A stretch of 64,000 nt of DNA from Pristionchus mayeri. Its lineage: Eukaryota > Nematoda > Chromadorea > Rhabditida > Neodiplogasteridae. The position numbers and the translations under genes were made by a program. The DNA is taken from contig BTRK01000005.1 in assembly GCA_036245805.1 (NCBI GenBank), forward strand, positions 19,754,984 to 19,818,983, in the 5' to 3' direction. Below, one piece after another: positions 1 to 64,000 of the stretch; within the stretch, counting starts at the first letter, position 1; each line of letters opens with the position of its first letter. The notes beneath the pieces are model-generated. The model had not been told where the DNA came from, ran no database searches, and saw nothing but the letters and a program-made list of their open reading frames with translations.

Positions 1-129
1 ACTCATGGGGCGTACTATTTGAGACTACCTGTGCAGCAAGAGTTTATCACGTACGACTTGTATGGTTTGGGTGGTGGATGGATATGGGAGCAGTTGTCGA
101 TTCTCCCTTGGTAGGATACGGTATCACCC

Positions 130-539
130 TCACTTGGGTCCATCGGGGGAGGGCACACTCGGCTGAGTGGACTGCACTGCTGGAGAGGTTGGTCCTGCTG
201 CTGTCTTGGCTGCAGCTGCAGACAGCTTGTCGTCAGTGCCCCCCGAAGAAGGCTGCATCTGCATCAGGTTGTCCTGAACGGAAGATTGAGAGGGTACGGT
301 AGCCTAGAGCTACGGTACTTTCTGCGTCCGTTCGGTCTTCTCCTTGCAGTCTTCCTCGAAGGGATTCTCCTCGCCTTTCTTGGGGAAGAATCGTTCCGTC
401 TAAAGGGAGATTACGGTAGTTGAGCTGAGTGGATCAGGCAGAATGCTCACCTTCATGTCATACTGCGTGCTGTTCTCGGGCTTCTCCGGATCTTCGAAGA
501 CTGGGATGTGACCGGGCTTGTACTTTCTCAATTTAGTAC
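130..539 (-). CDS. Unrecognised protein, last three exons
   Basis: Three minus-strand exons fit together in phase: about 451-539, 319-399 and 130-273, ending in a TGA at 130-132. Donors GTGAGC and GTACCG and acceptors TTTAG and TTCAG bound the two introns, and both junctions after the first exon are phase 0. The encoded tail is hydrophilic and rich in K, E, P and Q (for example KYKPGHIPVFEDPEKPENS and NPFEEDCKEKTERTQK), with an Ala-rich stretch near the end and no membrane segment. I do not recognise the family. The 5' end is unresolved: upstream lies a low-complexity tandem duplication and then chd-1 on the other strand. The gene is therefore either nested antisense inside a chd-1 intron or evidence of an assembly join. 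The internal exons are well supported; the acceptor at about 540 is weak. Confidence 0.5.
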
Positions 540-614
540 CTTAGGCTGTTTAGGAGGGAGTTAGCGCACTTCTTGGCTTGAGTTCGAATAGAGGTATTCT
601 TGAAACAACAAGAA

Positions 615-780
615 GTGAGGAGGGAGAGAAGGGGTAAGAAAGTGAGTAGAAGGAGGAGCATCGAGTCGACCGATGAGAGGGAGGGAAGGGGGAAGGAGTG
701 AGGAGGGAGAGAAGGGGTAAGAAAGTGAGTAGAAGGAGGAGCATCGAGTCGACCGATGAGAGGGAGGGAAGGGGGAAGGA
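615..780. repeat. 83-bp direct tandem duplication
   Basis: Two adjacent, essentially identical 83-bp purine-rich units (615-697 and 698-780), each beginning GTGAGGAGGGAGAGAAGG and containing GCATCGAGTCGACCGATG. A third copy appears to begin at 781 but diverges at once. It lies just upstream of the first chd-1 exon seen in the window. A recent slippage or unequal crossover event is the likely origin. Confidence 0.85.
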
Positions 781-813
781 GTGAGAGGAAGAAGGAAGAA
801 GGAGTGATTACAG

Positions 814-9625
<8,812 letters not shown>

Positions 9626-10634
9626 TATATCCATCCACTTCCTCTCTCTCAGTCACCATTGCCTCTTTAGGACAAAATATCGATTAACAGAGTATCTCGA
9701 TTGTTGAAAGTAATAATGGATGTTTCTCTCACTCGGGTTCAATTCGTCGCAAGTAAGCCCCGCCCACTCAGATCCGCTCCTATTATCTTTAGTATTTTGT
9801 TAATTGTTTTCCGATGTATAATGAATTGTTCCTATTTGTGTATTGACTAGAGTAGTCCCGATTAGAAGAGTAGTCTCCCCTCTCCGTCTCGTCTTCTCTC
9901 ATTTCTCGGGTGTCATCTTGTCAGGGGATTTATCCTCCTGCAGCCAATATTTTAGTCAGTCTCTTCTGTCCCATCATCATGTGTATCGTAAAGTAGTGTA
10001 TCAAATGGTGCAAGCATTGTCTCAGCCCCTCTTTCCATCCCTTACTTGACCTACCCAGTTCCGTAACTCCTTCCATATCTTCTCACCCCCGTTATTTTGA
10101 TACATTAATCTCGTCCGAGTAGAACGACAATCAATAGTATGTAACCCTATACCATATCCTGCCTGCCCCTTCCTCATAGAGAGTACGGTGGCATTAAAGT
10201 TATTATGAGATGGTCTATAGAAGTATCTAGTTTATACCTCGGTTTGTTTCTGTCTTGTCGTTCAATAAATCTCTAGCTTTTCTCCCAATCTTCTTTCATT
10301 GTGATACAAGTGTTTATTTCAATGATTACGGATCCCGTCGATTTTGTATGATAACACTTTTTTTCAATGCTCATAATTCACTCATTCGGAGAAATCTACG
10401 ATAACAGAGACCACAAAGTAATGGACGGCATCGAATGGAATTGAGTGTGGAAACTGAGTGATCAGCGTTATGAGAATGAAGGAGATAAGAAGAAGGGCGA
10501 GGCAAAGGAAGGAGAGAAGGGAGGGACGAGAGAGAGAGAAGGGAGGGTTATCATCTGAGTGAATAGAAGGGCGTCACCTACTCTTCTGCATTCTTTCCTC
10601 TTCCGTTGATCTTTGATCTCTTCCTCCTCTCATC
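9626..10634. other. chd-1 3' UTR and intergenic spacer
   Basis: No coding exon recognised. The AT-richer stretch after the chd-1 stop ends in a candidate polyadenylation signal (AATAAA, 10264-10269). A purine-rich segment (10450-10560) follows, then a GATCTTTGATC motif at 10606-10620 just upstream of the kri-1 start. Confidence 0.6.
10264..10269 (+). terminator. chd-1 polyadenylation signal
   Basis: AATAAA, about 640 nt after the chd-1 stop at 9625. It is the first canonical hexamer on this strand in the spacer that I noted. Confidence 0.5.
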
Positions 10635-13600
10635 ATGTTGATGTCGATGGTGGAGCAATCGAGAGGGCAGACTCCTCTCGATGAGATTGATGTCGAACTG
10701 GCAATCCTCCAAGTGAGAGAGCAAATCGTATTATGGATGAGCAAGGTGCACGATTTTTGAGAGTTCACCTTTATTCATTCTATCTTCAGGCCACAGGACT
10801 AGCCTCTTTTCTCACAGTTAGTCTTCTTTTATTTCATATTTCGCTTCCGAAACCTTCACAATATGTCACGAGATGGTAGAGTGGTTGAGGTGTCAGTGAG
10901 AGCTCTTCGAGACCAAGATAGTTCCATCGAGAGGGCCACTCTTCTGGCAGTGAAGAAAGCACTCCCGAGGTCTCTCCCCATCCCATTCTCTATCTGATCT
11001 TTGATCTCTGCAGTGCCAATTGGCGATTCTGCTTCATCGTTCCACCAGTGGAGAGAAAGAAGACAGGAGATGGATCCCATTCCTCCCACTCTTCCTCCTC
11101 ATTTAGTGGATCGGAGAGGGAGAGAAACAATGGACGACCACTTGTGTGTCTCACTCTACCTAGTAAGCAACCATCCGAATCCAGAAGAAGACGAACTCAT
11201 TTGAGAGGAGATTAAATTGGACGAAATTGCACCCCGTTGCGTACCTTTCACACTCAAGAAGATAGTGGATGATTGGTCGAATGAGGATCTGTGGAAAGTG
11301 CAGTACTCGAAAAGCACGATGATAGGAGCAGTGCACTTCATCAAGTTAGTTTCATTCATTTTTCATGAGCAAAATATGTAATGGAAACACTACAGATGGC
11401 TAAAAGAAAGAGAAAAATCGGATATGAAAAGGCTGCTGACTTCCTCTCAGAGGTGAACTCCCCACCCCCCTACTAGATCTACTGAGATTTGAAATTATCA
11501 TTAAAATTAATGCAGAATCATTACTTCGTGCTCGCACAACCCCGGTCTTCCTTCCCAACACTGCATTAGATTGAAGGCAGGAGCGCGAGAGATAACAGCA
11601 GAAGTGGGCCTTCCAAACACATCTCTGGTAGTATAGTGGTTAGTATCCGCGCCTGTCACGTGCGAGACCCGGGTTCAATTCCCGGCCAGAGAGAATTTTT
11701 GCCTTTTTTTGCGATTGACTTACGGCAGCAATTTCAGCAGAGGGCGATCACCGAGAACGCTGCGAAGAAGCTGGACAAGCTTTGCTCTTCGCCTATGATC
11801 TTCTATAATCCCCTCTTCAACACTGATTACGCTTACGCTGGTAGAAGTACAGTAGGTTCCTTCCCACTCAAAGAGGTGTCATTGTTGCAATCTAGGCAGG
11901 GGATCTTCGATTCAGTCGAGATGGAATATCTCTCGTAGGAGGAGGAGTCTCCTATGAGATGCACGCTGCTTCGAAGGCGAACGACGCTCAGAGAATCGAG
12001 TGAATTGCCATCTTCTCGTTCCTCCTTCCAGATAACAGAGATGAAAGATAACTTTGACAGACAACTCTTCACCTCTGGATACGATCTCAATCTGAGGGAT
12101 GACACTGGATTCACACCTATTCATTATGCAGCATTCATGGTTGGCATTCATTCACTTTCCAACTCTGGAAAATTAAGAGAACTCTTTAGGGCAACATGAA
12201 GGCGCTCGGAGCTCTGATGCACTTGGGCTGCGATGTAAGTGGTATTTATGTCTCGCTTGATCTTTGATCTCTCTTGAGGTAAACATTTCAAACAAGATGG
12301 GATCAACAGCTCTCCATCTCGCGATAATGGGAGGTTAGAAGAACCTACTGTTTTCCACTTCCATACTCACTTCCCACCTTCCCCACTCCATTATGATCTC
12401 CTTGCAGTGCAACCCTTCGTAGTCGAATTGCTCCTGCTCCATCCAAAGATCAACAGGGTGAGGAAGAAGAACAGACATTCGAGGGAAGATTGATCTTTGA
12501 ACTCTCTTCCCCTCCCCCCTCTCTCTCTTTTCTAGACAGCAGTGGACTCGAATGGCTGCACTCCTTTCGATCTGGGAGGCAGAAGGAAGCGAGTGGGCTG
12601 AATTGATAGGGAGATGATCTCATCTCATCCTTCCAGAATGCAGTTGGAGAGGAGTTGGGGAAACTGCTGTACTTACTGGAATTCCTCGAGGAATCGCCAA
12701 AAATCCTTGTCAGTGTAGAGATCCTTAGATGACGTCTTCGTCGTCATCCTCAGGTGACGTTCCCTGACAGGACGTCAGCGATGATGAAGATGGAATCGAG
12801 GAAGGACACGAAGGCAGATGCACTACTCTATCAAGTACTCACTCAGGATACTGCCATGAAGGCCACTCCGGAGAAGGCAAAGGAGGTGGAGTGAGGGAGG
12901 AAGGGCGGGGGAGGGAGGGGGTAGAGGGGGGGGGGGGGGAGAGGGAGAGTGGAGATGAAGGTATTAATTCAGCTGATGAACTACTTCTCCATCTGGGTCT
13001 TCTGTGGAGACAAAGGTTAGTTCCTACAGTCAGAGGGAAGTCTTCCTTCATTCAATGGCTCCTTCTCGTGCATTATTATCTTCTCCATGTACGAATTGAT
13101 TGTAGGAGTGCAGATGGAAGGGAATGAACTGGCAGCTCGAGTGGCGACTGCATGGGAACAGATCAATGGAGGGAATGGAAGCATCGAGATAAGGAGGAAC
13201 CAATTGATGGCCGTAGAGGAAGAGAAGAAGGTGAGCAAGAGACAGAGAGGAGTCTGATGGGAAGAATACTTTATCTATCTCTGATGGCAGAAGGAGGTCA
13301 GGGGTGAACAAATCACGATAATCAGAAAGAGGGAGCAAGAAAGGGGGAGGGAGGTAAGAAGACCCGTTGTGTGGATAAACTGCAGCTCTATCCCCGTCAC
13401 AGACTCTCTGTCGTTAGAGTGAACGAGAGAGTGTGTGAAATGGAGAGGGAGAGAGAGTGGGAAGAGGAAGTGAGATGATTATCAGAAGAAAGGATAGGCA
13501 ACCGGTCAGTCAGTGATCCGTATGGGAGAGTGTCAATACGGTGTGGAATACTGTAGCGAAAGGAGGGACTACGGTAGATCAGTTGAGAGCACGATAGGCT

Positions 13601-14002
13601 GTGAGGATGAGAAGGAGGAGGAGGGAGAGGGAGGAGGAAGAGTTGGTGCATGCTCCCTCCATACACGAATTGGAGCAAACCTGCAAGATTATCCTTTACA
13701 CTCATTTGTCTACTGAATGAATGACTTGCAAAAGTTTTAGAAAGGGATAGAGGAGTGTACCTCGACGAAGTTGGGGATAGTTCTCCTCGCGGGATTCTTC
13801 CCATTTCCATCAGAGGAGATCAAGTGACGCATCTGAATGGGGATCCCTCTCTCGTGACTTTGACTGGAAGATGACTACCTTCCTCCTCTGTTCCTCTCCC
13901 GTACTCTTCGTGTTGTACATGGTGCATCCCGTGACATCTTCCATCGTCCCACAACGACGAGTTGTGATCACTCGGGCTGCAATCAACACTCTCCTCTTCT
14001 AG
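10635..14002 (+). CDS. kri-1: KRIT1/CCM1 homologue: ankyrin repeats plus FERM
   Basis: Homologue of KRIT1 (CCM1), called kri-1 in C. elegans, a scaffold of the CCM complex. Features in order match vertebrate KRIT1. An N-terminal region (10635-11600) includes KWLKEREKSDMKR. An NPxF motif follows in MIFYNPLFNTDY (11736-11848). Ankyrin repeats come next (DDTGFTPIHYAAFMGN, GSTALHLAIMG, LLLLHPKINR; about 12050-12590), then a FERM domain beginning YFSIWVFCGD (12975 on) and ending LYMVHPVTSSIVPQRRVV (to 14002). An intron holds a tRNA-Asp. Oddities: the F3 lobe is split between two frames near 13850-13872, and exon boundaries of the F2 lobe (13355-13750) are unclear. Start chosen at the first ATG of the open exon, 10635; MSM at 10641 is an alternative. 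Confidence 0.82.
11622..11693 (+). tRNA. tRNA-Asp (GTC anticodon)
   Basis: A 72-nt tRNA. The acceptor stem TCTCTGG pairs with CCAGAGA, discriminator G. The D arm AGTATAGTGGTTAGTAT, anticodon loop CTGTCAC and B box GGTTCAATTCC are typical of eukaryotic tRNA-Asp. It lies inside a kri-1 intron on the same strand, immediately after the donor GTGGGC at about 11601. Confidence 0.95.
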
Positions 14003-14489
14003 TCAGCCAATACATGCCACGGTAAACTTCTGAAGCAGTAGTTTCTACGTCCCTCAAATTAATCTCCCCTGGGCACCCTTCCCTTCTCTACCCATTTCAC
14101 ACTCGATTATCACGGGATGTTTCTCTCGGATGAATAAGTGTCTTCCCCTCTCTCCCTCAGGGAGGAGAAGGTCTTCCCCTTCTTCCCCTCTGGAGAACTG
14201 CTGTGGACTCAGGCAGGGAATGTCCCTTATGGAAACAATGGAGTGAAGTGGTCTTGGAGTACTCGTCACCTCTCAATGTGTTCCTTCCCTCTGTAAGCAC
14301 TCCCTCTCCATATGCTATGCCTTGATTGGCAGAGGAAGGTGGGAAAGAGTGTGGGAGAAGGAGGGGAAGACGGGAGGGACTAATTGGCAGCCTCATTACC
14401 ATCCACTGGCCAACGGCACTTCCACTCATATTCCCTACGTCGAAAATCTTGAGATAATGTGGAGATGGGCAGGAATGAGAAGTCACAGG

Positions 14490-15107
14490 AATGAAAAGTG
14501 CCTTTGAGTAAGGAGGAGAGCTGACCGTTCTCTCCTGATCTGAATGAGTCGTAGATGCAGTGAGTGTGAGTGAGGTTGAGACAGGGAGTTGGCTCGAGTA
14601 GACCGTGATTGCAACTGGAAGAGAAGGAGATCAATCAGAGAGAACGACCATGCATCTCCTCCCGTTGTTCCGGTTCGTAATGATCGTGTTATTCCTATTG
14701 TGAAGTGGAGGGTAATACAAATGACCCTTCCCTCTGGAAGTGACACCTCCCTCCTCCTCCCTCTCTAGACTACGTTACTTGCAGAGGCGAAATGCGTTCG
14801 ACCAATGCAAAAAAGAACGATAATAGCTTCCGCAGGAAATTGTGGAGTGCAGGGGACAGAAATCGAGAAAATGATCCGTTCGTTCCCTTTACTCCAGAAG
14901 AGAAAATGACGTCACTCACATCTCAGCCTTCCTCTTGTTCACCTCCTTGTCGAACCAGTCATCGTTACGGTCGCATTGCAGGCACTTGAGGGCAGAGGAT
15001 ACTGTAGAGAGATAATGAACTATCGATAGCTGGTTATTTTCCGAAATTATTTGAAAGTACTTACGAGACACGCTGATGGTGAGCAGGAGGAGCAAGCGGT
15101 AGATCAT
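14490..15107 (-). CDS. Small secreted Ly6-like cysteine-rich protein, 3' end unresolved
   Basis: Minus-strand gene opening with ATG at 15107. Exon 1 encodes a signal peptide (MIYRLLLLLTISVS). The donor GTAAGT follows at about 15064. Exon 2 (about 14922-14999) gives SALKCLQCDRNDDWFDKE. Exon 3 begins at 14614 in the matching phase and gives CNHGLLEPTPC, then THTHCIYDSFRSG and KGTFHSC. The spacing CxxC ... CxxG ... C ... C is like Ly6/three-finger or HOT/ODR-2-type secreted domains, but I cannot name the family. The last exon is unclear; EYEWKCRWPVDGNEAAN on this strand (about 14386-14440) may belong to it. It is tail-to-tail with kri-1. Confidence 0.55.
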
Positions 15108-15260
15108 CACGAGCTTTCAACTCCTGAATTATCGATTGATTTTCTTTCAGATTAGTCCGAATCGAACGTCTCAAGCAATGCTCGTATGCGAAATCGCGCA
15201 ATACTTTCAGTGAGTGAACGGGAAGAAAATGAGAGATGAGGAAGTTGTGTTGAGGGAAGG

Positions 15261-16627
15261 ATGGCTGCATACGAGCAGAGAGGATGCGATATCGATGACA
15301 GTTTCACTCCCACCACGAATGAATCACAGGTACGGTATCGATGGATGAACTAGGATACGGATGGAAGAGTGGATGAATGGAGAGGACGAGGGGACTATCA
15401 TTGGTTATTATTGGGAGGGAAAGGAGAGGGACGAAGAGGAATAAGGAGAGATCTCAAGGGAATCGAAATAGAGAAGAGGGAGATATGAGGTGACCACTTT
15501 GTAGATTGAGAGACGGGAGGAAGACGTGAACTTGTCAAGGGAGAGAGAGAGACAAAGAAGTTTGTTGCGAATGGTAGTGAGAAGTGAGGGAAATGAGTGG
15601 GTCACGATTCATCATTCCCTCTCTGACTTCCACCCGATAATCCCTCCCTCTTTCTGAAACACCCTCAGAGGGTGAGAAAACTTAGGGAGGGAAGAGGAGA
15701 AGAGAGAGGGGAGGACAGATGAAGTCGTCACTTCCAAGGTCTTCTGTCTATAGGTAGTCGAAAGGAGTTCGGAAGACGTGATCTAAGATTGGATTCTTCA
15801 CTATGGTGCATAAGCTAATTAAAGCGAAGGGATATCTAGGGGAGGTCCCTTATTTCGAATGGGAGGAGACTCTCCCTCTCTCTATGATGGCATCCTACGA
15901 TAGAGAAACAATTGAAAGGAGTAGAGGGAAGGACGTGAAATTAGAAATGACCGAGGGAGAAGAGAGAGAGAGAGAGAAGGAACAATACCGGAGGGGCACT
16001 TCATATCCCTCGAGTGCCTACACCGAGGAATCACAAAGTAAGTGAGGAAGGAAGGGGAGGAGGAGGAGGAAGATCTAATCAACCAGTCCCTAATTGATAT
16101 CATATCCATCTTGCGGTAGGAAGAACTGACTCGCAATCGAGGACTGCGTGTTTTTCCTGGTGACTGGGCGTTTTGCAATGGATGGAACTGTCTACAGAAG
16201 GGGGAGAAAACAAGGGGAATAACGGGACAAGGGAGAGGAAAAGAGAGGGGGCCAGGAAGGGGGGGGGGGGGAGGGGAGGGGAGGGGGGGGAGGGGCAAAG
16301 GGACATGAAGATAGGTAATCAGATCTTCCCTGGTGGAATCTGTGCATGAGAGAAGTCATCGGAGCCCCGATATTAGCTGATATTAGAGAGGAGAAGAGGA
16401 GGAAGATGTTCGATGTGTGATAGGGATTGATACGATGGAGAGGAAGAGATGTGATAGAATGATGAATGGACTACGAGAGTCACTCCCATCTCTCAGATCA
16501 CGGATTCACTAGTGAAGTCTCATTCCGTTCCATTGGTTACTGGATGCAACATGCGGGATGTGACATTCCCCCTCCCCTTGGCCATCAATGAGTGGGGGAA
16601 GGGATCAACCACGTGTGTGTTTGAATG
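15261..16627 (+). CDS. Unrecognised protein, tentative exon chain
   Basis: Exon-like segments on the plus strand. ATG at 15261 to the donor at 15331 (MAAYEQRGCDIDDSF, ending CAG|GTACGG). About 15819-16038 (KAKGYLGEVPYFEWEET ... SYPSSAYTEESQ, donor AAA|GTAAGTG). About 16496-16627 (VTFPLPLAINEWGKGS) following the acceptor TCTCTCAG. The second piece also opens with an ATG (15803). Codon choice and splice consensus argue for a gene; I do not recognise the protein. Internal phases between pieces 2 and 3 are not settled, and the chain might continue into the exons at 21089-23502. Confidence 0.4.
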
Positions 16628-19620
16628 AGGGATCAACACAGAGGTGATTAATATCCGAGAGGAGACTCGAGATGACCATTTCCAATGCTAAAATGTGAGG
16701 CGTTTCCCGCAGCTGTGATTGAAGAGGAGGAGGAGGAGGAGGAGGAGGAGGAGGACATCTGTAGAGGGGGGGGGGGAGGGGGGAAGGGGGAGAGAGATGG
16801 AGGAGGAGGTGGGAATTGGCCCTAAACGAGCCATCCTTATGATTCACCCAAGGTGTTCAGACATGACAGATGCGGCTGCAGATAAGAGAGATTGCGAGAG
16901 TACGGTAGACTAATCGATACTCAGTCAACTGGTCTCATCGCGAGTCTCTCGATGGTTTTCAAGTGGTCATTCGATGCCAGTCAAGAGGATCACCCTATCT
17001 AGAGGACTGAAGCTGCAAATAATGGGTTAGGTTACCCGCACGGGTGACAAGCGATCGGAATGAAGAGAGGAGGGAGATCAAAGATCAACTGGGGGAGAAC
17101 AGTGAGAAAGATGGATAGAGGGACGAGAAACAATTGGTGCCCCAATGATACCACCAGGGCTAGTTCGCATGCCCACTCTGTGATGGATTGCACTGTCGGG
17201 TAGAGAGACAAGGAGAGAGGGAGGGGGGGAGGGAGAGGAGGGGAGAGGGGCCAAAGTCGTTGAATGAAGTAATCGAAAGGGAGACTGCACAAAACAAGGA
17301 AAGGAGAAGATAAGAATTAGCCTCGTCAAGGTGAGAGCAGAGAGAAACAGTTAAACACTGAGATTGCATCCAAGTATTGGAAGGATCTGCCTAAATCAAG
17401 ATTGCAAAAAAATGATTTCGGTCACTAGGAAAAGTAAAAAAAATGGTAAAAGTAGATAGCAAAACGTAATAAGGCAGTACAATAAATGAGACCTCGCGCA
17501 GTGGTAATCAAAGGCTAATGAAAGTGGACTCAACTACCTCTCCCGCATACATTTGCATCTCCGATTGATCTACCCGTGAGGGAAGATGGGAGGAGAGGTT
17601 GGGGGAGGAGAGGGGGGAGGGGGGACTTCAATGATGAGCAATGCGGATGAATGAGTAAGGGACGGCGACTCTCGAATATGGAGGGAAGTCTTACTAGTGG
17701 AGTGACCATTCGGGATTCCTCTCTTTCCCATCAGGAGGGATACGATACGAATTAGGAAATGATATGACAACACTTTGAAATACCGACGGATAAGATACGA
17801 AGAGAGATCGAGTGAACAGAAGAACCTCGCCAGAGGGGAAAGGAACTCTGGCCGAGTGTGGGAGAGAGGTGAGAGTGCTTCCGCCAATTAGACGGCTCCT
17901 TGAGAACCCTGATCCTGCAAAAGGTTCGCAGCGGGCAGGATTCGAACCTACGCGGGCAGAGCCCATTTGATTTCGAGTCAAACTCCTTAACCACTCGGAC
18001 ACCGCTGCAGACGCAGGGGCTACTCGGGGTCAGGTTTATCAGCTCAGGATGGCCATATCGTCGTCAATGATAAACGGATTAGGTAGGACTCTAGGGTATG
18101 TTTGACAGATGAACGCAAACAGAGGAAGGTGTTGCATAATGACTATGCAATGTGAGTCTTCCCTCGGGTCAGAAACCGATGGGAAGGAGAACTAAATGGG
18201 GAAGAAGAGAGAGGGACAGAGATTTGTGTTGATGCGGGAGGAGTCTCTCTATGAAGGGGCCAAGATAATCTCGTATCCAATTACGATATGCGCATTCTTC
18301 CCTCTCTTTGGACTCTCTTTTGAGCGGAGAGATCAGAGGGAGACTCCCTTCTGTAGGGAACGGAAGTATGCACAGAGGAGAGAATAATTAGTAGAGACCA
18401 TATACAGGCGATAAATAGGAGGGAAGGGAGGGAGACCATACTGTGAGAGAGAAGGAAGGGGAGGATGAACAAGATGGACTAGGGATGACGACACAGAATG
18501 CAGTCATATTTTGCACTAAGAGTCTGAGATGGAGCGGGTTTATTGCCCTTCGTTGAAGAGAGGAGAGGAAGAGTCCATCAGAAAGAGAGAGAGGGGAGGG
18601 GGGGAGAGGGGGGGGAGGGGAGGGGGGGGACCACTATGAGAGTACCGGAAATAAAAGCATGATCCCTCGTAAGAAGTGTGCATTAGAAGGGGAGAGGTCG
18701 TACATCTACGATGATTATGATTTTGAAGCAAAGAAGTGACCAGAACGAAATTTAGATAGAGACTGCCAACATAATGGAGTGTCTTAATGGAGAAGATGAA
18801 TATCCAAACCAATCTGGGTGGTCTCAACTCACAAAAACGAGATTGGAAGAATCTCGAATGGGTCGGAAACGAGGGTCCAGTTGATTGTTGTGCCGGAAAT
18901 CAGTTAGAGAATAGAGAAGAGACGGAAGAAGAGTGACCAATTGAGATTATGTTGGAGTTGGGAAAGGAGAGGGGATGAGAGGGAGTGTCCAACAGAGAAA
19001 CGGTACCCGAGGGAAATTGATAATCTCCAGTGGGTCTCTAAACTTGTAAGAAGTGGAGTCCAATTCGAGTTATGGAGGTAGTAAAGATAAAAGAGTGCTG
19101 TCTCTCTCGCTCACTTCCATCTCTTGTCTTTCATATCGAGAAAGAGAAAGGAGAGAAGGGACCACTTGAGAGTTCATTTGACTATGTTATGGAAGACCTT
19201 AGCTCGCACGAGAAATGAGAAGAGAAATGAAAGAAACTTTGGATGTCCCTCTTTTGAGGGATCAGAGAGAGTCGGGATTTCTCCTTCCTCTCCCTCCATC
19301 CTGTGAATCCACCACCCGATTTATGAATACATTAGAGTGTGTGTGGCAAATAGAAGATGAGTTGAGTGGAAGAAGGGAGGAAACGATCGGGAAAAAGAGT
19401 GAAGAAGGGGAGAATTAGGACACGTTTCAGTCGTCGAAATAACGGTGGTTTGTGACTGAGTAGAGTAATGAAAAAAGAGAGACGACCCAGGGATATTGGA
19501 TGGCCCCCACACAAAAGGAGGAAAAGCACTTTGGATGATGAAAAAAGAGAAGATGAGACTGGATGAGGGTTGAACTGTATCAATGGGAACAATCTGATTG
19601 TGCTGTTCGAGAGGAAGATT
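15660..19620. repeat. Purine-rich, strand-asymmetric tract
   Basis: Almost all of this stretch is G+A-rich on the plus strand (repeated GAGGGAGAGG, AGAGAGGGAGG), with G runs at 16256-16295, 16740-16790, 17218-17250, 17590-17625 and 18590-18630. Beyond the tentative exons, one tRNA and a possible coding fragment at 16932-17010 (open in two frames after an acceptor CTCAG), I see no gene. Confidence 0.7.
17927..18008 (-). tRNA. tRNA-Ser (CGA anticodon)
   Basis: Read on the minus strand this is an 82-nt class II tRNA nearly identical to the one at 5370-5451, with acceptor stem GCAGCGG/CCGCTGC and the same variable arm. The anticodon stem-loop is TTTGACTCGAAATCAAA, giving anticodon CGA in place of AGA. 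The pair therefore looks like a duplicated isoacceptor whose anticodon arm has changed. Confidence 0.95.
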
Positions 19621-19640
19621 GAATGAGATTATTAGTCGAA

Positions 19641-20801
19641 AGAGCATATAACACACTATCTGACAGAATCGAAATAGACTTGGCACAGGCCGAAAATTCG
19701 AATTCATTCAGAATTCAGTAATAGGTCGGCCTCAACGAGGGAAACCTACGAGCATCGCCAGATTTTCGATCCGCATCCGCGCGCGCGGCAGCGCGAATTT
19801 TGAAACAAAATACCGTAATCCTCGAAAATGTTTATATTGATCCCAAGCACTGCGGCAGTAGGGGCGCTGTATTCCTTGACAAATTCTAAGACTTTTTTAC
19901 TTCGGGGAATTTTTCGATCAGATTTCATCGAAGGCAGAAAATCGATAATTTCACTTTTACTTCTGACATTATATTTTTTTGTGGAAAATTTTCCTCTTGA
20001 GGGGAGAAATTTTATTCGTGCTATCGCTTGCGCATACACTAACAAACATTCCACATAAAAATCATAATTTATAAAAAATACACTATCGACGAATTTTGGC
20101 AAAATGTGCCCATAATTTGAATTATGGTGTGCATATTACTGTGGCCGCTTTTTCTGAATATTGTTATTTAAGCAAAATAACCACGTTTTGCCCACTCATT
20201 TATGCTCGCATAGCACATTTGATGCTCTAGTGCTTTAATTTATGCAATTTAACGCAAATAAGCAAAGTTCAGGAAAATCGGCTACAGTAATATTTACACC
20301 ATAATTCAAATTATTGGCACATTTTGCCAAAATTCGTCGATAGTGTATTTTTTAGAAATTATGATTTTTATTTAGAATGTTTGTTAGTGCATGCGCAAGC
20401 GATATCACGAATAAAATTTCTCCCCTCAAGAGGAATATTTTCCACAAAAAAATATAATGTCAAGTAAAAGTGAAATTATCGATTTTCTGCCTTCGATGTA
20501 ATCTGATCGAAAAATTCCCCGAAGTAAAAAAGTCTTAGAATTTGTCAAGGAATACAGCGGCCCTACTGCCGCAGTGCTTGGGATCAATATAAACATTTTC
20601 GAGGATTACGGTATTTTGTTTCAAAATCCGCGCTGCCGCGCGCGCGGATGCGGTTCGAAAATCTGGCGATGCTCGTAGGTTTCCCTCATTGAGGCCGACC
20701 TATTACTGAATTCAGAATGAATTCGAATTTTAGGCCTGTGCCAAGTCGCTGAAGAAATATGTTGATTTTCTCAGATAGTGTGTTATATATCGCATTGCTC
20801 T
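19641..20801. mobile_element. 1.16-kb foldback element (long inverted repeat)
   Basis: Two arms of about 500 bp in inverted orientation (about 19641-20140 and 20282-20801) separated by about 140 bp. Matching landmarks include GGCACAGGCC against GGCCTGTGCC, the alternating CGCGCGCGG block, and AAAATTTTATTCGTG on both sides. The arms differ at scattered positions and small indels, so this is not a simple assembly palindrome. No transposase frame is visible. A foldback or MITE origin is likely. Confidence 0.85.
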
Positions 20802-21088
20802 TGAATCTAGTCACTAGGAATACTCAGTCTCATTTTCCCAATGAATCGTAAGCAAATCGAATTCATTCAATTCCAACCAGTTCACTCAAAAAAGGAGCAA
20901 TTTGAGTGCGAGGAAGTGTGGATTAATATAGTGGAATGGAGAGAAGAAGAGAAGAGAGCAAGGGAGATTTGTAGGAAAGAACTGAATAGGCATGTTCAAA
21001 TTGGACTCCGGTGATGTGGGATTCAAAAAGGGACTATGATGATAAACATTCATTCATTCTGAAGTCCGAAAAAAGGTAGTGATTTCAG

Positions 21089-23502
21089 TCTGGAAGATAC
21101 TTTTGATCGACTGCCAAAGAAAATGAAGAATGCTGCAAGGAGATCGGCAGAAGAGAGACAACGACTCATGAGGGAGATCGAGAAAGAGGTGCGCATCCCT
21201 CCATTACAGTACCCCCACAGTACCCTTTCAGACTGCTCTCCTGGACCGTAATCTCTCCTACTCCGAAAGGGAGGGGAGGTTTCTGGCGAAAGCGAGGAAA
21301 TCGCCCACATACGGATGCAGGCCATACGAGTGCATCGTCGACTACATCATGGTGAGGGGAGGGAGTGACCTACTCGAGTGGGAGGGATACTGTAGACAGA
21401 CACAGGGAATCAATTGATAAGGGCAAAAGAGAGGCCGATGGTGTTGCATGACCATTCATGATCAGTCCTTACGCAACCAGTGACTAACTCGCGATGAAAG
21501 AAAGAGAAGACTAAAAATTCCCCTCCCCATCGGTCATCCCTCGCGTTGCCTCGTGAAAGAAAGAAAGAGATCAGTAGAGAAGAGAGAGAAGGAGGTGTTG
21601 CCCATGGAAGCAGAGTGCTTCAATGGACATCTAACGAATCGAACGAATTCACTTTCGTCGTAAAAGTACGAGGGGAGAGTTGGTAAACGTCGGCCACCTG
21701 GTGGTGTGTGTGCCACACCATGACCGGAAATGGATTGAGAGCATCGTGGTTATGTTTACGAGTGGATTAGAAGGGTGGATGGGGGAGTGGATCGAGAGGA
21801 GGGAGAGGGGGGAGGGGGAGGGAGGGGGAGGGAGGGGGAGGGGGGAGGGGAGGGGGGAGGGGAGGGGGGAGGGGAGGGGATGGTTCGATAGAATGCGGGA
21901 ACTCCCTTTGGAGGCTTCATCCCATTCAGTCACAGTCAATGGACGGTAGTCAATGATCCGAGAAGAGAAGGAGCCAAGGGTGGTACCAAGATGAGGGAAG
22001 GATCAGACAGGTAGGGAAGGAGGGAGGGTATCGAGGGGAGGGAACGAGCCTCTTTTAGACGACCCACTGAATAACGAGGTTTCCTGTGGCACAAATAGGA
22101 AAACGGAGGGACAAATTGGTGTCGGATTGGGGAGAGGAAAGAAGAGGAGAACCTCGTTGTTATTACAGAAGGAAGAAGATTGACAAGGACGAAACAGACT
22201 GGGAACTGAACTGATTGCGAAGATTGTATTCTAGAGAGACCAGACAGTGGTATACCACGTTCCAAGGGAAGCAGTGGAGCAAATGAAGCAATGATGGCTT
22301 AAAGGGAGACAATGACCCCTCAGGGTATTATGGCCTCTTCTCGCCCTCAGGTGTCCTCCTCTCTCTCCCTTCCCCTCCTCTAATGGGAGGATCGAGAGTA
22401 AGTGAGCATCATTAAGACCATTCTCATAATGATCCTATCCAAACAGGTGATCATTGGGGGGAGGGGAAGGAGGAGCTAATCCCATGGAGATGGAGTGGAA
22501 CGAATTGTGAGATCAGCGGTGCTATTCAAAGTGGGTTAGAGGGGAGTCCTGCTGGTAGGAAGAAGTAGAGAGCACACCAATTAGAAGGAGAGTTGCACTC
22601 GAAAGAATCTGTTGTTCCCTGAAGAGGATGAATGGAGAGACTGAAGAGCACTTCTACTTAATACTTGCAAGAACAATAGAGAATGAACTATCTTCCGGAG
22701 GATGCATTTTGCCATTTTTTCTTGAAATAAATTAGACATGAGTGTGTATGGACTCCTTCTCAGCCTCGCTCGGACAGTTGTGGCTACCTGGGAGTCAATG
22801 AAGATGGAGTGCACGTTTACACTTTCGACAAGGTATCCAAGAATACTCTTAAAGTTACCCAACAAGGACGAAACCCTGATCTCACCCTGATCCCGTCGCG
22901 TGTACGAGATAGTATGCAAAAGTGAGAGAGCGCTGATCATTTCCGGTTTTCCCTTGAGGCTATTATTGATTTTTAGCATTTTTTTATATTCATTCTATAC
23001 TAATTCAACCATCCGCTATTCGATGGAGGACAAAAAATAATGGGTGAATTTCGTCCTTGTTGGGTAACTTTAATTTTGCATAGTAGCACGTAAGATCTAT
23101 AATTGCAACACATTTTCTTCCAGGATTGGTTCTGTTCGTACCCATGGGACAATTTCTCGTATGTTTCTACTTCCTCTCAGGATGGATCTACAGTAATCCA
23201 ATTCGATCAATACGCGAGGGAGGTCACTTTCACAGCCAACGTCCATGATCCCGTATGATACCCCTTCTATCTTATGAGCACAATCACAGCTTCTAAATTT
23301 GCGCATTCGCAATGGTTATTGAAATCGAAATTTACTCGGTGGTTCTTCTGATTTTGTCCACATGTACGAATAATTATGACTGTCAAAATAATATTTGTTC
23401 CCTGTCAACTGAAACTATATCTTTTCTCAATTCCAGTTCATGGCAGCTTCGATTCTCCGACTCTGTGATCATTTCTCACGGCGAAATCGAGGATCGAGAT
23501 GA
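21089..23502 (+). CDS. Unrecognised protein, 3' five exons
   Basis: Five plus-strand exons join without a phase conflict: 21089-21188, 21232-21351, 22764-22832, 23124-23252 and 23437-23502 (TGA at 23500-23502). The first encodes a basic helical stretch (RLPKKMKNAARRSAEERQR), the second TYGCRPYECIVDYIM, the third GYLGVNEDGVHVYTFDK, the fourth DWFCSYPWDNFSYVSTSS. There is no obvious membrane segment. The long third intron position (21352-22763) holds G-rich simple sequence, and the next intron holds a TTAA-flanked MITE. The 5' end is not resolved: an ATG inside the first exon (about 21123) is possible, as are exons further upstream. It converges on the channel gene, with 123 nt between the two stop codons. 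Family unknown. Confidence 0.65.
21795..21880. repeat. GGGGGAGGGG simple-sequence tract
   Basis: Nearly pure repeats of GGGGAGGG on the plus strand within the long intron 21352-22763 of the unrecognised gene. Confidence 0.85.
22849..23073. mobile_element. TTAA-flanked MITE, copy A
   Basis: A 225-bp element whose ends are perfect inverted repeats of at least 20 bp (TTAAAGTTACCCAACAAGGA and its complement), starting and ending in TTAA. TTAA target sites are the hallmark of piggyBac-type elements. No coding capacity. It lies in an intron of the gene 21089-23502. Related copies are at 60398-60629 and 61954-62384. Confidence 0.85.
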
Positions 23503-23625
23503 TCAATCAATAATTAACTTTATCGATTGCAACTCGTGTGTTCTTACTCGTACTCATCATTCACCCGTTCCGATCTTTCCTTTGGAACCGAAAGAAAAGA
23601 TTATGATAAAGGAAAGAATTCTTCG

Positions 23626-26436
23626 CTATAATGTCTTCGTCTCCACTGCCAGATAAGGCACGAGATATCGTAACCAGTACTGTAAGAGGGATTATCGATT
23701 GATCGAGGGAAGAGGACGTACTGTGATATTGAAAACGACGAAGAAGAGGGGGAAGACGACACGAGAGATGAGATCGATACGACGGGAATGCTCACGATAC
23801 TTCACCTGAACGAGCAACTAGAGATTGGATGCCATTCAGGGTTGGATTGAGAGTAAGTTCATCTCTCTAACCTGCCATAGTGACCCCCACCACGAGAGCC
23901 CCACTCTGGCAGTTCCCATCTGAGTGAGAGCAAGAGGAGAAGAGAGCAAGTGGTTGCTGAATTGGGATTGAGAATGGCCTTCCCCCTTCCCTCACCTAAG
24001 GACCATCCCATGGTTGTTGTTCATACGGGGAGGTTCCATCGGAAGAGCCTACGAATAGTACCAGATTTCGTGTTTATTTCGAATGAACTGACTGTGTAGT
24101 GTCCATTGTAGGCTGAATGGTTGTTAGCCTCGTTCTGCCTAAATTACTTCCATTACTTCTTCTCACCCTCCACAGTGCTGTCAAACTGACATTCGATAGA
24201 GGATGTTTGTCTGATGCCTCGTCCTGTACTGATTCCTCACGATATCCTGTCGAGCAGCCCAATTCACGAGGGCGAATTCGAGAAGAGCACCGAAGATAAA
24301 AGCTGCAAGGAGAGGATTAGAAGGAGGAAATGAGGGAGGAGAGAGAGAGAGAGAGTACCGCGTATAGGAATGAGTTCGGTCATCTAACTATCTTTAAAAT
24401 TCAATCAATGGTCACAAATGGAGTGTGGTGTGTTCTCCTCCTCTCACCTAGACAGACTCCAATCCAGATGTCGATTGCCTTGGTGTAGCTGACTGGAGGG
24501 AGATTAGCATTGACTCCCGAGGCCTGCAATTCTCATTCCTCACCCATTGGTGGATGAGCAGCGAACCTGCGTGGTCATTGTGAGTAGAGTGGTCACTCCG
24601 AGAGTCACTCGAGCAGGCACTGAATCCTTGTCCAACCTGTAACAACAACTACTTCCATCTGCCATCGATTGGGAAGTCCTCTGATAGGGTAATCTCTCCT
24701 CACCAGAATGAGACCCACGAGACGGCGACAAGCATGAATGAGGGGATGTACAATTGGAGGAGATAGTAGGAGAACTCCCTCTTCAACTCGATCTCAGTAC
24801 GAAGACACGAATACACTCCTGCATTCCATCCATACTCATTCATCTACCCTATGGAGGGGTCACATAGTCAAATGCTGACCAGTATTGGTGACTGAAGTAC
24901 AGCTGTTGGTTCGTACGTCGGAGAGGATGAAGGAAGGGAGAGATTCCCTGATTCCGTCCTTGATCTGGATCGGCTTCGAGTCCTTCCAATGGTACTCTGC
25001 AATCTCCTCCTGTTCTCATCCCTTCTTCCCCTCTCACCGATGTCCTTCGTGGTGTAAGCATACGAGGCGAAGTCGATGAAGCAAGTCTGCACGTCCAGGG
25101 GATAGTCAACCAATCTCATCGGGCAGGAGAGAGTCAACGTCAGTCTGCAGTCATCTAGTCATACCTTCCCAACTCCCTCCTCGACTAATTCTTCCCCCTT
25201 GATCGATTCTCGATGGCTACAGTACCTGCACGAGTACAGTATCCTCCCTGTCCCGTTGTACACTCGAATGAGCACATTAGGTTTATCGATCATGTGTTTC
25301 TTCCCGTCCTTTTCGTTCTGGAAGAAGGTGTCGGGAACCTGCCAAAGGGAGCAGTCACAATCAAACTCCCATTTTTTTTTTAATTTGAAGCTAGTGCCAT
25401 ATATTCGGTCCGTGAATTCATTAAATTCTTCAACATTCTGTATTTCTCCGTCAATCTCCCTCCCCCTCGCTCACCCATATCTTCTGTTCAGGAGAGAGTA
25501 CGATGTGCTGTAGAGAGGGGGAGTTGAAGTAGAGTCGTTCGTCCACCCATTCCTACAATGGAGTTCTCATTTACAATGCAGAGGAGTCAATTGTGTCTAT
25601 CACTTATTTGCCTCTCCTCTTCTATTTCTGGGAATGGCTCCCATCACTGAGGAGATCCATTCAAAGAGGAGATTCTTCTCTCCACGTCAATAAAGAGAAG
25701 AAGTCGTTCATTTAATAATCGCTCGTGTACCAGATTGATGGAAGATAAAAGTAAGAGCCCACATGTTCTTTGCTCGCTTTTCTGCGCTAAATGCGAGCGA
25801 GAAGTGAAAGATCAAAGAGTAACTCACCTCTCTGAAGGTGAAATGCATGGAGTACTCCATGTTGACATCGTCCACCTTCGATATACTCCTGAAAGGAAGG
25901 ATGAGAGGGGAGAGGGGGGAGGAGGAGGAGGAGGAATAGGGCAGGTGGAGGGAGGGGAGGAGTGACCTACCGCAGATACATATTCGCATGTACATCGACT
26001 GCAGTGGCGTCGGATGAGACTGGATTGAGTGTCCCCCTGCAATTACTCGCCTTTCCCTATATCGTACCCCACAAGGGTGTTTCGTCAAATGCAGAATGTG
26101 CCTCACAACTCCTAACGCTTTCAGCTGCTTCTGTTCTCGATTATATGAATTTTCTAAGCAATCTGTACCATTCCTTCTTCATGTCAAAAGTGTGTTGAAT
26201 GGATGTAACGGGGGTAATGGTGGATGGTGTCTACCTCGGTCTGACTCTGTAGTCATAGTCGGAATCCCTCGAGATGAGTCGATTGATGAGCACTTGCTCG
26301 TCCATTAGTTTCTCGTACCTCCAATCACTCGATGATTCCCTTTCCTTCCTCCCTCTCCTCACCCAGTATCTCTGAACTTCCCTGCACTCGAATGGAGGAT
26401 ACTCTGCTGCACTAGCAGCAGAATGGAGAAGAACAT
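23626..26436 (-). CDS. Glutamate-gated chloride channel-like Cys-loop subunit
   Basis: Subunit of a pentameric ligand-gated anion channel in the nerve/muscle plasma membrane. About 14 minus-strand exons read from ATG 26434-26436 to TAG 23626-23628. The signal peptide ([19 protein letters not shown]) is followed by [13 protein letters not shown], then EWVDERLYF. The Cys-loop is [15 protein letters not shown]. After [15 protein letters not shown] come M1 ([20 protein letters not shown]), M2 with the anion-selective start [18 protein letters not shown]3 ([19 protein letters not shown]) and a short M4 in the last two exons ([18 protein letters not shown]). PAR at the start of M2 and the overall pattern fit GluCl subunits of the avr-14/glc group; I do not assign a particular one. 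The exon after M3 (start 24302) and the M3-M4 loop exon(s), between about 24178 and 23805, are not fully resolved. Confidence 0.9.
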
Positions 26437-27835
26437 CCCTGCGAAGGAGATTAGAGCATCCTGCAACGAACTCCCCGTTACGGTAGATATCGATTGATCT
26501 GATGGAACAGTAAGTCTGCTGAGAAGCCAAGGAGAGGAGTAGGCCGGAAATCGCCGTGAATGACGACAGAAGGAATGGGGAGTGCTTAGAGAGGAGAGGG
26601 GAAAGGGAGGGGAAAGGGAGAGTTTCTCAATAATTCAGTGCCTTCTGAGGAAGATTCGCTTTGTGGGAAGAGACTGCAAGGAGACAGAAGACATAATTAT
26701 TGGCTTGTTTTGTAAAGAGATCGGAAGGAATGGAGTGATGGAGATGGAATGGGAGAAGATCGCGTGTAGACAAAAGAGGAAGGAGGAGGAGGAAGGGGAC
26801 GGGGGGGGGGGGGGGGGGGGATGGGGAAGAAGGGGAGTGAACTATGCTTCGAGATAATCACCATGATCTGGACACGAGATAGAGAGAAAACATAGGATGC
26901 AGCTGCTCCTTCTCTTATTATGCTGCGAGTGAGAAACAAGTTATCCATCATCACAACTATCTACTTCACTTATGTTTGAGTAATTCATGGGATAAGAAGA
27001 AGTAGATAAATCTGGAAGAATGGGATAAAGAGTGCAGAATGAGGGGAGGACCTCACTTTTTTGCGAGAATTTCGGGCAGATGTGAAAGCGAGAAATTCTG
27101 GGAATGAAATGTGAATAACTAGGGTGTGAAAGTTCGTTGAAAAAATAGAAGGAAACGGAGGAGCGAAAGTAAAGATGAGGGAGAGAGAAAGAATATTCTG
27201 ATGGGAGGAGTGCAAATATTACGAATTTAATAGTTCGATCGAGTGAAGAGAAAGGAGAAATAAGTCTTCTTGGCCATTCGATCGGAGGAAAAACAGAAAG
27301 ATGAACGGATTGAAGAAGGATTCTCAGCGTATCGAATGGATCTGAAGGAGAGAGAGGAGAATTGAGAAAGAGAGAAATGAGATCGAAACACTTCTAGATC
27401 TCGACTAATGAAACATCTTCAACTCAACAGTTCGAATTACAACTGAATGACTTGGAAAGAGAGAATGGAGATGTGTGATGGGAAAAGGAAGAAGACTCAT
27501 TGGGAATCACGAGAGGGAAGGGGTTGCCATGAGTGAAGAGAGAGAGAGGAAGGGAGTGATCACTGGAAAAGAGATCAGTCATCAGGGGGATCTCGAACAT
27601 TATGAGGAGCGAATAGGAAATGAAAATGCCACGAGTGATACTCGTGGCATGTTTCACGCAATGTGCCGTCTACAAGGGAAGTCGTGCCATCTCTATGGAA
27701 AAGGCATTCTCGTGAAACAAAAAACGAAGAGACAATAAATGCTCATTCTTCACAGTCGCTATTAAAATTGGTACATATAATATAATAGAAAATCTTCAAA
27801 TCGTATTACCACTTTCCTTGGTGCGAGAACATCAG

Positions 27836-28996
27836 AGATATCAGGCCTCTCACGAGAGAATCGGGACAAATAGGCATTTTCAGTTGACATTCAAATTTTA
27901 GGAAATCTTGCAAATTATGTTTCCTCTTAGTACTTGACTAGACTGGACTAAAACTGAAGTTTCAGATTTTTTATCTGTGCTGCAGCAGCAGCAGGCTGCT
28001 GCAAACTTTAGACGTAGGTCATTGATAATTGAGGTTTTGACCGATTAAAGTGGTGATATTTGCTCGCAAAAGTGTTTCTATGATCAAATGAACGATTTTG
28101 GAGCATGTTGTTCATTTTTCACTTTTGCGACCGTTGCAGCAAACGCATAGTGGAGCAGTTTATAATTTCTAAGTTGAGCGTACATTTTTTGCTTCTCTCC
28201 AAACGTTCCCAGTTTGTAGAGCTTGAAATTCTGCACATATCAGATTTTTTGTCGATTTTATCTCTGTGGTCTTTGCACATTCCCAAGTTGGCGAAAACCT
28301 CATAACGGGCTGCACGGTTCACAAGCAGTGGATCTGAGTTCGCCAAGTGGCAAGTTCGAACCCCAGCCAGAGCAGACAGGATTTTTGCCATGTGATTACA
28401 TCGAAAAAGTAAGTCTGAGGGTGTTATAGGTCATTTAAATGATAAAAATGGATTGCAAAAAACTTGTCTGCTCTGGCTGGGGTTCGAACTTGCGACTTGG
28501 CGAACTCAGATCCACTGCTTGTGAACCGTGCAGCCCGTTATGAGGTTTTCGCCGACTTGGGAATGTGCAAAGACCACAGAGATAAAATCGACAAAAAATC
28601 TGATATGTGCAGAATTTCAAGCTCTACAAACTGGGAACGTTTGGAGAGAAGCAAAAAAATTACGCTCAACTTAGAAATTAAAAACTGCTCCACTATGCGT
28701 TTGCTGCAACGGTCGCAAAAGTGAAAAATGAACAACATGCTCCAAAATCGTTCATTTGATCATAGAAACACTTTTGCGAGCAAATATCACCACTTTAATC
28801 GGTCAAACCCTCAATACCCGATGAACTATGTCTAAAGTTTGCAGCAGCCTGCTGCAGCTGCAAGATGCAATTGGGCCAAACGGAACATGGAAAATCTTCT
28901 AGACCTCATATCCGTACTAGAACACTTTAAAAATTAAATATTTGAATTTTCAAAGTCAACTCGTTGTCCCGATTCTCTCGTGAGAGGCTTGATATG
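27836..28996. mobile_element. 1.16-kb hairpin element with tRNA-like core
   Basis: Two arms of about 550 bp in inverted orientation meet near 28390-28455 with only a few tens of bases between them. Outer ends match over GCCTCTCACGAGAGAATCGG. The inner about 400 bp of each arm are nearly identical. Each arm contains an RNA polymerase III B-box-like block (AAGTTCGAACCCCAGCC) preceded by a possible A-box region (28300-28380, mirrored at 28458-28535), as in tRNA-derived SINEs. No protein is encoded. The transcript would fold into one long hairpin. Confidence 0.85.
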
Positions 28997-29794
28997 TAGG
29001 AATAGCAAAGTAAATGAGAGTTGTCAATATGGAAAAGCATTCAATAAATGAATTTTGAAAGGTATTTCAAACGTGTATTTTTTCTTTGATGATGCTCTCA
29101 GAGAGATCAAGGACGTTTAGAAGGATATGAATATCCTGAGTAGAGGAACGTGATTAATGTGAATGAGAGGAGAAGAAGAGAAAGGAGGAGGTCCGATTAT
29201 AGAGAATAAATATCGAGGATAGGATCACAAATCTTTTGCTTACGTAGAAACTTTCAAATTTCTTTTGAGAACAACAATCTCATATTCCTAATTCCCCGTC
29301 TAGAATGGCCTTCTCCCTTCTATTCTATTCGAGTGCTAATCTGCATGAGAGGGGATTCAATATGACGACGTCGTCTTCGAGAGTCGAGACTCACTCCGAA
29401 AGGGAAACGAAGGGGGATGAGTGAGGGGAAATGAATGGAGTGAGAAGATCGTCGTGTAGTGTCATGGAGATATCCCCCCTAGGAAAGAGGAGAAGATTGG
29501 AGTGAAGAGAGCCACAAGGAAGGATCGAATGATTACGGTAGTGATTAGAGGGAAGAAGGGACTCTCCTCTTTCCCCGTTCTCTCTCGTATCTCTAACCGA
29601 CGAGAGAGTGTGCAGAATGGAGAGAGACAGTCTCGCATTCTGAATTCTCCTCGTAATTCCTGTTTACCAGAACGAGAAAAGAGATAAAAGAACGCCATTA
29701 TCAGTGAATATTAACGGGAACAGAAGGCGATTGAGGAGGAAAGGAGAAGGAGATTACAGATCACAGAGGAAGAAGACAACTGAGGAGAGAGGGA

Positions 29795-29855
29795 AGGAGG
29801 GGGGGATGGGGGAGAGGGGGGGGGGAGAAGGGGGGAGGGGGGAGGGGGGAGATGG
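29795..29855. repeat. G-rich low-complexity tract
   Basis: Runs of G broken by single A (GGGGGGAGAAGGGGGG) on the plus strand in the spacer upstream of the astacin gene. Confidence 0.8.
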
Positions 29856-30215
29856 CGTGTAAAGGAAGACAATGGAGTGGAGTCGCCCTTGCAATGAGAA
29901 GTCGTGCAAGGGAGAGTTCCAATTTAGAGACATGAGGAGTAAGGGGAGAAGGGAGAGGGCCTGAGGGAGGGAAGAGGAGGTCACTCCCGCAGATTGAAGA
30001 AGGACCAAAGAAGGACTGAGAAGGAGAGAAAGTCTCATGACTGTTTTGTCTCCCCTTTCACTCAAATGGTCGAAAGAGAAAGAGAAAGGGGGGGGGGAAG
30101 AGCTGATCCGTAACCTTTTACCGGATAGAAGCTGACCCTTTGACCGATTACCATTTCATTTCACTTTTAGTGTGGGACATCCTCGAATTGCTCCATTCTC
30201 TCCCTGCTTCTCCCC

Positions 30216-33200
30216 ATGATACGACTGCTGGTACTACTCCTACTGGTTATCCTTACTCACTTCTGCCATTCCTCAACTCAATTGTGGAAGGAATTCCCCA
30301 TTCGGTACTCTCTTCAACCTGGAAGTCAGTCTTTTACATTCTCTTCGATAATAGGTGCTCACGAATACTCTGGAAGCACAAGTCATGGGAAAAAGTTCAA
30401 AATGGGTCCTCAGAATTGGTGCTTTCTAAGTGAGAGACCACTGTAACAAAACATGAATTACCCGAAACTGTTGTTTAGGAGCAAAAAAGAGAATAGTGGA
30501 CGTTAGATGGAGTTCTAAGCAAGTTGGGTTGATTAGGGAGAGAGGTAGGGCAGAGTGAATTGAGTGTGGAACGGGTAGTGAATGGATTCACTCTGCAGTC
30601 AACGAGAGTCTGATAGAAGAAGTATTGGAGGAGTGGAGGGAGAAGACTTGTCTCCGATTCCAAAAGACGAGGAGGGAGGAAGCACAACTACTAGTGGCAA
30701 GGGCTGCCAGGTCAGTTCAGTTCATTCTTCCTAGGGGGAATCACATCGTAAACTGAGCTACCATCTAGAAACGGGAGGGTTGATCTACCAGAAGTAAGAA
30801 GGGACGGGAAGGTTGGCCTACCTAAAAGACGGAAGCCATAATAAAAGCGGAAGGGATGTCCAAATTGTATTGGAATAGTGATTGGGATCGGGTGGGAGAG
30901 GGAGGGGTTCAAACTGCCCAATCTACCCAATCTACTTTTGTTGTGAGGGGACACGATAAATACGTGTGAACGAGGCACTTTATGCTTATTCAAGAATACA
31001 CAGTTTCCCAAGAAAGAGGAAAGAGTCTGACGAATCGGCGAACAGATGAAGATAAGTCAGAGATTAGAGATTGACGGGACTAAAGACCATTCAAGGTCCA
31101 TTCAAGTATAATCTTGTTTCAAAAGGGAGAAAATTCCGAAAAGGATGCGAAATGAATGAAGAATCGTATGGGAAATTATGAATTGAATAAAGGAAATAAG
31201 AAAGGAGAAGAGGGGAGGAGCAGATGAGTGAGAGGGAGGAGAGCGGGAGGAGGAGGAGGAGATGGGGGAGAGGGAGGAGGGAGATACTTGAGAAATGAAG
31301 AGTCTCTTCATTCTGGATCAAATTATGACGCACAATAATGGGAATCCCCAATGGAAGAAAAACTTGAGAATATGAGGAAAGTGCAGAGTGAAGTTCGTGA
31401 ATTGCATTAGAATGGAGGAATGTGTGCTGCTGCTGCATCACTTCCTCTGTTATGAGAAAGGGAGATTGGATTAGAAGGAACTGAGGTCGAGGACAGGATT
31501 GAGAAGGAAGAAGGAAGAGACGCCACCTTCCCCTCTAACCCATCTTGAACCGCCCTCTCATCTCTAAGTCCCTCCCCTTCAAATGGAGAAGTCTATTGTC
31601 TATGACGAACTTGGGAAAAGGCAAAGGAGAGTCAGAACAAATTATGAGTACGAGAGTCATTCTATGAAAGGTGTGGGGGAGAATGGAGTGAGACAAGGGA
31701 GACAACATGTTGATCACGAGGTGAATGAAAGCATTGAGGGACAACCACTTAATTGCATCCCAAATCTGGAGAGCAGCAAAAAAGTGATGCGTTATTTATT
31801 TATGGGGTGTGCGTAGTGAAGAGGGGGAGGAAGGAGGGGGGAGGGGAGGGGGGGGGAGGGAGAGGGGGGAGGGGAAGAGGAGTGTGGAGGGAGTCTGTAA
31901 AGAGCCCGAGGCGACTACCCTCTGATCCCACACTTCTCATTAGAAGGAGATGAATGGAGACTCTCATCGTAGTTGAATAGACAGAAGAAGAAGACTCCTC
32001 CCGATGGAACGAAGAATATCTGAGAGAATTCCATCAAAGAATAGAAGCGAATTCATCAGCAGACATTCCACATCATTCAGTTGCTTCTCCCACATTGGCA
32101 GAGTTTCCTCCGATTCGAATCAAATGATCGGAGTGAATGAAAACTGTGAAATGAAGGGAGTACTCCTACATGAGATAGGTGAGGATCTTCTATATTATTC
32201 TCCCCAATAATATTCACTTCTCAGGCCACACTCTAGGATTGCATCACACGCACACCAGAAGAGATAGAGATCGATACGTCGTTCTCAAGATGGAGAACGT
32301 ACGGTAGGTCAAAACATTGTGGATCAGGATTATCGATTGACAGGTCTCCCGCATACACGGCAGACTTTGTTCGGAGAGTGAGAAGAGGCGTTCTCGATGG
32401 AGTGCCGTATGACGTTGGATCGATCATGCATTACAGTGTTACGGTAGGCGGTGGATATTGATTGGAAGGGTGAGTTGTCTTCAGACCTTCGCTCGTTCTC
32501 CCTCCTCATTCACTCTCCTCCCTCGAGATTCCATCTACGCCCAGACACTCGGACAGCGATCCCGTCTCTCCTTCTACGATGTCCATGCAATCAATAATGC
32601 ATACTGCAGAGGTACCGTATCCCTTCAAGTACTATTGGGGTGCCCGGAAAGTTCGTATAATTTTTTGTTTTTATTTTTTATTCAATGCTTTACAATTCTC
32701 AGTGACCAATGTATGCCCCCTTCTTTCTCACTACCTCCCTCCAGCGATTGGGCAGGGTCTCGATTCCTCTCTTCCAGAATGCGGGTTTCTTCGAGACCGC
32801 CCAGTTCACGAAAGCCCTCACAACTTCATCTCGATTCTTGAACTTCTTTCCTTTGCAGAAGTCAGAGAGAGAGCGGAAGCAGTGGTAGTCGCATGGGGAG
32901 AGATCCGGGGAATACGGTGGATGGGGAATCCTCTCGATCTTCAGCTCGTCCATTTTCTTCTGGGTCATCTTCGCTCGATGTGGGCGAGCATTGTCCATCA
33001 GAAGAAGAATTTTGCCCTGGTTCAGGAGTCTGGGAGGGACTCTGATCGCGACATCTTCCAGTTGTTCAGAGAAGAGGTCGGCATTGATGCTGGTGCCAGG
33101 GGCGAGGATCTCCCAGTAGATGGGACCGAGCACTGAGAAGAAGAAGCAGAGGAGTTCCTTCTTTCCGTGCTCTTCCTTCTTCGGGACGGGCGTGGGCTTC

Positions 33201-34545
33201 TCATCTGCATCCACCCATTGCAGTCTCCTCGCAGGGTTATCGTAAGTGATCCACTTCTCATCTGTAGCGATGATGGAATTGACCCATCGAAGATTGGATC
33301 TACGATGGAGTAATTCCCGACAGACTTGAACACGATTTTTCAGCTGTTCGGGGGAGAGGTCATGGGGAATCACTTGTGGGAGTTTCGGCTTCTTCCCAGA
33401 TCGATGGAGGATATCGGACACCGTTGAGCTGGGAGTACCAGTATCCTTCTTCAACTCACGCACAGTGGCCATGGGCTTGCTCTTCAGTGTGCGGAGAACG
33501 AGAGGCTGATCGAGGGAGGGAGGGCGTCCAGAGCGGGGTTAATCATCGAGACCAAACTCCCCTTTCTTGAAGCGGGAGAACCACTTATAGCAGAAGGGTA
33601 TGGAGGGGGCGTCAGCTCCTTCCGACTGGGCCAGGGCAGAGTGGGCCTCCTTCACGGATCGACCAAGACGGTAGTAATGGAGTAAAACTGCTCGGAGGTA
33701 GAGATGGGAGTCCATCACAAGAATCAATGTAGCAACTAGGAGACTGATTAAATCCTCTCACTACTCAACGTCAGAATGATGCAATACATTGTTGACAAAC
33801 AGATTGCGCAATCACTGCATTTGATCGCGAACTGACTTTTTTCCGAAGCATTATACGAACTTTCCGGACACCCCAATACTTACAGTAACCTCGCAGACTC
33901 CTGCTCCTCTACACTAAGCGAGTGTCAGAATGGAGGTTACCCGCATCCCGATCGATGCGACTCCTGTATTTGTCCAGATGGTACTAATCGATCGATATAC
34001 ACTCGAGTACAGTACCCTTCCAGGCTACTCGGGCTTTCGTTGCACTGCCCTGTCCAATGAGAGGGAATGTCCGCGGGATGTCTACCGAATAGCGTCCACT
34101 GAGTGGTCGACGATTCATCACGCACACCACGGAGTTGAGTGTGCGTGGCGTGTGGAGGTGATGACGACGAATCAATGAGTAATACTGTAGGCTATTCGCA
34201 GGCTCCAGTCGGGTACACAATCGAGTTCGAATTAGTGGAGGTCAAAGTGCCTGTGATACCGGGGACGGTGAGGAATATAAAGAAGGAAGAATTGCATCTT
34301 TATTCAGGTCTGCTCTACGGATTACGTAGAGATCAAGTTCAGAGAAGATCTGGGTCTCACTGGAGCACGATTCTGCCATTTCGGAATGAGTGAGAAAATT
34401 TAAGCCTATTCGATTATTCATTTCCATTCCAGAGCATACACGACGATCGGAGTCCTCCAGTATTGTTATTCTCTTGAGATCTGCCAAAATGATTGAATTG
34501 CAATCTACATTTACTTTGCGATATCGATTAGCAAAATTTCTTTAG
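30216..34545 (+). CDS. Secreted astacin metalloprotease with EGF and CUB domains
   Basis: Nematode astacin (NAS) zinc endopeptidase, extracellular. Eleven exons fit in phase: 30216-30354, 30599-30710, 32081-32178, 32225-32303, 32344-32443, 32485-32611, 33897-33980, 34024-34157, 34202-34267, 34309-34388, 34432-34545. Signal peptide MIRLLVLLLLVILTHFCHSS is followed directly by the catalytic domain (QLWKEFPIRYSLQPG, EEWREKTCLRF). The zinc site HEIGHTLGLHHTHTRRD spans exons 3-4 and keeps HExxHxxGxxHxxxRxD. The Met-turn is SIMHYS. An EGF-like module (CQNGGYPHPDRCDSCICPDG) and a CUB domain (DYVEIKFREDLGLTGARFCH) follow to TAG at 34543-34545. No propeptide was recognised. The intron 32612-33896 contains an antisense mariner, and intron 2 is 1.37 kb of purine-rich sequence. 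Domain order matches NAS proteins with EGF plus CUB. Confidence 0.9.
31830..31880. repeat. G-rich tract in astacin intron
   Basis: GGGGAGGGG-type simple sequence on the plus strand within the second intron. Confidence 0.8.
32635..33876 (-). mobile_element. mariner transposon, copy 2 (nonsense codon)
   Basis: A 1242-bp element of the same family as 6870-8102, inverted relative to the host gene, with TA duplications at 32633-32634 and 33877-33878 and ends TTGGGGTGCCCGGAAAGTTC / TTGGGGTGTCCGGAAAGTTC. It is 9 bp longer than copy 1 because of an in-frame insertion (three residues, HSA, after VKEA). It lies in the intron of the astacin gene just after the donor at 32612. Confidence 0.95.
32699..33715 (-). 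pseudogene. mariner transposase interrupted by a stop codon
   Basis: Reads the same protein as copy 1 from the ATG near 33715, but the CAA codon after GEFGLDD is TAA at 33539-33541. This separates the DNA-binding half from the catalytic half; the downstream frame stays open to 32699. Unlike copy 1 it keeps Asp at the third catalytic position (PDLSPCDYH). Copy 1 and copy 2 therefore each carry a different single lesion and are otherwise very similar. Confidence 0.9.
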
Positions 34546-36004
34546 AATGTTATATGCGTTTCATTCGAATTTTCACGAGTAACCAAATTTTTCACGGGTG
34601 TTAATGAAAAATAAAATGAATTATAAAATATATGAAATATGGAGTTTGGTCAACCGAACGCGTGCGTTGCGTGTCGCGCCAGCGGTCTGTGGTCTGAAGT
34701 CGGTTAAACTCTTTTGGCGGCATGTTTCCTTTTAATGGTCTTCTTTGCCCTGAGGGCTTACCCATCCCATATCGGGCCTGCTCCTCTCTATCATCTCTAA
34801 CTCCTCCATCCATTTCAACCCTCCTCAATTGTCAGTTCATCGTGCTCTCTCCACTTTCTCCTTCTTTCATCCTCTTCCTTTTTCCTCTTTTTGCTTCGTA
34901 TTCTTTCAGGATTCGCTTTTTTTCCATGGCTATTTCGTCGTGCTCATTCAGGGATAAATGTTCTCTAATTTCAAATGTCAAACGCGTTCCTTTGATCACG
35001 CATAGTTCGAATACTTAGCTCGCCTTTCATCTCGCCGCTTACTTTTCAGTTCAAAAGATACAATTGTACTGGCGTTTCGCTTGTGAATTCATTTGAAGGT
35101 TCTTTTCAAATTCAAATTCCTCACTTGGTTTCTCACGGTTCTCTTGTCAAACACGGGCAGTCCAATTGGACCTCCTGGCAAGCGTCTCCTTACGCCACTC
35201 CTCGATCTACATGCTCCCTCATCCTCTCTTTCTCGGTTCTCTCCTCGTCCTCATGCTCTCTCCCTTCACCCGTCGAACACCCGTTCAGTAGTCGGTGATC
35301 CCTTTGTAGGCGACAGACCGACTGCCTCTCCTCCCATTCCCAGATCCATCTCCTCCCTCCGTACTGTCCATAATGACTCTGACCGCGTTCCCTTTAAGCC
35401 CTCCGGCTTCATTGTCTCTTTCTTCACTCTGTCATTAGGAGTGAACGGGGCTGTTTCGGACTAAGGGCGGGATTACACTCTGATTGGGATGGATTGCATC
35501 TGTGTAGCCACTTCAAAGTCGAGTCCGTTCGAAGAGAGGGAGACCTTATGCTGCCCCTTTCTACACTCGAAGGGACAATCTCGTGTATTTCTTCGTGTCT
35601 CATTTTCGTCTCTTATCGATCTCAATCCGTCGTGTTATCACTGTTTACGATAACCTTATCACTCGTCCTATCTGCTCTTCTGTGCACTTCTTTCCTCCAG
35701 TGGTCACACTGCTTTCTGAATCACTCTCCAGTCTGTCTCCCTCTGAGTTATGGCCATTCCATTCCAAAGGCTGAACCCGCTTTGAGCCTTCCGCTTTCCC
35801 ATTTTATGACATTTTCGCTCTCCACTCAACATATTTCTCATCGAATGGTTCCATTTCGCTTTATCCGTAGTTAATAATTTAGTATAATCTCTCGAGCTCT
35901 GTGATTAACCTGATAATGATTCATATTACACAGTAATTCTACATAGTTTCTCTCTGAGATATGTTTTGGGTCGATATGCTTAATCTGATAATGTGGGGGT
36001 AGAT
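34546..36004. other. Intergenic, no gene recognised
   Basis: The astacin 3' end has AATAAA at 34610-34615. The rest is CT-rich on the plus strand with long open frames in several registers (for example 35093-35464 and 35494-35874). Their composition (Ser, Leu, Pro, Phe) and lack of splice structure suggest non-coding or degraded repeat sequence. I cannot assign it. Confidence 0.5.
34610..34615 (+). terminator. astacin gene polyadenylation signal
   Basis: AATAAA 65 nt after the stop at 34545. Confidence 0.5.
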
Positions 36005-39000
36005 CTAGAAGTACCATTGCCCGACTGATTGCTGCAATAGCAACCATTCGATGGAGGCAGGATCGAGGAGGGATTGGGTGGAAGAGGAGGGGACGGTGCG
36101 GGAGGAAGGGATGCCTCCAAGGGGGATGGAGGAGGAGGTGATGAGGGAGGGATGGAGGAGAGGAGCATGGATGGGTACGAAGGAGGAAGAGGGAGAGTGG
36201 TGGATACTGCACGTGGTTGAAGTGGAGGGGATGTCCATCTCCGTCTGTGCTTCTGATGCTGAAACGACAATTGAGAGGCTGCTATTCTATCATATCATGA
36301 GCACCATTGCTGATAAGAGCAAGATCCACCTAGTTTTCGGGTCCTGCCGTATTGAAAGAATTTTATTCCCCAGTCTCCAATAAAGCTGTATGGTTTTTTG
36401 GCGCTGGATCTGAGATCACCTGTCGGTTAGTACCTGATCAACAACCCCTGCCCGTGTTTGATTCTAGCATATTCGTACTAAAGCCGGCTTCTTCTTTTCT
36501 ATTGTTTATCCGAATTGCGTTGACTGTATGCCCCTTTATGAGATCAGAAGCCTCCTCCAATGTCTCTTATTTGCTCACCCGCGGGATATCAGACACAGTG
36601 GGAGGTCATTCGCCACTCCACACTATCTGTCGCTGGAATATCTTTGTTGGTGCCTAATGTTAAGCGTTCGAGTCTTTCCCTATTCATCTATGCATCGGCC
36701 CCATAATATTGATGGATTCATATCTTCCCTCCGGAAAAGGGACTCGTTAATTAGTAGGCATTGGCGCGAACAAAGGGCTCCTCCGTGTCTATATCCGGGG
36801 ACTAATCCTAATCCCATCTCTCTCATGCCTGTCTATTGCGCTGCCACGCACATGTCATGTTACTCCTCTCATCTGACCCTTGTGTAGTCCCTTTCTGCCG
36901 CTCCCTCCCTCTCCCTCTCCCGATACTCACTCGTCTCGGAGGAAGAGCTGAGAGAGGCAGTGACGTTGAATCTCTTCTTGAAGTTGTGCAGCCAGTGTTC
37001 GGAGAAGAGAGTCTTTCCCTGTCTGGTCGCCTCCTCGAGAGATTCTGGGCACACGGAAGAGGCGATGTCGCGAGCCTCGTCCTGGTGCAACCACCACATT
37101 ATTGATTACTTCCCTTTTCACATGAAGCCTTCTGATCCTATGGAACGGGGATTGTCCTTTCTATCCACAATGCATATCCTATCCTTCATCAGTTCATTCT
37201 CCCAACCTGCAGCCATTTGTTGCTAATCTTGAATCCCAGCTTGGATCGATTCTGAAGTCGTGCGTTGAGGATCTGAACTTTGGTTATGTCCTTGCTTTCT
37301 CTTATTGATATCTGCATTACCTCCTCAACTTTGGGGAATTGGACCTTTCTTCCCCTCTTCGCAGCATCGGGAGAGACTGAACGAGTCGTGGGTCCTCCCT
37401 TTTTCTTGCAGAGGCTACAATTTATTTTTTAATCGTCGGTCGATAATATTGTTCCTCTTTCTTTCTCCATTATCATTGGTTCCTAACCTGGGAAATCGAT
37501 CGTAAAAGGAATGAATGGGTAGTCGATCCGAGTTTGCCAGTAGTTCACTTGCTAGTTCATCAGTGTTGAACGGGACTGAAGGTTTGTCGGATGTCTCCAA
37601 TGCGTGGAGAGTAGATGATGTAGAAGGGGACGAACGAGATTCCAATCCTAGCAAGTTAGATTAATTTCGATATTCGTGAATGACAACCGTACCCTCGTCG
37701 TATCTCGCAGCTCTTTGTACAGTATCCGTTCTCGATCCGAGCTCCGCCGACAGTTCCTCGATTGTCTTTTCCCGTGGCGCAGATTGGCTAAAATTGTTAG
37801 TTTACAATCTGTGTAGGTTCATAGAAAAGTCTGTGTACGGTCTCTTGTTTTATGGGAAGTTGGGTGACCCTAACCGTTCTTTCTCCCCTTCCCCCTCCCC
37901 TCTCCCATCTCATCCTTCGGTTAATCGACCCTCAGCGGAGATGGGCAAAAAAGCGTAGTCGAGAAGGAATAGAGGCGGGTTCTATCTCAAAGGTAAGACG
38001 GGAAGGATGGTATGCAATCGAGAGAGAGAAGGAAGGAATATCAAGGTAATCTGACCAGGACTATCGAGAGAACATTCCTACCATTCCTTCCCGATCGGAA
38101 TGTTGAATCTCTTCTTGAAGTTGGACAGCCATCTCTCTGAGAACTGGCAGTTGAGGAGGTCGAGGGAAGCTTGAGATCCATCCGCTCGATCGATTGCCAA
38201 TTGACGGGCACGGTCACGAATCCACTTGTTACCAGGCTGTGATTCGATCGATTGAGTGGTGTACGGTAGTCTACCGTACCTTGTTCCCTGTAGCTGCGAC
38301 TTCGTTCTCGTACTCGATGTAGAGGTGCTTCTCAATATCGGGGAACTGGGGCTTCCGTCCACTCCTTCCCGATTTGAGTGAACCGGGACGAGACTCACGG
38401 ATCTTGTCCACCTTGCTGATCCAGCCATTCAACATGGACTACGAGTGACGAGGTAATGGGAAGGCAGAGATCTTCTCACCTTTGTGATCGAGAACCGTTT
38501 GCACGTCCGGTACTTATTGCGTCCGTTGTTGTTGAAGTAGTCGACGACGACCAACTTGAACTCCCGCGGATAACTCATACGGGGAGGATTCGACGTCGTC
38601 GTTGAACCCCCTGCTACAGAAGACGTCGTTGCTGTCATCGACTCACTGTAGTCAGTTGGTGATTGATCATTCTACCGTACCAATGGCTGACTGTGGTTCC
38701 ATCTCGAGTAGTGGTGCGACCGTGGCTGCAGTTGGACCGAAGACAGATGAGGCCTTGGGGGCGAGTTGATCTGCCAGCCATCGAGTGGATGGAATGGGAT
38801 TGGAACATGTGGGAAGAGATGAGGAATAGGAGGTGGAGGTGGAAGGAAGACAGTCGAAGGAAGAAGAGGAAGGATCTGAAGAGAGATAGAGGTTGATGAG
38901 AGATGGGTACTAAATGGAGTGAGTGATGTCCAGGAGGGAAAGGGCCGGGGTTCACGTCATGGATGTTTGTAGGTGAAGAAGGGCAAAGAAGGGAGGGGTC

Positions 39001-39260
39001 AAAGAGTAGATACCTGATTGAATGGGAGGGTGGATGACGGATGATCGAGAGGGGAGAGAAAGATCGAGAGGGCCATCTGATGGATCATCGAGGAAGAAAG
39101 AGGAGAGAGAGGGACGAAGAGCAGTCGGTCGATGGAGTCTGATGGAGGGAGGGGGAGAAGCCATGGAGAGGAGCAGCTGCAGAGGGGCAGCTACCGGAGG
39201 GACTCTCACTCTCGGTGGGGGGAGGGGGAGGAGTCTCTCTCTACCTCGCACTGTATTCAC
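36005..39260 (-). CDS. Brinker/CENP-B-type HTH DNA-binding protein with PLDLS motif
   Basis: Probable nuclear transcription factor. Minus-strand exons: 39014 to ATG 39164 (or upstream in-frame ATG 39260), 38676-38875, about 38480-38638, 38280-38438 and about 38082-38236. Further exons lie near 37560-37650, 37310-37425 and 36880-37090, and the last is 36005-36250. Exon 1 carries GPLDLSLPS, a PxDLS-type CtBP co-repressor ligand. Exon 3 has a helix-turn-helix like Brinker/psq (YPREFKLVVVDYFNNNGRNK). Exons 4-5 look like a CENP-B-type helix-turn-helix (GRSGRKPQFPDIEKHLYIEY, SERWLSNFKKRFNI). The later exons repeat these last motifs (KRGRKVQFPKVEEV, SEHWLHNFKKRFNV), so a second partial module is present. 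The final exon is Ser/Pro-rich and ends EWLLLQQSVGQWYF. The joins between about 38080 and 37090 are not resolved; two adjacent paralogues are an alternative. Confidence 0.6.
38262..38279. repeat. Palindrome at a splice donor
   Basis: TACGGTAGTCTACCGTAC on the plus strand is a near-perfect palindrome made of two facing TACGGTAG octamers. It overlaps the donor GTACGG of the exon ending at 38280 (minus strand), so the start of that 43-nt intron can form a hairpin. Confidence 0.7.
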
Positions 39261-41673
39261 ACGAACAGTGAAAACGACTCTCTCTTTCGAAGAGAAGACT
39301 CTCGCTTCCCTTCACTTCTCTGGCGATCTCTCAGCCAAAGGTCGGTGCTGCTGAGAAGGAGCGATTTGAGATGGAGAAGAAGGAAGGAAGGTCACCTCCC
39401 TCTCCCTCCCTCGTCCCCCCTGTCCAATGACCATACGTATGAAGAAGGAGTTCGCACGAGACCTTGGAGTCCCCCTCCCGACTCTTGACCATGGCCCATT
39501 TCGAGGGAAAGAAGGAGGAGGGAGGGGGGGGGGCTTGTATCGAGTGGAAATAAGGAGATCCCTCCTCCCTTCCATCGAGAGAGTGAGAGTAAAGAGAAAG
39601 TGCGAGTGAAATGAGATGCAGCTGATTCCTTCGGAGGTGTTCGCTGCTGATTAGAGAAGGTGGTGGGTGGTAGATCAAGATGCGTCAAAGATGGGGAATA
39701 CGGTGGATGAATGGAGCAGTGAAGGGATGGGGGGGGGGGGGTCTATTCTACGTGTGTTTTGATTGGCCCTCTCTGAGATGGTGGACCCTCTCGGAATGTT
39801 TGTGTCGTCTCACTTGCATAGTACTAGAATGAGATGATGATGAGTGATCTACCGGTTGATCTCTCACTCCATCCTGTTATGTGTTGTTGTCCAGCGAGGA
39901 GTCGCTTTGAGGTCAAGATTGAGGAGAGTCGATGGGCGAACTATTCAGGGAGTGATCATGCAAGACCTCATGAGGTTAATGCATCTATCGTATATTCCCA
40001 GTGATCTAGGGATACGATATGTGCGCTTTGGTGTGTTGTAGGAGTATTACGGTATGGTGTTGTTTGTCCTCGTTGGCAGTGGTTGCAGAGGGAGGAGATG
40101 GTTCGATCTAGGGGTGAACAGTAATGAGTGAATGGGGGATGCAAAGGGACAGGGAACGACAATTGAATGGCGTTGAACGGCCTCCAAATAGGGGAGAGAT
40201 TCCTCCCTACCCATCTAAAGAAGCACTACCCCTTGCTGAACTCCCCCCTCTCCCCCTCTCACTCTCCTTCTCTTCGATGCTCTCTTGCACCCTCAGTGAG
40301 TTCTCCTCATGAACGGGAGTTCATTCGACTCGTTTCTTATGCCGAACCATGCTCATCTCTCGAGGCGAGGGAGAGCGAAAGGGTAAGATGGGTGGAACTT
40401 TTTTCGCCCTTTCCCTTTCTTACTCTCATTACCGAACTCTCCCTCTCTGCTCTATCTCCCAGGGAGCAGAAAGAATTATGTGAGAAGAATCGGTTTTGAT
40501 TGGTACAAAGTTGGGGGTGAATAGAGAAAGCAGAGGGGTTCCAACCACGAAACGAGTAGTGAGGAGTGAGACTGTAGACTGAAGAAGGGGATGGATACGG
40601 TAGAAGGAAAGACTGAAGGAGGGAAGATTGATGTGCAGATCGGAAGATGAGAGAAGTATGGAGATGGAGTCATAAAGGGGATAATGGAGGTCACTCAGGG
40701 CATTGTCTAATTATTTCTTATTACGCAGTCCTTTTCTGGCCTGATCTCAGCTATTGATTGGAGAGAAGAAAGCAGAGAAGGGGGAGGAGACAGATGAAAC
40801 GGTGATAATTACTGTAGGAGAGAGGGGAGGGAAGGAGGAGCACCTGAGATTGGAAGGAGACGCCAGTGGTCCCTCCCTCCCTCCCTCTCCGATCCATGAC
40901 TCGAAAGGTCGCCAGAGAACAGACAACCATTTGTCTCGCACTTGCTTCCATCGATGATCGCATCTTTTCCCCTCTGATTCTCAGAATTCTCTGTAAGCAG
41001 TCGTTCCCATCCTTCTTCTCTTTCTCCTCTTCCATTTCTTCTTTCGCCAGGATGAGTAGTCCTTTTTTGGCGCGCGCTCGAGTCTCGCTTGGTAGTTCAA
41101 ATACCATTAGACTCAGCTACACTCTCTGTCTTCTCTCCTCTTCCTTTGCATTTCGCGTGCGCATCCTCACTTTTCGTCCATGATTCATTCGCGTTTTCCA
41201 TTTCTGATGGCGACTAATCTATCGATGTATGTTGTAGATCAACTCTCGTGAGTAGAGGAAGAGAGCGAGAGAGTGAGGGAGCATCTGTCCCTCTTCCTTC
41301 CCTTCATCCCATCAGAAGATCTCCCTAAGACACGATAATGTCCTCCAGAGGAAGTCACTGCAGTGGAGGATACGAGAATGGAGTGAGGGCTTGATTACTA
41401 ATTATTTAATTGCCATTAGGTAAAATCTTTGTTTGATTGTGGGTAAGAAGACTAATATGTGACGAAAGAGAGTGCAGTCAATATAAATGGAAGAAGAGAA
41501 ATGGGCTAGGGTGCGAATAAGATTGGATTCTGGAGTAGAGAAGGGAGAGCAGAGATGTGTTTTTCTTTGTTCCTCCTTTGGTGACTGCATAGGTGGTATA
41601 TAAATATTAATCCATTGTGTTAAAAGTGTAGTACAAATGTTTCAATTATGTTGCAAGTGAAAAGTAATTGCAG
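39261..41673. other. Upstream region of apr-1, unresolved exons
   Basis: Probably contains the 5' exons of apr-1 or a separate short gene. Candidate plus-strand coding pieces are ATG 39835-40000 (contains RSRFEVKIEESRWANY) and 40302-40380 after an acceptor CCCTCAG (SSPHEREFIRLVSYAEP). On the minus strand an open frame 40751-41107 begins MVFELPSETRARAKKG and is rich in K, E and R. None could be joined with confidence. A G run lies at 39728-39742. Confidence 0.35.
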
Positions 41674-44600
41674 ATAGCAGTGGAGGAAGCGATCATCGCT
41701 CAGTTGAAGGAGCTCAACCTCGTCGGAAGGAGGTTTGTGCCACTCTTTCTACAGCACAACCTTTTACGCAATGTGAAATCAAGTCTACAATTTAGCGTGT
41801 TCTTTTTACTTTTACATTGATAATCAAATGCTCTATATTTTCCTTTGTGATCACCTATTCTTCCCATGATAGATGTCCCTGTCTTGATAAAGGAATCTCA
41901 GAAGCAATGAGGCAGACCAGAGAGACGCCTACGAACTGGGACAAGTATACGATCAAGTGAGGAGCATCATCCAGAGAGACACCGATATGACTAGGTACGA
42001 TAGGAATGATGGATCACGAACTGATAGGGGAGAACTGTGGATGGGTAGATCACTTGAGTACTGTAGGAAATCGAAGTTGGAAGACCTCGTGGACCCTTCG
42101 GAAGTTCTGCGCCACCTGGTGAGCACTATTGCTATTGTTGTTTTATATTTTTGTTTACTTCTCTCGTTGAGATTCTGTTCCTCCGTGGGTGGGAGTCGGT
42201 GGAAATGGCACAGACTTACTGTGATAGGGCAGTCGACGCACTCTTGAAGGTATGGAGGAGAAGGGAAAGGTGGGGGATAGACTGGGATGTACTCCTTCCT
42301 TGCAGGTGACTGAGTTGACGTACGACGTCGACCATCGGAAGGCAGCCATCGTACTCGGTGAGTGGACAATCACTATTCATTTGGCCCCTTCTCGATTGAT
42401 CGTCCCCGTGAAGTCTCTTCTTAAGGAAGGAATGGTTGCAGGAGTGGTGGAGGCAGCTGCAGAATTGCTGGTGCTGGAAGTGAGTCAATGGGGAGCGGGA
42501 GCTTCGATGGATCACCACCATGTCAATGGGAATAGGAGGAACGAGAGGAGGGAAGTCAGGAAACAGATCGGTACGGCTTATTCCACTCATTCCTTCCACC
42601 ATCTCTCTCCCTCTCCAATCCATTCCATTGCCTTGCAGCCTCAGTGCTCACTAATCTGACATTCGGGAGTCCTCCGATGAAGAGATTGGTGGCAGACTAC
42701 GATGGATTCATGGAGGCCGTCATCGAGATCATCGAGAACGCCCCCAATCTCGTCCCCGTGAGTACTCAGTCATTGTCCGAGTGATACGGGAAAGGAGGCA
42801 ATGCGAAGTATCCAATTTATCTTTTAATTAGGATGAATTATTCATTGTCCCTTGCAGCCGTACTCTAATCTGCTTCGCAACGTAAGTTGGCCGACGTGCA
42901 AGGGGATGAACTCACTCTTCAATGCCACTCCTGCACTCACGAAGGCAGCAGTCGAGGCCCATCGGAGAAGTCAGTCTTGTCTTATCCAGTGGTTCCTTCA
43001 TTCGAAAAGCATAAATTATGACACGCAATTGCTCGAGGAGACGCGTTTATACTTTAAAAAATTCAGTATTTTCTCCTTATTTATGATTGTTAAACTTCCG
43101 ATTCCAATTGAATTCACATTTTCCCACAGCTCTATTGGTAGAAACACGTACCCATACTTATACACACATACACTCACATACTCAAAATGGAAAATTGTGA
43201 TATTGGTAATTGATGTTGCAGAGGAGGAGAAGTCGGTGAAGTCGACGTTGTCTGCCATCTGGAACATCGTGGGGAGTGGAGGGGAAGAGTGTGTGAGGAG
43301 AGTCGTCGAGACGGAAGGATTCGTTGACATGCTCATACAACTACTCTCCATGGATGCACAGAGGACTGTCAGTCATACCAATTACATCTATTTATTCTAT
43401 TATTCTAAATCTAGTCGTTTTTTAAACAACCTAAATATCCTTTTTCAGTTGGTGGTGGAGTACTCGACGGGGATTCTCAAGTACGCCTCAGCCGAGTTAG
43501 TCAGAGGAAATAAGCTCGAGCTATGCGTAAGCTATTACTTCATAGTTGTACACCCACTGTCTTCCCCCCCCCCCTCTGCCTAATGAGGATGACTGATCTC
43601 CTCCTCCCTCCTTGCAGTCATCAGTGCGTGCCCCCCCCCCCTCTGCCTAGTGAGGATGACTGATCTCCTCCTCCCCCCTTGCAGTCATCAGTGCGTGCCC
43701 CCCCCCTCTGCCTAGTGAGGATGACTGATCTCCTCCTCCCCCCTTGCAGTCATCAGTGCGTGCCCCCCCCCCTCTGCCTAGTGAGGATGACTGATCTCCT
43801 CCTCCCCCCTTGCAGTCATCAGTGCGTGCCCCCCCCCCTCTGCCTAGTGAGGATGACTGATCTCCTCCTCCCCCCTTGCAGTCATCAGTGCGTGCCCCCC
43901 CCCCCCCTCTGCCTAGTGAGGATGACTGATCTCCTCCTCCCCCCTTGCAGTCATCAGTGCGTGCCCCCCCCCCCTCTGCCTAGTGAGGATGACTGATCTC
44001 CTCCTCCCCCCTTGCAGTCATCAGTGCGTGCCCCCCCCCCCCTCTGCCTAGTGAGGATGACTGATCTCCTCCTCCCCCCTTGCAGTCATCAGTGCGTGCC
44101 CCCCCCCCCTCTGCCTAGTGAGGATGACTGATCTCCTCCTCCCCCCTTGCAGTCATCAGTGCGTGCCCCCCCCCCTCTGCCTAGTGAGGATGACTGATCT
44201 CCTCCTCCCCCCTTGCAGTCATCAGTGCGTGCCCCCCCCCCCCTCTGCCTAGTGAGGATGACTGATCTCCTCCTCCCCCCTTGCAGTCATCAGTGCGTGC
44301 CCCCCCCCCCTCTGCCTAGTGAGGATGACTGATCTCCTCCTCCCCCCTTGCAGTCATCAGTGCGTGCCCCCCCCCCCCCTCTGCCTAGTGAGGATGACTG
44401 ATCTCCTCCTCCCCCCTTGCAGTCATCAGTGCGTGCCCCCCCCCCCTCTGCCTAGTGAGGATGACTGATCTCCTCCTCCCCCCTTGCAGTCATCAGTGCG
44501 TGCCCCCCCCTCTGCCTAGTGAGGATGACTGATCTCCTCCTCCCCCCTTGCAGTCATCAGTGCGTGCCCCCCCCCCCCTCTGCCTAGTGAGGATGACTGA

Positions 44601-47600
44601 TCTCCTCCTCCCCCCTTGCAGTCATCAGTGCGTGCCCCCCCCCCCTCTGCCTAGTGAGGATGACTGATCTCCTCCTCCCCCCTTGCAGTCATCAGTGCGT
44701 GCCCCCCCCCCCTCTGCCTAGTGAGGATGACTGATCTCCTCCTCCCCCCTTGCAGTCATCAGTGCGTGCCCCCCCCCCCTCTGCCTAGTGAGGATGACTG
44801 ATCTCCTCCTCCCCCCTTGCAGTCATCAGTGCGTGCCCCCCCCCCCCCTCTGCCTAGTGAGGATGACTGATCTCCTCCTCCCCCCTTGCAGTCATCAGTG
44901 CGTGCCCCCCCCCCCTCTGCCTAGTGAGGATGACTGATCTCCTCCTCCCCCCTTGCAGTCATCAGTGCGTGCCCCCCCCCCCTCTGCCTAGTGAGGATGA
45001 CTGATCTCCTCCTCCCCCCTTGCAGTCATCAGTGCGTGCCCCCCCCCCCTCTGCCTAGTGAGGATGACTGATCTCCTCCTCCCCCCTTGCAGTCATCAGT
45101 GCGTGCCCCCCCCCCTCTGCCTAGTGAGGATGACTGATCTCCTCCTCCCCCCTTGCAGTCATCAGTGCGTGCCCCCCCCCCCTCTGCCTAGTGAGGATGA
45201 CTGATCTCCTCCTCCCCCCTTGCAGTCATCAGTGCGTGCCCCCCCCTCTGCCTAGTGAGGATGACTGATCTCCTCCTCCCCCCTTGCAGTCATCAGTGCG
45301 TGCCCCCCCCCCTCTGCCTAGTGAGGATGACTGATCTCCTCCTCCCCCCTTGCAGTCATCAGTGCGTGCCCCCCCCCCCTCTGCCTAGTGAGGATGACTG
45401 ATCTCCTCCTCCCCCCTTGCAGTCATCAGTGCGTGCCCCCCCCCCCCTCTGCCTAGTGAGGATGACTGATCTCCTCCTCCCCCCTTGCAGTCATCAGTGC
45501 GTGCCCCCCCCTCTGCCTAGTGAGGATGACTGATCTCCTCCTCCCCCCTTGCAGTCATCAGTGCGTGCCCCCCCCCCTCTGCCTAGTGAGGATGACTGAT
45601 CTCCTCCTCCCCCCTTGCAGTCATCAGTGCGTGCCCCCCCCTCTGCCTAGTGAGGATGACTGATCTCCTCCTCCCCCCTTGCAGTCATCAGTGCGTGCCC
45701 CCCCCCCTCTGCCTAGTGAGGATGACTGATCTCCTCCTCCCCCCTTGCAGTCATCAGTGCGTGCCCCCCCCTCTGCCTAGTGAGGATGACTGATCTCCTT
45801 CTCCCCCCTTGCAGTCATCAGTGCGTGCTCGTCTCCTCCATCGTCTCCTTCCTCTCCTTCGAGCCTCGTCGATGACGATCGTCAAGAATGCTCTCTGTGC
45901 AGTGAGTGAAGTCGCCGCCAAGGATCCATTCACTGTCGTGGTTCGTTTCTCTTCTCATTCGGCCATTATCGTATTCACAAGTGTTTAGGTGTGTCGTGTC
46001 ATACTGTATGTACTTTATTCAAGTCAGCTAGTGATTTATTGATGCAGCAGAAGGAATTCACTTCTTCCCATTGCAATATATTAATGACCCTACTTGCAAG
46101 CTTATTTTGCAATTTTGCAGAAGTACATGGATAACATTGCGAAGGGATCACTGGAGAAACTGCAGCTGTCGAATGACAACGACATCCGGAGACCTGCCAA
46201 GGTACGCATTTCGCCTGCCCCTAGTTTGATGAACAGTTGACATATCTCACTTCCTGTTATAGAAATAATATTATTTTAATCAATTTATAAGCACTTTGAA
46301 CATTGAGATAATTGTGATTGTACAGGCAATTCTGTCTCGTATCTCATCGGGAGAGTACGGAGGAGGAGGAGGAGTGATGAGTAGAAGTGCCCATGTGGGC
46401 AATGGAAGAGGTGAGTCCACTATCGAATGATGAGGAGGGAGAGTCATGTCGGTTATTGTGATGGATTCCCCTTTGAGAAATGAGTGCCTCGATGCGGACT
46501 GATCGACTGCTCCCTCGACGATCTCCCTACTGCCCTCCCGTTGGAGGAGGAGTGCCCAATGGTGAGAGGGGGGAGATTAGATGGATCTCCATGGGATGGA
46601 GAGCAATGTAACTATTAGGCACGTAGATGTGGTAGTGTCGACTGATTTCCCTTGCAGGAGTGTCTCTGATGGAGGCTCCTATGTCGTCGTCTCATCGTGC
46701 CTCCTCCCTCCCTCGACACTTCAATGAAGGAGTCAGAGGAGGAGGAGGGATGAGCAGCAGTCTCTACGGGGGAGGAGGGGGAGGGACAGGGACAGGGGGA
46801 CAGTACACGTGAGTTCATTCTTATTCAGACCGTTTATTATAAGTTCGGTCTTTTTGGTGGCCATCAATGTCATTGTTGCACTTTGAATGTATGCCACTGT
46901 CATTGGAAACGACTGAAAAGAATGGAGGAGGATCGTTGTAACTACTTTCCTTTGCAGTATGGGTTCTCCCTCTCCTCTCTACGGCAACATGGACACCATC
47001 CGTGCAGCAGCTCAGCAGCAGGCGCAGCAACAACAGTCGATGCACGTGCAGCAGAGGAGACAGATACAGCTGCAGCAGCAGCAAGCCCCACCCAACTACG
47101 GCTGCCCACCCCCTCATCCTATCCCTGAGGGATTCCCGATTGCAACAACCTTCGCCCCGCCCCCTGGGATGGCTCCGCCCCATTCCTTCCCTTCGACATC
47201 CTTCGCCCCGCCCCCTTTCTCGATAGGAGGAACAACTGCGAATGGGGGTGGAGGACAAGAAGAAGAAGTATTGGGAGCGAATGGACCTCCCACACTGGAA
47301 GTGGAGAGAGAGAGAGAGGGAGAAGGAGGAGAGGAATACGACTATGATGATGAAGACGATGAGTTGAGTACACAGGTGAGGAGAGAAGGAGAGAGGGAAG
47401 GGAAGAGAGTCTCTTCCAGGTCACTCGATCTGGCAGTATGGAGAACATCGACGACGACGGATTATCACACGTATCTATTTTTAATTAAAATATTTAATTG
47501 TTTATGTTTTGAAAAATATGAATTTATTGCACTGCATCTGAATAATGGAAGTATGAGGTACATCTCATGACTCCTCTTTGCAGGACATCTCTGGCTTCCA

Positions 47601-50600
47601 ATCCAATGTGGAGACTGCTAACAATTCGTGTCGACTCTCGCCCATATCCTACTCTGATCTCCCCGATTCACCCACCCAATGTGCAGCACTCAGAGATAAC
47701 ACTGTGCAGGTAGGGAGAGGGAGAGGGAGTAGGAGAGAAGGGAATACTCCATTCCAGTTGTCCCTTCCCTCATTCCCCATCCCCTCTTCAACCCTCGTGC
47801 CCACGATGCCCTTCGGGACGGGACCCCATTCGTCTTCTGATGGATCCTCCGGAGGTCTCTCCTCATCGCACACCCACTCTTCCCACACCACACCACACGC
47901 GACGAGTGCAGAACAGACGCCGACGTATTCCTCCCTCAACGCCCACTACACCTACGGTAGGCACATATGATACCGTACCCTGTGAGAGGACTAAGTAATA
48001 TATAATATGATTATTAATTACCTCTGTTTCTAGCTAGTTTCCCAAACTATTGAAATATTGATAATGCTGAACAGTTTGTGTGATAATATGAATAACGCTT
48101 GTGATACTCGTAATATTGCTGTCTGATCTCTCTTCTACTTGGTCTACTCTTTCTGTTGAATGCGTGACTCTAGTCTATTTCTGATAAATGAGTATTGTCC
48201 ATTGTGTGGTGTGATTGGTGCAGGGAGTGTGACGTGCAAAGAATAAGTTGAATTACATCGTAGACACACAAGACACACAACTGTACTGCTTCCATTATTA
48301 TGCGATCAGGGAGAGATTCTGTGAGAAAGAAGGGTGGAGTCATATGTCTGTCCATGCTTGATAACGAGACGTCGATGATCCAACAATCGAAGTTATTGTA
48401 GATTCACCTCGATTTGGCGCTCTTCGAATCGCAGCTGAAGACTCCGCCCCCTCGACCAGCCATGGTGAGGATTACGGTAGTTACATCGATAGATCAATGA
48501 GTCTACTGTGTGTAGGAATACGGTGGTGATGAGGTTTTTTTCAGAAGTAGAAGAGAGGAGCGAAGATGATGATGATGACTACGGTGTGTATGAAGAAGAT
48601 ATTCTCGATCGATCGATTCAAGAAGCTCTCCTCCAGAGGGAAGAGAAGAGAGACGTGAGAGAAGGGAGGGGAGAGTGGGAAGACAATGAATGCATTCAGC
48701 ATCTCAATTCGTTCCTTCTTGGTTCGATCTCCTCTGCTCTTCCTCCTGATCGATCCCCCTCGAAGAGCAGTCGATACTCCAATACAAGCACTCTCAAGGA
48801 GGGTCAGTTCTCTTTCTTCTCTCGATTAGATAAGACTATGCAGTGGGTCCCTACCGCCTCTCTAATCAAATTTTGAAGTTTTAATTACATAACTCAATTA
48901 ATTTTGGTTAAAAAACTTCGCTCTTTTCACGCTCTTTAACATTAAAAAAAAGAGCGAAGCTTTTTAACCAAAATTAATTGAGTTATGTAATTAAAACTTC
49001 AAAATTTGATTAGAGAGGCGGGTACTGCCAGGGGCAGAGAGGGGACGTTTTGGTATGGACCCCTATGCAGTATATGCACAACTGTTTGGAAATATTAATA
49101 TGATGGTTGTAGATGATCTCTTGGCGGCTGCGATTGAGTCTGCGATGCCCAAAGTGAGTGGAGAAGAAGGAAGGGGAAGATGATTTCTTCCTCTTCAGAT
49201 TGGATCTCTCTCTTCACCCCGTGGAACACTGATGCAACTGCCAAAAAACGGGGTTGCCCGGTGGTCGACGACGACGACCACTGAAGGGCAGAAGATGTCG
49301 GAGAGAGGAGAGAGAGGAGAGGGGAGAAAGGAGGAGGAAGAGAGTGAGGAGGTCAGATCTACCCTCTTATGGAGTGTGGTAGGAAGTTGCTGTGAAGGAG
49401 AATGAAGTAGTTCCGTTCTTCTTTTCCCCATCTCCTTCGTTGTTCAGAGTGACGAGGAGGGCGGTCCCATGGGTGGATCTCTCGTTGGCACCATGCCAAG
49501 AGACGTCGAGGAGGAGATGGAAGCTGAACGAATTGCCATTGACTGCAGTAGTCTCAAGAGGTATGAGCACTCCCCCTCTGGCACTCTGCCAATTCCATTC
49601 TCTCTACAGGAAGCCCCGCCCTCCGCGCACTTCGCTCCTCCCTCGTCAGATGGCCACGCCCACTTCGACAAGGACGACGAGACAGGCTACGCCTACTTCC
49701 AATGGTCGTCCCTCGCCCCGCCCCTCGTCGATTGGGAGGCCTCGCCCCCTCACATCGACCCCCGCCAGTTCGAAGAGTCGATTGAGCAAGTGAGAGATTA
49801 GCCCCGGCGCGAAGCGCCGGGGCAATTTTGGCCGGGAAACGAGAGATTCCCACAGTCGGAAAGGTTCCTGAGAGGGTAGGGTATCGACTACCGTTCAAAC
49901 TCAAATCCAAGTATCCAGCTTTTGGGGATCTTCTGCGCGAGCATAGGGGATGCCAATTCCAAAATTTCAAGTCTCTATCACAACCGGAAGTGCCTCAGGC
50001 TGACTCCGATTTTTGTCGGTTTCGCGATGCCCCGGTTTTTTGAGTTAGGGGCGCGAGCATCGTAGAGAGACGTGCTATAGCTCATTTGAAAGAGCGCACA
50101 CGATTGCCCGCCTAGAGACTTTTCGGAATTGTTAAATTCCTTCTGCAGAGGTGCGAAAATCGCCTCCAAAGTTCGAAATTTTGACCTCTTGTGCAGTCTC
50201 CCCACACTTTCGGTTATCCAAGCTCTCAATGGAAAATCCAAGTTCCTACCGGCCTACTGTAGACTAATATTGACACGGCGAATCCAATGAGCTTATTATC
50301 GAAAAGATTGGTTTCCATCTGTAGGTGCTACCACCTATCAAACATTTTCCCGCGCGAATTTATCCCTCTGCCTCCTCCTCCTCTCTCCCTCCCCCGCGCC
50401 TCACTCTTGGAAAGATCAACGGTCGTAAACACTGCGAGTCGTCTCAAGTTGTCAACAACGTTCGGGAACGATATACAAATTCGAAGCTAGGGTTATACGA
50501 GCATCATATTTGGAATCACCATGTTAAATAACCCACGGCGGCATGGTTTGTTGGGGTCGAACGGGTACTTTCAGTTTTGTTCTTTTGAACCCTCTAGGTG

Positions 50601-51824
50601 AAGAGAGGGAGGATGAGGGAGTTGAAAGCTTCCAACCTGTGTTACATTACAATTGCCCAATTTGAGAACATCTAATCAGAAGGTGTAATCATACTAGCCA
50701 TTGCCAACTATCTTGAATACGATATCGTCGATTCTCGACGGTGTGGACCGTGGCATCCAAAATCGATGAATTATAGGGGAGGAGGATAATACAATTATCT
50801 TAACAGATTTTGACCACGAGAAATAACAATAAAGCCCCTGGTTTTCCAATACCTTCCCATCACGATCCGTTCAAGGCTTGTAAGCAGAAATCGCTAATCA
50901 CGAAAATAAATCAATCGCTCCGCATCAATAAAAGTCCCGAGATCCACCTTCCGTGGGAAGGTGGCGTATCCTGTCTTTGCAAGCAAAGTCAACAGCTGAG
51001 TGATTTTTGGCGAAATATCAACTCAATGAAAGAAGTGAGATCCTACTACCCGAAAAAATCAGTTCAATAAAAGTCCCGGGATCAACAGCCAAAATTCTCT
51101 CAATATTTTTCACAATCTCTGTTACAATGTTATGATAAGAATTAATAACAAAATAATGCAGATTAATTATTTTTATGAGTAAATATTATTTCTTCGTGAA
51201 ATTTCAGAAAATAGTGAGAGAATTTTGGCTGTTGATCCCGAGACTTTTATTGAACTGATTTTTTTGGGTAGTATGATCTCACTTCTTTCATTGAGTTGAT
51301 ATTTCGCCAAAATTCACTCAGCTGTTGACTTTGCTTGCAAAGACAGGATACGCCACCTTCCCACGGACGGTGGATCCCTTTTCCCCTTCTCTTCACATAG
51401 TATTTCACTATCTTTATCTGCAGATTTCCATCGACTCCTCGAGTCTCAGCAGTTACTCTATCGGGAACCCCAAACGGGAACTCCCATCCGGAAGCCACGC
51501 CCCCTCCAACTACCAATGGGAGGGCGACCCCGACCTCTACTAGCTCCGCCTCCCTCCAGGCGACGTCATCTTCGACATCATCGACGATGAGTCGACTGAA
51601 GAAGCCGACAGCGTCAGCAGTCGTTCCCCCCTACAACTACCAGATACCCAAGGTGAGAGGAGGAATGAAGGTAACGAAGAATCAGGAAGAAGAGAGCAAT
51701 GAGAAATAGGCAGAGAAAGATTGAGTGAGGAATGGATTGATTGCAGTCTTCTCCCCGATTCGAGAAGGAAGGAAAGGAAGGAGAGAAGAGTGCCAATGGA
51801 CAGATGCTTGTTACGACTGTATAA
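41674..51824 (+). CDS. apr-1: APC homologue (APR-1): armadillo, SAMP, basic region, PDZ ligand
   Basis: Adenomatous polyposis coli-related scaffold of the Wnt/beta-catenin destruction complex and cortical microtubules. Exons from 41674 encode armadillo repeats closely like APC (TNLTFGSPPMKRLV, SNLLRNVSWP, KSTLSAIWNIVGSG, STGILKYASAELV, SSMTIVKNALCAVSEVAAKD). A Gln-rich segment (46957-47070) and an acidic region with RSGSMENIDDDG follow. EEDILDRSIQEAL (48588-48630) and DDLLAAAIESAMP (49114-49152) are SAMP-type Axin-binding motifs. A Ser/Pro/Thr/Arg-rich basic region spans exons 49602-49789 and 51423-51656. VPPYNYQIPKSSPR precedes the C terminus GQMLVTTV (TAA 51822-51824), matching the conserved APC ending VTSV, a class I PDZ ligand. 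Exon phases across 49448-51824 agree. Introns contain a splice-acceptor minisatellite (43564-45820), two palindromic MITEs and a Helitron end. The true start lies upstream of 41674. Confidence 0.92.
43564..45820 (+). repeat. Minisatellite that copies the apr-1 intron-exon junction
   Basis: About 33 tandem units of roughly 66-67 bp (64-70, varying with the length of a C run). Each unit reads CCTCTGCCTAGTGAGGATGA, then CTGATCTCCTCCTCCCCCCT, then TGCAG|TCATCAGTGCGTGC and a run of 7-13 C. The TGCAG|TCATCAGTGCGTGC block is exactly the end of the intron plus the first 14 nt of the next apr-1 exon, which continues only after the last unit (TCATCAGTGCGTGCTCGTCT at about 45811). The first unit (43564-43617) differs slightly (CCTAATGAGG, CTCCCTCCTTGCAG). 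Every unit thus carries branch-site-like CTGAT, a polypyrimidine tract and an AG acceptor. Confidence 0.97.
48854..49021. mobile_element. 168-bp palindromic element in apr-1 intron
   Basis: Perfectly or nearly perfectly inverted arms of about 74 bp (48854-48927 and 48947-49021) around a 20-nt loop. The outer ends are CCGCCTCTCTAATCAAATTT. AT-rich, no coding capacity. Likely a small MITE or a recent fold-back duplication. Confidence 0.9.
49798..50260 (-). mobile_element. Helitron 3' terminus (element extent uncertain)
   Basis: On the minus strand the sequence ends with a strong hairpin (CCCCGGCGC TTC GCGCCGGGG) followed immediately by CTAA and then T, the signature 3' end of Helitrons (hairpin, CTRR, insertion before T). 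The terminus is at 49798, just 8 bp inside the apr-1 intron donor at 49790. The 5' end (TC on the minus strand, so to the right on the plus strand) could not be located. The end given here is only the limit of sequence that looks distinct from host exons. Confidence 0.6.
50938..51380. mobile_element. Foldback MITE in apr-1 intron
   Basis: Inverted arms of about 165 bp (about 50938-51105 and 51205-51380). Shared blocks are GGGAAGGTGGCGTATCCTGT, GCAAGCAAAGTCAACAGCTG and TGAACTGATTTTTT, with an AT-rich loop of about 100 bp. The right arm ends 43 nt before the next apr-1 exon (51423). Confidence 0.88.
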
Positions 51825-52530
51825 GGATCTTCCCCTCCCACCCCCTCCTCTCTTCTCCCTTCCTCTCCTACATTTCATTTTTTTTGCTGAATTCATTTTT
51901 CCGTTACTTGCTCTCCTAGGTTTTTTCATTCATTGTTCATATAGTTCTTTCAGTTTTTTTGCTCGTAGTTAATCGATTTTAAAATAGGCATTTTTCTTGC
52001 TACAGTATCCAGCAATACAGTGTACGATTCCAATCATCATCCATTCGCATTTCGATTGCCTTGACCTACCATAGGTGCTAATTATCGAATAAATTCGCTC
52101 ACAACTTAACCCATTCTGCTTTGCTCATTTACTTCTTTTCACGAGTTACTAGCGCAAATAAACTTCATCATAATACCTTTTTACAACGGGAGATTGAGAA
52201 TCGCTATTGTTCTTTGATCTTTTCCTATCACTTTCTGCGACTTTCATCAAACTGACTCATTCTGTTTGTTTCCCTGTCGAGGAGTCACTTGTGGGATGGA
52301 CGCCAATGGAAAATGAATGGGAGGCAGCTGGATATACATTACTAAGTGTATTTAGAGTGAGGGAGGTAGAGTTCACGTAAGCTCCGCCCCCTACTTTTCC
52401 CTACCCCCTCCTCTCTCTCATTTCGTCTCCTCTCCCTTACTCTCTTCTGTTTGTGGATGATGCCTATGGCACACTGAAGCTCTCTCTCTCTCCAAATCGG
52501 CACAACTATTCTTGACCTACCTGATCAATA
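51825..52530. other. apr-1 3' UTR and spacer to lev-10-like gene
   Basis: No exon recognised. AATAAA at 52088-52093 may end apr-1. A CCGCCCCC-rich segment (52383-52410) precedes the signal-peptide exon of the next gene. Confidence 0.5.
52088..52093 (+). terminator. apr-1 polyadenylation signal
   Basis: AATAAA about 265 nt downstream of the stop at 51824. Confidence 0.45.
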
Positions 52531-55500
52531 ATGGGGTACCATACTCATTTGGTACTCCTATCAGTGGTCTTAGTCTTCTCAGAAGCATCCAGTCCCACGA
52601 AAGGTGATTTACACCCTCATTTCAAGACTCATTCGATAAGGTTTCGTTGATCCTCTGATTCTGCATGACAATTCATCATTGCGCCTTACTTTCTGTAATC
52701 TCGTCCTTGGCTAACAATTCCTCTTGTTCTCCTTACCTTCTTTCTGTTCCACCCTACGACCCCCCTCTCTCTTCCCTCTCCCTCTTCCCTCTCCCTTTAA
52801 TCGGAAACGTACAAGTATAGTCACTAATGGCGACGCATCACCATTAGCACTGAACTGCCTCTCCCCTCCTCTCCTCTTCTTCTCTCTCTCGATTCTTGAG
52901 TCTCTCTCTAGGTGTGCATCTCTATCTCGCAAGAGTCTCTTCAACTACTGCCCCTAATTGGCCCGATCTCCTCTATTGCATAGTGATGACGACGTGTTTG
53001 ACTGCTCCCTCTTCTTCCCCTGATAATACCTAGTCTGCTGCATATTGATTACTCATAAGAAGAGGGGGATCGCTCGACCCAACAGTACGCGTATAATAGA
53101 TTGCATGGATTTCCGTAAATTTGGCTCACTCAGCCACCTGGTGTATGGTATCCCCTTGGGGTGTACATATTGGGTAGTGGCTGGTACTGTTACGCAGATG
53201 GCTTGAAGGAGAAGGGGACAAAGGGGATCGAACCCATAACTGACCCATTCTCGTGTGACGGTCACTGTAGTTTTGCACCTCTGAAGTAGTCCGAGGGGGT
53301 GTTGAAATGGGGCGATGGATTGAGAGATGGAGAAGGGATCTAAGAAGGAGAGGACAATGGAGAGGGATGAGTGTACTGAGGGCGAGAAGGGTAATTAGGG
53401 AGGAAGTGATGGTTGAATGGAAAGAGAGAAGAGAATACTCGAGAACTCGATTCACACCTGGGTCAGTCGAAGAATCAACTGGGAAGAGAAGAGAAGATAC
53501 ATGGGAACCGAAGGGAGATCCGAGTTGACCATGATTGATCTAGACACATTCGAAGAAGCATCGGAGGAAGACAAAGACCGCTTCTGCAGGATCTCCCTTT
53601 GTGATCTCTTCATCTGAGATTCGATGAGATGGTGTAGAATGGATCTCCAGTTATCGGGTGGATATGGATGAGCAGTGGTCTCCTCTTCTCTCCTTTCCTT
53701 TCCTCACTTTCTCCACTATTTGCAATTGTGCCTCGTCTTAGAAGTTAGAAGGGGCTTCCCAGTGTATTCCCGAGAGAAGGAGTAGTTCCCTCTCTCGGGA
53801 TATCGAGGTCATAATATGTTTGAGGTTAGATAAACAAGACAAGACTCTCCTTTGATCTCCCCTCTCTCCAACTAGTTTCCACTCTAGAATCTGGAGTGAT
53901 CAGGCTAGCAGGCACTGTTTGACTACGATGCCAAAGTTCAGCTGCGCCCTTCATAATTTGTAATCGGATTGGGTGCATGTGAATGATCTCCTCGATTACC
54001 ACACTCTCTCGTCAGTCAGAGAAAGTGAGAGGATGTGGAGAGAGTGGGAGGGAAGGAGGGAGAGGGACGACCTGCTGGGACCACTGATACTACCCTTGTT
54101 GTTGAACACCCACGGTTATTGTCGTTGTCCCCCTAGGGGGTGAATAGGAGAGGGGTCTGGAGAAGAGAGAGGAGATTGATTATGAATAACTATTGAAGTG
54201 GAGAGATTGAAATGGGGGGGAACTGATTCGTGATGATAAGAGGGGGACATCTGTAGTTTCGTGAACGTTGCAAGCTCTCCCCTCCTTCTCATCCCTCTTC
54301 TCTCCTTCTTCCTCCGAAATAGTGCTAACACACGTCAAGACACACGAGTAAGCACACAAAACGAGAGAATGGGCATGTAAAAGAAGAGGAAGAAATGCAG
54401 TGTGTTAACCATTTCAGTGCCCATCAGGACTGTCCCCGTGTGTGGACAACTCATTGAAGAAGACCGAGAAGAAAGATCATCCAGTCAGGTTCGAACTTTA
54501 TTCGCTGTACCTACGAATCAATAGAGTGACTACAGTATTTTCTCTTTCAGTCGTCGCGGGACCACATTGTAGCTCTTCCATCGATGGGAGACTCCCTAGC
54601 TGTCTCTTTACCTTCTAATAGATCAGGTAGGATGGGAAGAGTCTTTCTTAGAGTATCTCCTTCCTTGAGATGATTCTCTCCGATGTTCTCTCTTCATTCA
54701 ATCTTGTCCTTCGTGTCTCATCTCCATCGATCTGGGAGCGAATCTCTCCATTCTCTCCCGAGATCAGCCTGTGCCTGTCAGTGAGAATCATCAGGATCTT
54801 ATGGAGGCCTAGTGTAGAAAGAAGCATCGTCAAAGTATATTCTACTTGAAAGTTCATTGCCATCTCGGCAGTTCCTGCTTGGGAGTCTCATCTATTCATC
54901 CACGCACTCGATCATATTTGCCCTCCCCTTCAACTTCTCGTGATCTCAACGCGGAAAAAAGTTTCTGCCCCCTACTTTTGGAGAGAGACGAGGGATAATG
55001 GGAAATGAAGAGAGAGCAGAGAGGAGAGAGGGAGAAAATACAGAGAAGAGAGGGTAGATCACTCTGTTTGCGCTCTTACTCTACTCCGTGGGGCAGAAAC
55101 ACGATACTCTGAGGGAGAATATTGATTAGGGGGGATGAAGGGAGCAACGAAGCTGGAAGAGATCAAAGATCATTTCAGCCTCCCGCTTGTCTGGATGGAA
55201 GAATGGAAGAGGCTTGCTTCGCTCTCAATTTCGTCGAGGATTCATCAGATTCTCCATCTTCCTTTTATCGATCGATTGCCATCTGGAGTCTACTGAATGA
55301 CGATGAGACGAGAGTGAGAATTAACAGAGCAGATGAAGACTTCCACGAGTTGATAATCCTTACTAACCTTCCAAGGGGAAAGCGGGGCTTTGTTCGTGAA
55401 CTGGTTCAGAGAAAAATTGAAATTTTTTTCACAATTGTATCTAATTCGTTATATTTCAGTTCGTTTCTTCTGGAAGTTCAGTGAGAATCGTCCTCGAATT

Positions 55501-57218
55501 GTGGGCGATCGAGAAAGAGAAAATACTCCCCAATTTCATCGATGTTCGTTTGTAGAATCGAAAGAATTCAATGACCTCTTCCAAATGATGAAATCTTCCT
55601 TTCAGAATCTCTTTCCACTCCATATTAAAATCCTGAACAACACGGAGATTCTGGAGGGTTTTCTCGGCAATTCGAATCTCACTACGAACAACCACATCCA
55701 ATCCCCGAGGTCAGGCTTCTCTTCCTTATTCGTCGTCCGTGCAACTAAAGATTCAGATACCCGTCAGCCTATCCTCGCGACGTCGAGAAGACGTTTCTCC
55801 TCCAGAATTCAGACGCTAACGGAGTCGTCAGAATCTCCTTCGATGACTTCAACATCGACAATCAATCGGAACTAGAAGTGAGAACTCTCCTCCTGAATAG
55901 GAATGAGGAAGAATGGGATGGGAGCAGGTCGTGGACTCGGATGGTTCTCTTCTCTTCTCCTCTCGAATTCACTTCCGTCGTCCTCCATCGATGGAAAGCA
56001 GTGGGAATACGATGAGTGTGCATCTCAAGGCAAATGGATTCACCCAGGAGGTAATATATCCACTCCAGACATCCTACTACCTACACCTTCCATTTACCGA
56101 CACCTCCTTTGCAATAGACGAATTAGAGATGAATGATCATTTCCAGATTGGATTCCGGGCGAAGTACGAATTCACGAAGGAGATTCAATGGTCGGAGATG
56201 CCAAGTGATGAGTGTACGTCATTATTAAAATTCCACAGTGGGCAGTAAGATGGCCGAGATGTTTGACTCTTTCCCTGCAACCCCTCCTCCCTTCCTCCTT
56301 CCTCCATATCTTGTGAATGGAAGATCAAAAAGAGGAACAAAGAAAGAAAGAAACAGATTAGAACAGAGGAATGAAGTATGGGAATGGATTCATTCCAGTG
56401 TGCGATCTGACATTGGATGGCTTCGGTGGATCGATCTCTCTCGATGGGAGGACTGATCTACTCGACAAGGACATCGATTGTGTCTTCGTAGTGCAGAGGA
56501 GGAATTCACTCGTGGGAAGGAACTACGATCGACTCTTCCTTAGAGTGAGAGATCACCTTCTACTCTTGCATCTCGATGTTCTTCCCTCATCAGGTGGACG
56601 AATTTCGACTGCACGGGGATCATCTGAGTGTGGAAGTGAGAGAGGGATCATTCTCAACGGGAGATCATCTCATCAGTCTATACGATGCACAACAGACTGA
56701 TGAACTACTCGCAAAGCAACCCAAGTGAGAGCCACTTCTCAATGAACATGTAGAGTCAACTGGAGTCCTACGATGCTTCGTATTCAATATCCCCCAACAT
56801 TTCCTAATATTGAAGAAGCGGCTTCATAGACTCTTCGGACGATCCGGCATTCTACATTCGTCTTAAAGGTCTCCTCAAATCAACGTGTGTATTTCTGCTC
56901 ATTCTACATTCTTTCCGAAAATATCTTCCATAGAGTGAAGATTCAATCCTGCAGTCTATGATCATTCTCTTCGTTCTCATTCTCTTCCCCTTCAGAGTTG
57001 GTTTCCATCTCTCATATTCTTTCTTCTATCGATGGTCGGGGCCAATATGTCCGGGTTCCCTCGAGTTCCGCTGTACGAATCAGCGATGCATCAAGGTATA
57101 GAATACTGTAGCTAGTTCGATGGGTCAAACCCGTGATTCGCAGGCATCTCTCCACTGTGATGGAATCGATAACTGCGGAGATGGATCGGATGAGGTGAGT
57201 GGAGAGATGAATGCTTCT

Positions 57219-57259
<41 letters not shown>

Positions 57260-58133
57260 AGCTCTCATGCGATGGTTCCTCCTCCATCTCTGATCTGACT
57301 GCGATGATCGGGGAATTTCCTGTCAACAAAGAACCACAGTGAGTTGCATCCCCTCTGCAAGTGTTGATGATGGGCAGGGCTGAATCTGACATCTCCGCCC
57401 TTCTCGCTCTCGTTCTCGGAATCTGCGGAGTCGTCGTCATCTTTCTCGTTGCAGTCACTGTCGTTCTCAAGGTGCCTCTCCCCCTTCCCCCCCCCCCCTC
57501 TCCCCTCCCCAACCCTCGTCCTTCTAGATCTACGACAGACGTCGTCGTAGAGGAGGACGAAGAGTTCCTACCGTCGATGCCACTGGAGGTGAGAGAGATA
57601 AAAGACCAGGGAGATCTAAGACACCCCTTCCAGCTGCACTTCCCCATCACACAGAGACAGCCCCGTCAATGCAGACTGTGGGAGAGAGGAGATTCTACGT
57701 ACTGCCAGAGACTCAGATCTCAGTCATCGAAGCTCCCCCTTCCTACGATGATGCATTGAAGCATCCATCTGTGAGTAAGGGGAGAAGAAGGAGGAGTTGC
57801 AGAATGGAATCCTCATCGGAATGGTCTTTGAGGTACCATCTGGTCACTCGGGAGCGTACTCGAATGCAGCTTTCGTAGGAGAACCACCGCCGGTGAGAAG
57901 AAGGGAAGGGATTGAAGACTGGAGAAGTAAATTTATATATGAGAAGATGTAGTGAGAAACTGCAGGAGATTTCGCCCCGTGTCGATACTCCCGTCCCCTC
58001 GTTCGAGGAGGAATTGGAAGAGATCAAAGATCAACCCTCAGTGCACACTTCTCTATCAGTAGATGAGGATGATCGACCCTGTTCCTCCACAGGTTCCCCC
58101 TCGAGATCTACCAGGAAGAGAGACGGAGATTGA
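52531..58133 (+). CDS. lev-10: CUB/LDLa single-pass receptor, LEV-10-like
   Basis: Type I membrane protein like C. elegans LEV-10, which clusters levamisole acetylcholine receptors at neuromuscular junctions. Exon 1 (52531-52602) gives a signal peptide (MGYHTHLVLLSVVLVFSEAS). Several CUB-type segments follow: about 53470-53588, 54416-54625 (VCGQLIEEDREERSS, DHIVALPSMGDSLAVSLPS), about 55375-55560, 55930-56215 (NTMSVHLKANGFTQE, GFRAKYEF) and 56398-56600 (CDLTLDGFGGSISLDGRTD). One LDLa module spans the intron at 57107 (LEFRCTNQRCIK / ASLHCDGIDNCGDGSDE). The transmembrane helix is 57384-57471 (LLALVLGICGVVVIFLVAVT). The basic juxtamembrane stretch [11 protein letters not shown] follows, then a cytoplasmic tail with EAPPSYDDALKHP, a PPxY motif. 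Stop at 58131-58133. CUB exon borders in the 54.6-55.9 kb stretch are uncertain, so the CUB number is not settled. Assignment rests on architecture plus linkage. Confidence 0.72.
57221..57257. repeat. (CT)n microsatellite
   Basis: About 18 CT dinucleotides in the intron following the LDLa exon, serving also as its polypyrimidine tract before the acceptor TCTTCAG. Confidence 0.9.
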
Positions 58134-58313
58134 GATACCTCACTTACTATTTCATATCATAATCAATCTCAGTATAGTGATCTCAGTGTGACACTTCCAC
58201 CAGCTTTAATCAGTCGGGTATCACGTTCCTAGTTTAACTTAATCTTTAGCTTTCTAATATTTCAATCGGCTCTCATGATCTCTTTCTCGCGGGTTTCCTT
58301 TATTAGCACTATG

Positions 58314-58319
58314 AATAAA
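58314..58319 (+). terminator. lev-10-like gene polyadenylation signal
   Basis: AATAAA 181 nt after the stop at 58133. Confidence 0.55.
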
Positions 58320-59585
58320 TAGATTCCTTTCGATTATCTCGTATCGGCTTTCATTTGAATCTTGCAGTAAGCGAAACAGTCATTCCCCAGTAGCTTATCA
58401 ATTGTGAGAAAATAGTTTGTTCAAGTCTACGGAGCCCCAAAACAATCACAATCAGCAGCTAAATTACACAGAATTAACGATAGGGATTGCAAGTTAGTTA
58501 TTACTCGTATTACTGTATCTGCTCTTCTATACGGTCGGGAGGCCAGTCGGGAGGCAGCCACCATTGTGGCGGAGGGAAGGCATCTGGCCACTCCGGATTC
58601 ACTCAAGTGAATGCGGCTGGTTCACGGACGGGACTGATGAACAAAAAAGACGCGCTCCCAAAAGATCGGCAGGTGGTAGTGTAAAAATGTCACATCTCAC
58701 TAAAATGCAGTCGCCGAGAGCCAGAAATACGGTAGTCTTGGGCAAATTCAACATGTTGCCGCAATTTTGAGCACTTTATGGAAATCTGATACTACTCATG
58801 GGTAGGAACTAGAAATTCTATATGAATTTGTGAACTTTTGCAATAAAAATAATAATTTTATCTTAAATATTCACGGAAAATATGTCCGCATCTTTTTCGC
58901 AGTTTTTTCTCTGTTCCGACCATGCTGAAATCGTTACCTACTATGCGCTAAACGAGCCCTCTTCATATTTCTCGCGCCGCTCGCCACTTTCATGTGTGCA
59001 TTTCAACGTTGTTTTGCTCATGTTAATTGATTAATTCACTTGCGTTTTTATCTGTGCATTCCAGGGAATTAACAAGGATGACAATCAACGAAAGAAGAAA
59101 GAATCTATCGTCGGTTTTTCGAAATTGGAGTGGAGCAGATTCTCATCATCAAAAGACGGTGAGTGTCACGTTCGCTATCGTTAATTCAACTGGATAATTG
59201 AGACTGCAATTGCATCCCGAGCAGACGTTCTTCCTCCTCGTGAACGAGAAGGCAATCGCCGCCAAGTTAATGGCTTTCTCCGCTTCACAATCACAGCAAG
59301 GCGATAGTTTCCTCTATCTCGTGTATACTTCCCAGCCAGCTTAACTTTCTAGTCATTTCCGTGTTTTGTACCTTTGTAAATACGTATGTACTTTCCCACT
59401 TACTACTAATCGAGCCACCCATTCGATTCTTCAATACCTCTCATTATAGTCTTTACAATTCTGTACCTGTTATTGTTCACCGTAACCATGCCCTGCATAA
59501 ATGTACAAATGCATTGATGATGGTATACAAATTCATTCAATTCATTCACGAAAACGTTCTAAAACAATGCACAGGAACTTCGAAA

Positions 59586-59981
59586 CCGTGGCTAGCACGG
59601 CCCCTGGAGCATCGACATAGGGCTTTGGAAAACGTCCGTGCGCTGTAAAATAATTTCACACTAAACGCAGTAGTGGAGATTTGTAAAGCGGTTTTTTTCA
59701 TTGCCAGAGTAAAGAGAAATCCCTATTAAAAGTAAGCCACATAATATAGATAAATAGTGAAACATTTCTCAAGGTGATGAACATAGAAAAAATAAAAAAT
59801 GAACTGTCGAATCGCAAAGTGATCGTGATTTTGCCTGCAAATTAAGTGATTTTCAGGATTTTTCACGCACAATCAGGCAATCCCACTGTACTATTTTAAA
59901 CGCGCGCGCGTTCTGATTGATGCCTGCGGACGTTTTCATTTTCCTTATGTCGATGCTCCGGGGCCGTGGACTAGCCACGCC
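59586..59981. mobile_element. Inverted-repeat element, 55-60 bp arms
   Basis: Arms 59586-59640 and 59921-59981 match in inverse orientation over GTGGCTAG, CGGCCC(C)GGAGCATCGACATA and AAAACGTCCG, with an internal stretch of about 280 bp containing a CGCGCGCGCG run. Not coding. Likely a MITE. Confidence 0.75.
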
Positions 59982-60397
59982 ACCCAAGCTTTGCCCAAAA
60001 CTACCGTAACCAATTTTGGTGCGTCGCGACTAGCGCGTTTTCAAACACGTGCGTCGTCCGACCCGTCCGTGGGTTGATCGGTGAGTGTTTTGGCCGTGCG
60101 CCTGTCATCAGTCCCAGTTAGGAATTAGGGCTACATTATCGATTGGAGGCGATCTACCGTGCTGGTCCGAGCCACTCTGATCGCGCCTCCGCGGGATTCC
60201 ATCAAGTCAACATGGGAGGAGGAGCGGAGTAGTGGAGGGGTTTCGAAAGGGGTCTCTCTTGTCAGTTACACACACTTCTCATGATCGAACTGCAGCCCAT
60301 CTACAAGAGGAATTAGTCTGACCTCTCGAGGACTGGCGAGTATGCCCATTTGATCGTATGACCACTTTGTATATTCCGTTGATAAATGATAATTTGT

Positions 60398-60629
60398 TTA
60401 AAGTTACCGGACGGGGACAAAATTGACCCCCTATTTTTGTCTTCCATCGAATAGCCGATGGCTGAATTAGTTGACAATGAATATACAAAAATGCTAAAAA
60501 TCAATAATAGCCTCATTCGTAAACCGGAAATGATCAGCCTAATCCCGTGCTCTCTCACTTTAGCTTACTCTCGTACACGCGACGATATCAGGGTGACATC
60601 AGGGTTGCGTTCTCATCCGGTAACTTTAA
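60398..60629. mobile_element. TTAA-flanked MITE, copy B
   Basis: A 232-bp relative of 22849-23073, roughly in opposite orientation. The ends are TTAAAGTTACCGGACGGGGA and the complement of TTAAAGTTACCGGATGAGAA. The interior shares GCTAAAAATCAATAATAGCC and TGATATCG...GGGTGA-type blocks with copy A. Confidence 0.85.
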
Positions 60630-60879
60630 AGTAAATTTCGAGTGGGGGAACATGTTAACCGATCATGAAGGAATGAGTGGTCACCCCAGGATAGGTGCTT
60701 TCGCCCAATTAGATATGTATTATACTGCTAGAAGCAACGAATGCCAGATAGCACTAGTCATGAATTAAGTTGACTGATCGATCTCAACTTTCCCTCAGAT
60801 CTTGTGCTCCCACTAAAGCCCCTCCTCCGGAAACAAACATTCGCAACAAGATTTTGACATGATTTTAAAAAATTACTCA

Positions 60880-60885
60880 TTTATT
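60880..60885 (-). terminator. icd-2 polyadenylation signal
   Basis: AATAAA on the minus strand, about 100 nt beyond the icd-2 stop. Confidence 0.6.
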
Positions 60886-60986
60886 CCAAAAACTAGAGAA
60901 CGAGCAACAAGGCAGAATATTGACAAACGAAACTGAGGGGTGGGTGGGAATTGGGGTTCATAGCTTAGCTTGGTGAAGATAGTGAA

Positions 60987-62547
<1,561 letters not shown>

Positions 62548-62563
62548 GACTAATCAGAATCCT
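62548..62563 (-). promoter_or_regulatory. Candidate trans-splice acceptor and 14-nt leader of icd-2
   Basis: On the minus strand TTCACTTCCAG|G precedes the ATG by 14 nt with no candidate exon between wwp-1 and icd-2. Such a close-in 3' splice site is usual for spliced-leader addition in nematodes. An ordinary 5' UTR intron is the alternative. Confidence 0.5.
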
Positions 62564-63365
62564 GGAAGTGAACATATAAACGTGCTATTTGTAAACGGCA
62601 CAAGAATACAAAAATGAACAAAAACAGGGAAAAAAAGAAGAAAAATTCGCATTTCCAAAAATTAAATTTCAGCGGCGTCTGTGAATCAGGCAATCTGTCT
62701 AAAACCATGTTCAATGCCGGAAGTTTAATTTTTCGAGTTTTAAATTGATCGATAACATATTCGATCAATTACTGTATGAATTGTTTATTTATTTATTTTC
62801 TAAAATTTTTATATTTTTTAGCCATTAGAAAGTTAAACAATCCTTTGAAAGTTTGCAAAAGGCAAGATCTATGTGAATGAAATCGACGGTGATATCAATC
62901 TGATACTGGTATCAAAGTTTAATGCAATTGTGTCAACACTTTGCAAAAACGTGGTCTGGATGTACCAACAGGTGCGCGATGGTTTTCCAAAATACTGTCA
63001 TGATTTCAGCCTGATTGAACATGAAGTTTTAAAATCGCAGAGCTCGAGCTCTGAAGGTTTAGACAATAACTTGTGATACATGCTGCATGTGTATGCTGAA
63101 ATAATGCTGTACTAGCCAAGTTCATAGAATAATTTATTTGAGCATCTCTTATATAGCAGTAGAGTGTATTCATAATGTTGAACATTAACAGGAGAAATCA
63201 CATGAATCAGGCAAGGTACATGAAAGCGTTTAGTTAGGTAATAACCCCATTCACCAAGTTCTTTACTTCGTATTCCATTCAACCACTACTCGAAATCATC
63301 AATTACCATTGCCTAGTATACAGAATCTCAATACAATCGAAGTAATGGAAGAGTAACAGATAAAT
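62564..63365. other. wwp-1/icd-2 intergenic spacer
   Basis: About 800 nt, AT-rich, with no recognised gene. The small plus-strand frame 62873-63076 has no splice or family support. Contains the wwp-1 polyadenylation signal at 63133-63138. Confidence 0.5.
63133..63138 (-). terminator. wwp-1 polyadenylation signal
   Basis: AATAAA on the minus strand, about 230 nt beyond the wwp-1 stop. Confidence 0.5.
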
Positions 63366-63999
<634 letters not shown>

Positions 64000-64000
64000 T

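Follow-up and report, generated by a model that had tools for sequence, protein, structure and literature searches.

Tandem arrays of an acceptor splice junction in two genes of the nematode Pristionchus mayeri

Two genes in the genome of Pristionchus mayeri, an APC-like gene and a GLI-type zinc-finger gene, carry 34 and 18 near-identical acceptors in tandem, and in each gene protein can be made from the last acceptor only. We consider it probable that both arrays are splice-junction minisatellites of the kind called mirages, which would have no function and would be removed with the intron through the last acceptor.

Results

An acceptor repeated 34 times in an APC-like gene

Within the window (the whole stretch of 64,000 nucleotides that was analysed), TRF found a single array at positions 43564–45828, with a period of 67, 34.0 copies and 97% matches. 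Parsing of this array (C5:19798547–19800810 in the genome) gave 34 units of 64–69 bp each, with a repeated segment that starts within the intron and reaches 13–14 nt into the following exon (Table 1). A preliminary description of this DNA had given about 33 tandem copies, or some 34 acceptors, with units of 66–67 bp that included the first 14 nt of the exon; the copy number agrees with ours, while the unit lengths are present but belong to a wider range, and the exon part is 13–14 nt. TTGCAG followed by at least 13 nt of exon is found in 34 of 34 units, so that the duplicated segment does span the intron-exon junction, as had been proposed, and between positions 43521 and 45870 TTGCAGTCATCAGTGCGTGC, CTGAT and GTGCGT occur 34 times each. 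The other 12 hand-called introns of the gene are 53–252 nt long, compared with 2288 nt for the intron that contains the array.

Table 1 Features of the array intron and neighbouring exons (positions in the window).
Feature	Position	Strand	Remarks
Exon upstream of the array, LVVEYSTGILKYASAELVRGNKLELC	43449..43526	+	Ends in phase 0; hand-called, based on the open frame and the splice sites
Intron, 2288 nt	43527..45814	+	Donor GTAAGC, last acceptor TTGCAG
34-unit array	43564..45827	+	C-run, CTGAT, pyrimidine tract, TTGCAG, first 13–14 nt of next exon
Unit 1, edge variant	43564..43630	+	CTAATGAGG for CTAGTGAGG, CTCCCTCC for CTCCCCCC
Unit 34, edge variant	45764..45827	+	One C to T in pyrimidine tract
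Exon after last acceptor, 126 nt, SSVRARLLHRLLPLLRASSMTIVKNALCAVSEVAAKDPFTVV	45815..45940	+	Donor GTTCGT; hand-called
Following exon, KYMDNIAKGSLEKLQLSNDNDIRRPAK	46121..46201	+	Hand-called

Outside the C-run (56 nt), 32 of the 34 units are identical, in line with the near-identical acceptors described earlier. Deviations lie at the edges, two bases in unit 1 and one in unit 34, and the array thus has a homogenised interior from which the edge copies are excluded. The C-run is 8 nt long in five units, 9 in one, 10 in seven, 11 in fourteen, 12 in four and 13 in three. Along the array these lengths follow no significant order (lags 1–8, permutation P 0.08–0.52; trend P 0.066), on which ground we rejected a higher-order duplication, and their variation, previously taken as ongoing slippage, is indistinguishable from homopolymer sequencing error. 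The whole genome (290.8 Mb) contains a 20-mer of the array 34 times, always within this array, with no occurrence on the other strand and none in the reversed control. A chance origin of the array is excluded.

The name apr-1 was assigned in the preliminary description. A query of 235 residues, which includes the exon upstream of the array (43449..43526) and in which the array junction falls after residue 152, matched APC chains in the PDB (E about 2e-12, residues 3–208) and the Pfam Arm family (E 2e-4, residues 156–186). Better scores than those of the APC chains were reached by four designed chains of armadillo or importin type (best 8.9e-14). The predicted protein thus shows armadillo repeats, with APC among its best natural matches, which upholds the assignment to an APC-type gene. 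The APC-like query found three proteins, of which P0002 and P0003 are close matches over parts other than the junction, and searches with the array frame and with the exon frame returned no match.

Coding potential and strength of the splice sites

Only the 34th acceptor reads on into the exon; the other 33 meet a stop if the remainder of the array is retained, as had been claimed. First and last acceptor score 11.7 and 12.6 bits, respectively, and the 33 inner acceptors score inside the range of apr-1 acceptors. Splicing at the acceptor of unit 1 would give an intron of 91 nt, which is an ordinary length in this gene.

Each unit also holds potential donors, which we scored with a model built on the 12 hand-called introns. 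GTGCGT reaches 6.3 bits, within the 6.0–10.6 bits of the 12 other called donors of the gene, compared with 2.5 bits for the true apr-1 donor. A second donor-like site, CTA/GTGAGG (6.2 bits), had been overlooked and is present in 33 of the 34 units.

A second array in a GLI-type zinc-finger gene

The second array lies on another contig (C3:24911660–24913045, L033 2160–3545) and consists of 18 units of 77 bp, unlike the apr-1 unit in sequence, each of which contains CTTGCAG and 9 nt of exon (18/18). All 17 upstream acceptors lead into RAQ followed by a stop, and the last one into RAQYMLVVH, identical to the corresponding part of the GLI protein 2gli but for R in place of K. The encoded region matches the five fingers of 2gli with an E of 1.5e-67 over residues 2–152 of 168. 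Splicing at the first acceptor of this array would leave an intron of 138 nt, and GTAGGG in the unit scores 1.7 bits against 2.0 for the true GLI donor. The units show base variants in five columns, and those of one column are ordered along the array; they lie inside it, so that homogenisation of the interior is less clear here than in apr-1.

GLI-like places in the genome amounted to 13 rows, of which two were fetched, L034 and L035. The paralogue L034, on another contig, contains the unit once; apart from gaps, the two agree at 57 of 63 aligned bases, and the unit ends at the same junction. Neither L034 nor L035 contained a tandem repeat. As the junction is single in L034, the comparison shows the GLI array to have grown, in all probability, from one local copy of it. 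L034 represents a difference between duplicate genes and not between haplotypes.

Searches for further arrays

Genome-wide, three CTTGCAG motifs with gaps of 50–80 gave 48 matches, all in the apr-1 and GLI arrays (control, 0 and 0). For this motif at these gaps, to which the completeness of the survey is limited, there are exactly two clusters, both across an acceptor and both with the last acceptor alone coding. With gaps of 80–110, CTTGCAG matched 59 times on the forward strand and 0 times on the reverse (control, 0 and 1), 58 of these matches being in one block of C3 (1.80–1.88 Mb) and one on C6. For YTTGCAG with gaps of 20–50 the numbers were 1238 forward and 132 reverse (control, 125 and 97); among the matches listed, all but the first belong to one 31-bp array on C1. 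TRF on both strands of a 264-kb sample, made up of the window and 20 stretches of 10 kb, yielded 124 rows, 10 of which, including the apr-1 array, remained after a loose filter. For another of these 10 (L029 4662–4877), the end of the last unit and the 12 bases beyond it recur at four other places, and no exon was shown at that array.

Discussion

In the amphioxus globin genes BflGb6 and BflGb9, mirages are described as minisatellite-like tandem duplications of an intron-exon boundary (PMC3087553), so that the preliminary statement that no such case had been described does not hold. BflGb6 and BflGb9 resemble the arrays reported here in concerted evolution inside the array, in boundary copies exempt from it and in splice signals present in many repeats, which could, according to the authors, act as cryptic splice sites (PMC3087553). 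The BflGb6 mirage has 6 and 3 units of 150–160 bp in two haplotypes (PMC3087553), whereas the present arrays, seen in the DNA of one assembly, have 34 units of 64–69 bp and 18 of 77 bp; both unit sizes fall within the 10–160 bp of described mirages. Two papers (PMC3087553, PMC3902484) further describe units of 10–72 bp at splice boundaries of amphioxus Adh3, with somatic length changes, and imperfect mirage-like repeats of 60 and 108 bp in PGBD5. The human G1P3/IFI6 minisatellite likewise repeats a splice site, but, judging by the title of the report, a donor and not an acceptor. In a potato RdRp gene a tandem genomic duplication is also tied to intron structure, but it made a new intron, and the excerpted text describes no array of an existing acceptor (PMC4974935). 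By this comparison both arrays would be of the same kind as the mirages described in amphioxus; new here are the second (GLI) array in one genome and the GLI paralogue with a single junction.

That the last acceptor is the one used is our reading of the coding potential and of the amphioxus cases. Unequal exchange or slippage would have enlarged each array and homogenised its interior, leaving the edge units different, and the full exon would be kept by the last copy. Tolerance of the arrays would come from exon definition: the spliceosome would recognise the exon jointly with the donor at its downstream end, at a distance of 126 nt in apr-1 and of 64 nt in GLI, and would take the last acceptor, with the whole array, itself without function, leaving with the intron. 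A fraction of transcripts may still be spliced to inner acceptors and then be degraded because of the premature stop. Against this reading stands the first apr-1 acceptor, which scores nearly as high as the last and, like the first one in GLI (138 nt), leaves an intron of normal length: machinery that joins splice sites over short introns would therefore be expected to choose it, and the resulting transcript would be truncated.

The same observations, together with the in-range scores of the 33 inner acceptors and the stops that follow all of them when the array is retained, are what an intron that lowers or regulates apr-1 output in a copy-number-dependent manner would present, if inner acceptors were often used. 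We regard such a poison intron as rather unlikely. Genes of the APC and GLI types are as a rule essential, and heavy loss of transcripts should therefore be selected against. The amphioxus Adh and troponin C mirages are reported not to lead to aberrant mRNA (PMC3087553, PMC3902484). It is quite improbable that an assembler inflated a few real copies. The identity of interior units outside the C-run, whose differences could be sequencing errors, would fit such an artefact, but the contig has the size of a chromosome (50.3 Mb), the edge units are unlike those of the interior, and GLI variants at five columns, one ordered, are unexpected from simple multiplication of one unit; the existence of a second array and of a paralogue with a single copy also makes this concern less serious.

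Both arrays share an AG, six bases and a GT (TCATCA/GTGCGT in apr-1, GGCGCA/GTAGGG in GLI), which could allow stepwise splicing, with this GT serving as donor for a later acceptor and six in-frame bases added per step. The 6-nt micro-exon or recursive splicing proposed earlier is thus possible in sequence, and the donor scores given above, in apr-1 exceeding the true donor and in GLI close to it, would permit it. We nevertheless find it highly improbable, as these scores derive from 12 hand-called introns, a GT at a given place has a chance of about 1/16, and a 6-nt exon is very small. Moreover, the rival GTGAGG lies 29–34 nt past each of the 33 upstream apr-1 acceptors, and only 5 of the 33 resulting pseudo-exons would keep the frame. 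In a recursive splicing site the acceptor is directly followed by the donor (AG/GT), while six bases separate them in both arrays. That a dispersed repeat or satellite landed by chance at the exon is a negligible prospect: tandem arrays are many in this genome, but the unit is found nowhere else in it and contains the gene's own exon bases, and the GLI unit is homologous to the single junction of the paralogue.

Two further mechanisms were rejected. In the apr-1 unit, GATGACTG can pair with CAGTCATC over the AG; this stem of 8 pairs, tested post hoc, was reached by 4 of 2000 shuffles and, elsewhere in the gene region, at 4 of 280 AGs. Four stretches folded as a whole gave unremarkable values (z −0.65 to −1.26), the best fold of the longest stretch (137 nt) lacks the stem, and the GLI array forms 3 pairs in the three acceptors tried. 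An ordinary overall fold and no stem in GLI led us to discard an acceptor-masking hairpin as a general mechanism. Expansion driven by G-quadruplexes is not supported, with 0 three-tier motifs on the G-rich strand of the 2264-bp array; two-tier quadruplexes do appear in the program fold of the apr-1 array.

If the mRNA of these genes is normal, neither the sequence of the acceptor nor its distance from the upstream donor could decide which site is selected. The choice would then probably be due to pairing with the donor downstream of the exon, for which the arrays offer a natural test in natural genes. Stepwise splicing, if true, would be a length-variable, frame-neutral form in which decoy acceptors are crossed without loss of frame and a codon pair is added at each step. 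The occurrence of splice-boundary minisatellites twice in one genome, one of them apparently from a single junction, bears on how introns lengthen and on the proposal that splice-boundary duplications seed new introns, and their presence in a nematode would mean that mirages are not confined to amphioxus.

Results

Interior units of the apr-1 array comprise a C-run (8-13 bases), TCTGCCTAGTGAGGATGACTGATCTCCTCCTCCCCCC, TTGCAG and TCATCAGTGCGTG(C), the final 13-14 nt of each unit being the opening bases of the exon beyond the array; the 14th exon base, a C, is common to the C-run. With the C-run excluded, 32 of the 34 units are identical, and unit 1 carries two substitutions and unit 34 one. Elsewhere in the window, runs of at least eight G or C on the plus strand amount to 14 G-runs and one C-run.

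The hand-called exons flanking the array encode an armadillo-repeat protein. APC chains from the PDB aligned with residues 3-208 of a 235-residue query (E about 2e-12) and were outscored by four designed armadillo or importin-type chains (best 8.9e-14), while the Pfam Arm family matched at E 2e-4. The array junction falls after residue 152, where the alignment with the best designed chain is ungapped (the two best alignments, both with designed chains, were inspected).

In the 290.8-Mb host assembly (73 contigs, C1 to C5 measuring 39.7-50.3 Mb), the 20-mer TTGCAGTCATCAGTGCGTGC occurs 34 times, always inside the array, and its reversed control is absent. A 103-bp query made of the last unit and the exon gave 34 matches among the best-scoring candidates, all within the array, and a 157-residue protein query (E up to 1) gave four, all inside apr-1, one of which reads through the end of the upstream exon and on into the array. 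In order to determine whether the array is unique, we also searched genome-wide for three CTTGCAG motifs separated by gaps of 50-80 bases. This search, complete only for that motif and spacing, returned 48 matches in just two clusters, 32 in the apr-1 array and 16 on the minus strand of contig C3 (24911669-24912984), against none on either strand for the reversed control. Genome-wide searches with other motif settings were swamped by blocks of repeats.

The gene that holds the second cluster (locus L033) codes for five zinc fingers and is GLI-type (match to the GLI structure 2gli, E 1.5e-67). The intron starts at CAG/GTATCG and each unit ends in CCCTTGCAG/GGCGCAGTA, nine of its bases being exon. 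Beyond the last unit the exon runs on as CATGCTCGTAGTG, giving FRAQYMLVVHVRRHTGEKP, for which the counterpart in 2gli is FKAQYMLVVHMRRHTGEKP; the splice junction is here fixed by the conserved protein. All 17 upstream acceptors lead to a stop after three codons, whereas an open exon of 64 nt follows the 18th. Spliced to the first acceptor, the intron would measure 138 nt, and to the last 1447 nt.

In apr-1, the intron donor is GTAAGC at 43527, and the intron is 91 nt long via the first acceptor and 2288 nt via the last; the 12 other hand-called introns of the gene range from 53 to 252 nt. These 12 introns served to train a small model for scoring splice sites, in which 33 of the 34 array acceptors reach 12.6 bits and the first 11.7 (training acceptors, 6.7-15.7). 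The true donor, which was excluded from training, scores just 2.5 bits against 6.0-10.6 for training donors, and the model is therefore crude. Use of any inner acceptor with the remaining array retained leads to a stop 9 to 103 residues on (33/33), and the 34th leads into an open exon of 126 nt. Interior units also carry a donor-like GTGCGT six bases past the acceptor (6.3 bits), as well as the GTGAGG site listed in the table, in which AT replaces GT in unit 1 (CTAATGAGG). Of the 33 possible pseudo-exons ending at GTGAGG, 5 would keep the reading frame, and the intervening introns would be 35 nt long.

Repeat features in the window and in the host genome
Feature	Location	Strand	Description
apr-1 array	window 43564-45827		single tandem array at the intron/exon junction, 34 units of 64-69 bp
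Second donor-like site, CTA/GTGAGG	window 43631-45827		29-34 bases past acceptor, 6.2 bits, in 33/34 apr-1 units
GLI-type gene array	L033 2160-3545 (C3)	minus	18 x 77 bp, 98% matches, spans acceptor
Inverted repeat	window 48854-49021		74-nt arms (48854-48927 / 48948-49021), 99% complementary, 20 nt apart
83-bp repeat	window 610-792		2.2 copies, upstream of putative chromodomain-protein exons (by eye)
31-bp tandem array	C1:24338218-24350253		TTTGCAG in many units, at least 12 kb

The inverted repeat looks like a small mobile element. Judged by eye, the acceptor near the 83-bp repeat lies outside the unit.

Discussion

Junction arrays are thus found in two genes, each with one coding acceptor, which is the last. 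If the exon were recognised as a unit together with its downstream donor, the last acceptor would thereby be chosen and the array would leave with the intron. We consider such exon definition the most likely route to the last acceptor in both apr-1 and the GLI-type gene. Against it, the first acceptors yield introns of ordinary length in both, that of apr-1 has an ordinary score, and we identified no enhancer of the last acceptor. We nevertheless prefer normal splicing through the last acceptor to the view that the arrays cripple their genes, because the amphioxus papers report that mirage repeats, minisatellites at splice boundaries, leave regular splicing undisturbed, although they could act as cryptic sites (PMC3087553, PMC3902484).

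As to origin, a GLI-type paralogue (L034, C1:28713301-28715600) has the same junction in one copy, and a search for a tandem repeat there found none. The L033 unit and L034 share 57 of 63 aligned bases plus gaps, the nine exon bases included, with a local score of 52, where 500 shuffles of L034 reach at most 29; past the junction the frame continues RAQYMLVVHVRCHTGQKPNVC. The acceptor of L034 is CCCTTGAAG and five short second-finger strings are absent from its three forward frames, and this paralogue may therefore be damaged. Since the junction is single in L034, the GLI array expanded from a single local junction, after the duplication or in one duplicate only. The 17 complete GLI units differ from one another at five columns, and at one of these A gives way to G in the course of the array, as expected of tandem growth. 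For apr-1, we looked for a single-copy relative and found none.

In the largely open-access literature searched, we recognised no further acceptor arrays outside amphioxus. The nearest cases are a potato gene that gained an intron via tandem duplication (PMC4974935) and dog LHX3, in which a short intronic repeat is linked to aberrant splicing (PMC3223203). In amphioxus BflGb6, the 3' end of an intron and the 5' part of the exon are reported to be repeated, the units being 150-160 bp long and numbering 6 and 3 in two haplotypes (PMC3087553, PMC3902484). The arrays described here have this same anatomy, and they could possibly be the first such case outside amphioxus.
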